From positions 1 through 33,219 of the forward strand of contig JAUIFY010000028.1 in assembly GCA_030430245.1 (NCBI GenBank): a DNA stretch of 33,219 nt. The letters are read 5' to 3'. Within the stretch, counting starts at the first letter, position 1. Every line of letters starts with the position of its first letter. Under the pieces are notes generated by a model. That model was not told where the DNA came from, made no database searches, and saw only the letters and a program-made list of their open reading frames with translations. Positions 1 to 33,219 of the stretch are shown here, piece by piece. The position numbers and the translations under genes were made by a program. Source of the stretch: a bacterium. Lineage in GTDB: Bacteria > Desulfobacterota > Binatia > UBA12015.

Positions 1-667
1 ACGCGCCGACGCGGTCGTAAAAGGATCCACGATCGGTGACGTCGACGGTCTCGGACATCGTGATCTGGACGTTCGAGACGTAGCGCCGATTCCAGACCGG
101 CTCGAACATGGTGTTGCCGAAGCGCCAGACGAGCAGGTCCTGAACCGGCTCCTTCCCGAGATAGTGGTCGATCCGGTAGATCTGATCTTCGCGGAGGACC
201 TGGAGCAGCGACTGGTTCAGCGACTGGGCGGAAGCCAGATCGTGCCCGAAGGGCTTCTCGATCACGATGCGGGCGTTCTCGGTGAGTCCGACCTTCGCGA
301 GCTTGTAGACGACGGTCTCGTAGAGCGAGGGAGGGATCTCGAGATAGAAGAGCGGCCGCTTCTTCTTGCCGACGGCCTCCTTCACGCGTTTGAAGGTCTC
401 GAGCTTCCCGTAGTCGCCCTTCACGAACTTCATCCCGCGCGTCAGGCGGGCGAAGACCTCGGCGTCGACCCGGATCCCCGACTCGCGAATCGCCTTGCGC
501 GCGTAGGCCTTCAGATCGGCCGTCGTCCAGTCCGAGAACGCGACGCCGACGATCGGGACGTTCAGGGTCCGACGCTTCGCGAGCCGATAGAGCGACGGAA
601 ACGTCATCTTGCGCGCCAGGTCGCCCGACGCCCCGAAAATCACCATTACGTCCGAATTTCCGCCCAT
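1..667 (-). CDS. zwf: Glucose-6-phosphate dehydrogenase, 3' end cut by window edge
   Basis: Encodes the first 222 residues of glucose-6-phosphate dehydrogenase, which oxidises glucose-6-phosphate to 6-phosphogluconolactone with NADP+ at the entry of the oxidative pentose phosphate pathway in the cytoplasm. The reading frame is open to the left edge, so the C-terminal half lies outside. Visible family signatures are the nucleotide-binding GASGDLARK at residues 12-20, IEKPFGHD near 136-143, and the active-site RIDHYLGKE at 165-173 with its substrate lysine and histidine. The ATG at 667 gives the usual short N-terminus just before the Rossmann motif. The neighbouring hydrolase gene is divergent, so this gene has its own promoter in the 130 bp upstream. 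The family call is certain; only the truncated end is unknown. Confidence 0.97.
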   Translation of the reverse strand, partial: MGGNSDVMVIFGASGDLARKMTFPSLYRLAKRRTLNVPIVGVAFSDWTTADLKAYARKAIRESGIRVDAEVFARLTRGMKFVKGDYGKLETFKRVKEAVGKKKRPLFYLEIPPSLYETVVYKLAKVGLTENARIVIEKPFGHDLASAQSLNQSLLQVLREDQIYRIDHYLGKEPVQDLLVWRFGNTMFEPVWNRRYVSNVQITMSETVDVTDRGSFYDRVGA

Positions 668-798
668 CTCGTCCTCCCCGAACCACGCACGATCGTCGAA
701 TGCACGGTGCTGTCAAGGAATCTCGGCGCCCATGCGACCGGGAATTAGGGCAGGAATTGGGCGCCGTGCGCCGCGTCTGGTACGACGGAGCCCGCGCC

Positions 799-1815
799 GT
801 GGCCGGAACCACCCAGACCGCCCCGATCCGGACGCTCGCGAAGATCGTCGTGGCGTTCCTGCTGCCGTGGATCGTTCTCGAGCTGGGGCTGAGAATCGTG
901 GGCTACCACGCCCCAGACAACCGCGCGCGGGTCCTGCTGTTCCCGAAGTTTCCGGCGTTCTACCAGCCCGACGTGGATCTCGCGTGGACCCTCGAGCCCT
1001 ACCTCGATTGGCAGGGACGCGAGCTGGTCCAGCCGTTCACCACGAACGGCGACGGCCATCGAACCACGTCCGCGGGGGAGGACGCGCCGGCCGTCGACTG
1101 CATCGGAAACTCGTCGACGTTCGGGTACGGTTCGACCAACGAGAACACGTATCCCGCCGTCCTCGCGCGTCTCCTGGGCGAACCCGTCCGCAACCTGGGC
1201 GTTCCCGGCTACACCTCCCAATCGGCCCGGCTCATCGCCGAGCGAACGACGGATCCAGCGCCGGTGACGCTCGTGATGACCGGCTTCAACGATCACTTTC
1301 CCGCGTACCGGACCGCACGACAGGAGCTCTGGATCCGGCGTGCGGCCTACGCCTGCTTTGCGAGCCGGGTCTGTGCGTGGATGTTCGATCGTCTGGCTCG
1401 GCCGCGGTCGGAGACGCGGCCGCCCCTCGTCGAGTTCCAGCCTTCGGTCCCCCCCGAAGACTACCGCACGAACCTCGTCGAGACCGTGCGAACGCTCCGG
1501 GCGAAGGGCAGCGAGCCGATCCTCCTCGTCTACCCCCCGATCTTGAGCGACGAAGCGACCCGCACCGGGGTGGCGGAGCATTGGAAGCACCCACGGCATC
1601 TCGTCGACGCCAACGTCGACGCACACCCGGTTTACCAGGAGATCACGCGCGAGGTCGGGCGAGCGGAAGGCGTCCGCGTGGTGGACTTCGAGCCCGTCTT
1701 CGAGGCCGCCGGAAACGAGACCCTGCACATCGACTGGGTCCATCCAAACGACGAGGGTTACCGACGGATGGCCGAAGTCCTCGTCGAGCCCGTTCGCGAA
1801 GCGCTCGGGCACTGA
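799..1815 (+). CDS. Membrane-anchored SGNH/GDSL-type hydrolase
   Basis: A 338-residue SGNH-fold esterase or acyl-hydrolase. One hydrophobic segment (about residues 13-31) near the N-terminus suggests a membrane anchor or uncleaved signal, with the catalytic domain outside the cytoplasm. Block I is GNSSTFG (nucleophile Ser105, with Asn in place of the usual Asp of GDS). Block II has the glycine of VPGYTS, block III is GFND (Asn164), and block V is DWVHPND with the Asp-His pair. The frame is open from an ATG at 700, but GTG at 799 has a GGAG-type ribosome site 9-10 bases upstream and places the hydrophobic segment at the N-terminus; GTG at 766 is another option. The substrate is unknown. Related proteins often deacetylate polysaccharides, which is inference only. 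The 3' end overlaps the antisense gene ending at 1758 by 58 bp. Confidence 0.88.
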   Translation: MAGTTQTAPIRTLAKIVVAFLLPWIVLELGLRIVGYHAPDNRARVLLFPKFPAFYQPDVDLAWTLEPYLDWQGRELVQPFTTNGDGHRTTSAGEDAPAVDCIGNSSTFGYGSTNENTYPAVLARLLGEPVRNLGVPGYTSQSARLIAERTTDPAPVTLVMTGFNDHFPAYRTARQELWIRRAAYACFASRVCAWMFDRLARPRSETRPPLVEFQPSVPPEDYRTNLVETVRTLRAKGSEPILLVYPPILSDEATRTGVAEHWKHPRHLVDANVDAHPVYQEITREVGRAEGVRVVDFEPVFEAAGNETLHIDWVHPNDEGYRRMAEVLVEPVREALGH

Positions 1816-2135
1816 GCGGACCCGGGTCCGACGTCCGCACGCAACGCAGCGAACGTCGCCGCATCCGGATCGACTCCATGGATCTCGAATCGGAGTCGGC
1901 CCGGAATCGCGCTCTCCCGACGCTCGAACGACAGCGCCGCACAGCAGTCCCGCTCGAGCGCCGACCACGCGTCGAGCTTCGCCGCGAGACCGGGCTCGTC
2001 CCGAAGCTCGAGCGCAAGTCCGTCGGCGAGGCGCTCGCTTCCGACGGCATGCGGAACGATCTCACGGCGCACCCACTCCACGCGTTCGCTCCATCCGGAA
2101 CCGGACAACGTACAGACATCGACGGGATCGACCAT
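1758..2135 (-). CDS. Small protein with ERxCC motif, divergent from a MerR regulator
   Basis: A 125-residue cytoplasmic protein of unknown function. It carries L-A-D-G-L-A-L-E near residue 40 and ERDCCAALSFE in the middle, matching a family I recognise only by pattern: an ELxDG-type segment, then ERxCCxFLxF, then a C-terminal strand region. These small proteins are often encoded beside MerR-type regulators in metal-resistance settings. The adjacent cysteine pair is a plausible metal or thiol site. The longer frame upstream to 2267 would run through the promoter and into the divergent regulator gene, so ATG 2135 is preferred. The MerR-type promoter (-10 at 2143-2148) would start transcription almost at this ATG, implying a leaderless or nearly leaderless mRNA. 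The C-terminal tail is low-complexity and overlaps the end of the hydrolase gene. Function not assigned. Confidence 0.7.
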   Translation of the reverse strand: MVDPVDVCTLSGSGWSERVEWVRREIVPHAVGSERLADGLALELRDEPGLAAKLDAWSALERDCCAALSFERRESAIPGRLRFEIHGVDPDAATFAALRADVGPGSAQCPSASRTGSTRTSAIRR

Positions 2136-2142
2136 TGTCGGA

Positions 2143-2173
2143 ACCCTGCCACTTCGAGTGCACTTGAAGTCAA
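2143..2173 (-). promoter_or_regulatory. MerR-type promoter and operator
   Basis: On the minus strand, TTGACT (2173-2168) and CAGGGT (2148-2143) are separated by 19 bp, the over-long spacer typical of promoters activated by MerR-family proteins. The spacer is filled by a near-perfect 20-bp dyad, ACTTCGAGTGCACTTGAAGT at 2151-2170 (one mismatched pair), whose core resembles SoxR-type CAAGTNNACTTG boxes. It points at the small ERxCC gene and lies between it and the divergent regulator, so that gene is the likely target. Confidence 0.8.
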
Positions 2174-2215
2174 GGGACTTCTCGGAGAGAACGAGCCCCG
2201 CAACGGGGTGTCCCC

Positions 2216-2614
2216 ATGGGAGAGCTGCGCATCGGAGAGGTGGCGGAGCGTGCCGGCATCGCGACATCGGCGATCCGGTACTACGAGAGCGAGGGCTTGA
2301 TCGCCGACCCGCCGCGACGCGGGGGGCGCCGCGTCTACGACGAATCCGTCGTCGACCGGCTGGGGCTGATCGAGCTCGCCAAGCGCGCCGGCTTCACGAT
2401 CGCCGAGACTCGAAGGCTGCTCGCGGGCTTCGGCAAGCGGACGCCGCCCGGAAAGCGGTGGAGGGCGCTCACGTCGACCAAGATGGCCGAGCTAGAGGAG
2501 CGCATCGCCGAGGCCCAGCGCATGAAGGCGGTCCTGGAGACGGTCCGCCAGTGCGACTGTCCGACGCTCGCGGACTGCGGGCGGGCCGCCCGACGGCACC
2601 GGAACCGCGGTTGA
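2216..2614 (+). CDS. MerR-family transcriptional regulator with three-cysteine cluster
   Basis: A 132-residue cytoplasmic activator/repressor. The N-terminal winged HTH (residues 4-72) begins LRIGEVAERAGI and includes the family IRYYESEGLI at 20-29. A dimerisation helix (about 85-112) follows, then a sensor end with Cys113, Cys115 and Cys121 (C-x-C-x5-C). That spacing equals the last three of the four [2Fe-2S] cysteines in SoxR, whereas the position of the first is Val110 here. The cluster may therefore bind metal ions or a thiol-reactive effector rather than a classical SoxR cluster; this is inference. It is divergent from the ERxCC gene and presumably acts on the operator at 2151-2170. A small hairpin (CCCCG-caa-CGGGG, 2196-2208) sits just ahead of the ATG and could mask the ribosome site. 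Confidence 0.92.
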   Translation: MGELRIGEVAERAGIATSAIRYYESEGLIADPPRRGGRRVYDESVVDRLGLIELAKRAGFTIAETRRLLAGFGKRTPPGKRWRALTSTKMAELEERIAEAQRMKAVLETVRQCDCPTLADCGRAARRHRNRG

Positions 2615-2726
2615 ACGGTCGTTTAGCGCCGTCGGCGGTTTCAGGGTTGCCCTCCGCCACCGGCTACGCCATGGTCGGGCCGGAGGGACGCGAAGAACTA
2701 CCCTCCTCCACGGTAGGGACACTCAG

Positions 2727-3080
2727 TTGGACGCAACCAAGAAGAAGATTGCGAAGAACGTGGGGCTCGGCACCCTGCTGCTCGTGATCTTCGTCGGCAC
2801 CGGCTGGGGCTTCCTTTCCGCCGTGGAAGGCTGGCTCGGTGTGCTGCTCTGGGTCGTCGTCGCGGTCCCGGTCTGCTTCGTCCTCGAGTTCGCCCTGCGT
2901 CCCAAGACCGCGACGCGTCGATCGCCCCGATCGCTGCCGCGAATGCGCGTACGCGCTCCCGTGCGCGGAGACCCCGAGCGAGCGCAACCGGCCACGCGGG
3001 TGACCCGCGAGCCGGAGTTCAACTGGCATCGCGAGGCGACGCCGGCGCAACGACGACGCCGTCCGTACGCGGGCCGCTGA
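2727..3080 (+). CDS. Small two-helix membrane protein, unknown
   Basis: A 117-residue protein with two closely spaced hydrophobic helices (about residues 12-30 and 36-57) separated by a short charged turn, followed by a long arginine-rich tail, which would face the cytoplasm by the positive-inside rule. The start is TTG at 2727 with only a weak ribosome site; GTG at 2760 is a shorter alternative that cuts into the first helix. I recognise no family. It lies 112 bp after the MerR gene on the same strand and converges with the AsmA-like gene, so it may be a separate unit. The reading frame, hydrophobic pattern and lack of a competing frame support a real gene, but the start is uncertain. Confidence 0.55.
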   Translation: MDATKKKIAKNVGLGTLLLVIFVGTGWGFLSAVEGWLGVLLWVVVAVPVCFVLEFALRPKTATRRSPRSLPRMRVRAPVRGDPERAQPATRVTREPEFNWHREATPAQRRRRPYAGR

Positions 3081-3101
3081 TGCAGGACGCGCGAGTGCGC
3101 G

Positions 3102-5108
3102 TCAGTCGCCGAACAGTCCGCGCAGCCCCTTTTCGATCAGGTCGGCGCCCACTTCTTCCGGCCGCTTCTTCTCGGGCGCGCCGTCGGCGTCGCGGGTCGC
3201 TCCATCCTCCGGCTCGTCCCCCGACGCGCCGCCTCCGAGCAGCTCCAGGCCTTTGCCGAGAGCACCCTTGGTGAGAGATCGTGCGAGGAAGGCCGCATCG
3301 GGCTCGACCTTCACGTCGGGCAAGACGCCGACGATCTTCGCAGGGATCTCGAGACGTCCGTCCGCGTTCGTGATGTAGCGCGCCTCCCGGACGCGCTCGA
3401 CGACGTCGCCGGTCAACCTGTCCGACGCGACCAGCGTGGCCGTGAAGTCGAGCCGCCCGTCGAAGTCCACCCGTCCCTCGCCGCGCAGAGCGTAGTCGCG
3501 TGCCGCGACGACGGTGTCACTCGTGGTCACCTCCTCGTTCGCGATCTCGATCGACGTGGACAGCTCCTCGAACGTCGTATCCTGCGCCGTCAGCACGTCG
3601 ACGTACTTCTCGCGAAGGTCGGGCGAGAGGAGCGTCGTCAGCCCCTCGATCCCGGTCACGCTCCGCAGAATGGCCTCGGGAAGGTTCACGCCGACCAGCA
3701 CGCCGTCCGCGACGTCGAGCGATCCATTGCCACGAAGCGAGGCGCGAATCGCGTCCTCGTTCGGACCACCCCCCGCGATCTGCAGCGAACCAGAGAGGCG
3801 CCCCGTCATGCGTCCATCCGCCGACGGGATCTGGCTCCGAAGCATCGCGTCGACGTCGAGCTCTCTCAGCTCCTGCCGAAAGTCGAATCGCGGATCGTCC
3901 GCCTTCCGGAAATCGTAGCGTCCACTCCCGCGAAGCGTTCCATCGAAGAGACCGAGCTCGAGCCCCTCGAGACGTGCGACGTCGTCCTCCACGACGAGCT
4001 TCATCCGGAGATTCTCGAACGGGGCGTTCTGGATCGTGCCACGCGCGATGCGAACCTCTCCCCGCGCACTCGTCGTGCCCATGAGCTCCAGCTCCGCGGC
4101 GATGCCGTCGGCCTGGTCGGCGGACGTCGTCGCGCGGAAGGAGCCTTCGCTCACGACGACCTTGCCCTGCACCACCGGCAGACTCTTCCCCTCGACCTTG
4201 CCCTCGACCGAGGCGTGAACGTCCACGCGTCCGCCGAGCTGGTACGCGCGGAGCGCCGGCACGAGATCGCTCCAACCCGAGAGCGGCACGTCGTCTCCGT
4301 CGACCTTCACCCCGAGATTCAGGGGCGGACCCACGTGCACGCGACCGCCGACCGACAGAGCCGCGGGGCCGACCTGCAGCTCGAGCGCCAGATCGATGGG
4401 CGTCTCGCCCTCGACCGCGCCGAGGGTGAGCGGCCCGAGCTCGCCCCCGAGCCGCAGATTCGGCTCCGGGCTCTCGAAGATGGCGGCGGCGAAGTCGACC
4501 GTCGCGAGCTCCGGCTCTCCGACACCCGTGACCCGGAGATCGATCTGGCGCACCGCCGTCGTCGACGCCGGGGCGACCGCCCGGTCGATGTACTCCACTT
4601 GGCCGTCTTCGATCGAAAGCAGCGCGATGATCAGCCCCAGGGCGGGTGCACCCGAGGCGACCTCGTCGCCGGCATCGTCGGAGGACCGCCCCGGGGGCGC
4701 TTCGTCGCCGGCCCCGGTCGACCCGATCGAATCGAAGTTCATTCCGGACGCCGTTCGGATCAGCCGGACGGTCGGCGCCTCGAGAACGATCTCCCGGACC
4801 TCGATCCTCCCGAACAGCGCGGGCCAGAGTGCGACCTCGACCCGGACCAGGTCGGCTCGAACGAAGGGTTCGTCGGAGTAGGCGGGGTCGTCCGCGATGG
4901 CGAGATCGGCGACGGCGGCACCGAAGCCGCCCCAGAGCGACAGACCGATCTCGCCCAGCGAGACCCGGCGACCGGTGGCGGACTCGACCCGGCTCGCGAT
5001 CCAATCCCGATTCTCGTTCAGGTAGCGGTCGATGTTGAAGAGCGCGAAGCCGATGAGCCCACCGACGACCGCCAACGAGACGAGAACGATCAGCCCCCAC
5101 CGCCGCAT
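3102..5108 (-). CDS. AsmA-like inner-membrane protein
   Basis: A 668-residue protein of the AsmA superfamily. A single N-terminal transmembrane helix (about residues 4-23, LIVLVSLAVVGGLIGFAL) is followed by the characteristic 'NIDRYL...I...V...TGR.V.LGEI.LSLWGG' opening of the periplasmic domain, and later by the AsmA C-terminal repeat region with beta-rich segments such as RGTIQNAPFENLRM. Family members form long beta-groove proteins that bridge the periplasm and help move phospholipids to, or tune, the outer membrane. The tail (about 620-668) is low-complexity and acidic, then basic. ATG 5108 puts the helix directly at the N-terminus; the frame extends upstream to 5144 without supporting features. 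Codirectional with the aminotransferase gene, 48 bp apart, so possibly the last gene of that unit. Confidence 0.88.
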   Translation of the reverse strand: MRRWGLIVLVSLAVVGGLIGFALFNIDRYLNENRDWIASRVESATGRRVSLGEIGLSLWGGFGAAVADLAIADDPAYSDEPFVRADLVRVEVALWPALFGRIEVREIVLEAPTVRLIRTASGMNFDSIGSTGAGDEAPPGRSSDDAGDEVASGAPALGLIIALLSIEDGQVEYIDRAVAPASTTAVRQIDLRVTGVGEPELATVDFAAAIFESPEPNLRLGGELGPLTLGAVEGETPIDLALELQVGPAALSVGGRVHVGPPLNLGVKVDGDDVPLSGWSDLVPALRAYQLGGRVDVHASVEGKVEGKSLPVVQGKVVVSEGSFRATTSADQADGIAAELELMGTTSARGEVRIARGTIQNAPFENLRMKLVVEDDVARLEGLELGLFDGTLRGSGRYDFRKADDPRFDFRQELRELDVDAMLRSQIPSADGRMTGRLSGSLQIAGGGPNEDAIRASLRGNGSLDVADGVLVGVNLPEAILRSVTGIEGLTTLLSPDLREKYVDVLTAQDTTFEELSTSIEIANEEVTTSDTVVAARDYALRGEGRVDFDGRLDFTATLVASDRLTGDVVERVREARYITNADGRLEIPAKIVGVLPDVKVEPDAAFLARSLTKGALGKGLELLGGGASGDEPEDGATRDADGAPEKKRPEEVGADLIEKGLRGLFGD

Positions 5109-5156
5109 GCGGGGGAACTCTACACGAAAGCCGCGCGGGCCCAAGCCCGCAAACGA

Positions 5157-6479
5157 TCAGACGTCGCGGAAGTCGCGAACCTCGGCGGCGCCGTCGGCGA
5201 CCTTCCGCAGCGCACGAGCACACTCTCGGACGTACTCCGGCGGCACGCTCGCGAATCCCGGCAGGGACACCAGGCGCGTGACCAGCTTGCGCGTGTTCGG
5301 CAGCTCGGGCGCGGGATTCTTGCGGAAGTTCTCGAGCGCCACACCCATGACTCCGCCCAGCTCGCTCGTGTCCATCGTCTGGAACATCGGCGAGTCGGGA
5401 AGAAGGCCCCAGCGCTGTCCGAACTGCGTGTAGCGGTCGACGCTCAAGGGAACGCCCTCGGCCTTCGCCGCCTGCACGAACGCCTCACGCGACCAATCGG
5501 CGCACTCCTTCGGATCGTACTTCAAGATGTAGTTGAGGAACCCGCCCCGCTCGGCCTCCTCATAGGTCGCGACCGGCTGGATGCCCCGACAACCCGCGAG
5601 CTCTTCCTCGAGGATCTGGTAGTTGCGACGCCGCAGCTCGTTCAGCCGCGGCAGCCGCTCGAGCCCTCCCGCGGCGAGCAGAATCGCGTAGACGTGCGGC
5701 CGGTACTTGAGCCCGAAGCTCACGTTGTCGAGCTCCTCGAACGTGCCGGCGCGCTGTTGCTTTCCCGTGCGTCCATTGTGCCCGAGAGCGAGCATGCGGT
5801 CGTAGAGAACGGGATCGTCGGTCGTTGCGACGCCGCACTCGCCGCCCGAGACCGCCTTCGCGCCCTGGAGGCTGAAGCAACCGATGTCGCCCCACGACCC
5901 GACGGGTCGACCGGCGTACGAAGCGCCCGGTGCGTGCGAGCAGTCCTCGATCAGCGCGACGCGATGCCGCCGGGCGATGTCGAGGAAGGCGTCCATCTTG
6001 CCGGGATTGCCCCAGACGTGGACGACGCAAATGGCCTTCGTGCGCGGCGTAATGAGCCGCTCCACGTGCTCGGGGTCGGCGATCAGCGTGTCCTCGTCGA
6101 CGTCGCAGAACACGGGCGTCGCACCCGTCTGAAGGATCGGCGTCGTCGACGCGAAGAACGTGTACGCGGGCACGATGACCTCGTCCCCCGGCCGACACCC
6201 TACGGCGAAGTAGGCGCTGTGCAGCGTGGACGTCCCGCTGTTCATGGCGAGGCCGTACTTGGTTCCGACCATCTCGGCCCAGTCCTTCTCGAACTTGCCC
6301 TGCGCACCCTTCCCGTCCGAGATCGTGTTCACGTCCCGAAAGCCGCTGTAGAGGATGCTCGCGATGTCCTTGAAGGTGACCTTGCGCCACTTCTCCTTGG
6401 GCCGCTTCGTCGTGACGGCCTTCTTGCCGCCAAAGATCGCCAGCTTCCCGTTCCCGCCGATGACCGCCGCGTCACTCAT
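5157..6479 (-). CDS. DegT/DnrJ/EryC1-type sugar aminotransferase
   Basis: A 440-residue PLP-dependent enzyme of the fold-type I DegT/DnrJ/EryC1/StrS family, which transfers an amino group to keto-sugars in surface polysaccharide or glycosylated product pathways. Visible elements are the NSGTSTLH phosphate-binding stretch (80-87), VIVPAYTFFASTTPIL (101-115), the cofactor-ring aspartate in IEDCSHAPG (Asp179), and the Schiff-base lysine in SLQGAKAVSGGECG (Lys208). The length is 50-70 residues above the family norm, partly from an N-terminal extension resembling the CHAP-like leader of AHBA-synthase-type relatives. Its ATG overlaps the stop of the upstream oxidoreductase by 4 bp (ATGA), indicating translational coupling. 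Together with that oxidoreductase it could convert a sugar to a ketone and then an amine. The sugar is unknown. Confidence 0.95.
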   Translation of the reverse strand: MSDAAVIGGNGKLAIFGGKKAVTTKRPKEKWRKVTFKDIASILYSGFRDVNTISDGKGAQGKFEKDWAEMVGTKYGLAMNSGTSTLHSAYFAVGCRPGDEVIVPAYTFFASTTPILQTGATPVFCDVDEDTLIADPEHVERLITPRTKAICVVHVWGNPGKMDAFLDIARRHRVALIEDCSHAPGASYAGRPVGSWGDIGCFSLQGAKAVSGGECGVATTDDPVLYDRMLALGHNGRTGKQQRAGTFEELDNVSFGLKYRPHVYAILLAAGGLERLPRLNELRRRNYQILEEELAGCRGIQPVATYEEAERGGFLNYILKYDPKECADWSREAFVQAAKAEGVPLSVDRYTQFGQRWGLLPDSPMFQTMDTSELGGVMGVALENFRKNPAPELPNTRKLVTRLVSLPGFASVPPEYVRECARALRKVADGAAEVRDFRDV

Positions 6480-7648
6480 CCTGCCTGCCTCCCGCTGATT
6501 GCCGTCAGGTTCTGTGCGCTCTCGGTCGTGCGAGCGCGGGACCGGTAGTCCTCGGCGGTGACGCCGGAGTAGTAGGTTGCCGACGCGTCGAGCGGGAACG
6601 CCACAGACTCACCCGTGATCGCCGACGTGTAGATGCCGGTCGCGAGCTCGACCGCGTGGCGAGCCGACTCGGGTCCGATCGGCAGCGGTTGCTCCATGTC
6701 CAGCGCTTTCAGAATCGCCTCGAAGTACGGGCGATGGCTGCCGCCGTCGCCCTTCTGCTTGGTCGGACGTCCGAGCTTCTGCTTGATCTTGTCGCCGCCC
6801 TTCGTGACGACCTTGGTCGCCAGCGTCTGCAGTCGCGCGAGACCGCTGCCGCCTCCGTCGTCGTCGCTCTTCGACGCGTAGCGGTGGACTTTCTTGGTCC
6901 CGACCACGTCGAACATCACGCCGGACTTGCCGACGCCCGTGGACGAGCTGCACGAGACGATCGCACCGCTCTTGAACCGAATCGTGGCGGCGAACGTGTC
7001 CTCGGACTCGATGTCGAGATGCACCGTATCCATCGTCGCGGTCACGGTCGCCGGCTCGCCGTACACGAGGCACATCAGGTCGAGCTCGTGCACGAACTGG
7101 GTCATCACGGTGCCGCCGCCGGACATCTTCCAGCTCCCCCAGTTCTTGGCGTTCTGGACGAAGGCCCCGCGAGCGGTCCGGTTGAACGTCCCGCCGACCA
7201 GCTGGCCGAGCGACTCGTCGTCCTTGAGGCGCATGAGCTTCTCGACGTCCGTCGCGTAGCGGCGCTGGAAGATCGTCGAGAGCTTCCCGGGGTACTGCTT
7301 CGCGAACTCGATGAGGTCGTCGACCTCCGCGAGGGTCGGAGCGAGCGGCTTCTCGCTGATCACGTGCTTCCCCGCCTGAAGCGCGTCCTTCACGATCCGA
7401 GCGTGCACGCCGGGGGGAGTGCAGATGTCGATGATGTCGATGTCGGGACGCGCGAGAAGCTCGCGATAGTCCGTCGTCGACACGGGCAGGAAGTGTTTCT
7501 GCCCCGCCTGCCGCAAGCGAAGCTCATCCGTGTCGGAGATGCCGACGATGCGGAATCGCTTCGAGAGATACTTGTACGCTTGAAGATGCGAAGGGAAGAT
7601 CGCCCCCGCACCCACGACGCCCACACCGAACTTCCTGCTCATGCTCAT
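6476..7648 (-). CDS. Gfo/Idh/MocA-family oxidoreductase
   Basis: A 390-residue NAD(P)-dependent sugar dehydrogenase. The Rossmann motif GVVGAGAIFPSH is at the N-terminus, ICTPPGVHA follows the second strand, and the conserved EKP (VISEKPLAPT) carries the catalytic lysine near residue 96. The C-terminal half is the family beta-sheet domain. A stretch rich in lysine and glycine around residues 255-300 looks like an inserted flexible loop. ATG 7648 follows GGAG closely; ATG 7642 (MSRKFG) is equally likely. It is translationally coupled to the downstream aminotransferase (4-bp overlap) and lies 36 bp after the sulfotransferase gene, so the three are probably one operon. Oxidation of a nucleotide sugar ahead of transamination is the expected role, by analogy with 3-amino-sugar pathways. 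Confidence 0.94.
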   Translation of the reverse strand: MSMSRKFGVGVVGAGAIFPSHLQAYKYLSKRFRIVGISDTDELRLRQAGQKHFLPVSTTDYRELLARPDIDIIDICTPPGVHARIVKDALQAGKHVISEKPLAPTLAEVDDLIEFAKQYPGKLSTIFQRRYATDVEKLMRLKDDESLGQLVGGTFNRTARGAFVQNAKNWGSWKMSGGGTVMTQFVHELDLMCLVYGEPATVTATMDTVHLDIESEDTFAATIRFKSGAIVSCSSSTGVGKSGVMFDVVGTKKVHRYASKSDDDGGGSGLARLQTLATKVVTKGGDKIKQKLGRPTKQKGDGGSHRPYFEAILKALDMEQPLPIGPESARHAVELATGIYTSAITGESVAFPLDASATYYSGVTAEDYRSRARTTESAQNLTAISGRQAG

Positions 7649-7684
7649 CCTACTCCGGTTTCGCCGGGCGGCGGGCCGCCCCGT

Positions 7685-8554
7685 TCATCCGCGCAGCCGT
7701 GCGCTCACGCGGCCGAGCTTCTTTCCGACCTTCTCGGCCGTTGCGCGCCCCGACCGAACGAACGTCTCGATGCGCCCGGGACGGTGCACAGGCTCCGCGG
7801 CCAGGTCCCGCCAGATCCCCGAGGGCGACAGCCACTCGGGGAACCATCGATCCATGTCCTCTCCGCAGAAGCGCTCGAACGACGCACGCTGCGTGCTCGT
7901 CCAACGGGTCCAGTAGCTGACCGGCTGACGTGCCGTGTTCAGCTGCTCGACCACGACGTTCCCCTCGCTCGAGAGCCCGAGGAATCTCTGCAGCCGGGGG
8001 ATCGCCGACGTGAGCCGGTCCAAACGAACCTTCGTCTGCAACGACTCGTCGAGCGTGGAGAGCTGATCCTCGATGAGGTGATTGTACTTGCTCCAGCACC
8101 AACAGCACTTCTCGAAGCGCGTGAGCGCGTTCCACTCCTCGGTCGAGAAGTCGCCGGTGCGATCGCCGTGCAGCCGCGCGCGACGCCACATGATGCCCTG
8201 CCGCGGATACACCTCGTCGTACCAGCCCCGGTAGTACATCGACGCGACCGAGTCGCGTCCGTCGCGGATCAGCCAGATGTACTGCGCCTCGGGAAAGACG
8301 TCGCGCAGGATCGGGAACAGCAGCGTATGCTGCAGGTTCACCTCCCCGTACACCTTGCCGTCGACCGTCGGCTCACGAGTCTCGCGCAGGATCTGCGCGA
8401 GCTCGTCTCGAGCGTATTCGCCGACGTGGAACGCGGTCGCCTCGGCCGCGAGCTCGGGCTGCGGATGATGCAGGCAGACCGTGCCCGGAATCTGGTTGAG
8501 GGCGGTCGCAATGGTCCGGCTGCCGGCCCGCCCGGTGCTCAAGACAAAATACAT
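7685..8554 (-). CDS. PAPS-type sulfotransferase domain protein
   Basis: A 289-residue protein with the P-loop-like nucleotide site of sulfotransferases at the extreme N-terminus (LSTGRAGSRTIA, 5'-phosphosulfate loop, residues 5-16). A second site is in YIWLIRDGRDSVASMYY (about 92-108), which matches the 3'-phosphate-binding RDxRDxxxS pattern. A tryptophan- and cysteine-rich middle (CCWCWSKYN) follows. These enzymes move sulfate from PAPS to a hydroxyl or amine of a sugar, lipid or small molecule. Starting directly at the strand leading into the loop is typical of bacterial forms, so ATG 8554 is secure. First gene of the minus-strand unit with the oxidoreductase and aminotransferase, it suggests a sulfated amino-sugar on the cell surface, which is inference. 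Confidence 0.9.
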   Translation of the reverse strand: MYFVLSTGRAGSRTIATALNQIPGTVCLHHPQPELAAEATAFHVGEYARDELAQILRETREPTVDGKVYGEVNLQHTLLFPILRDVFPEAQYIWLIRDGRDSVASMYYRGWYDEVYPRQGIMWRRARLHGDRTGDFSTEEWNALTRFEKCCWCWSKYNHLIEDQLSTLDESLQTKVRLDRLTSAIPRLQRFLGLSSEGNVVVEQLNTARQPVSYWTRWTSTQRASFERFCGEDMDRWFPEWLSPSGIWRDLAAEPVHRPGRIETFVRSGRATAEKVGKKLGRVSARLRG

Positions 8555-8563
8555 CGCCTAGAT

Positions 8564-8599
8564 GTGTCCGAAAACGAGACACGCGGGTGCAAACCCGCG
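8564..8599 (-). other. Two leader hairpins before the sulfotransferase gene
   Basis: A 7-bp stem (CGCGGGT/ACCCGCG, 8582-8599) with a four-base loop is followed by a 5-bp stem (GTGTC/GACAC, 8564-8582), immediately upstream of the sulfotransferase ATG. On the minus strand the first stem is followed by TGTCTCGTTTT. It could be a weak terminator for the upstream secreted-protein gene or part of a structured leader. Confidence 0.4.
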
Positions 8600-8635
8600 C
8601 AAAGAGAAGGGAAAGGGAAAGAGGTCGTTCGTGGG

Positions 8636-8664
8636 AATATCGGTATTGAAGGCGTGATCCTCAA
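8636..8664 (-). promoter_or_regulatory. Candidate sigma-70 promoter for the sulfotransferase operon
   Basis: On the minus strand TTGAGG (8664-8659) and GATATT (8641-8636) are 17 bp apart, giving 4/6 matches to each consensus box. It lies about 80 bp ahead of the sulfotransferase ATG and after the stop of the preceding gene, in a locally AT-richer patch. Confidence 0.45.
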
Positions 8665-8725
8665 GCAAGCGAGGACGGGTCGACATTACGCCCGAACGCC
8701 TCACCTCGGGCAAGAGAGAAATCCG

Positions 8726-9760
8726 TCACCACTCGACCACGAGGTCGTCCCAGGCGACGTGTGCGCCCTCGCGCGACGCCCCTCCGAACCAGGCCACCCC
8801 CAGGCCCACGTAGCCGGGTTCGAGGGGTCGCCCCAGGGGCTCGACGAGCCGCTCGACCGGAAAGCTTCGCTCATGGCGGCCCCCTTCGGAGGCGTCGTCC
8901 GGCACGATCGGTACGAACCTCCCCTTCTCGAGCCGCCGCACGGAGTAGCGGTACTCGGCCTCGGAGCGCTCGATTGCGATCCGATACCAGCCGGCGGGGA
9001 ACGCCTTACCCTCTCCCCGGACGCTGTAGGGGAGGAAGGAGACGTCGACGAGATCGTTCGGACGATCGCCGGGCCGCTCGACGCGCGCCGGCACCTCTAC
9101 GGCAAACCCGATGCTTCCCCCGCGGATCGGCGAGTCGGCGTCGCCCGGCTCCCCGAAGGCACCGCCGATCACGCCGTACCAGCGATAGCGATCCGGCCCA
9201 TCGCCCTCCGCCGTCGCCGTATCGGCAACGCCCGCGCAATCCCGCGGGCAGGTGGTCTCCGTGAGAGTCAGACCGTGCATCACCAGGTAGTGCTCGCCGG
9301 CGCCTCCCACGGGCACATCCTCGGGGACGTGCAGGTCGACGCGCATCCTGCCGGTCGGGCCGGACTGCTTCTGGCGCGTCGTCAGAACCTCGAGCACGCC
9401 GCGATTCGCCGTTCCGAACGGACCCCCCGGCTCGAACTCCGCGAACCGGTGGATCGCCACCGCGTCGTCCTCGCAGCCGGCGTCTCCGGCACACGATGGG
9501 GCACCGTGCTCGGCGCTCGGGGCGCCCGTCCACGCGAAGGACCCCGGCTCCCCACACGCCCCGGCGATGATGCGCCGAACGAACGTGCGCTGCCCGCTTC
9601 GACAGGTCGCGGCGTCGTCATCCGACCAGTCCCGATCGAAGGTCTCGTGAAGATCGAGCGCCACCGCGGTGCCTCCCCAGAGCATCAGGATCGCGAGCGC
9701 CAGCCACGCCGGAATGCGAGGATGTTTCCCCACGCGTCTTCGATTACGCATCTCTCCCAT
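8726..9760 (-). CDS. Secreted protein of unknown function
   Basis: A 344-residue exported protein. A basic N-terminus (MRNRRRVGKH) and a hydrophobic core (WLALAILMLWGG) end in TAVA-LDL, a good signal peptidase I site around residue 35. The mature part is cysteine-rich (CRSG, GACGE, SCAGDAGCED, CPRDCAG), and the end (GYVGLGVAWFGGAS...VAWDDLVVEW) resembles the last strands of a concanavalin/LamG-like jelly roll, suggesting a carbohydrate-binding or surface role. I recognise no named family. ATG 9760 sets the signal peptide correctly; the frame upstream to 9871 would run into the integrase gene. The integrated element begins only about 12 bp before this start, so the original upstream promoter has been displaced. 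Confidence 0.75.
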   Translation of the reverse strand: MGEMRNRRRVGKHPRIPAWLALAILMLWGGTAVALDLHETFDRDWSDDDAATCRSGQRTFVRRIIAGACGEPGSFAWTGAPSAEHGAPSCAGDAGCEDDAVAIHRFAEFEPGGPFGTANRGVLEVLTTRQKQSGPTGRMRVDLHVPEDVPVGGAGEHYLVMHGLTLTETTCPRDCAGVADTATAEGDGPDRYRWYGVIGGAFGEPGDADSPIRGGSIGFAVEVPARVERPGDRPNDLVDVSFLPYSVRGEGKAFPAGWYRIAIERSEAEYRYSVRRLEKGRFVPIVPDDASEGGRHERSFPVERLVEPLGRPLEPGYVGLGVAWFGGASREGAHVAWDDLVVEW

Positions 9761-9772
9761 AGCTGCAACGGG

Positions 9773-9782
9773 AGCGATTCCC
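9773..9782 (+). repeat. Candidate attL core (AGCGATTCCC)
   Basis: Ten bases identical to 17957-17966, located 58 bp beyond the integrase stop and 12 bp from the start codon of the flanking secreted-protein gene. A chance 10-mer match between two windows of about 200 bp is unlikely (roughly 4 percent), but a 10-bp core is short, so this is a candidate only. Confidence 0.45.
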
Positions 9783-9817
9783 GTTGTGCGGCAAGGGGAA
9801 CTGCGATCTCCTTCTCG

Positions 9818-9837
9818 TCGGGTACCGATGGGGTACC
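9818..9837 (+). repeat. Left-end GGGTACC pair, candidate integrase arm sites
   Basis: Two GGGTACC half-sites start at 9820 and 9831, 11 bp apart, just beyond the integrase stop codon. The 20-bp unit matches 17 of 20 bases at 17834-17853, and the 18-bp GGGTACC-NN-TGGGGTACC part matches 16 of 18 at 17868-17885. One helical turn between half-sites in direct orientation is the usual layout of arm-type integrase sites. Confidence 0.6.
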
Positions 9838-9839
9838 GT

Positions 9840-10928
9840 TCAGACTCGCGAAGCCCCTCCGCGCAGGGCAACTGCTCGGGCAGCTTCCTCCATCTCCGAC
9901 TCCGTCGTGTGCGCGTACCGGTTCAGCATCTCGAGCGAGGAGTGTCCGAGTAGATCGCGTGCGACGGCGAGGCTCGTGCCGTTGCGAACCACCACCGATC
10001 CGAAGGAGTGCCGCAGGGTGTGCGGCTTCACATCGTGGAGTCCAGCCGCATCGCAGGCAACGCGAACGAGCTGGTTCATGCGCTCTGGCAGGCCCGAGAA
10101 CCACCGTTCGTCCCGAAGGGGTCGCGGTAGGCGCTTCAGCTCAGCAAGCCCCTCAGGGCCAATGAAGCGCGTCTGGGGCCTGTTCGCTTTCGTGTCTGCG
10201 AGATGCACGCGCCCGGTGGAGAGATCGACCGCGCTCGGCCGAAGCGCGAGAACCTCGCCACGGCGCATTCCCGAGCTGAGCGCGATCATGACGAACGCCC
10301 GCACATGCTGGCGCGTAAAGTGCTTCGACCGGACCTCCATCCGGTCAATCTCGACGAGAAGCCGGTCGAGCTCCTCGCCTGTAACGACCCGGGTCCGCTT
10401 TGCTGACCTCGGAGTCTTGTCGAATCCTCCAAGCGGGTTCTTTCGAGCGAGACCGCGCTTTACCGCCCGGGTCACGACGGCCCGCGCCGTCTGAATCTCG
10501 ATAGCAACGGTCGCGTTGGCGGCTCCCCCGTCCTGCCGACGCTCGACGTAGTCCTCGAGATCGTTTGTTGTGAGCTGGTCGAGCAGCACATCTCCGAATG
10601 CGGGCAGAAGATGCTTCATCGCGCTGCGACGAATCCGAACGGTCGACGGTTTGCGATGCTTCTCGGCCCACGCCAGCCACGCCTTGGCCGCGCCTCGGAA
10701 CGTGCGGTCCGTATCCAGCGCGTCTCCGAACGCCGCCGCGACCGCGAGGGGATCCTTCTCGACGAGCGCGACCTCGACGTTCCGGCAGATCACGTCGGCC
10801 GTCTTCTTCAGGTCGGCCGCCGCACGCTTGTGAACCTTGCCGTCGAGACCGGTGTATCGGATCCAGTAGCGGACCCGCTTGCGGCCGTCCTTGCCCTGCC
10901 GTCGTTCGTACACTCGTGGTCGTGCCAT
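9840..10928 (-). CDS. int: Tyrosine recombinase/integrase
   Basis: A 362-residue phage-type integrase that would integrate and excise the element. The N-terminal basic arm-binding region (1-35, MARPRVYERRQGKDGRKRVRYW) is followed by a SAM-like core-binding domain (about 75-165) and the catalytic domain. Catalytic residues are Arg222 (SSGMRRGEV), Lys247 in the beta hairpin, His303 and Arg306 (HTLRHSFG), His329 (LLGHSS) and the nucleophile Tyr338 (NRYAHT). ATG 10928 lies 1 bp after the stop of the zinc-finger gene, so the two are cotranscribed; the frame extends upstream to 11144, but that overlaps the partner and lacks family features. The stop at 9840 is directly beside the left GGGTACC pair. 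Transcription from here points towards the flanking secreted-protein gene. Confidence 0.96.
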   Translation of the reverse strand: MARPRVYERRQGKDGRKRVRYWIRYTGLDGKVHKRAAADLKKTADVICRNVEVALVEKDPLAVAAAFGDALDTDRTFRGAAKAWLAWAEKHRKPSTVRIRRSAMKHLLPAFGDVLLDQLTTNDLEDYVERRQDGGAANATVAIEIQTARAVVTRAVKRGLARKNPLGGFDKTPRSAKRTRVVTGEELDRLLVEIDRMEVRSKHFTRQHVRAFVMIALSSGMRRGEVLALRPSAVDLSTGRVHLADTKANRPQTRFIGPEGLAELKRLPRPLRDERWFSGLPERMNQLVRVACDAAGLHDVKPHTLRHSFGSVVVRNGTSLAVARDLLGHSSLEMLNRYAHTTESEMEEAARAVALRGGASRV

Positions 10929-10929
10929 C

Positions 10930-11613
10930 TTAGACCCCCTTCCGCTGCTTCTCTTCGCGTCGCTTCTTCTCGTCGCGGTATTTCTTCGCGGCGATCCGGT
11001 TCTGCTCTCTTCGTTCGGGCTTCGTCTTGCGCTTGGCGTCGTGAAACACCTGGGTGCATCGCAGTGAGCACCGCTCTTGCCGCCCCCTCTTCGCCCAGAT
11101 GCGGCCACATACCGGGCACCTTCTGAACACGAACCTTTCCCCAACCGTCAGAATCTCCAGCAGGGCGCGCGTGTGCCATTCTTTGCCAGCCAGCTTGTCT
11201 ATGCCTCCCGGCCGTACCTCTCCCCCGACAACCATGACCGTTCGGCTGTCGTCGATGTTGGGCAGCCATACCGGGTGCCTCTCACCGTGCGTCACGAGCT
11301 CCAAGATCACCTCGCGGGCGACAACTGAGGCCCTCCGCAGGATCCCCTGAAACATCGTGGCCCTGACCTGCTCGTCGAGGGTCGCGATGAAGTCGGCGGC
11401 GGTTAGCTCTCCCGGCCGGGCCGCCCGCTCCCGAAGTGGCGCAAGTCCTGGCTCGTGCATCAGCGTCCGCCGACACGCCTCGAGGTATCGAACCCGAAGG
11501 GTCTCACGTGCCGGCCTACCCAGGCGTCCCGTCGGCCCAACTTGGTCTAGCTCAGTTGCCAGAGCAGCCCACCAGTCCGCCCAGGCTCTCCTGGGCTTCG
11601 TACCGTCATCCAC
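10930..11613 (-). CDS. Zinc-finger protein cotranscribed with the integrase
   Basis: A 227-residue protein with a helical N-terminal region (1-160) of no recognised family and a zinc-binding module, C166-P-V-C169-G with C182-x3-C186. This resembles the CGNR-type finger (CPVCGRxW...RxxxCSxxC). A strongly basic lysine/arginine tail (190-227) follows, likely for nucleic-acid contact. The start is GTG 11613, placed by the promoter whose -10 ends at 11620; transcription would begin at this GTG, implying leaderless translation. An ATG at 11609 is out of frame. It ends 1 bp before the integrase ATG, so it is the first gene of an integrase operon and may control integration, excision or element expression. 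Its role is inferred from position only. Confidence 0.8.
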   Translation of the reverse strand: MDDGTKPRRAWADWWAALATELDQVGPTGRLGRPARETLRVRYLEACRRTLMHEPGLAPLRERAARPGELTAADFIATLDEQVRATMFQGILRRASVVAREVILELVTHGERHPVWLPNIDDSRTVMVVGGEVRPGGIDKLAGKEWHTRALLEILTVGERFVFRRCPVCGRIWAKRGRQERCSLRCTQVFHDAKRKTKPERREQNRIAAKKYRDEKKRREEKQRKGV

Positions 11614-11619
11614 AGATAA

Positions 11620-11648
11620 ATTATCAATTTACTAGGGGTGATTGTCAA
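11620..11648 (-). promoter_or_regulatory. Strong sigma-70 promoter for the zinc-finger/integrase operon
   Basis: On the minus strand TTGACA (11648-11643) is a perfect -35, GATAAT (11625-11620) is a 5/6 -10, and the spacer is 17 bp. The transcript start is predicted near 11613, at the GTG of the zinc-finger gene. A short near-palindrome, GATAAATTATC (11615-11625), overlaps the -10 and could be an operator for one of the neighbouring HTH proteins. Confidence 0.75.
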
Positions 11649-11670
11649 CCCAAAAGAGCGCGTCTAGCCT
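11642..11670 (+). promoter_or_regulatory. Weak divergent promoter for the HTH-primase-helicase operon
   Basis: TTGTCA (11642-11647, 5/6) and TAGCCT (11665-11670, 3/6) are 17 bp apart, ahead of a GGAGG ribosome site (11696-11700) and ATG 11707. The -35 shares five of its six bases with the -35 of the minus-strand promoter, so the two back-to-back promoters cannot easily be used at once, a layout suited to a switch. The -10 is poor, so an activator may be needed. Confidence 0.4.
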
Positions 11671-11706
11671 CCCGTCAGTGGGTTCCAAAACGAATGGAGG
11701 CAAACC

Positions 11707-11904
11707 ATGGAACGCAAGCTCCTAAGATTCCGAGAATTCGCGGACGCCGCAGGGATCTCGACCGCAGCCGCCCGGACCTGGGCACGCCAAGGGCGGATCG
11801 CTTCGGTCAAACTCGGGCGAGCTCGGAGGATCCCGGAATCAGAACTGCGCCGGATCGCGGAGACCGGCCTCGCCCCCACACGAGCGAAGCCCGATGGCTG
11901 CTGA
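11707..11904 (+). CDS. Excisionase-like HTH protein 1
   Basis: A 65-residue DNA-binding protein with one winged HTH of the MerR/HTH_17 excisionase type: FREFADAAGISTAAARTWARQGRI (recognition helix about 18-28), then VKLGRARRIPESELRR for the wing and final helix. It has a clear GGAGG ribosome site six bases before the ATG. It is the first gene of the plus-strand operon and overlaps the second HTH gene by 11 bp. Such proteins act as excisionases or as regulators like AlpA of P4-like satellites. Its place at the divergent control region suggests it sets the balance between the integrase operon and the replication operon, which is inference. Confidence 0.85.
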   Translation: MERKLLRFREFADAAGISTAAARTWARQGRIASVKLGRARRIPESELRRIAETGLAPTRAKPDGC

Positions 11905-12127
11905 GCGGAAGGTCGCGTACCGGGTCGCAGAGCTCGCACACGCGGTCGGGCTCTCCGAGCGATTCCTCCGCGAAGAGATTTCGAGCGGCCGCTTGCGGGC
12001 ACGTCACGTAGGACGCGCAGTGGTCGTCACCGCCGACGACCTCGACCGATGGCTCGAGGCGCAGCCCGAAGTGTGCCCAGCGCAGCGAGAGGCCACGTCG
12101 CCTCGAGCGGAAGCGCGTGCGGGATAG
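11894..12127 (+). CDS. Excisionase-like HTH protein 2
   Basis: A 77-residue protein with a second HTH_17-type domain (YRVAELAHAVGLSERFLREEISSGRLRARH, then VVVTADDLDRWLEAQ, roughly residues 9-55) and a short charged tail. It starts inside the end of the first HTH gene (11-bp overlap), and its TAG shares one base with the GTG of the primase gene, so the three are translationally coupled. The paired small HTH genes are related in fold but not close in sequence. One may be the excisionase that works with the integrase, the other a promoter regulator; the sequence does not say which. Confidence 0.85.
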   Translation: MAAERKVAYRVAELAHAVGLSERFLREEISSGRLRARHVGRAVVVTADDLDRWLEAQPEVCPAQREATSPRAEARAG

Positions 12128-13272
12128 TGGCTGCACTCCCAGACACATGGCGGAGCCACGGCCGTCCGTCGCTGGCGGATAGGGCTAGGGCGGTCAAGGG
12201 TGCGATCTCTCCCGATACCCTAGGCTTGGAGAAACTCCGCGAGAAGCGCCCTGGCGAGTGGATGGCGCGATGCCCCGCGCACGACGACAATAGTCCGTCG
12301 CTGTCGATTCGGCGCAAAGGCGACGGCCTCGCCTTCAAGTGCTTCGCCTGCGGCTTCAGTGGGACTGAGCTGGACGTGATCGCCGCCCTCAACGGCATCG
12401 GCTCCCTGCGCGGCCAAGACTTCGCTCAGGTCGTGGAGCTCGCGGAGAAGATCGCGGGCACGAACTCCTCGCCGAGTGTGACGAGTGGGACGAAGACGGC
12501 AGATCCGCCATGGCGCGACAAGGATGCCGCGACGCTCGAACGCTTCATCGACATGCTGGTGGTCTGGACGGATCGCGACGAGCGAGACCGTCACTTGTCA
12601 CGCTGGGGCCTGCGCGGTGAGGACGCGGGCGAGGACGTGCTCCTGATGCCTCGCGACGAGTACGACCACACAAACCGGCCGCTGCAATTCAGCTTCTTCT
12701 GCGCGGTGTGCGACGAGGTGAGCGTCGAAGCCTTGAACCGCTCGGGGATCGCGTCGGAGGAGCCACCGAGGTTTCTCTACACGGAACACCTTCTAACCAC
12801 GGTTTGGCGCACCCCAGACGGCCAGCCCTACAACCTTCGGCGGCGCATCCTGCGCGAGCTTAACCAAGGGGAGAAAACCCCCCGGTACGTGGTCCTCTCA
12901 AATGGCCACATCGGGCAACGACCATCCTGGCCCTTCGGTGTACACCGCTTGAAGGAGAAGCCTGACACCCCGGTCGCGATTGCCGAAGGGGCGCTTGACG
13001 CCCTCGCTGTCGAGGCGATCGCCCGCGACCAAGGCAATGAGATCCTCGGGCTAGGGCTTCCGTCCGCGTCCGACTGGAAACCTGAGTGGGCACGACTCCT
13101 CAAGGGGCGCGAGGTTCTCGTCGCGACCGACGACGACGACGCGGGCAGATCGGCGGCGAATCGAATCCGTAACGACCTCGAGCGCATTGGGGTGGAGTGG
13201 GAGCGAGCGACCCCGGTCGGCGAGGGTGATTGGGCGGACGCGCTCGTTCGGATGCGCGGCGGGAAACGATGA
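12127..13272 (+). CDS. CHC2 zinc-finger/Toprim DNA primase
   Basis: A 381-residue DnaG-related primase that would make RNA primers for replication of the element. The N-terminal CHC2 zinc finger is Cys49-x2-His52-x19-Cys72-x2-Cys75 (RCPAHDDNSPSLSI...FKCFACGFSG). A central region with no clear match (about 100-270) follows. The Toprim fold has the glutamate in VAIAEGALDALAVEA (about 282-296) and the acidic cluster in VLVATDDDDAGRSA (about 330-345). GTG 12127 is chosen because it overlaps the upstream stop (TAGTG) and gives the normal short leader before the finger; the frame upstream to 12049 runs through the HTH gene. It overlaps the helicase ATG by 4 bp. The DnaB-binding C-terminal domain of cellular DnaG is absent, as usual for satellite primases. 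Confidence 0.93.
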   Translation: MAALPDTWRSHGRPSLADRARAVKGAISPDTLGLEKLREKRPGEWMARCPAHDDNSPSLSIRRKGDGLAFKCFACGFSGTELDVIAALNGIGSLRGQDFAQVVELAEKIAGTNSSPSVTSGTKTADPPWRDKDAATLERFIDMLVVWTDRDERDRHLSRWGLRGEDAGEDVLLMPRDEYDHTNRPLQFSFFCAVCDEVSVEALNRSGIASEEPPRFLYTEHLLTTVWRTPDGQPYNLRRRILRELNQGEKTPRYVVLSNGHIGQRPSWPFGVHRLKEKPDTPVAIAEGALDALAVEAIARDQGNEILGLGLPSASDWKPEWARLLKGREVLVATDDDDAGRSAANRIRNDLERIGVEWERATPVGEGDWADALVRMRGGKR

Positions 13273-14570
13273 TGAAGAACCCCTTAGGCAGCGCCGCAAA
13301 GGTCGCGAAGAAGAAGCCGAAGCTGAAGGCGGTCAAGAATGACAAGTCGGCATCGCCCCCCAAAGCGAGCGACGAGTGGGAGAAGAGCCTTACTCGGAAC
13401 AAGGACGGCTCCATTCGGGCGTCGTCTGGCAACGGGGCTCTCATCCTCGCGAACGCACCCGAGTGGCGCAGGTGTCTTGAATACGACGAGATGCATGAGC
13501 GGCCGGTATTCTCGAAATCACCACCCCCAGTCGCGGGATTCGAGAAGATCCCCAAGCCTGGTCCGGTCAAAGACCACCACACACCGCTTATCGCACAGCG
13601 CCTTGAGCTCGATCACGGCTTCGCGCTCACAGACGCGAACGCTACGTCGGCAGTCCTTGCGGCGTCGCGGCAGTCCCCGTTCCACCCGGTTCGTGACTAC
13701 CTAGACGGACTCGAATGGGACGGGGAGGCTCGGGTGCGGACTTGGCTCATCGACCTCCTAGGGGCGAAAGATACCGCCCTCCACCGTGAGGTCGGGCTCC
13801 GCTGGCTCATCTCGGCGGTGGCGCGGATCTTCAAGCCCGGCTGCAAGGCCGACCACATGCTCGTGTTTGAAGGCCCCCAGGGCATCGGGAAGTCCACAAC
13901 CCTCCGCATCCTCGCGGTCGAGGACGCCTGGTTCCGAGATTCAATCGAGAGCTTCGAGAAGAAGGATGCCCGCATCGCGCTGCGGGGAACGTGGATCGTC
14001 GAAGTCGCCGAATTGGACGCAATGAACTACGCGAGAGCAAGCGCAGCAAAGGCGTTCCTCACGACCACGACGGACCGCTACCGACCCCCATATGGCCGTC
14101 TCGAGCAGGAGGTGCCGAGGCGATGCGTCTTCGCCGGTTCGGTCAATGACCACCAATGGCTGCGTGACGACACCGGCGGGCGTCGCTATTGGCCGGTGGA
14201 GATCCCAGGCCGAATCGACACAGACAAGCTCTCAAGGGTGCGCGACCAACTCTGGGCCGAAGCCGTCCAGCTCTACCGTCAGGACGAACCCTGGCACCTA
14301 GTCGACGAGGACGCGATTCAGGAAGCCAAGACCGCCCAAGAGGCACGGACGGTCACGGACCCGTGGGAGGATCAGATTAGAACCTTCGTCGGGGGCTACA
14401 CCGGCGAGATCGATGAACTCACCACCGCCGCGATCCTCCAGAACCTGGGGATCGAGCCAAGGGACCGGAAGACAAGCTACGCAATGCGCGTCGGAGGCGT
14501 AATGCTGCGCCTGGGGTACCGGAAGAACCGCAAGCACGGGAAGCCGCGCTATTGGGAGCCCGACCAGTGA
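13269..14570 (+). CDS. VapE-type P-loop helicase/replication protein
   Basis: A 433-residue member of the virulence-associated E family, a P-loop ATPase related to superfamily 3 helicases and used as the replication protein of phages and satellites. A lysine-rich, likely disordered leader (1-50) precedes the conserved region starting near FHPVRDYLDGLEWDG (138-152). Walker A is GPQGIGKST (202-210), Walker B is TWIVEVAELD (241-250), and sensor-type residues follow in RCVFAGSVND with the family-typical DTGGRRYWPV. ATG 13269 overlaps the primase stop by 4 bp (a second ATG follows at 13272). The iteron array begins 4 bp after its stop codon, the position expected for the origin such a protein would open. 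Confidence 0.95.
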   Translation: MMKNPLGSAAKVAKKKPKLKAVKNDKSASPPKASDEWEKSLTRNKDGSIRASSGNGALILANAPEWRRCLEYDEMHERPVFSKSPPPVAGFEKIPKPGPVKDHHTPLIAQRLELDHGFALTDANATSAVLAASRQSPFHPVRDYLDGLEWDGEARVRTWLIDLLGAKDTALHREVGLRWLISAVARIFKPGCKADHMLVFEGPQGIGKSTTLRILAVEDAWFRDSIESFEKKDARIALRGTWIVEVAELDAMNYARASAAKAFLTTTTDRYRPPYGRLEQEVPRRCVFAGSVNDHQWLRDDTGGRRYWPVEIPGRIDTDKLSRVRDQLWAEAVQLYRQDEPWHLVDEDAIQEAKTAQEARTVTDPWEDQIRTFVGGYTGEIDELTTAAILQNLGIEPRDRKTSYAMRVGGVMLRLGYRKNRKHGKPRYWEPDQ

Positions 14571-14573
14571 CGC

Positions 14574-14879
14574 GTTCCAACCGTTCCAACCGCGACTCCG
14601 TGGTTGGAACGGGCGGAAACCCATACTGCTCAAGGGCTGCGCCAGCCGTGCCAACCGTACCAACCTGCCCCCACTCCTGCGCATATTTCGCAGCGAGGGA
14701 GAGAGGGCTACCTTGCAGGCAAGCCCTAGCCCTATTCTTAGAAGATTCCCCTCAAGTGGGTTGGTACGGTTGGTACGGTTGGTATGAGCCACGTCTACCA
14801 AGTCGTTTCGCGTTCCAACCTCACCCGAGCAGGTTGGAACAAGGTTGGAACCGCGAGGGGCTGCGGTGAAGATCCAACC
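14574..14879. repeat. Nested inverted 9-bp iteron array, putative replication origin
   Basis: Eleven full or one-off copies of GTNCCAACC, or its reverse GGTTGGNAC, plus one weaker copy at 14871. Outer left block: 14574 and 14583 forward, 14602 reverse (T type, GTTCCAACC). Inner left block: 14648 (GTGCCAACC) and 14657 (GTACCAACC), forward. Inner right block: 14759, 14768 and 14777, reverse (GGTTGGTAC; the last copy is one base off). Outer right block: 14812 forward, 14832 and 14843 reverse (T type). The inner blocks are perfectly complementary over 15 bp (14651-14665 with 14759-14773). They enclose a 93-bp segment with AT-richer patches (GCATATTTCGC, CTATTCTTAGAAGATT) that could be the unwinding site. 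The array follows the helicase gene directly, as in the origins of staphylococcal islands. Confidence 0.7.
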
Positions 14880-15393
14880 GGCAGCGTCTGTCGACAACCT
14901 CGCGCCCCTCCCACCTCGTCGAGAAGGGCACCAACTCCCGGTTCGATCCCCGAGACGCCTCCTCGAGCTCGACAACGCGGAGTTCGAGAGGCTTTGGGAG
15001 CAGGAGTTTCGTCAGCGCACCGAGATTCGGGAGGAGGTCGAACAATGCTGGCCTCTACGGACATGGCCCTTCCCCAGCGAGGACGGATGGGAGCGTTGCC
15101 GGCGGTCGCTACCGCTGGTCGTGCAAGTCGAGCAGGGAACCGCACCGCGGCCGCCGGTCGTCCTCGGTCGACACCTGTCGGTCGTCGCGGTCGCGCCCTT
15201 CGTCGAACACGCCACCCGTAGGCTGCGGAGGCTCGTCGACGACGGACTGTCGCTCGTGTGGTGGGATGACGAGCCCTTGGCTCGAGAGCTGGCCGAGGAG
15301 TTTCTCGACGAGGTGAAGGGCCTTGTGCGCCACTTGGGCGTTTGTGGCGTGACGGCAGTGATCACGCAGCCGGCGCCGCCGGAGTCGGGATAG
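14866..15393 (+). CDS. Unknown element protein
   Basis: A 175-residue soluble protein of no recognised family. Features are a proline/arginine-rich leader (1-35), an acidic helix-rich stretch with LLELDNAEFERLWEQEFRQR (about 35-58), and a C-terminal half that alternates strands and helices (LSVVAVAPFVEHA, LVWWDDEPLARELAEEFLDEVKGLV). GTG 14866 has a GAGG ribosome site eight bases upstream; a TTG at 14845 is possible but lies within the iterons. It is the first gene beyond the putative origin and in line with the replication operon, the place where satellites often keep genes that interfere with or hijack a helper phage. That role is speculation. Confidence 0.6.
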   Translation: MKIQPAASVDNLAPLPPRREGHQLPVRSPRRLLELDNAEFERLWEQEFRQRTEIREEVEQCWPLRTWPFPSEDGWERCRRSLPLVVQVEQGTAPRPPVVLGRHLSVVAVAPFVEHATRRLRRLVDDGLSLVWWDDEPLARELAEEFLDEVKGLVRHLGVCGVTAVITQPAPPESG

Positions 15394-15409
15394 TAGCCGC
15401 CAGAGCAGA

Positions 15410-15631
15410 ATGCCGGCAGTGGGGGGCGCTACCCCGGCAACGCCCAAGTCTAGGTCGAAATCGAAGATGCCGCAGGCGTCCATCGAGTCCTCCCTTTCCG
15501 AGGCTCCGGGTTCCATGGAAGCGGAAGCGGAAGCGGAAGCGAGACTGTCGATTGACGCGGCGACTAAATCCGTCGCCTTTGACCTTCGCGGGGTGAACCC
15601 CCTCTCGACTTCTTCAGTATGCCCCAACTAG
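15410..15631 (+). CDS. Possible small Ser/Ala/Glu-rich protein
   Basis: A 73-residue open frame, 16 bp after the previous stop, with a weak ribosome site. Composition is low-complexity: a Ser/Lys-rich part, then MEAEAEAEA encoded by four exact GGAAGC hexamers (15517-15540). There are no recognisable domains. It could be a short disordered protein or merely a spared frame in GC-rich DNA. Confidence 0.3.
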   Translation: MPAVGGATPATPKSRSKSKMPQASIESSLSEAPGSMEAEAEAEARLSIDAATKSVAFDLRGVNPLSTSSVCPN

Positions 15632-15871
15632 GGTGAGGTTGGTAGCCCGCGTGCCGCGTTCGTCTCCCGTGCCGTAGACGGCCGTCGCTGGGGCTGCTCG
15701 ACTGGCCCCTATGGGACCCCCGTAAGCCGCCGCCTGGCTCGCCCAGATCCGCTGGCAGCTCGCCGGGAGCCGGGCGTTTCGTGCCCTGCCAGGCCCGCAG
15801 CGGCGGCGGCTGCGGTTGGTGCTGCTCGGCTCCGGGTCGAGTCGCTAGGCGTGCTACCCTGCGGACAAAAG

Positions 15872-15891
15872 CCGCCCACCCGGAGGGGCGG
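15872..15891 (-). terminator. Rho-independent terminator for the minus-strand cargo genes
   Basis: On the minus strand CCGCCC and GGGCGG form a 6-bp all-GC stem with an 8-base loop, followed by CTTTTG. It lies 235 bp past the stop of the small gene ending at 16126, in the right orientation to end transcription from the cargo genes. Confidence 0.55.
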
Positions 15892-15914
15892 AAGTTTCAG
15901 TGCGGGCAGTGGCT

Positions 15915-15931
15915 TGTATGGGACCCATACA
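15915..15931. repeat. Perfect 17-bp palindrome
   Basis: TGTATGGG-A-CCCATACA has perfect 8-bp arms around a single base. The size and symmetry fit an operator for a dimeric repressor, but no adjacent promoter is clear; TTTT follows on the plus strand. Confidence 0.5.
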
Positions 15932-16125
15932 TTTTGCCGCGCCCCCCTGGTGGTGAAGTCGGCCCCCCGCTGGCGATCCCCTCGCGGCTCGTGTGCCCAC
16001 GCGCGGGGGGCGCGGCTCTCGGGAAAACAGCCCCAGCGCAGCCGCCGAGCCAATCAGCCCGCCAACCGGGCGGACACAAGCGTGGATCTCAGCGCCGAGA
16101 TCCAAGGAGTCGGCCCCTTGCTCGG

Positions 16126-16470
16126 CTACCCGAACGCGCAGCTACAGCCCCGGCCCCGCGCCTCCCCGGGGCAATCGGCCTCCAGCTCGAGACCGTGACT
16201 GCGGAAGTGCGCCATGGTTTCGGAGTCGCCGGCTAGTAGGTGCCTGGAGAGCCCGGGCCCGTGTTCCACCCCGGCCGCAGCCGCTTCTACGAGACGGTCC
16301 CGGACGTCTCGGAGGACCAGCTCGAGGACGTCGTCGTCGACGGGGAGAACGTCCTTCAGCGCCTCCCTCGCGTTGTCGAGAGCCAAGTCAATGTGGAGCC
16401 GCGCGTTGCGCCGTGGGGCTCGTTCGACGGTGTCGCTGGCCACACCTGGAAACGAAATCACGGTCGCCAT
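16126..16470 (-). CDS. Small acidic protein, unknown
   Basis: A 114-residue protein, mostly helical and acidic in the middle (DIDLALDNAREALKDVLPVDDDVLELVLRDVRDRL pattern, about residues 27-60), with a C-terminal Cys-rich end (DCPGEARGRGCSCAFG). ATG 16470 has a GGAG ribosome site eight bases upstream. It lies 58 bp downstream of the secreted pseudo-protease gene on the same strand and is probably read from the same promoter. I recognise no family. Small acidic proteins in such elements can be anti-repressors, inhibitors or DNA mimics, but nothing here proves that. Confidence 0.6.
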   Translation of the reverse strand: MATVISFPGVASDTVERAPRRNARLHIDLALDNAREALKDVLPVDDDVLELVLRDVRDRLVEAAAAGVEHGPGLSRHLLAGDSETMAHFRSHGLELEADCPGEARGRGCSCAFG

Positions 16471-16528
16471 CTCAGGTCTCCCACTGGAGTTTCTAGCTGG
16501 GCCCGAATCCGCCCGGGGCCACTTCGGG

Positions 16529-17788
16529 TTAGTCGCTAAGCACGGCTTCCGTACAGCCCGAATACTGCGTGAACGTCTGCGACCTTCGGTCCCAGAAGTA
16601 GTGAATCGCGCCGGGCGCCCTGCACTCGGCACTCTCGCCGCCAGCCCGCTCGAAAGCAATGTCGGAGCAGCGCAGGAGCGCCATATGCGGCGACTGCGCC
16701 CAGTTGTAAGTCGTGCAGTTCCCTTGCCCGCCATTCACGAACTGAGCGTTCCCCGCGAAAGGAAAGGACGTGCTTCGGGAGGTTTGGAATGTGGTGCGAA
16801 GCTCCAGCACCTCCCCGGCGGTACTGCGGACATACGCCACCGCCTCATGCTCGACGAACGGCTCCACGAGCCCGAGGTTAAACGTGGCCGAAAAACCAGA
16901 CAGGAGAGGCGCTCCGGGGCGCGTAGCCCTGACATCCCCCCGGTCAGAGCAGCACGGGGCAGAAACTGCGTACTCGCCATTGATAAAAATCTCGACCAGC
17001 CGCTTAACCGAAGCCCCTGGCGTCGTCGTGTAGGTCCACCCCTGGAAAGCGATCACCCCGGCCTCTGTACCCTTAGGCCGCTCAAACACGCCCACGAGCC
17101 CACCCACGTGAGGGCTCGCTGTCGGCGTCGGTGTGGCCATCGGCGTTGGGGTTGGCCCAGGCACGCCCGGATAGATCGAATTCACGCCAGCAATGTCATC
17201 GGGCCGTGGGGTTTCAACGCCCGTGAACGGCCCGTTCATGATCGCGACGACGGTCTGCCCGTACTTCGTGGGGTCCTCGAGTCCCAGGACGAACCCGAGA
17301 AGATAAACCAGCTCCCGCCTGAGATCGCGGTCGCAGTCAAAGCCGACCACGCCAGGGCATCGGGGGTTCTCCCCTGAGAAGACGGCCCAAGCATCCAAGA
17401 AAGACGGCTCCTCAGGGAGGACCAGATCGAACTCAACCAGAGCTCCGGTTGTCGGGTTCTGACGGAAGATTGCCCCCTCGTTGCAGCTTCCGTTGAGTGA
17501 GAACTTCTCCCAGCCGACCGTGCTGATGCCGTCCTGGTGGTCGCACGCATCCGCTCCGTTGACGGGGGAGAACTCAAACCGGAACGTGCTCGCGACTGAA
17601 TTCCACTCCCCCGCCGCCGCTACGACCACCTGGTTGAACTCGTTTCCAAGCTGGAGGTTGAGAGTAGCCGTTGCATCTTCCCAGAAGACCGGCCCCGCAT
17701 CCCCCTGAAGCCGCCCGAAACCCAAAGCCGTCGCCGCAACGCCCAAGAGCGCCAGCGCGGCGAAGGTGGCGACACAGATCCTCCCCAT
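16529..17788 (-). CDS. Secreted matrixin-like pseudo-protease with Ig-like C-terminal domain
   Basis: A 419-residue exported protein. The signal peptide is about residues 1-24 (CVATFAALALLGVAATALG). The next domain (about 30-207) looks like a matrixin/metzincin: an N-terminal W-strand-AAAGEWNS pattern, a helix ending LLGFVLGLEDP, a Met-turn region around Met184, and the closing DDIAGVNSIYPG. Yet the zinc site HExxHxxGxxH is replaced (Tyr162, Leu163, Phe166, Asp172), so it cannot bind zinc in the usual way. A Pro/Thr linker (207-226) leads to a second domain with GVFERP, IAFQGWTY, a CCSDRGDV segment and SGFSATFNLGL, resembling small bacterial Ig-like 'GWxxD' domains. A binding or decoy role outside the cell is plausible. 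It is the cargo gene at the right end of the element. Confidence 0.75.
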   Translation of the reverse strand: MGRICVATFAALALLGVAATALGFGRLQGDAGPVFWEDATATLNLQLGNEFNQVVVAAAGEWNSVASTFRFEFSPVNGADACDHQDGISTVGWEKFSLNGSCNEGAIFRQNPTTGALVEFDLVLPEEPSFLDAWAVFSGENPRCPGVVGFDCDRDLRRELVYLLGFVLGLEDPTKYGQTVVAIMNGPFTGVETPRPDDIAGVNSIYPGVPGPTPTPMATPTPTASPHVGGLVGVFERPKGTEAGVIAFQGWTYTTTPGASVKRLVEIFINGEYAVSAPCCSDRGDVRATRPGAPLLSGFSATFNLGLVEPFVEHEAVAYVRSTAGEVLELRTTFQTSRSTSFPFAGNAQFVNGGQGNCTTYNWAQSPHMALLRCSDIAFERAGGESAECRAPGAIHYFWDRRSQTFTQYSGCTEAVLSD

Positions 17789-17797
17789 CCCTCGGCT

Positions 17798-17826
17798 CTA
17801 ATGCCCCGAGTGCCTCATCGGGTCAA
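17798..17826 (-). promoter_or_regulatory. Candidate promoter for the secreted cargo gene
   Basis: On the minus strand TTGACC (17826-17821, 5/6) and CATTAG (17803-17798, 3/6) are 17 bp apart. Transcription would begin about 3 bases before ATG 17788, again giving almost no leader. The weak -10 limits confidence. Confidence 0.35.
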
Positions 17827-17833
17827 ATCTGCC

Positions 17834-17885
17834 TCGGGTGCCGCTTGGGTACCAACTCTGACGGCCTGGGTACCACTGGGGTACC
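17834..17885 (+). repeat. Right-end GGGTACC cluster, candidate integrase arm sites
   Basis: Four half-sites start at 17836 (GGGTGCC), 17847, 17868 and 17879, spaced 11, 21 and 11 bp, which is one, two and one helical turns, all in the same orientation. They match the pair at the left end. This is the arrangement expected of arm-type sites bound by a tyrosine integrase. Confidence 0.6.
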
Positions 17886-17904
17886 AGAGCGCCGCTTCCG
17901 CCCG

Positions 17905-17929
17905 GTGCAGCCTCGTGCATCCCCGTGCA
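17905..17929 (+). repeat. Three GTGCA repeats at exact 10-bp spacing
   Basis: GTGCA occurs at 17905, 17915 and 17925, between the GGGTACC cluster and the candidate core. Short phased direct repeats at this place resemble excisionase-binding sites of the right attachment region, and the element encodes two excisionase-like proteins. The assignment is inferential. Confidence 0.4.
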
Positions 17930-17956
17930 GCTAATCCCTCGATGGATTGGGCAGTT

Positions 17957-17966
17957 AGCGATTCCC
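17957..17966 (+). repeat. Candidate attR core (AGCGATTCCC)
   Basis: Identical to 9773-9782 and about 60 bp ahead of the HtrA start codon. It lies outside the arm-like repeats, as a core should. No tRNA or other gene end is present, so the target would be an intergenic site. Confidence 0.45.
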
Positions 17967-18025
17967 ACATGCAGGCCCCCGCACCCGTGTGCACCCCGGT
18001 GCCGCCACCCGTATGCATCTCTTCC

Positions 18026-19471
18026 ATGAATGCACGCTCGCGTCGTCGGATCGCGGTCCTCGTCCTCGCCGGCCTCCTCGCCCTGGGCTCCGGCCCGGCG
18101 GGTGCCAGCACGAAGCTCACCACTCTGAGCGACGCCACCGAGGATCTCGTCGCTCAGGTTCAGCCCGGCGTCGTGCAGGTTCTCGCCACGGGCTACGGCC
18201 CGGGCGGGCCGGGCGGGCCCGGGCCGCTGGCGTCCGCCTCCACCGGCAGCCTCCTCACGACGCAACGGTCGACCGGCTCGGGCGTGATCATCGATCCCGA
18301 CGGCTACATCGTCACGAACGCCCACGTGATCGGCGGCGCGCAGAAGGTGCACGTCGTCCTGCCCCACGAGAAGAAGCGCAACGGCCAGAAGCGATCGATC
18401 GTCCGGCCGCGGGGACAGCAGGTGGAAGCGGAGGTCGTCGGACTCGACCGCGAAACCGACCTCGCCGTCCTGAAGGTCGACCGCACCGGACTTCCCGCCG
18501 TCGAGATCGGCGACTCGGACGATCTCCGCACCGGCGAGATCGTGCTCGCGATCGGCAGCCCGATGGGGCTCGGGGGATCCGTTTCTCTCGGCGTCGTGAG
18601 CGCCCTCGGCCGTCAGCGCGGGCCCGAGGATCCGATGGTCTTCATCCAGACCGACGCGCCCATCAACCCGGGCCACAGCGGCGGCGCGCTCGTCGACACG
18701 GAAGGTCGCCTGGTCGGGATCAACACGTTCATCCTCTCGCACTCGGGCGGGAGCGAAGGGATTGGCTTCGCCGCACCGAGCAACATCGTCGAGGCCGTCT
18801 ACGTTCAGCTCAAGGAGAACGGACGGGTGCGCCGCGGCAACATCGGCGCCTTTCCGCAGACGATCACGCCGCTCCTCGCCGAGGCGCTCTCCCTGGAGCG
18901 CGACCGGGGCGTCGTCCTCGGAGACGTCGAGCCGAACGGCCCCGCCGAGGCCGCGGGTCTCGAGATCGGGGACATCGTGCTCAAGCTGAACGGCAAGCCG
19001 ATGGAGAACGGTCGTCAGCTCGAGGTGAACGTCTATCAGTACGCTCCCGGGGAAGTGATCGAGCTCGAGATCGAGCGCGATGGAAAGCAGTCGACCGAGT
19101 ACGTCGCGGTGCGCGAGCGCGAGGGCGAACCCGAGCGCATCGCCGAGATGGTCCGTCCCGAGAAGAACCTCGTGCCCGGCCTGGGCATTCTCGGAATCGA
19201 GATCGACAGCGAGGTTTCGAAGCACCTGCCACCACTCCGGATTCCCCGGGGCGTCGCCGTCGCGGGTCGAGCGGCGGACGGACCTCTCTACGAGATGCCG
19301 CTCCTTCCCGGCGACGTGATCATCTCGATCGACGGCACCGACATCGTGACTCTCGAGCAGCTGCGCGAAGAGATCGAGAAGCTTCCCGGCGGAGAGGCCT
19401 CCGTCCTGCAGGTGCAACGCGGGAACGGGCTGGTCTTCGTCGCCTTCGAAGCCAAGCGCAAGCCGCGGTAG
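18026..19471 (+). CDS. HtrA/DegP-type periplasmic serine protease
   Basis: A 481-residue S1C protease for periplasmic protein quality control. The signal peptide is about residues 1-27 (RIAVLVLAGLLALG...AGA-S). A Gly/Pro-rich loop (57-68) precedes the trypsin-like domain with His100 (IVTNAHVIGG), Asp145 (DRETDLAVLKVD) and Ser218 in PINPGHSGGAL; the family usually has GNSGG here, so His217 is a mild variation. Two PDZ domains follow (about 265-365, with GVVLGDVEPNGPAEAAGLEIGD, and about 395-475, with LYEMPLLPGDVIISIDG). ATG 18026 sets the signal peptide; the frame upstream to 17801 crosses the element end and is rejected. It is 16 bp short of being adjacent to nothing else: the next gene, a lipoprotein, starts 114 bp downstream on the same strand. 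Confidence 0.95.
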   Translation: MNARSRRRIAVLVLAGLLALGSGPAGASTKLTTLSDATEDLVAQVQPGVVQVLATGYGPGGPGGPGPLASASTGSLLTTQRSTGSGVIIDPDGYIVTNAHVIGGAQKVHVVLPHEKKRNGQKRSIVRPRGQQVEAEVVGLDRETDLAVLKVDRTGLPAVEIGDSDDLRTGEIVLAIGSPMGLGGSVSLGVVSALGRQRGPEDPMVFIQTDAPINPGHSGGALVDTEGRLVGINTFILSHSGGSEGIGFAAPSNIVEAVYVQLKENGRVRRGNIGAFPQTITPLLAEALSLERDRGVVLGDVEPNGPAEAAGLEIGDIVLKLNGKPMENGRQLEVNVYQYAPGEVIELEIERDGKQSTEYVAVREREGEPERIAEMVRPEKNLVPGLGILGIEIDSEVSKHLPPLRIPRGVAVAGRAADGPLYEMPLLPGDVIISIDGTDIVTLEQLREEIEKLPGGEASVLQVQRGNGLVFVAFEAKRKPR

Positions 19472-19585
19472 GATCTCGGGCGGCGCGTGGGGTCGCCAGC
19501 CTTCTCGGGCCATCGGCGAATGATCGCCGCCTCCGCTTGTCGTCGCTGCACCTTCCCCTCATCATGCGGCCTCGGGGGACGGGGC

Positions 19586-21316
19586 ATGGTTGGAGAGGTA
19601 TCGTCTCGGATCGCTGCGGCCGCACTGTCGGTTCTGGTCGGTGCGAGTGTCTCGAGCAGTTGCGGCGACTCGGCCCATGAGGGCCGGCCGATGACGGCAG
19701 TCGACGCGGCGTCGATGCTGGAAGACAACGTCACGAAGAACGTGACCCGGATTCGCGTCGTCGCGACCGACGCGTCGGGGCGCGTGCTCTCCACCGAGAC
19801 CCTGACGCGGCACGCCGCCGCCGAGTTCCACGTGCTCACCGAGGCCGCGACGGTGGAGCTCGGTCTGCTGACCCCGGCCGGCGAACGGGTCGGCGTGATC
19901 CTCTTCGAGCCTGAAGGCGAGGAGATGAGCCTCATGCTGCCGGGCGCCGGAATGTCGCCCTACGAGGTTCTCAAGCTCGACATCGCGATCAACGCGGATC
20001 TGTGGGACACCGAGCCGCGGCTCATGGCGGCCGGACTCGGGTTCTCCAACATCATCGGAGTGGAGGGCGTCGTCGGGACGGGGGCTGCGAGCCAGGCGGC
20101 GGCCATCGAAGCCGGAGCATGCTGGAACATCGTGACCGGCTGTGGTGACGTGACCCCGGGGGTGGCCAACCATACCTCGGCGGTTTCGCCTCGGGTCGTC
20201 GAGGCCGTATGGGGTCCGCCCGCCGTGGCGAACGCGGGAGGCATGCCACTCGAGTTCTCCTGGCCGGCCTTGCTCAGCACGGTCCAGGGCACGGACTTCC
20301 TCGTCACGCTCAACGACGGCAGCCAGGTGTTGGCGGACGTGGCAGCTTCGTCGCCCAACTCCGACTACAACGAGCGCGCCGTGATGGTGCTGTTCGGTCC
20401 GTTCGGAAACCGCTTGGAGTTGAGCGATCCCGACGTCCGCTATCCGGTGACGATCGAGGTGGTCGCGGACGACACCCCGATGATGTTGATCGCTCCCGAC
20501 GGCTCGTTGAGGTCGGCCGTCGGTCTATCCGCCGAGGCGCCGGGTTCGCCGTATCACACGCCCGGAAACGGGCCGCGTCTCGCCGGCGCCAAGCTGAGCG
20601 TCATGTCGGCCGTGGGCGACGGCGGCCCTCCTGGATTCACGAACTTCACGCCGAACGACGGCATCGCGCTGTACGGCGACGACGCGGAGTATCGTCTTCG
20701 CGTGTACACCACGGGGGGCTACACCCCGGACGGAGTGCTCGGCCTCAAGCCGAACCAATACGACAACTTCTTCCAAGTGCAGCTGACGAACGGCGCGGGT
20801 GAGATCGTGCCGTTGCTCGAGGCCGGCCGGCCGTACGTCGTCGACGGGAGCACCGTCGAGGTGGTCGGCCTCGCCGAGCTCGGCCAGCCGGGGCAGGTTC
20901 TGGACGGAAACGATTGCTACGGCGACGACAAGGACAACCAGATCGACATCATCCTGAAGGGGGATGTCGAGGCGATGCGGAAGGTAACCGGCGTACGCGT
21001 CCCCTCGGAGGAACCGGCCGGCGAGCACACCGCCGACGGATACTGGCAGTTCTACAACCCGGGCGGCCCGGGCAACGATCCCAGCGAGGGTGTCACGTAC
21101 AGCCAGGGCAGCCCGGACCACACGGTCCCGGTCCTGATCGCGATCGACGACCCGATGACCGTGACGTACATCGACCTGCGGATCCCGACCGGGGCCGCGG
21201 CCGGCGCTTCGCCCGTTGCAAGCGCAGCCCGGACGCTGCCGGCACGCACTACTTCGGCTGATGCACGAGTCACCGCACGCCCTCCCCGAGCCGCACACGC
21301 GACGCTAGGGTGGTGA
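19586..21316 (+). CDS. Large lipoprotein of unknown function
   Basis: A 576-residue exported lipoprotein. The N-terminus MVGEVSSRIAAAALSVLVGASVSSSCGDS has a hydrophobic core and a lipobox ending at the cysteine near residue 26. The mature part is acidic and beta-rich with several Pro/Gly-rich strands and loops (AVWGPPAVANAGG, PDGSLRSAVG, NGPRLAGAKLSV). One segment, GNDCYGDDKDNQIDIILKGD, is calcium-site-like but matches no named motif. ATG 19586 gives the signal sequence; the frame upstream to 19487 adds only unstructured residues. I recognise no family. The C-terminal 40 residues are low-complexity and basic. It follows the HtrA gene in the same direction, but 114 bp apart, so coexpression is possible and not shown. 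Confidence 0.7.
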   Translation: MVGEVSSRIAAAALSVLVGASVSSSCGDSAHEGRPMTAVDAASMLEDNVTKNVTRIRVVATDASGRVLSTETLTRHAAAEFHVLTEAATVELGLLTPAGERVGVILFEPEGEEMSLMLPGAGMSPYEVLKLDIAINADLWDTEPRLMAAGLGFSNIIGVEGVVGTGAASQAAAIEAGACWNIVTGCGDVTPGVANHTSAVSPRVVEAVWGPPAVANAGGMPLEFSWPALLSTVQGTDFLVTLNDGSQVLADVAASSPNSDYNERAVMVLFGPFGNRLELSDPDVRYPVTIEVVADDTPMMLIAPDGSLRSAVGLSAEAPGSPYHTPGNGPRLAGAKLSVMSAVGDGGPPGFTNFTPNDGIALYGDDAEYRLRVYTTGGYTPDGVLGLKPNQYDNFFQVQLTNGAGEIVPLLEAGRPYVVDGSTVEVVGLAELGQPGQVLDGNDCYGDDKDNQIDIILKGDVEAMRKVTGVRVPSEEPAGEHTADGYWQFYNPGGPGNDPSEGVTYSQGSPDHTVPVLIAIDDPMTVTYIDLRIPTGAAAGASPVASAARTLPARTTSADARVTARPPRAAHATLGW

Positions 21317-21394
21317 CCGCTCCCGTGGATCGGTGCGCTCGGCGGCGATGCGTCCCACATCGCCGTGATGGGCGGCAGCGTCGGCCGCGTCCGA

Positions 21395-22351
21395 TCACGC
21401 CAGTCCGGCGTCCTCCGCCAGTCCGAGCATCAAGTTCAGATTCTGCACGGCGGCGCCGGCGGCGCCCTTGCCCAGGTTGTCGAGAAGGCCCATGACCAGA
21501 ACGTGACCGTCCGGGTGCGTGACCACGTGGAGCTCGACCCGGTTCGTGTCGTTGCAGATCCGTGGGTCGAACGTTCGCTCGTCGGAAGAATAGGGCTCCG
21601 CATACGGCGCGACCCGGACGAAGCGTTCTGCGGCGTATCGGTCCGCGAGCACACCGTGCACGCGCTTCCCGGTCGCACCGGCCGAGAGGATGCCCCGATG
21701 AAGGGGCATCTCCACCCGCATGCCACAGCGGTACGGCCCCACGGACGGAATGAAGTGAGGCGGCGCCGCGAGCTTCGAGTACTTCGTCATCTCCGGGGCG
21801 TGCTTGTGCGCTCTCTCCATCGCGTACGGCGCCTCGTACGGAAGCCCCGCGAGGTCGTTCGCCGGGTTCTCCCACTTCTCGATCAAGGACTTGCCGCCAC
21901 CGGTGTAGCCCGACAATCCGTGCACCGTCACCGGTGCCTCGGGAGCGAGGAGCCCTTCGTCCACGAGGGGCCGCAACGCCAGCACGACCGACGTCGGCCA
22001 ACACCCGGGGTTCGAGACGCGTCGGCTGGCGACGATGGCCTCGCGCTGCGCGGGATCCATCTCGGGCAGCCCGTACTCCCAACCCTCCGCCACGCGATGC
22101 GCGGTGCTCGCATCGACGACCCGGGTCGTGTCGTTCTCGATGAGCCCGATCGCCTCCCGCGCCGCGTCGTCCGGGAGACACAGCACGACGAGATCGGCTC
22201 GATTCAGCAGGTCGCGACGCACGTCGAGATCCTTCCGCCGCGACTCGTCGGGCTCGAGCAGCTCGAGATCTCCGCGCGGAGCCAGCCACTCCCGGATGCG
22301 AAGCCCCGTCGTTCCGACGTGTCCATCGATGAAGACCCGTGGCCGGCTCAT
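21395..22351 (-). CDS. argC: N-acetyl-gamma-glutamyl-phosphate reductase, short type
   Basis: A 318-residue enzyme that reduces N-acetyl-glutamyl phosphate to the semialdehyde with NADPH in arginine synthesis. The nucleotide-binding start is VFIDGHVGTTGLRI (6-19), the catalytic cysteine is Cys117 in SNPGCWPTS, and GLSGYTGGGKSLIE (about 145-158) and the C-terminal DNLGKGAAGAAVQN are typical of the family. The length and the GHVGTTG form mark the shorter 'type 2' ArgC rather than the 340-residue form. It lies alone, divergent from nothing closely linked, with the DUF763 gene ending 81 bp upstream on the same strand. No other arginine gene is in the window. Confidence 0.95.
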   Translation of the reverse strand: MSRPRVFIDGHVGTTGLRIREWLAPRGDLELLEPDESRRKDLDVRRDLLNRADLVVLCLPDDAAREAIGLIENDTTRVVDASTAHRVAEGWEYGLPEMDPAQREAIVASRRVSNPGCWPTSVVLALRPLVDEGLLAPEAPVTVHGLSGYTGGGKSLIEKWENPANDLAGLPYEAPYAMERAHKHAPEMTKYSKLAAPPHFIPSVGPYRCGMRVEMPLHRGILSAGATGKRVHGVLADRYAAERFVRVAPYAEPYSSDERTFDPRICNDTNRVELHVVTHPDGHVLVMGLLDNLGKGAAGAAVQNLNLMLGLAEDAGLA

Positions 22352-22432
22352 GCGCCCATAGTGGCAAGCGGGGCCCGGCTCCCGCCACCCCCTCCGCCCG
22401 GGTTTCCACGAGTGTCGCCGCGGGCCGGGAGC

Positions 22433-23752
22433 TCAGAAGCCGGGCAGGGAGCGCTGGCCGCGCGGACTGCGCCGCGGGGGCGTCGCCCTCGCACGGGCGT
22501 CGTCGGATACGCTGCGGCCGCCGAGGGCACGCGAACGCCTGCGTTCGCGTGCGACGAACTCCTCGAAGCGCGGCCCGTCCGCCCCCATCTCGAGCCACCG
22601 CGCCTGGCGGTCGAGGCGTTGGATCGCTGCCAGTCGGTCGTCGCCGGGGAGACGCTTCGCCGACGTGACCGCGTCCTTCAGCACCCGGATGGTCTCGTCG
22701 TACACCCGGAGCGGCACCGGAAACGGGTGCCCGTCCTTCCCGCCGAGCGCGAGTGAGAACCGGGCCGGATCGGTGAACCGACACGGCGCACCGTGGATCA
22801 CCTCCGCGGCCATCGCCAGGGCCAGCAGCGTTCGTCCGCCCACGCCCGGCGTCAGGAGAAGCGACGGGAAGTCGCGCGGAGGGGCGATCTGCGCCGTCGC
22901 GATGGCGCCACGCAGACGGCGCAGCACCACGTCGGACGCGTGCACCTCGTGTCGATGGGGCATCGTCAGACGCAGGGGCGCGCCCCGTGGGGGGTCGGGG
23001 CGCGACGGGATCGTCGCGGGAGCCGCGTCCACCTCCCGAGCGACCGCCGGGCTCCAGCGCTTCACGGCGTGGACGACGCGCTCGGGATCTCCGCACACGA
23101 GATCGAGCTGTGCGTCCCTCGCCCGCCGGGCGCGCTCGTCGGCGAGATTCACGATCCGGCCCTTGGCGAGCCCCTCGATCGCGGCGTGCGGGTTCTCGAC
23201 GAAGCTCTGCAGGCCCTCGGAGAGCCAGTGGTACCGACGGGCCTCGCGCCGATCGGTGTTCATTCCTTGCTGCACCACCGTCCACGTCCCGTCGTCGGTC
23301 ACCACGAAGCTGTGCAGGTAGAGCTCGAACCCGTCCTGCACCGCGGCGCTGTCGACCTTGGCCACGAGCCGACTCGTGACCGCGAGAGCCGCTCCATCGA
23401 TTCCGACGCGCTCGCCGACGGCGAGCAGCTCGTCCGGAGTTCGTCGGGAGTGCTTCCCCCGCCCCCCGCACACGTGGATTCCCAGCTCGCCGGAGAGCGG
23501 CTCCAGGCCTCGCTTGAGCGCCCCCATCACCGAGGTCGTGATGCCGGACGAATGCCAGTCCATGCCCATGACGGCACCGAAGGACTGGAACCAGAACGGA
23601 TTGGCGAGACGGCGCAGCAGCTCGTCGCGGCCGTAGTGGTGGACGATCGCCTCGGTGAGGACCGAGCCCAGCCGCGTCATCCGCTCTCCGAGCCATCGCG
23701 GGACGCGTCCCCCGTGCAGAGGGAGATCGGCGCTTCCGGTCGAACGTGCCAC
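22433..23752 (-). CDS. DUF763-family protein
   Basis: A 439-residue protein recognised as DUF763 by the opening ADLPLHGGRVPRWLGERM, then RLANPFWFQSFGAVMGMDWHSSGITTSVMGALK (about 48-80) and GGRGKHSRRTPDEL. The family is sporadic in bacteria and archaea and its biochemical role is not known. The conserved WHSSG and GGKGK-type motifs suggest an enzyme or nucleic-acid processing role. The C-terminal third is arginine-rich. GTG 23752 gives the conserved N-terminus; the frame further upstream to 24916 is antisense to the flippase gene and is rejected. It may share a transcript with argC (81 bp apart), but no functional link is evident. Confidence 0.88.
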   Translation of the reverse strand: MARSTGSADLPLHGGRVPRWLGERMTRLGSVLTEAIVHHYGRDELLRRLANPFWFQSFGAVMGMDWHSSGITTSVMGALKRGLEPLSGELGIHVCGGRGKHSRRTPDELLAVGERVGIDGAALAVTSRLVAKVDSAAVQDGFELYLHSFVVTDDGTWTVVQQGMNTDRREARRYHWLSEGLQSFVENPHAAIEGLAKGRIVNLADERARRARDAQLDLVCGDPERVVHAVKRWSPAVAREVDAAPATIPSRPDPPRGAPLRLTMPHRHEVHASDVVLRRLRGAIATAQIAPPRDFPSLLLTPGVGGRTLLALAMAAEVIHGAPCRFTDPARFSLALGGKDGHPFPVPLRVYDETIRVLKDAVTSAKRLPGDDRLAAIQRLDRQARWLEMGADGPRFEEFVARERRRSRALGGRSVSDDARARATPPRRSPRGQRSLPGF

Positions 23753-23893
23753 GCGCCACGATACCTCGACTCGACGCGCGGGTGAAAACGGGCCGCGCTC
23801 CTCGTTCTTGATGGCCCCGGGGCGAGCCGCTAGCCTCGGGCGTCCCATGGCGCGGGGGTCGATCCCATAGGCCGCACGATTCTCCGCCTCGGC

Positions 23894-24772
23894 GTGAGCG
23901 TCGCGGTGCTGGCGGTGTTGTTCCACCGCGTCGGACTCGCCGACGTCCTCGAGATCTGCCTCGCGGCACGCCCGGAGCTCCTCGCGCTCGCCTTCGTCCT
24001 CTACGCGACCGGCCAGGTCGTGAGCGCGATCCGCTGGCACGCCCTCACGAGCGGGGTGGGGTTCTCGGTGCCGACGATCGAGTGCGTTCGGATCTACTTC
24101 ATCGGCATGTTCTTCGGCCTCGCGATTCCGAGCACCCTCGGCGCCGACGGGGCCCGCACGCTCTACCTGGGACGCGAGCCGCCCGGCGCGACGCGCGCCC
24201 TCTCTTCGGTCGTATTCGATCGCTGGCTCGGGCTCGTCTCTCTCGTGGCGATCGCCGTCGTCGCGCTCTCGATCGGTCCCAGCGAGGACCTGCCCGCACC
24301 GTTGGTCTCGGCGATCCTCGCGCTCGGGGGCGGCTTGCTCGTAGCCTGGGTGCTGGCGCGACCCGCGGCGCGGCTCCTGCCGTCGGAGTCGCGTCTGCGC
24401 GGCCTCGTCGACCGGGATCTCGCGCCCTACTTCCGGGACGGCCGACTTCTCGCGCGCGCGACCGCGCTGTCCGTCGGCGTGCACGGCATCCAGATCGTCA
24501 CGCAGAAGGTCCTCACGGATGCGCTGGGCCTGTCCGTTCCGTTCGAGTTCGTCGCGATCTACCACCCGTTGGTCGTGCTGGCCTCCGCCGTCCCGATCAC
24601 GATCGGCGGCTTCGGACTCCGGGAGGCCGCGTACGCCTACCTGCTGCCGCACGCCGGGATTGCGAGCGACGACGCCGTCGCGCTCGCTCTCTTGTGGTGG
24701 GCGATCGGCGCGACGGGCGGTCTCCTCGGAGGCGTGCTCTACGCGGCGAGCGCTCGACCCGCGAAGGGTTGA
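23894..24772 (+). CDS. Flippase-like membrane protein (LPG synthase TM family)
   Basis: A 292-residue polytopic membrane protein of the lysylphosphatidylglycerol synthase transmembrane-region family (also called UPF0104/flippase-like). About seven helices are visible. Family marks are AIRWHALTSGVG after the second helix, IGMFFGLAIPSTLGADGAR (about 72-90), SVVFDRWLGL, and the C-terminal VPITIGGFGLREAAYAYLL. Such proteins are thought to move lipids or glycolipids across the inner membrane. GTG 23894 is the first allowed codon, but the frame upstream reads on to the N-terminal helix without a start, so a few residues may be missing or the start is unusual. It converges with the dehydratase-mutase gene (8 bp between stops). 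Confidence 0.85.
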   Translation: MSVAVLAVLFHRVGLADVLEICLAARPELLALAFVLYATGQVVSAIRWHALTSGVGFSVPTIECVRIYFIGMFFGLAIPSTLGADGARTLYLGREPPGATRALSSVVFDRWLGLVSLVAIAVVALSIGPSEDLPAPLVSAILALGGGLLVAWVLARPAARLLPSESRLRGLVDRDLAPYFRDGRLLARATALSVGVHGIQIVTQKVLTDALGLSVPFEFVAIYHPLVVLASAVPITIGGFGLREAAYAYLLPHAGIASDDAVALALLWWAIGATGGLLGGVLYAASARPAKG

Positions 24773-24780
24773 GCCCGGCT

Positions 24781-25977
24781 CTACGAGACCGGCGGGATCG
24801 CGCGGATCGCGCGCGCAATCCCGCGCAGGTCCTCGTCGTCGAGTCCCGGCACGGGGGCGTCGCGGCGAAGCGCCGTGACCAGCTCTTCTTCGGACGCCTC
24901 GACCGGCGCCGCCCACACCAGAGTCGTGCGGATGGCGACGTCGATGCGGTCGATCGCTGGACGGAGATCGTCGGCGAGACTCGGTAGGACGGCCGGATCC
25001 ATTGCGGACGGCTGCGAGAGCACGGCGCGCTGCACCGCCTTCGCCGCCGCGAACTCCGCCCGCACCAGCGCCAGGTACGCATCGGGGTCGAGGCCCGCGC
25101 GCGCGGCCGCATCCCGTGCCTTCTCCCGAATCGCCGTCTCACGGTCGGGCGCGTCGACGGGCAGGCCGCGGGCGCGCTTCACCTCCGCGACGAGCGGCAT
25201 CAACATCAGCCGCTGCCCGAGATGGTCGATCAGCGTCGCCTCGTCGATCGGGAGATCCGGCCGCTGAGGATCGTCGAGCCACACGCTCCGCTCGGTCTCG
25301 AGCCAGCGGTTGGCACCGCGCGTGCCGATCCACTGGTTCATGTCGAGGACCAGCTCCGGGCGCTTCGGTGAAACCCAATACGCCTTCCGATCGCGCGCGA
25401 GCACCTCGGCGACCTCGGTGTCGAAGTCGAAGCTCTTCGCCTCGAGCGTATCCGTCACCACGGCGTGTGCGCGTCCGCCCGCGAGTAGGTCCGGAAGGCT
25501 CCGATTGTCGTCGACGGCCCGGATCGTCGCCTCCTCGAAGCGATCACGAGCGAGCCGCTCGAGATGCCCACCGCGATTCACGACGATCACGACACCGCGG
25601 CGATCGAGATCCTCGGTGCTGCGGCCCTTCCGCACGAGGACGATCGCATCGGCCCGGGCCACCGACGCGGTCATCGGCGCGCGCGCCAACCGGTCGCCCC
25701 GCACGGTGACGCCGCTCATCGCGACGTCGAACTCCCCCGCGAGGAGCCGCGGCTCGAGATCCGGCCAATCGAACGGGACGATCTCGACGGTCAGGCCGCG
25801 ATCGCGCGCGTACGCATGGGCGACCGAGATGTCGAAGCCGTGGCGGGAGCCTCCCTCCTCGACGACCGAGAACGGCGGGTAGTCGCCGCTGGTGCCGACC
25901 CGGAGAGCCGGCCGCGCGCTGCAGCTCGCGACGAGGAGCAGCGCGGTCGCCATCAGGTACCGGATCCGCCGGCGCAT
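24781..25977 (-). CDS. Secreted fusion of cyclohexadienyl dehydratase and chorismate mutase
   Basis: A 398-residue exported lipoprotein. The lipobox is LVASC (Cys19). Residues 24-232 form a periplasmic-binding-protein-like domain of the cyclohexadienyl dehydratase (PheC) type: RVGTSGDYPPFSV, GFDISVAHAYA, FDWPDL...FDVAMSGVTVRGDRLARAP, VVVNRGGHLE (for NPGGTNE) and VVTDTLEA. Residues 239-395 form a type II chorismate mutase of the secreted AroQ-gamma kind. The spacing of Arg239, Arg256, Lys267, Arg279, Glu280 and Gln316 closely follows Arg11, Arg28, Lys39, Arg51, Glu52 and Gln88 of the E. coli enzyme. Together they could turn chorismate through prephenate into phenylpyruvate outside the cytoplasm. 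ATG 25977 gives the lipoprotein signal. The fusion is the unusual point. Confidence 0.85.
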   Translation of the reverse strand: MRRRIRYLMATALLLVASCSARPALRVGTSGDYPPFSVVEEGGSRHGFDISVAHAYARDRGLTVEIVPFDWPDLEPRLLAGEFDVAMSGVTVRGDRLARAPMTASVARADAIVLVRKGRSTEDLDRRGVVIVVNRGGHLERLARDRFEEATIRAVDDNRSLPDLLAGGRAHAVVTDTLEAKSFDFDTEVAEVLARDRKAYWVSPKRPELVLDMNQWIGTRGANRWLETERSVWLDDPQRPDLPIDEATLIDHLGQRLMLMPLVAEVKRARGLPVDAPDRETAIREKARDAAARAGLDPDAYLALVRAEFAAAKAVQRAVLSQPSAMDPAVLPSLADDLRPAIDRIDVAIRTTLVWAAPVEASEEELVTALRRDAPVPGLDDEDLRGIARAIRAIPPVS

Positions 25978-26022
25978 CCGATGTCGCTTGTCGCGATCCG
26001 GGACCTCCGCTAGCGTCCGCGC

Positions 26023-26637
26023 ATGATCGCGTGTCTGGACCTGGAAGGTGTTCTCATCCCGGAGATCTGGATCAACGTCGCCGAGCGCACGGGAATCGAA
26101 GCTCTTCGCCGTACGACGCGCGACGAGCCCGACTACGACAAGCTCATGCAGTACCGACTGGGCATACTCGATGAACACGGCATCACTCTCGGTCAGATTC
26201 AAGAAGTCATCGACGGGATGGGCCCCCTCGACGGCGCGGCCGAGTTCTTGGATTGGCTGCGCGCGCGCGCCCAGGTGATCATCCTCTCCGACACGTTCTA
26301 CCAGTTCGCCCAGCCGCTGATGCGCCAACTGGGCTACCCGTGTCTGTTCTGCCACGCCCTCGAGGTCAACTCCGACGACCGTGTCACGGGCTACGAGCTC
26401 AGAATCGACGATGGCAAGCGCCGTGCGGTCGAGTCCCTGCGCGCCCTGAACTTCCGGGTCGTGGCGTCGGGCGACTCGTACAACGACACGACGATGCTCG
26501 GTGTCGCCGACGCGGGCATCCTCTTCCGGCCTCCCGACAACGTCATCGAAGAGTTCCCCCAATACCCCGTCTGCCGCACGTACGACGAGCTGAAGAAGGC
26601 CTTCGTCGCGGCGAGCGCCGGAGAGATTCCAGGCTGA
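26023..26637 (+). CDS. thrH: Bifunctional phosphoserine phosphatase/homoserine phosphotransferase
   Basis: A 204-residue HAD-superfamily enzyme of the ThrH kind, which dephosphorylates phosphoserine and can move the phosphate to homoserine. Motif I is [13 protein letters not shown] (Asp6, with Glu in the acid-base place, as typical of ThrH), motif II is [11 protein letters not shown] (about 90-100), and motifs III/IV are the lysine in DDGKRRAVE and [10 protein letters not shown]. The start at ATG 26023 is directly before motif I, and length and sequence pattern match the family fully. It is divergent from the dehydratase-mutase gene (45 bp between starts), so the two share one short control region. 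Confidence 0.95.
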
Positions 26638-26694
26638 CCCGGCCGGCTCCCGACTTGACTTCCGCGCACGTAGAAGGCTGATCTACCTTTCATC

Positions 26695-27159
26695 ATGTAT
26701 CACCTGCCCAAGCAGCTCTTCATCGAGGTCAAAAAGCACGCCCGAGAGGCGTTCCCGGAGGAGTGCTGCGGCTTCATTCTGTACGACGTCGACAACGACG
26801 AGGAAGTGGTTCGTCGCATCACGAACGTGGCGACCGCACGGCACGAGAAGGACCCGGAGACCTTCCCACGCGATGGGACCGACGGGTACATCATGGACGA
26901 GAAGGAGCTCCTGGGCGTCTCGCAAGAGATCGACTCGCAAGACTTCGAGCTCCGTGCGATCTATCACTCCCACCCGAACGGCAAGGCCTACTTCTCGAAG
27001 GAGGACGAGGCCCGGGCCAAGATGTTCGACGAGCCGATCTACCCGGACGCCGTCTACATCGTGATCGGGGTCGACGAGCAGTCGATCACCGGCATGTCGG
27101 GTCACATCTGGAACGAAGAGCGCCTCGAGTACGAGGAGCTACGCGTCGTTCCCAGCTGA
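26695..27159 (+). CDS. JAMM/Mov34-type metallopeptidase (M67)
   Basis: A 154-residue zinc isopeptidase-like protein. The catalytic glutamate lies in PEECCGFIL (about 19-28) and the zinc site is HSHPNGKAYFSKED (HxHP-x6-S-x2-D, about 91-104). Bacterial M67 proteins of this size often act with a ubiquitin-like sulfur carrier (ThiS/MoaD type) to remove C-terminal residues, in cysteine or other sulfur-transfer pathways. No such carrier is next door, so the partner is unknown. It starts 58 bp after thrH on the same strand and overlaps by 21 bp, tail to tail, with the flippase-like gene on the opposite strand. The start ATG 26695 is the natural N-terminus. Confidence 0.92.
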   Translation: MYHLPKQLFIEVKKHAREAFPEECCGFILYDVDNDEEVVRRITNVATARHEKDPETFPRDGTDGYIMDEKELLGVSQEIDSQDFELRAIYHSHPNGKAYFSKEDEARAKMFDEPIYPDAVYIVIGVDEQSITGMSGHIWNEERLEYEELRVVPS

Positions 27160-28164
27160 CCCACCCCGCGCCGGACCCCGGCGAAAGATCGCAGACGCCG
27201 CGAGGTAGAGGACTCCCGGCACCGTCCAGCCCATGTCTCGTACCCGCGCCGCCGTCGCCGCGACGATCGCGAGCCGGGGGTCGTCCTCCGCGAGACCGAA
27301 CACGGCCGCCTGCGCGCCCTCGAGTGCACCGAGGGACGCCGGAACGGGAAGCGCGTGGGCGAGACCGACGCCGAGCAGCGCTCCGGCCAGATCGGGGAGG
27401 GTGGGCCAGATTCCGAACGCGATGAAGAGGACCCCGTACTCGGTCAGGATGATCGCGTTCAGGACGAGCGATGCGGCGAGCGCGCCCGCCAACATGCGCG
27501 GCTGCGCGAAGAGGAGCTCCCGGAGGGCATCGTCCGTACGCTGGATCGCATCGGCCGAAGCCCCGAGCCGATCGAGGACGGTCGTCATGCGCTGCGGAAC
27601 GATCGACCCGCCACGCTTCAGTCGTCGGACGAGAAGCGCGGTGACGGCGAAGAACGCGATCCCGCTCAGGACCACCACGACCAGAACCCGCGACGCGGTC
27701 TGCTGATCGCGCAGAGCGAACAGAGCGCAATAGGCGACGGCGAACACGACGTTCGCGATGAGCTCGAGGGCGCGATCCACGGCGACGCTCGCGATGGCTG
27801 GCCCACTCGGGACGCCGTCCTTCGCGATCAGGTAGGCACGCAGAGGCTCGCCTCCGAGCTTCGCGCCCGGGGTGAGCGTACCCACGGCGAGACCGGCGAC
27901 GCGCACGCCGACGAGTCGTCCCAGCGGGACATGCGCCCCGAGGCTCCGAAGCAGCATCCGCCAACGCAGGGCGAACCCCACGAAGATCACCCCCTCGACG
28001 GCGAGCCACACGACGAGCCATCCCGGCCGCACGTTCGCCAGCGTGTCCCAGACGTTCTCCACCCCGGCTCGCCGAATCAGCGCGACCAGAGCGACGAGTC
28101 CCAGCACCGCGAGCAGCGTGCGCCAGAGCCGGCCTCGCCCCTCGGAAGTCCGACGCTCGCTCAT
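27139..28164 (-). CDS. Second flippase-like membrane protein (LPG synthase TM family)
   Basis: A 341-residue polytopic inner-membrane protein of the lysylphosphatidylglycerol-synthase TM family. It has seven to eight helices. Family signs are FVGFALRWRMLLRSLG after the second helix, GTLTPGAKLGGEPLRAY (about 92-108), SVAVDRALELIANVVF and the C-terminal LPVPASLGALEGAQAAVFG. The ATG overlaps the exporter stop by 4 bp, with a strong GGGGAGG ribosome site, so the two are translated together. This member belongs to the lipid-export operon and probably helps move its product or a carrier lipid. It is distinct from the flippase-like gene at 23894, which lacks the PGAKLGGEP form. Confidence 0.88.
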   Translation of the reverse strand: MSERRTSEGRGRLWRTLLAVLGLVALVALIRRAGVENVWDTLANVRPGWLVVWLAVEGVIFVGFALRWRMLLRSLGAHVPLGRLVGVRVAGLAVGTLTPGAKLGGEPLRAYLIAKDGVPSGPAIASVAVDRALELIANVVFAVAYCALFALRDQQTASRVLVVVVLSGIAFFAVTALLVRRLKRGGSIVPQRMTTVLDRLGASADAIQRTDDALRELLFAQPRMLAGALAASLVLNAIILTEYGVLFIAFGIWPTLPDLAGALLGVGLAHALPVPASLGALEGAQAAVFGLAEDDPRLAIVAATAARVRDMGWTVPGVLYLAASAIFRRGPARGGSAGNDA

Positions 28165-30686
28165 CCCGCCCTCCCCGGCCGCGCTCCCGCGGAGCGCAGC
28201 CACGCCGGAGAGAGCAACGCGGGCAACACCACGATCGTCGTCGCGAGGCAGATCGCCAGGCTCACGGCCGCGAGCGCACCGAGGCCGGAAAGCGCGGGGT
28301 ACCGAGAGAGGGCCAGGGCTCCGAAGCCCGCGATGGTCGTTGCGGTCGTGATGGAGAGCGCCCGCCCCCCGCCGGCCACGGCCTCTCCGACGTCCCCCGC
28401 CTCGCGGTAGCGCTCGACGAGATAGAGGCAGTCGTCGAGCCCGATCCCGATGGTCAGCGGCAGCACCACCACGCTCACCGGCGTCAGGGGAACCCCGAAG
28501 CTCGCGGCGACCGCGAGCACGCTCACGACGGAGGCGACGGGGACGGCGAGAAGGGCCAACGTCGGACCGAGCCGCCGTTCCCGCAACGCGATCAGCGTGC
28601 CCGTACATCCGAGGACGACGGCGAGAAAGCCGATCAGCTCTCGACGCGCGGTGCGCCGCAGCTCCGCCTCCATTCGCGGCCGACCCGTGACTGCCAACGA
28701 CACGCCGGGAGAAGGAACGACGTCTCGCATCAGACCGTCGGCGACCGCTTCCAGAGCCTCGTCGCTCGCCGGCGTGAACGACACCAGAACGGACAGCGCC
28801 TCGTCGTCACGCTCCAGCTGACGCTCGATCAAGACGCCGAGCCCGGGGAGCGGCTCGCGTGTCACGTCCACCGTCCCGGGCGTCGCGAGAAGCATCTGCC
28901 TCGCCTTTCCGAACGCATCCCGTCGAAAACCCTCGCGCTCGAGCAAGGCGTCCAGCCTGGCGACCGCGCGTTCGCGCGAGAGCGCCGTCCAGGCCGCGAT
29001 GCGGGCCTCCTGCGTCCGACGCGACGGCAGGAAGGGCGACAGGCTCGTCACCGACCGCACCGCGCCGGTCGCCTGCTGCGCGCGAAGTCGCTCCGTCGCG
29101 AGCTCGGCGGTGGCGAGCACGCCATCGACGGCTCGAGCGTCGTCGACATGCGCGGTCTCGATCAACACGGAACCGTGCGGGTCGGTGAAGCCGAACTCGC
29201 GCTGGATCTCGCGATCGACCCGTCGCGCGGTCGAGTCGGCTGGGCGCAGATGAAACAGGTCCGTATCGAGCGATGCTCGCGCGGCGGCGAAGCCCGCCAG
29301 CGCGAGCACCCCGAGGAGCACGGGCCCCGCCGCCCGCCGATGCGCGGCGACCCCGGACGCCACGGCGGCGAGCCAGGTGGCGCGCGTCGGCGGGCGCGCC
29401 GCCGCGAAGCTCCCACGGCGATCGAACCACGCCAGGAGTGCCGCCATCACGAGAAAGGTCGCGGGCACGTTCAGCAGAAGGCCGGCCGCCGTCAGGAATC
29501 CCAGCTGCGCGACACCGTTCAGGCTCGAGAACCCGACCACCCCGAACGCGACCGCCGTCGTCGCCGTCGCGAGCAGCGTCGGCGGTAGCAGGGCGGCCAT
29601 CGCGCGCGCGAGCGCGCCCTCCGTCCCCTCGGCCACGGCGCGCTCTTCCAGGAAGCGCGTGTAGAAGTGAATGGCCGCGTCGATGCCGAGTCCGTAGAAG
29701 ATGGCGGCGAACGCCAGGGACAGGAGATTCAGACGACCGAGAAGGAGGATCCCCAGCGCGAGGGTCACGAGCGTCGTGAGGCTCAAGTGGTACGTCACGA
29801 AGGGCAGAATCCGAAGATCCCGGTACGCGAGGTAGAAGACCGTGAGAACTCCCACCACGGCCAGGAACACGTAGAGCGTGATGTCGCGGCGGAGGAGCGT
29901 CGCATCCTCGCGCGCGTACGCGAAGGCGCCCGTGGAGCGGACGGCGGCATCCTCGACCGTCATCCCGAGTCGCGCTCGCGTCGCGTCTTCGGCCGCGGCC
30001 ATCGCCGCCACCAACCGATCGACGTCCTCGAGGTCGTAGCCGCCGCGGGCGGGGCGGACGAGCAGGAGCCGACGAAGCCCGTCCGCGGTCGCGAGCGCTT
30101 CGGAGCCCGGATCGAGCGCGCGATCGGGCCGCGACGATGCCAGCTCCTCCGCGAGCACGATCGACAATCCAAAGGGATCGGCCGCGAGCGCCGCTCCCAT
30201 CCCGACGCCGCCCGGCATCGAGAGGGCCCGCTTCATGCCCGAAACCATGGCCTCGAGGCCTTCGTCGGAGAGGCGGCGCCGCACCTCGTCGTACCGATCG
30301 ACGGGGAGCAGTCGCACCAGGGCGCCCTCGCCGAGGGCGTTCAGGAACGCGCCGCGATCGACGCGCGAGCGCACGCCGGCGATCTCGGGTCGGGCCTCCA
30401 GCTCTCGTGCGAACGCGTCGGCGAACCGTGCCGTCGTTTCACGGTCGCGGCCATGAACGAGCACGATGGCCAGGTCCTGCGCGCCGAACCTCTCGACGAA
30501 CCTCTGGTAGTCCGCGAAGCGCGGCGAGCCCTGCGGGAGCATCGAGACCAGTCCCACGTCGAACTCGAGCCGAAGGAGCGCCGCGGCGGCGACGACCGCG
30601 ACGACGACGGAAGCCGAGAGGACGCGGACGGCGTTCCGGGAGATCCAGGCCACGTATCGGCGCACGACGGGCGTGGGCTCCGTCAC
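28161..30686 (-). CDS. MMPL-type RND exporter
   Basis: An 841-residue RND-superfamily transporter of the MMPL/HpnN type, which extracts lipids or hydrophobic products from the inner membrane. Two repeats each have one helix, a large periplasmic loop and five helices. The first helix is about residues 17-40. Membrane segments with the coupling acidic residue are FYGLGIDAAIHFYTRFLEE in the first half and GIGLDDCLYLVERYREA in the second. GTG 30686 overlaps the stop of the lipoprotein gene by 4 bp (GTGA), and the flippase gene overlaps at the other end. It sits in one operon with an acyl carrier protein and a LolA-like carrier, as in aryl-polyene and related lipid clusters. Confidence 0.93.
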   Translation of the reverse strand: MTEPTPVVRRYVAWISRNAVRVLSASVVVAVVAAAALLRLEFDVGLVSMLPQGSPRFADYQRFVERFGAQDLAIVLVHGRDRETTARFADAFARELEARPEIAGVRSRVDRGAFLNALGEGALVRLLPVDRYDEVRRRLSDEGLEAMVSGMKRALSMPGGVGMGAALAADPFGLSIVLAEELASSRPDRALDPGSEALATADGLRRLLLVRPARGGYDLEDVDRLVAAMAAAEDATRARLGMTVEDAAVRSTGAFAYAREDATLLRRDITLYVFLAVVGVLTVFYLAYRDLRILPFVTYHLSLTTLVTLALGILLLGRLNLLSLAFAAIFYGLGIDAAIHFYTRFLEERAVAEGTEGALARAMAALLPPTLLATATTAVAFGVVGFSSLNGVAQLGFLTAAGLLLNVPATFLVMAALLAWFDRRGSFAAARPPTRATWLAAVASGVAAHRRAAGPVLLGVLALAGFAAARASLDTDLFHLRPADSTARRVDREIQREFGFTDPHGSVLIETAHVDDARAVDGVLATAELATERLRAQQATGAVRSVTSLSPFLPSRRTQEARIAAWTALSRERAVARLDALLEREGFRRDAFGKARQMLLATPGTVDVTREPLPGLGVLIERQLERDDEALSVLVSFTPASDEALEAVADGLMRDVVPSPGVSLAVTGRPRMEAELRRTARRELIGFLAVVLGCTGTLIALRERRLGPTLALLAVPVASVVSVLAVAASFGVPLTPVSVVVLPLTIGIGLDDCLYLVERYREAGDVGEAVAGGGRALSITTATTIAGFGALALSRYPALSGLGALAAVSLAICLATTIVVLPALLSPAWLRSAGARPGRAG

Positions 30687-31462
30687 TTCACGGCCCCGTC
30701 GTCCTCGGGGAACACGAACAGCGCCTCGGACAGGTCGGGATTCACGCTCTGCTCGAGGATCCGCACGACGGCGCTCCAACCGTCGCGGGCCGAACGCATC
30801 TCGATCGTCGTCGGGAGGAGCGGCTCCGTGGAGCAGTCGCGGTCCCGGTACCGCACGGTGATCTCGTGCGGCACGTCGCCGCCCGCTCGCACGAGTCGCT
30901 CTTCGTCCACACCGAGCGGACCGACGCGGACGTCCCGCGCCGTCGCCTGCGCCGGCGCTCCGTCGAGCCGCAGCCAGCCCGGCTCGGCCGAGAGCGACGT
31001 CGGCGGGCGGACGCATCGCGGGCGCCACAACGACCACAGTGCGAGCGAGAGCTCGGCCTCGGGATCGTCGACCGACTCCCCGTTGCGGAGTTCGACCCGG
31101 ATCGGGTCGCCGCGCAGCGGGCGACCGAGCCGTCCGCGCAGGACCTCCCCGTCCCCCACCCAGAGTGCGTCGTGCACCGTCATTCCCGCGGGCCCGAAGA
31201 GCTTGACGCGCACCGCTCCGGGTCGCTGCACGAGGAGGATCCCGTCCACCGTGCTCGTCTCGCCCCCGACGACCACGTCGGCACGGAAGCGCGCCTGCAG
31301 CGTCTCGACCAAGGCATCTTCCCGACAGACCCGCTCGACTTCCGTACCCGCGACCTCGGGGCACGGCGCAACCGTCGACGGAGCCCGCGGTCCCGCGCAT
31401 GCCGCGAGGACGAGCCCCCAGGTGCACCACCTCCACGCCACGAACGGCACGGTGTCACCCAC
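30683..31462 (-). CDS. Outer-membrane-type lipoprotein of the export operon
   Basis: A 259-residue lipoprotein. The signal sequence ends in LVLAACAG (lipobox cysteine near residue 20). The mature domain has the beta-rich pattern of LolB-like or DUF3261-type proteins: LVETLQARFRADVVVGGETSTVDGILLVQRPGAVRVKLFGPAGMTVHDALW (around 45-100). GTG 31462 is chosen as it fits the signal peptide; GTG 31450 is an alternative and the ATG-free frame goes back to 31573. It is followed by the exporter gene (4-bp overlap) and preceded by the LolA-like gene (43 bp). It probably receives or passes the exported lipid at the outer membrane, by analogy with polyene clusters. Confidence 0.78.
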   Translation of the reverse strand: MGDTVPFVAWRWCTWGLVLAACAGPRAPSTVAPCPEVAGTEVERVCREDALVETLQARFRADVVVGGETSTVDGILLVQRPGAVRVKLFGPAGMTVHDALWVGDGEVLRGRLGRPLRGDPIRVELRNGESVDDPEAELSLALWSLWRPRCVRPPTSLSAEPGWLRLDGAPAQATARDVRVGPLGVDEERLVRAGGDVPHEITVRYRDRDCSTEPLLPTTIEMRSARDGWSAVVRILEQSVNPDLSEALFVFPEDDGAVK

Positions 31463-31505
31463 CGCCCCACATCGCCAGCCAGCCGGCCCGCGGGCCCGCG
31501 GGCCG

Positions 31506-32078
31506 TCAGGGGAAGATCTCGATCTCGCTCGTGTCGCCGCCGGCCTCGTACAAGACGACGCGCCGGGGGACACCCGTCTCGGGCTCGAGCTCCAGGTCGA
31601 TCCGTTCGAGAAGGCGAGCCATCGTCGGATCCTTCGGGGTCAGACGAAACGCCCCGGGCTCCCGACCGGCCGCGCGCGTCACGTCGAAGGCGACGGCGAT
31701 GTCGGCCGCGGTCGCTCCGAACACGCCCGAGAAGCCCCCCGGCAGCGCGCCGAACGCCCCGATCATCCCCTCCGGAACCTCCTCCATCGCACCGGGAGGC
31801 CCAGAGCGGACGACCCCGTCGCGCGTGTCGACGACGACCGGCTCGGGCGAGACCACCTCCCAACGCATTCCGTCCGGTGGCTCGAACCGAACCCGCCCCG
31901 TCGAGATCAGCGGATCGCGCAGCAAAGCGATGCGCTTCGTCTGACGGAATCGCGCGTCGAGCGGCTCGGTGCTCCGGCGCCCGAGGATCGAGGCGAGCTC
32001 GGCCGCTGCGTCGTCGACCGCGCGCGCCGACGCCGGCCACGCGAAGCACGCCAGGACCACGAGGACCCACGTGCGCAT
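31506..32078 (-). CDS. LolA-like periplasmic carrier
   Basis: A 190-residue exported protein. Its signal peptide is MRTWVLVVLACFAWPASARA (1-20). The mature part opens with LDARFRQTKRIALLRDPLISTGRVRFEPPDGMRWEV, the LolA-fold pattern (F-x-Q-x-K-x3-L-x4-S-G-x-F-x-F...L-R-W). Later segments alternate strands consistent with the LolA half-barrel. Proteins of this fold shuttle lipoproteins or lipids between the membranes; copies inside biosynthetic operons usually serve the operon's own product. ATG 32078 sets the signal peptide. It lies 26 bp downstream of the acyl carrier gene. The last residues are short compared with housekeeping LolA, again pointing to a specialised copy. Confidence 0.85.
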   Translation of the reverse strand: MRTWVLVVLACFAWPASARAVDDAAAELASILGRRSTEPLDARFRQTKRIALLRDPLISTGRVRFEPPDGMRWEVVSPEPVVVDTRDGVVRSGPPGAMEEVPEGMIGAFGALPGGFSGVFGATAADIAVAFDVTRAAGREPGAFRLTPKDPTMARLLERIDLELEPETGVPRRVVLYEAGGDTSEIEIFP

Positions 32079-32104
32079 CTTCGCGGCACCAGCCACGACG
32101 CGCC

Positions 32105-32374
32105 TCAGCTCGCGGCGGACGCGCGCTGCCCTTCGATGAAGTCCGTCAGGGCATCGATCGAGGCGAACGCCGCACGCGCTACCTCCTCGTCCGGGATCGC
32201 GATCTCGAACTCCTCCTCGATGAGGACGACGAACTCCAGCGCGTCGATCGAGTCGAGACCGAGCCCTTCCCCGAAGATCCCGTCCGCGTCGACGATGGTC
32301 TCGGGCTCGATCTCGAGGCGAAGGCCTTCCACCAGAAGCTCCTTCGCGCGCTGGGCAATCTCCGCTCTCGTCAT
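32105..32374 (-). CDS. Acyl carrier protein
   Basis: An 89-residue acyl carrier protein. The phosphopantetheine serine lies in GLGLDSIDALEFVVLIEEEF (about residues 38-57; DSxDxLE form), and the rest is a four-helix, strongly acidic fold (DEEVARAAFASIDALTDFIE). ATG 32374 gives the typical length. It is the first gene of the LolA-lipoprotein-exporter-flippase operon, so it is probably a dedicated carrier for a fatty or polyene chain, not the housekeeping AcpP. No ketosynthase or acyltransferase is in the window; it may be on the other side of the junction or elsewhere. Confidence 0.93.
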   Translation of the reverse strand: MTRAEIAQRAKELLVEGLRLEIEPETIVDADGIFGEGLGLDSIDALEFVVLIEEEFEIAIPDEEVARAAFASIDALTDFIEGQRASAAS

Positions 32375-32450
32375 GTCCGATCCGAACGATTGCGTTTTTA
32401 CCACGGGTCCGGGTCGACACAACCGGCGCCTTCTCGGCGCGAGGCGGCGC

Positions 32451-32888
32451 CTACGAGAGCCGCTCGATGACGGCCTGGGCGAACTCTCGCGTCCCGAGAT
32501 CACCGCCGATGTCGCCCGTTCGAGCGCCATCACCCAGGGCGGCATCGTACGCACGCTTGATTCGCTCGGCCGATTGCCGGCACGCGTCGTCCCCACGCGT
32601 CTCCGCGAGGTGGTTCAACATCATCACGGCCGACATGAGGAGTGCCAGAGGGTTTGCCGCGTTCGTCCCCGCGATGTCGGGCGCGGAGCCGTGCACCGCC
32701 TCGAAGACCGCGCGCTCGTCTCCCAGGTTCGCGCCGGGCACGACCCCGAGCCCGCCCACCAGGCCAGCGCACAAGTCGCTCACGACGTCGCCGTAGAGGT
32801 TCTCCATCAGGAGCACGTCGAACCGCGACGGGTCCTGCACGAGCCGCATGCAGCCCGCGTCGATGATCAACGTCTCCAGCTCGATCTC
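32451..32888 (-). CDS. NAD-type isocitrate dehydrogenase, C-terminal part only
   Basis: About 145 residues matching the C-terminal part of NAD-dependent isocitrate dehydrogenase, or the close relative isopropylmalate dehydrogenase: LIIDAGCMRLVQDPSRFDV, LYGDVVSDLCAGLVGGLGVVPGANLG, FEAVHGSAPDIAGTNAANP, and a C-terminal helix region. The N-terminal half (substrate and first nucleotide residues) is missing. Reading the frame upstream, the sequence leaves the family at about 32888 and enters a coiled coil and an HsdS end. As it stands it is not a working dehydrogenase. Either the gene is truncated by recombination or the assembly joined two contigs here. Confidence 0.85.
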   Translation of the reverse strand, partial: EIELETLIIDAGCMRLVQDPSRFDVLLMENLYGDVVSDLCAGLVGGLGVVPGANLGDERAVFEAVHGSAPDIAGTNAANPLALLMSAVMMLNHLAETRGDDACRQSAERIKRAYDAALGDGARTGDIGGDLGTREFAQAVIERLS

Positions 32889-33219
32889 CAGATCTTCCTG
32901 ACCTTGTCGTCGCTCGGTGTAATCCAGTTGCATCCTTGTGAGCTTTTGTTCGAGCTCAGCTTCGCGCTGTTCTAGACCTTCAATCACAGCCTGCAAACGC
33001 ATGGAGGTCTTCTTTTCGGCCTCGGCCACGCGAAGCTCGCCGGACATGAGCCTGGGCAGCAGCAGGTCGCGGGTCTGGGCGAGGGTACGGGATTCGTGGA
33101 TGTTTGCGATGATCCGTTCGATCATCGGCGCAACTATCCGCTGATACGCTGCGACAACTTCGTTGGTGCCAAGGCAGGTTTCATAGGCAGACATCACTTT
33201 CCAACTCGTGCGCGGCATC
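32889..33219 (-). CDS. HsdS-like C-terminal fragment with coiled coil, fused in frame
   Basis: From the window edge, the frame encodes the C-terminal end of a type I restriction-modification specificity subunit (VVAAYQRIVAPMIERIIANI, then TLAQTRDLLLPRLMSGELRV, 33012-33219), followed by a charged coiled coil (QAVIEGLEQREAELEQKLTRMQ, 32889-33011) that runs into the dehydrogenase fragment. The 5' end is beyond the window. HsdS proteins recognise DNA for the HsdM/HsdR complex; the last residues normally end soon after the GEL/I motif. The coiled coil is not a usual part. The local base composition is clearly less GC-rich than the rest of the window, indicating different origin. Confidence 0.6.

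Follow-up and report, generated by a model that had tools for sequence, protein, structure and literature searches.

Directly 3′ of a gene for a VapE-family helicase, short repeats form a nested, inverted array, and the question that this locus raises is what such an arrangement is for and which protein reads it. The window (the whole stretch of DNA analysed, 33,219 nucleotides) is one entire contig of a draft genome of 6.34 Mb. We consider it very probable that the array is a SaPI/PICI-type replication origin of an integrative element of about 8.3 kb, and that it is read by VapE.

The integrative element and its iteron array

In G001, a genome of the same genus, the sequences corresponding to window positions 6325-9647 and 18090-19465 lie only about 210 bp apart (an empty site), and the 8.3-kb insertion found here is flanked by 13-bp imperfect repeats, the probable att cores. 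Because the insertion is bounded by GCATCTCTCCCAT and GCATCTCTTCCAT, the array is assigned to an integrative element with the following features:

9748..9760, plus strand: probable left att core GCATCTCTCCCAT, insertion boundary (empty site in G001)
9840..11144, minus strand: tyrosine integrase of the element (its true start is maybe downstream of the ORF start)
12049..13272, plus strand: DnaG-type primase with CHC2 zinc finger and Toprim domain (domain matches)
13230..14570, plus strand: VapE-family helicase of 446 aa (Pfam PF05272, E 3e-82)
18015..18027, plus strand: probable right att core GCATCTCTTCCAT, insertion boundary relative to G001

VapE was absent from all 38 related genomes searched. 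The element has the PICI whole-element traits of an integrase, att sites, small size, and lack of a complete phage morphogenesis set. Searches against Pfam, PHROG, and NCBIfam recognized no phage structural genes in the element and no satellite master regulator (Stl/Rpr or AlpA) among its ORFs. Because no regulator was found, the element is not classed as a PICI; it may be decayed. A 227-aa ORF (10930-11613, minus strand), which overlaps the integrase start, carries a zinc-finger-like end (CPVCGRIW...CSLRC) and has no family match, could be the element's regulator. At the right end, a 419-aa secreted-type ORF (16529-17788, minus strand; no match in Pfam, PHROG, or NCBIfam) is a possible cargo gene.

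The first iteron lies 4 bp past the vapE stop codon. The 9-bp word GTNCCAACC occurs in ten exact copies within 14574-14851 and once elsewhere in the 33-kb window (at 25308), compared with a mean of 0.54 and a maximum of 4 in the shuffled window. With W at position 3, nine copies are present, all nine of them inside the array (0.15 expected). A one-mismatch copy (14777-14785) and a degenerate copy (14639-14647) complete the set, which is arranged as follows:

14574..14610, both orientations: outer left block, GTTCCAACC at 14574-14582 and 14583-14591, inverted copy at 14602-14610
14639..14665, plus strand: inner left block, 9-bp tandem of degenerate GCGCCAGCC (14639-14647), GTGCCAACC (14648-14656), and GTACCAACC (14657-14665)
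14666..14758, no strand: interior of 93 bp, 57% GC, the proposed strand-opening site by inference
14759..14785, minus strand: inner right block in reverse orientation, GTACCAACC at 14759-14767 and 14768-14776, ATACCAACC at 14777-14785
14812..14851, both orientations: outer right block, GTTCCAACC at 14812-14820, inverted copies at 14832-14840 and 14843-14851

Written with '<' for GTNCCAACC on the plus strand and '>' for its reverse complement, and with the two degenerate copies included, the plan from 5′ to 3′ reads << >, <<<, 93 bp, >>>, < >>. Around a dyad centre at 14712, the six left sites reflect onto the six right sites (2 of the 12 being degenerate), with mirror offsets of 1, -1, -2, 0, 0, and 0 bp. 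Furthermore, positions 14651-14665 and 14768-14782 form a perfect 15-bp inverted match. The interior is AT-richer rather than AT-rich, its GC content of 57% comparing with 63% in vapE and 68% in the whole window.

The initial annotation, made from the letters alone, had counted eleven copies of the motif, which is correct if one-mismatch copies count (the ten exact ones plus 14777-14785). Its distinction of T-type outer from A/G-type inner blocks agrees with outer sites that are all GTTCCAACC and inner sites of GTACCAACC or GTGCCAACC, its 15-bp complementarity and AT-richer 93-bp interior are exact, and the symmetry that it described is stronger than claimed, as the dyad offsets are 2 bp at most. 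The span that it proposed (14574-14879) extends beyond the last clear copy, which stops at 14851, to take in a weak match near 14872.

In 56 of 58 relatives, one plus-strand frame stays open over the array span; it is disrupted by some indels, and where the open frames end varies between relatives. Coding repeats, whose presence the initial annotation would have counted against an origin, were rejected because substitutions show no codon periodicity, falling on the three codon positions as 1241/1343/1388 in the array versus 1058/777/3535 in vapE. The inverted repeats may alternatively act as RNA, for example as an attenuator, a terminator, or a leader structure ending the replication operon. 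The plus-strand RNA does fold far better than shuffled sequences (z -8.65), which is expected anyway because any set of inverted repeats would produce such a fold. An RNA element was nevertheless rejected, as the array has no Rfam match and no terminator-like site was found within it. What is conserved (tandem direct copies, site order, and a shared word) goes beyond mere pairing, and the word changes along with a wing of the DNA-binding type, so that a role as RNA is exceedingly improbable.

The layout beside related vapE genes

VapE relatives were taken from genomes and viral contigs, with named hosts that were mostly Acetobacteraceae. The nested site order is kept directly 3′ of vapE in these relatives, and the word differs by clade (among others GTCCCAAC, GTCCAACC, GTCCTACC, GTCCCACC, and TGACGCA...). 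A word-blind detector, which looks for a tandem pair and then an inverted tandem pair 55-150 bp further on, responded in 52 of 99 vapE loci versus 2 of 1825 control windows from the same loci when exact 7-mers were required, and in 80 of 99 loci versus 8 of 500 control windows when one mismatch was allowed, although the locus counts are not independent because many loci are close relatives. Conserved copies beside related vapE genes, which the initial annotation had proposed as a check, are thus present. It had also held relatives lacking the array to speak against an origin. Among the 19 detector misses, at least five (L007, L005, L062, L102, and L105; L036 duplicates the L007 stretch) have a clear array that is shifted downstream, by about 2 kb at most, and a few have no array or a weak one (L029, L087, L101, L103/L104, and L107).

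The layout is also found outside the prophages. A DNA search led to Hamiltonella phage APSE-7, in which the array again lies 3′ of the VapE gene (the flank of the match includes part of a toxin gene, and the comparison was confined to the vapE end plus the intergenic region). Like APSE-7, Marinobacter phage PS3, Corynebacterium phage Dina, the Streptococcus mitis satellite Javan325, a Paenibacillus phage, and a Bacteroides phage carry arrays after VapE-type genes, and plasmid-borne arrays occur on pGO128, pKNA06, p1318-5, p1318-6, and an Apilactobacillus phage-plasmid. In the VapE phages P2559Y, ep3, and Ln-9, an array was not found within the stretch examined. A search of viral contigs by word alone gave 37 loci, of which 11 have vapE alongside. 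Tandem GTTCCAACC or GTACCAACC arrays were observed on four viral contigs (L130, L138, L140, and L152) with VapE not detected in the stretch available, where another initiator may read the same word.

Sites of this kind could also be operators, through which VapE or another protein of the element controls downstream transcription and not replication. Iterons often double as regulatory sites, and a protein reading the word for that purpose would covary with it too. The layout persists, however, on plasmids, phages, and satellites despite their different downstream genes, as well as when it is displaced by an inserted gene, and no promoter-like sequence was found in the array region (a weak test). 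Moreover, the same site order is present in the origin of EcCICFT073, which was shown to drive replication (PMC6092414). We therefore regard operators as a very unlikely explanation and favour the replication origin.

The repeat word and the helicase C-terminus

If the array is an origin read by VapE, the part of the helicase that would do the reading is suggested by structure prediction. In a confident AlphaFold2 model of VapE (mean pLDDT 86.7), residues 378-446 follow winged-helix order, with predicted helices at 378-388, 399-405, and 415-427 (the last being the predicted recognition helix) and strands at 430-433 and 441-444 within a predicted wing at 430-444. The closest solved structure found by Foldseek is 7pds, SaPI PriRep1 with dsDNA (E 2.5e-30, TM 0.68), which is also matched by the VapE sequence profile (E 4.7e-90). 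By homology, VapE is a predicted self-loading initiator helicase of the VapE/D5 type.

The covariation of word and protein was analysed in 46 distinct Acetobacteraceae-type VapE proteins of five word classes. Nearest neighbours by residues 409-446 (the recognition region, with the predicted recognition helix and wing) agree in word in 46 of 46 cases, those by residues 376-408 in 38 of 46, and those by the core (47-375) in 31.8 of 46. With the core held constant, the word correlates with the recognition region at a partial r of 0.69 (reached in 0 of 2000 permutations); with the recognition region held constant, the partial correlation between word and core is 0.02. Thirteen of the 14 alignment columns with an adjusted mutual information of at least 0.5 fall within VapE 409-446. 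The L017 and L044 proteins, whose cores are 98.8% identical and whose recognition regions are 47% identical, have different words. The comparison of motif and helicase C-terminus put forward in the initial annotation thus yields a word that follows residues 409-446, and the candidate origin with its staphylococcal-island parallel gains support from this covariation and from the vapE-adjacent copies.

Such covariation could be a by-product if the vapE 3′ end and its flanks moved together as one recombination module and something other than VapE, such as a partition or packaging protein, bound the repeats. Indeed, the word is followed almost as closely by the interior (43 of 46) and the downstream DNA (42 of 45) as by the C-terminus, and joint recombination explains part of the covariation because the VapE C-terminus and the array are adjacent. 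In the word switch from GTCCAACC to GTCCTACC (class C to class D; L037, L038, and L040), however, iterons and wing residues change, while the interior and downstream DNA stay C-like. The new base is found in 9 of 11 sites, the other two being GTCCAACC and GTCCGACC, and the last 60 VapE residues differ consistently from those of L044, L048, and L013 by wing T to A, wing T/A to N, and Y to H. An intermediate is provided by L013, which has GTCCTACC in two sites of the inner left block, the old word elsewhere, and the old protein; its mixed array looks like a word switch under way. This switch is the cleanest case against mere linkage, the word having changed without an exchange of flanks. In addition, none of the five annotated genes of plasmid pGO128, which has VapE and an array, is recognized as a partition or packaging gene. 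Taken together, a mere by-product seems highly doubtful. The VapE C-terminal domain is the predicted iteron reader, with a covariation that is strong but confounded by linkage. Among distant VapE proteins with the window's word GTNCCAACC, the similarity to the recognition residues of the window's VapE is no higher than expected, so that no simple code can be read.

Inner and outer sites carry different words in the window, in APSE-7, and in L150; in the GTCCCAAC class, the difference is at position 9. In APSE-7, L155, and L159, a VapE C-terminus of one kind is accompanied by GTACCAACC or GTAACAACC, be it at inner sites or at outer ones. Two proteins for the two classes were considered and rejected, as inner and outer words interconvert in these three loci with an almost unchanged VapE C-terminus. 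Because the split recurs at changing positions with nearly the same protein, two binding proteins are not required, and we take the classes to reflect tolerance and local drift, with affinities that perhaps differ.

Proposed mechanism and comparison with known origins

In the proposed mechanism, the C-terminal winged helix of VapE would bind the 9-bp iterons. As the sites form two mirror-image half-sites (an outer plus an inner block on each side), two opposed helicase rings are proposed, which would load around the 93-bp interior in opposite polarity, melt it, and then travel apart. The adjoining CHC2/Toprim primase would lay the primers, and the host polymerase would extend them. VapE binding, double-ring assembly, the melting site, and bidirectional replication are thus all steps that we infer.

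In SaPIs, iterons are located directly 3′ of the helicase gene and are reported to be bound by its C-terminal domain, apparently as two hexamers (PMC7581432). Going by the published description, the SaPI rep-ori (SaPIbov1/SaPI1) resembles the present locus in its VapE-fold self-loading helicase, a predicted C-terminal winged helix, and iterons 3′ of the gene; it differs in host lineage, iteron word, and primase (AEP-type (PMC7581432) versus DnaG-type here). The SCCmec helicase Cch2 is likewise self-loading and reads repeats 3′ of its gene through a C-terminal dsDNA-binding domain (PMC7581432), but a 23-bp direct-repeat region with three 5-bp iterons is enough for binding, and no nested symmetry is reported (PMC7581432).

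The nested layout was unfamiliar to the initial annotation, yet it matches the published PICI origin organization (PMC6092414). The experimentally functional origin of the E. coli PICI EcCICFT073 (PMC6092414) has GGTAGA sites in the order of two plus an inverted one, three, two inverted, and one plus two inverted, which is the same nested, opposed order as in the window. It differs in its Rep (D5_N/Pox_D5 type instead of VapE), its interior of about 25 bp, and its word. As this Rep is of the D5 type, the layout spans two helicase subfamilies. The layout has been called unique to PICIs in the PICI literature; the prophages and plasmids that carry it, as judged from their sequences, argue otherwise.

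The Gluconobacter oxydans plasmid pGO128 (4340 bp) presents VapE (40% identity) followed by nested iterons on an autonomous circle, and it differs in a right outer block that is mirrored otherwise, the word AGTGCT, and the lack of a recognized primase gene. Its five annotated genes encode a resolvase, two small proteins, VapE, and an HTH protein, with no other recognized initiator among them, and because of this gene set VapE is the likeliest initiator of pGO128, although the HTH protein could in principle serve instead. In phage P4, the alpha protein is a helicase initiator that binds short repeats (ori and crr), as in the reading proposed here; it differs in that the primase is fused and the repeats are at two separate sites.

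The presence of the layout in prophages, in isolated phages, and on a 4.3-kb plasmid suggests that it is a feature of VapE-type self-loading helicases in general. We consider it rather likely that replicons initiated by VapE (phages, satellites, integrative elements, and plasmids) use a common dyad-symmetric origin plan across several phyla. In this plan, the word would serve as an address that is free to change and is recognized by the final ~40 residues of the helicase, and natural pairs with 98-99% identical cores and different words would be interchangeable, orthogonal origin-initiator sets. The natural word-switch series makes initiator specificity directly testable and offers a route to the origins of VapE phages in which none has been mapped; a literature search found no papers on the origins of Gram-negative VapE phages.

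Individual relatives show further arrangements around the vapE end. L023 has a one-sided array of ten CCTCACC copies in the same direction, mostly at 9-bp spacing, which spans -16 to +76 around the vapE stop codon and thus lies partly inside vapE. In the Acetobacteraceae prophages L009, L011, L018, and L027, a conserved hairpin-like GACGGCGAGCTCCGCCAAGAACCGCGCCGTC lies downstream of the array and ahead of the next gene, at about 370-450 bp past vapE.

Follow-up and report, generated by a model that had tools for sequence, protein, structure and literature searches.

Within the window, i.e. the whole stretch of 33,219 nucleotides that was analysed, an open reading frame on the minus strand (24781–25977, stop codon included) begins with an ATG at 25977, ends with the stop codon at 24781–24783 and encodes a protein of 398 amino acids. 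The N-terminus of this protein is briefly basic and then hydrophobic, and leads into a lipobox, LLVASC, which was read by eye and ends in Cys19, the predicted lipidation site; signal peptide and lipobox together make up residues 1–19 (MRRRIRYLMATALLLVASC; 25921–25977, minus strand). They are followed by a cyclohexadienyl dehydratase (CDT)/PheC-like domain at residues about 20–236 (25270–25920, minus strand), assigned on the basis of Pfam SBP_bac_3 (residues 25–227, E 4.9e-20, above the curated cut-off), phmmer, residue counts and VIA-align, and by an AroQ-gamma chorismate mutase (CM) domain at residues about 243–398 (24784–25251, minus strand), assigned from Pfam CM_2 (residues 248–316, E 2.1e-10, likewise above the curated cut-off), residues and VIA-align. 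The match of TIGR01806 to the CM domain stays below its cut-off. A phmmer search against solved structures placed 5jos, an ancestral cyclohexadienyl dehydratase, first and the bifunctional enzymes 8cq4, 8cq6 and 8cq3, each a cyclohexadienyl dehydratase joined to a chorismate mutase, second to fourth, and an AlphaFold2 model of the whole fusion, built on 25 homologous rows, reached a pLDDT of 93.6 and a pTM of 0.90, with pLDDT below 50 at residues 1–14. Judged from sequence and model, the protein is a predicted lipoprotein with an N-terminal CDT/PheC-like and a C-terminal AroQ-gamma CM domain. The preliminary description of this DNA had proposed one exported-looking protein carrying both domains, which is borne out by the open reading frame, the Pfam matches and the lipobox read by eye; among the fusion copies, a simple lipobox pattern matched in 23 of 29.

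A spacer of 45 bp (25978–26022) separates the gene from the divergent thrH (26023–26637, plus strand), the product of which was identified as ThrH (phosphoserine phosphatase/homoserine phosphotransferase) by NCBIfam NF010109 with 321 bits, over the cut-off. A sigma-70 and terminator scan of positions 24600–26200 found nothing. The opposite-facing layout recurs in all 12 fusion-bearing relatives of the same family, where the fusion faces thrH and a JAB-domain gene. In the window, the JAB-domain gene (26695–27159) overlaps tail to tail by 21 bases with a second lysylphosphatidylglycerol-synthase-like gene (27139–28164), which was named from sequence likeness. Elsewhere, the fusion lies immediately behind dapA-dapB and in the same orientation in three genomes of family f8 (loci L060 in G039, L062 in G045 and L121 in G388), adjoins a MatE gene at the four loci examined in f4 and adjoins a Mur ligase gene at eight loci of f11, f13 and f15. 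Since the gene context varies by lineage, it indicates no single role. In L060 and L062 dapF lies ahead of dapA-dapB, and in G039 the last four bases of dapB are shared with the fusion frame according to our own gene calls. Genes at the loci were called with a home-made heuristic, which overlooked the fusion in two loci and also the thrH of the window.

Nine of the 12 same-family relatives (L004–L008 and L015–L018) show no in-frame ATG, GTG or TTG in the range of 14–45 codons before the lipobox cysteine. Counting the window, 11 of 13 loci have this cysteine a multiple of three nucleotides away from the start codon of thrH, which was placed by eye (87–147 nt), and the chance that a single 32-codon stretch in these frames is free of ATG, GTG and TTG is about 0.22. 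A non-standard or far-upstream start of the fusion is possible in these start-less relatives.

A profile of 25 fusions detected the fusion at E ≤ 1e-40 in 44 of the 148 genomes of the window's class, its own genome included and partial genes at contig ends counted. The bearers belong to eight families (f1, f4, f5, f6, f8, f11, f13 and f15), and in f1 a single genome out of 14 is without it (G013, 81% complete). A search with the protein itself through 58 genomes, the window's own and 57 relatives, gave a match at E ≤ 0.001 in 40, the weaker matches covering the SBP-like half only. In a sample of 297 genomes from the phylum, full-length matches were restricted to four, all of them in the window's class and the window among them, while the remaining matches listed were to the SBP-like half only; at most six candidates per genome were scored in the phylum and at most 13 in the class. 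The strongest half-length match of the phylum (L074 in G159:C35) is a free-standing classical CDT from elsewhere in the phylum with all nine PaCDT residues. When the 148 class genomes were searched with PaCDT, the best hits were the fusions and the others reached at most 75 bits, so that no separate PheC was recognised among them. A plasmid search gave no match covering 80% of the fusion query. The NG86 dN/dS values of the window fusion against two same-genus copies were 0.17 and 0.16, which are rough because dS exceeds 1, and the range of 0.12–0.17 within the genus reflects purifying selection; two fusion pairs of f6 are under weaker constraint (0.48 and 0.23). A chance read-through or a chimera is ruled out by the presence of the fusion in 44 of 148 class genomes together with the dN/dS of 0.17 and 0.16.

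The preliminary description had implied that a PheC-AroQ fusion was new, which it is not, as such fusions were published in 2023. Stocker et al. (PMC10520331) describe exported CM-CDT fusions from nine species of beta- and gamma-Proteobacteria with crystal structures, the CM domain coming first in the gamma- and the CDT domain first in the beta-Proteobacteria, and term them extremely rare. Seven were tested there, of which six had both activities and the seventh, which was poorly soluble, showed no CDT activity in complementation; all nine retain all nine CDT pocket residues (PMC10520331). Among the papers listed by the literature searches, none was on fusions of the lineage described here.

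The mutase residues of the window protein are Arg256, Lys267, Arg279, Glu280, Lys313, Gln316 and Arg339. Five of them (Arg256, Lys267, Arg279, Glu280 and Gln316) had been named beforehand with reference to their spacing in the E. coli CM, and were found at the numbers claimed. Arg49, Lys60, Arg72 and Arg134 of MtCM correspond to Arg256, Lys267, Arg279 and Arg339, and Asp69 of MtCM to Ala276; the residue alignment agrees with the claim of an intact AroQ-type mutase site in the window protein. Among the aligned fusions, and counting the rows with a residue at the respective column, Arg49 (Arg256) is found in 29 of 29, Lys60 (Lys267) and the Glu after Arg72 (Glu280) each in 28 of 28, Gln at position 109 in 25 of 27 and Arg134 in 24 of 26, some of these counts meaning little on rows L010/L011, L017, L020 and L027. 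Position 72 is Arg in 18 of 28 rows and Gln in the other 10. The Gln rows are the sub-group L021–L026 and L028–L031 from families f4, f5, f8, f11 and f13, and the secreted CM 2gbb likewise has Gln at this position. Ala312, Lys313 and Gln316 of the window align with identical letters in 2gbb, and AfCMCDT, an active enzyme, has Ala at Thr105, Lys at Glu106 and Gln at Glu109 according to the published description (PMC10520331).

As VIA-align of the full model mostly covered residues 21–245, residues 239–398 were modelled alone. This CM model gave a Z of 20.4 to 8pnj, 19.3 to 2gbb and 17.7 to the secreted CM 2f6l, and altogether 15.5–20.4 to 14 secreted or fused AroQ-gamma entries over 145–153 residues, compared with at most 8.7 to the other CMs listed, the value of 8.7 belonging to an E. 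coli CM. The secreted AroQ-gamma CMs (2gbb, 2fp1/2f6l, 6cnz) resemble the window CM in predicted fold and in the Arg/Lys/Gln mutase residues, and differ from the fusion in being free-standing. The gamma CM-CDT proteins (AfCMCDT 8cq3, 8pnj) share with it the same two domains and the Ala/Lys/Gln mutase trio, and the CM domain of AfCMCDT is the best structural match of the window CM (Z 20.2–20.4); unlike the window protein, they have the reverse domain order, and AfCMCDT is reported to retain all nine CDT residues (PMC10520331). Residues and predicted fold suggest that the mutase half is probably active.

The dehydratase half retains six of the nine CDT pocket residues. In detail, Tyr33, Trp71, Asn134, Asn158, Thr175 and Glu179 of the window protein correspond to Tyr22, Trp60, Asn128, Asn152, Thr169 and Glu173 of PaCDT (PheC of Pseudomonas aeruginosa, 5hpq/3kbr), and Ala111, His138 and Leu139 stand where PaCDT has Lys100, Thr132 and Asn133. 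It shares with PaCDT the predicted fold, the general acid and five more pocket residues; unlike PaCDT, the window protein is without Lys100, Thr132 and Asn133, and PaCDT is without a CM domain. These residues were counted in an alignment of 29 fusion rows that includes the window, the near copies L010/L011, L017, which is cut by a contig end, and the broken-frame rows L020 and L027, L032 having been excluded as a binding protein. Two smaller alignments drew on these rows, A1 with 25 of the 29 fusions (without L010, L017, L020 and L027) and A2 with 24 of those (without L031). Tyr22, Trp60, Asn128, Asn152 and Glu173 are retained in all 29 rows and Thr169 in 23, as are Arg112 and Lys225 in all 29, the equivalents of which bind the sulfonate of MES in JbCDTCM (PMC10520331). 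None of the 29 rows has a Cys at either column of the CDT Cys pair, the only Cys of the window protein being Cys19. Two of the rows look broken: L027 (G017) has two stops within the fusion frame, and in L020 (G043) the alignment is lost once the CM domain has begun.

At the three changed positions the fusions are uniform in type. Position 100 of PaCDT is Ala in 27 rows and Val in two, position 132 His in 25 and Tyr in four, and position 133 Leu in 27 and Met in two, so that the Lys, Thr and Asn of PaCDT occur in none of the 29. The triad of Ala/Val, His/Tyr and Leu/Met is therefore present in 29 of 29 fusions from seven families, and also, together with Glu173, in all 30 fusions of a second, overlapping set which adds family f15. 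Such a uniform triad across families speaks for selection of a changed pocket and against decay. It would also suit a CDT half that uses another substrate or yields another product, such as arogenate or another prephenate decarboxylation product; the attached mutase, however, supplies prephenate and nothing direct speaks for another substrate, so that we consider this explanation rather improbable.

As controls, 11 classical CDTs have Lys, Thr and Asn at positions 100, 132 and 133, and Glu173 is missing from 11 of 11 binding proteins, both counts of 11 applying after L152 (Niveispirillum), one of 12 putative CDT rows, which has none of these three residues and lacks the acid, had been regrouped as a binding protein before the tree was calculated. 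Stops in control rows were read as X, and L125 has one. The non-catalytic binding protein AncCDT-1 (5t0w) has Gln, Gln, Ser and Val at the aligned positions 100, 128, 133 and 173. With Asn128 and Glu173 present and Lys100 and Asn133 absent, the window lineage shares only the former pair of these four with the enzymes. The exchange Glu173Gln is described as inactivating PaCDT, and the equivalent exchange as inactivating two fusions (PMC10520331). In the structure of JbCDTCM, Lys127 (Lys100 of PaCDT, via a water) and Thr159 (Thr132) both contact the sulfonate (PMC10520331), which suggests that a His at position 132 could replace the lost Lys. Taken by its residues, the CDT half probably keeps a dehydratase-type chemistry within a rebuilt pocket. 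Loss of essential PheC residues, which the preliminary description had regarded as the sign of a mere binding protein, was found in part: the acid Glu179 is kept, while Lys100, Thr132 and Asn133 have become Ala, His and Leu. The proposed route from chorismate to phenylpyruvate is accordingly upheld as far as the mutase site is concerned, and, with the general acid kept but three pocket residues replaced, its last step is plausible.

Structure prediction of both halves, which the preliminary description had suggested, yielded a CDT-type fold for one and an AroQ-gamma fold for the other. Residues 21–237 of the model align with PaCDT (5hpq) with a Z of 27.5 and an rmsd of 2.3 over 216 residues. 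The Z was 28.5 to AncCDT-1 and 25–27 to many amino-acid binding proteins, and as these values are about equal to that of PaCDT, the fold alone does not separate an enzyme from a binder. The good fit, together with the Pfam label SBP_bac_3, would also be expected if the fusion were an uptake protein, namely a typical solute-binding protein of an ABC transporter to which a CM has been appended. However, neither the five window neighbours scanned (one of which matched nothing) nor 19 scanned neighbour proteins in other families (four of which matched no family) gave a match to an ABC permease or ATPase, and Glu173 is present in 29 of 29 fusions, which makes this role hardly credible. The full model superimposes on 8cq4, 8pnh and 8cq6 with an rmsd of 23–24 A, whereas the single domains superimpose on CDT or CM structures with 2.0–2.7 A, suggesting that the predicted packing of the domains differs from that in these three structures.

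The phylogeny of the fused forms was calculated from the CDT domain with 52 rows (30 fusions, 11 CDTs and 11 binding proteins), the gamma fusions being left out. The fusions of the class form one clade (100/99) and the classical CDTs another (86/92), which includes PaCDT and, next to it, the beta CDT-CM enzymes Ds and Jb. A single clade of class fusions and beta CDT-CM enzymes was rejected (p-AU 0.003), so that this analysis, which had been proposed beforehand, separates the two; from these sequence comparisons, the fusion lineage is separate in origin from the beta CDT-CM enzymes. L019 (G020, family f8) is exceptional in that its CDT domain groups with f1 (92/90) instead of the other f8 copies. 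Its neighbours differ too, with a UvrD-type helicase gene overlapping the start of the fusion and a histidine kinase downstream, and the odd place in the tree together with the different neighbours may reflect a transfer.

A position of the class fusions nearer to the CDTs has a support of 78/72, but the alternative that joins them to 10 of the 11 binding proteins is not rejected (p-AU 0.306), so that the tree does not decide between CDTs and binding proteins. The p-AU of 0.306 is in line with a protein whose CM would make prephenate outside the cytoplasm and whose CDT-derived half would only bind prephenate or phenylpyruvate, as a non-catalytic receptor or binding protein. So are the loss of three of nine pocket residues including Lys100 in 29 of 29 fusions and a fold that fits binders as well as PaCDT; Stocker et al. 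moreover propose a role in sensing or signalling for their active fusions (PMC10520331). A pure binder, however, would need no acid, and all 29 fusions retain Glu173 and Asn128, neither of which AncCDT-1 has; in addition, among the neighbours scanned a sensor kinase was found only beside the fusion of G020. We therefore regard a purely binding CDT half as fairly unlikely, although it is the most probable of the alternatives.

Compared with the published beta CDT-CM proteins (JbCDTCM 8cq4, DsCDTCM 8cq6), the window lineage has the same domain order, a predicted export signal, an AroQ-gamma mutase and, in relatives, PheA alongside. Unlike them, it is of separate origin (AU p = 0.003), the window protein is without three of the CDT pocket residues and without the CDT Cys pair, and the domain packing of its model is predicted to be different. 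The lineage also differs from several published fusions in that no transport partner was found among the neighbours scanned (PMC10520331).

The genome of the window, which is 87.5% complete, gave no match to PF00800 (PDT), and PF01817 (CM_2) matched the fusion only. Replacement of CM-PDT (PheA) was suggested by the empty PF00800 result and was countered by the PDT of relatives and by a contig end. PDT is present in 55 of 57 relatives and in all 47 good-quality genomes, three genomes of the same genus carry both fusion and PDT, and the two PDT-less relatives have a completeness of 88% and 63%. Fusion-bearing genomes mostly match CM_2 at two sites, and the stronger match lies directly before PDT. 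When the DNA around pheA of G001 was compared with the window's genome, the only long match was to the part that follows pheA; it lies on contig C282 (9667 bp) and breaks off 20 bp before this contig ends, so that pheA most likely lies in an assembly gap. A housekeeping phenylalanine enzyme in place of PheA would account for the PF00800 and PF01817 results in the window's own genome and for the three f8 fusions that follow dapA-dapB, but with PDT so general among the relatives, same-genus fusion carriers included, with a genome of 87.5% completeness and with a contig that ends 20 bp beyond the pheA-downstream match it is very improbable. A housekeeping biosynthetic route is unlikely since the fusion-bearing relatives also have the cytoplasmic CM-PDT. 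Stocker et al. argue against a role in phenylalanine synthesis for the same reason, as all nine of their organisms are stated to have an intracellular CM-PDT (PMC10520331).

The explanation that we favour with somewhat better than even confidence is an envelope lipoprotein enzyme, the CM domain of which would make prephenate and the CDT-derived half of which would bind and most likely aromatise it. In this scheme the AroQ-gamma domain would convert chorismate reaching the periplasm or the surface to prephenate, which would be bound by the CDT-derived domain and lose water and CO2 by acid catalysis with Glu179 as the general acid, giving phenylpyruvate or a close analogue. The cationic Lys100 being gone, His138 at the old position of Thr132 may contact the substrate carboxylate. 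Domain make-up, predicted folds, residue conservation and lineage are what the analysis shows directly, whereas both activities, the role of His138 and the location of the fusion are what we infer. An overflow route, or the scavenging or sensing of chorismate that lysed cells release, were considered as possible uses.

Compared with the published fusions, the new features are the origin separate from the beta enzymes, the wide distribution in one class and the consistently altered CDT pocket. More tentatively, the fusions might be one more class of exported fusion enzymes acting on chorismate, of independent origin and spread over eight families of one bacterial class. In their pocket a His at position 132 would have taken over the positive charge formerly at position 100, and they would handle prephenate with an altered specificity or act as a catalytic surface sensor. 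That 44 of the 148 genomes carry them suggests that the two domains were joined more often than the two times inferred so far, a count for which separation was tested against the beta fusions, and that selection has kept them together. Since its pocket has changed naturally while the general acid has stayed in place, the lineage would allow CDT residues that are needed for catalysis to be told from those that serve substrate fit only, and it bears on why cells export enzymes of the shikimate pathway.
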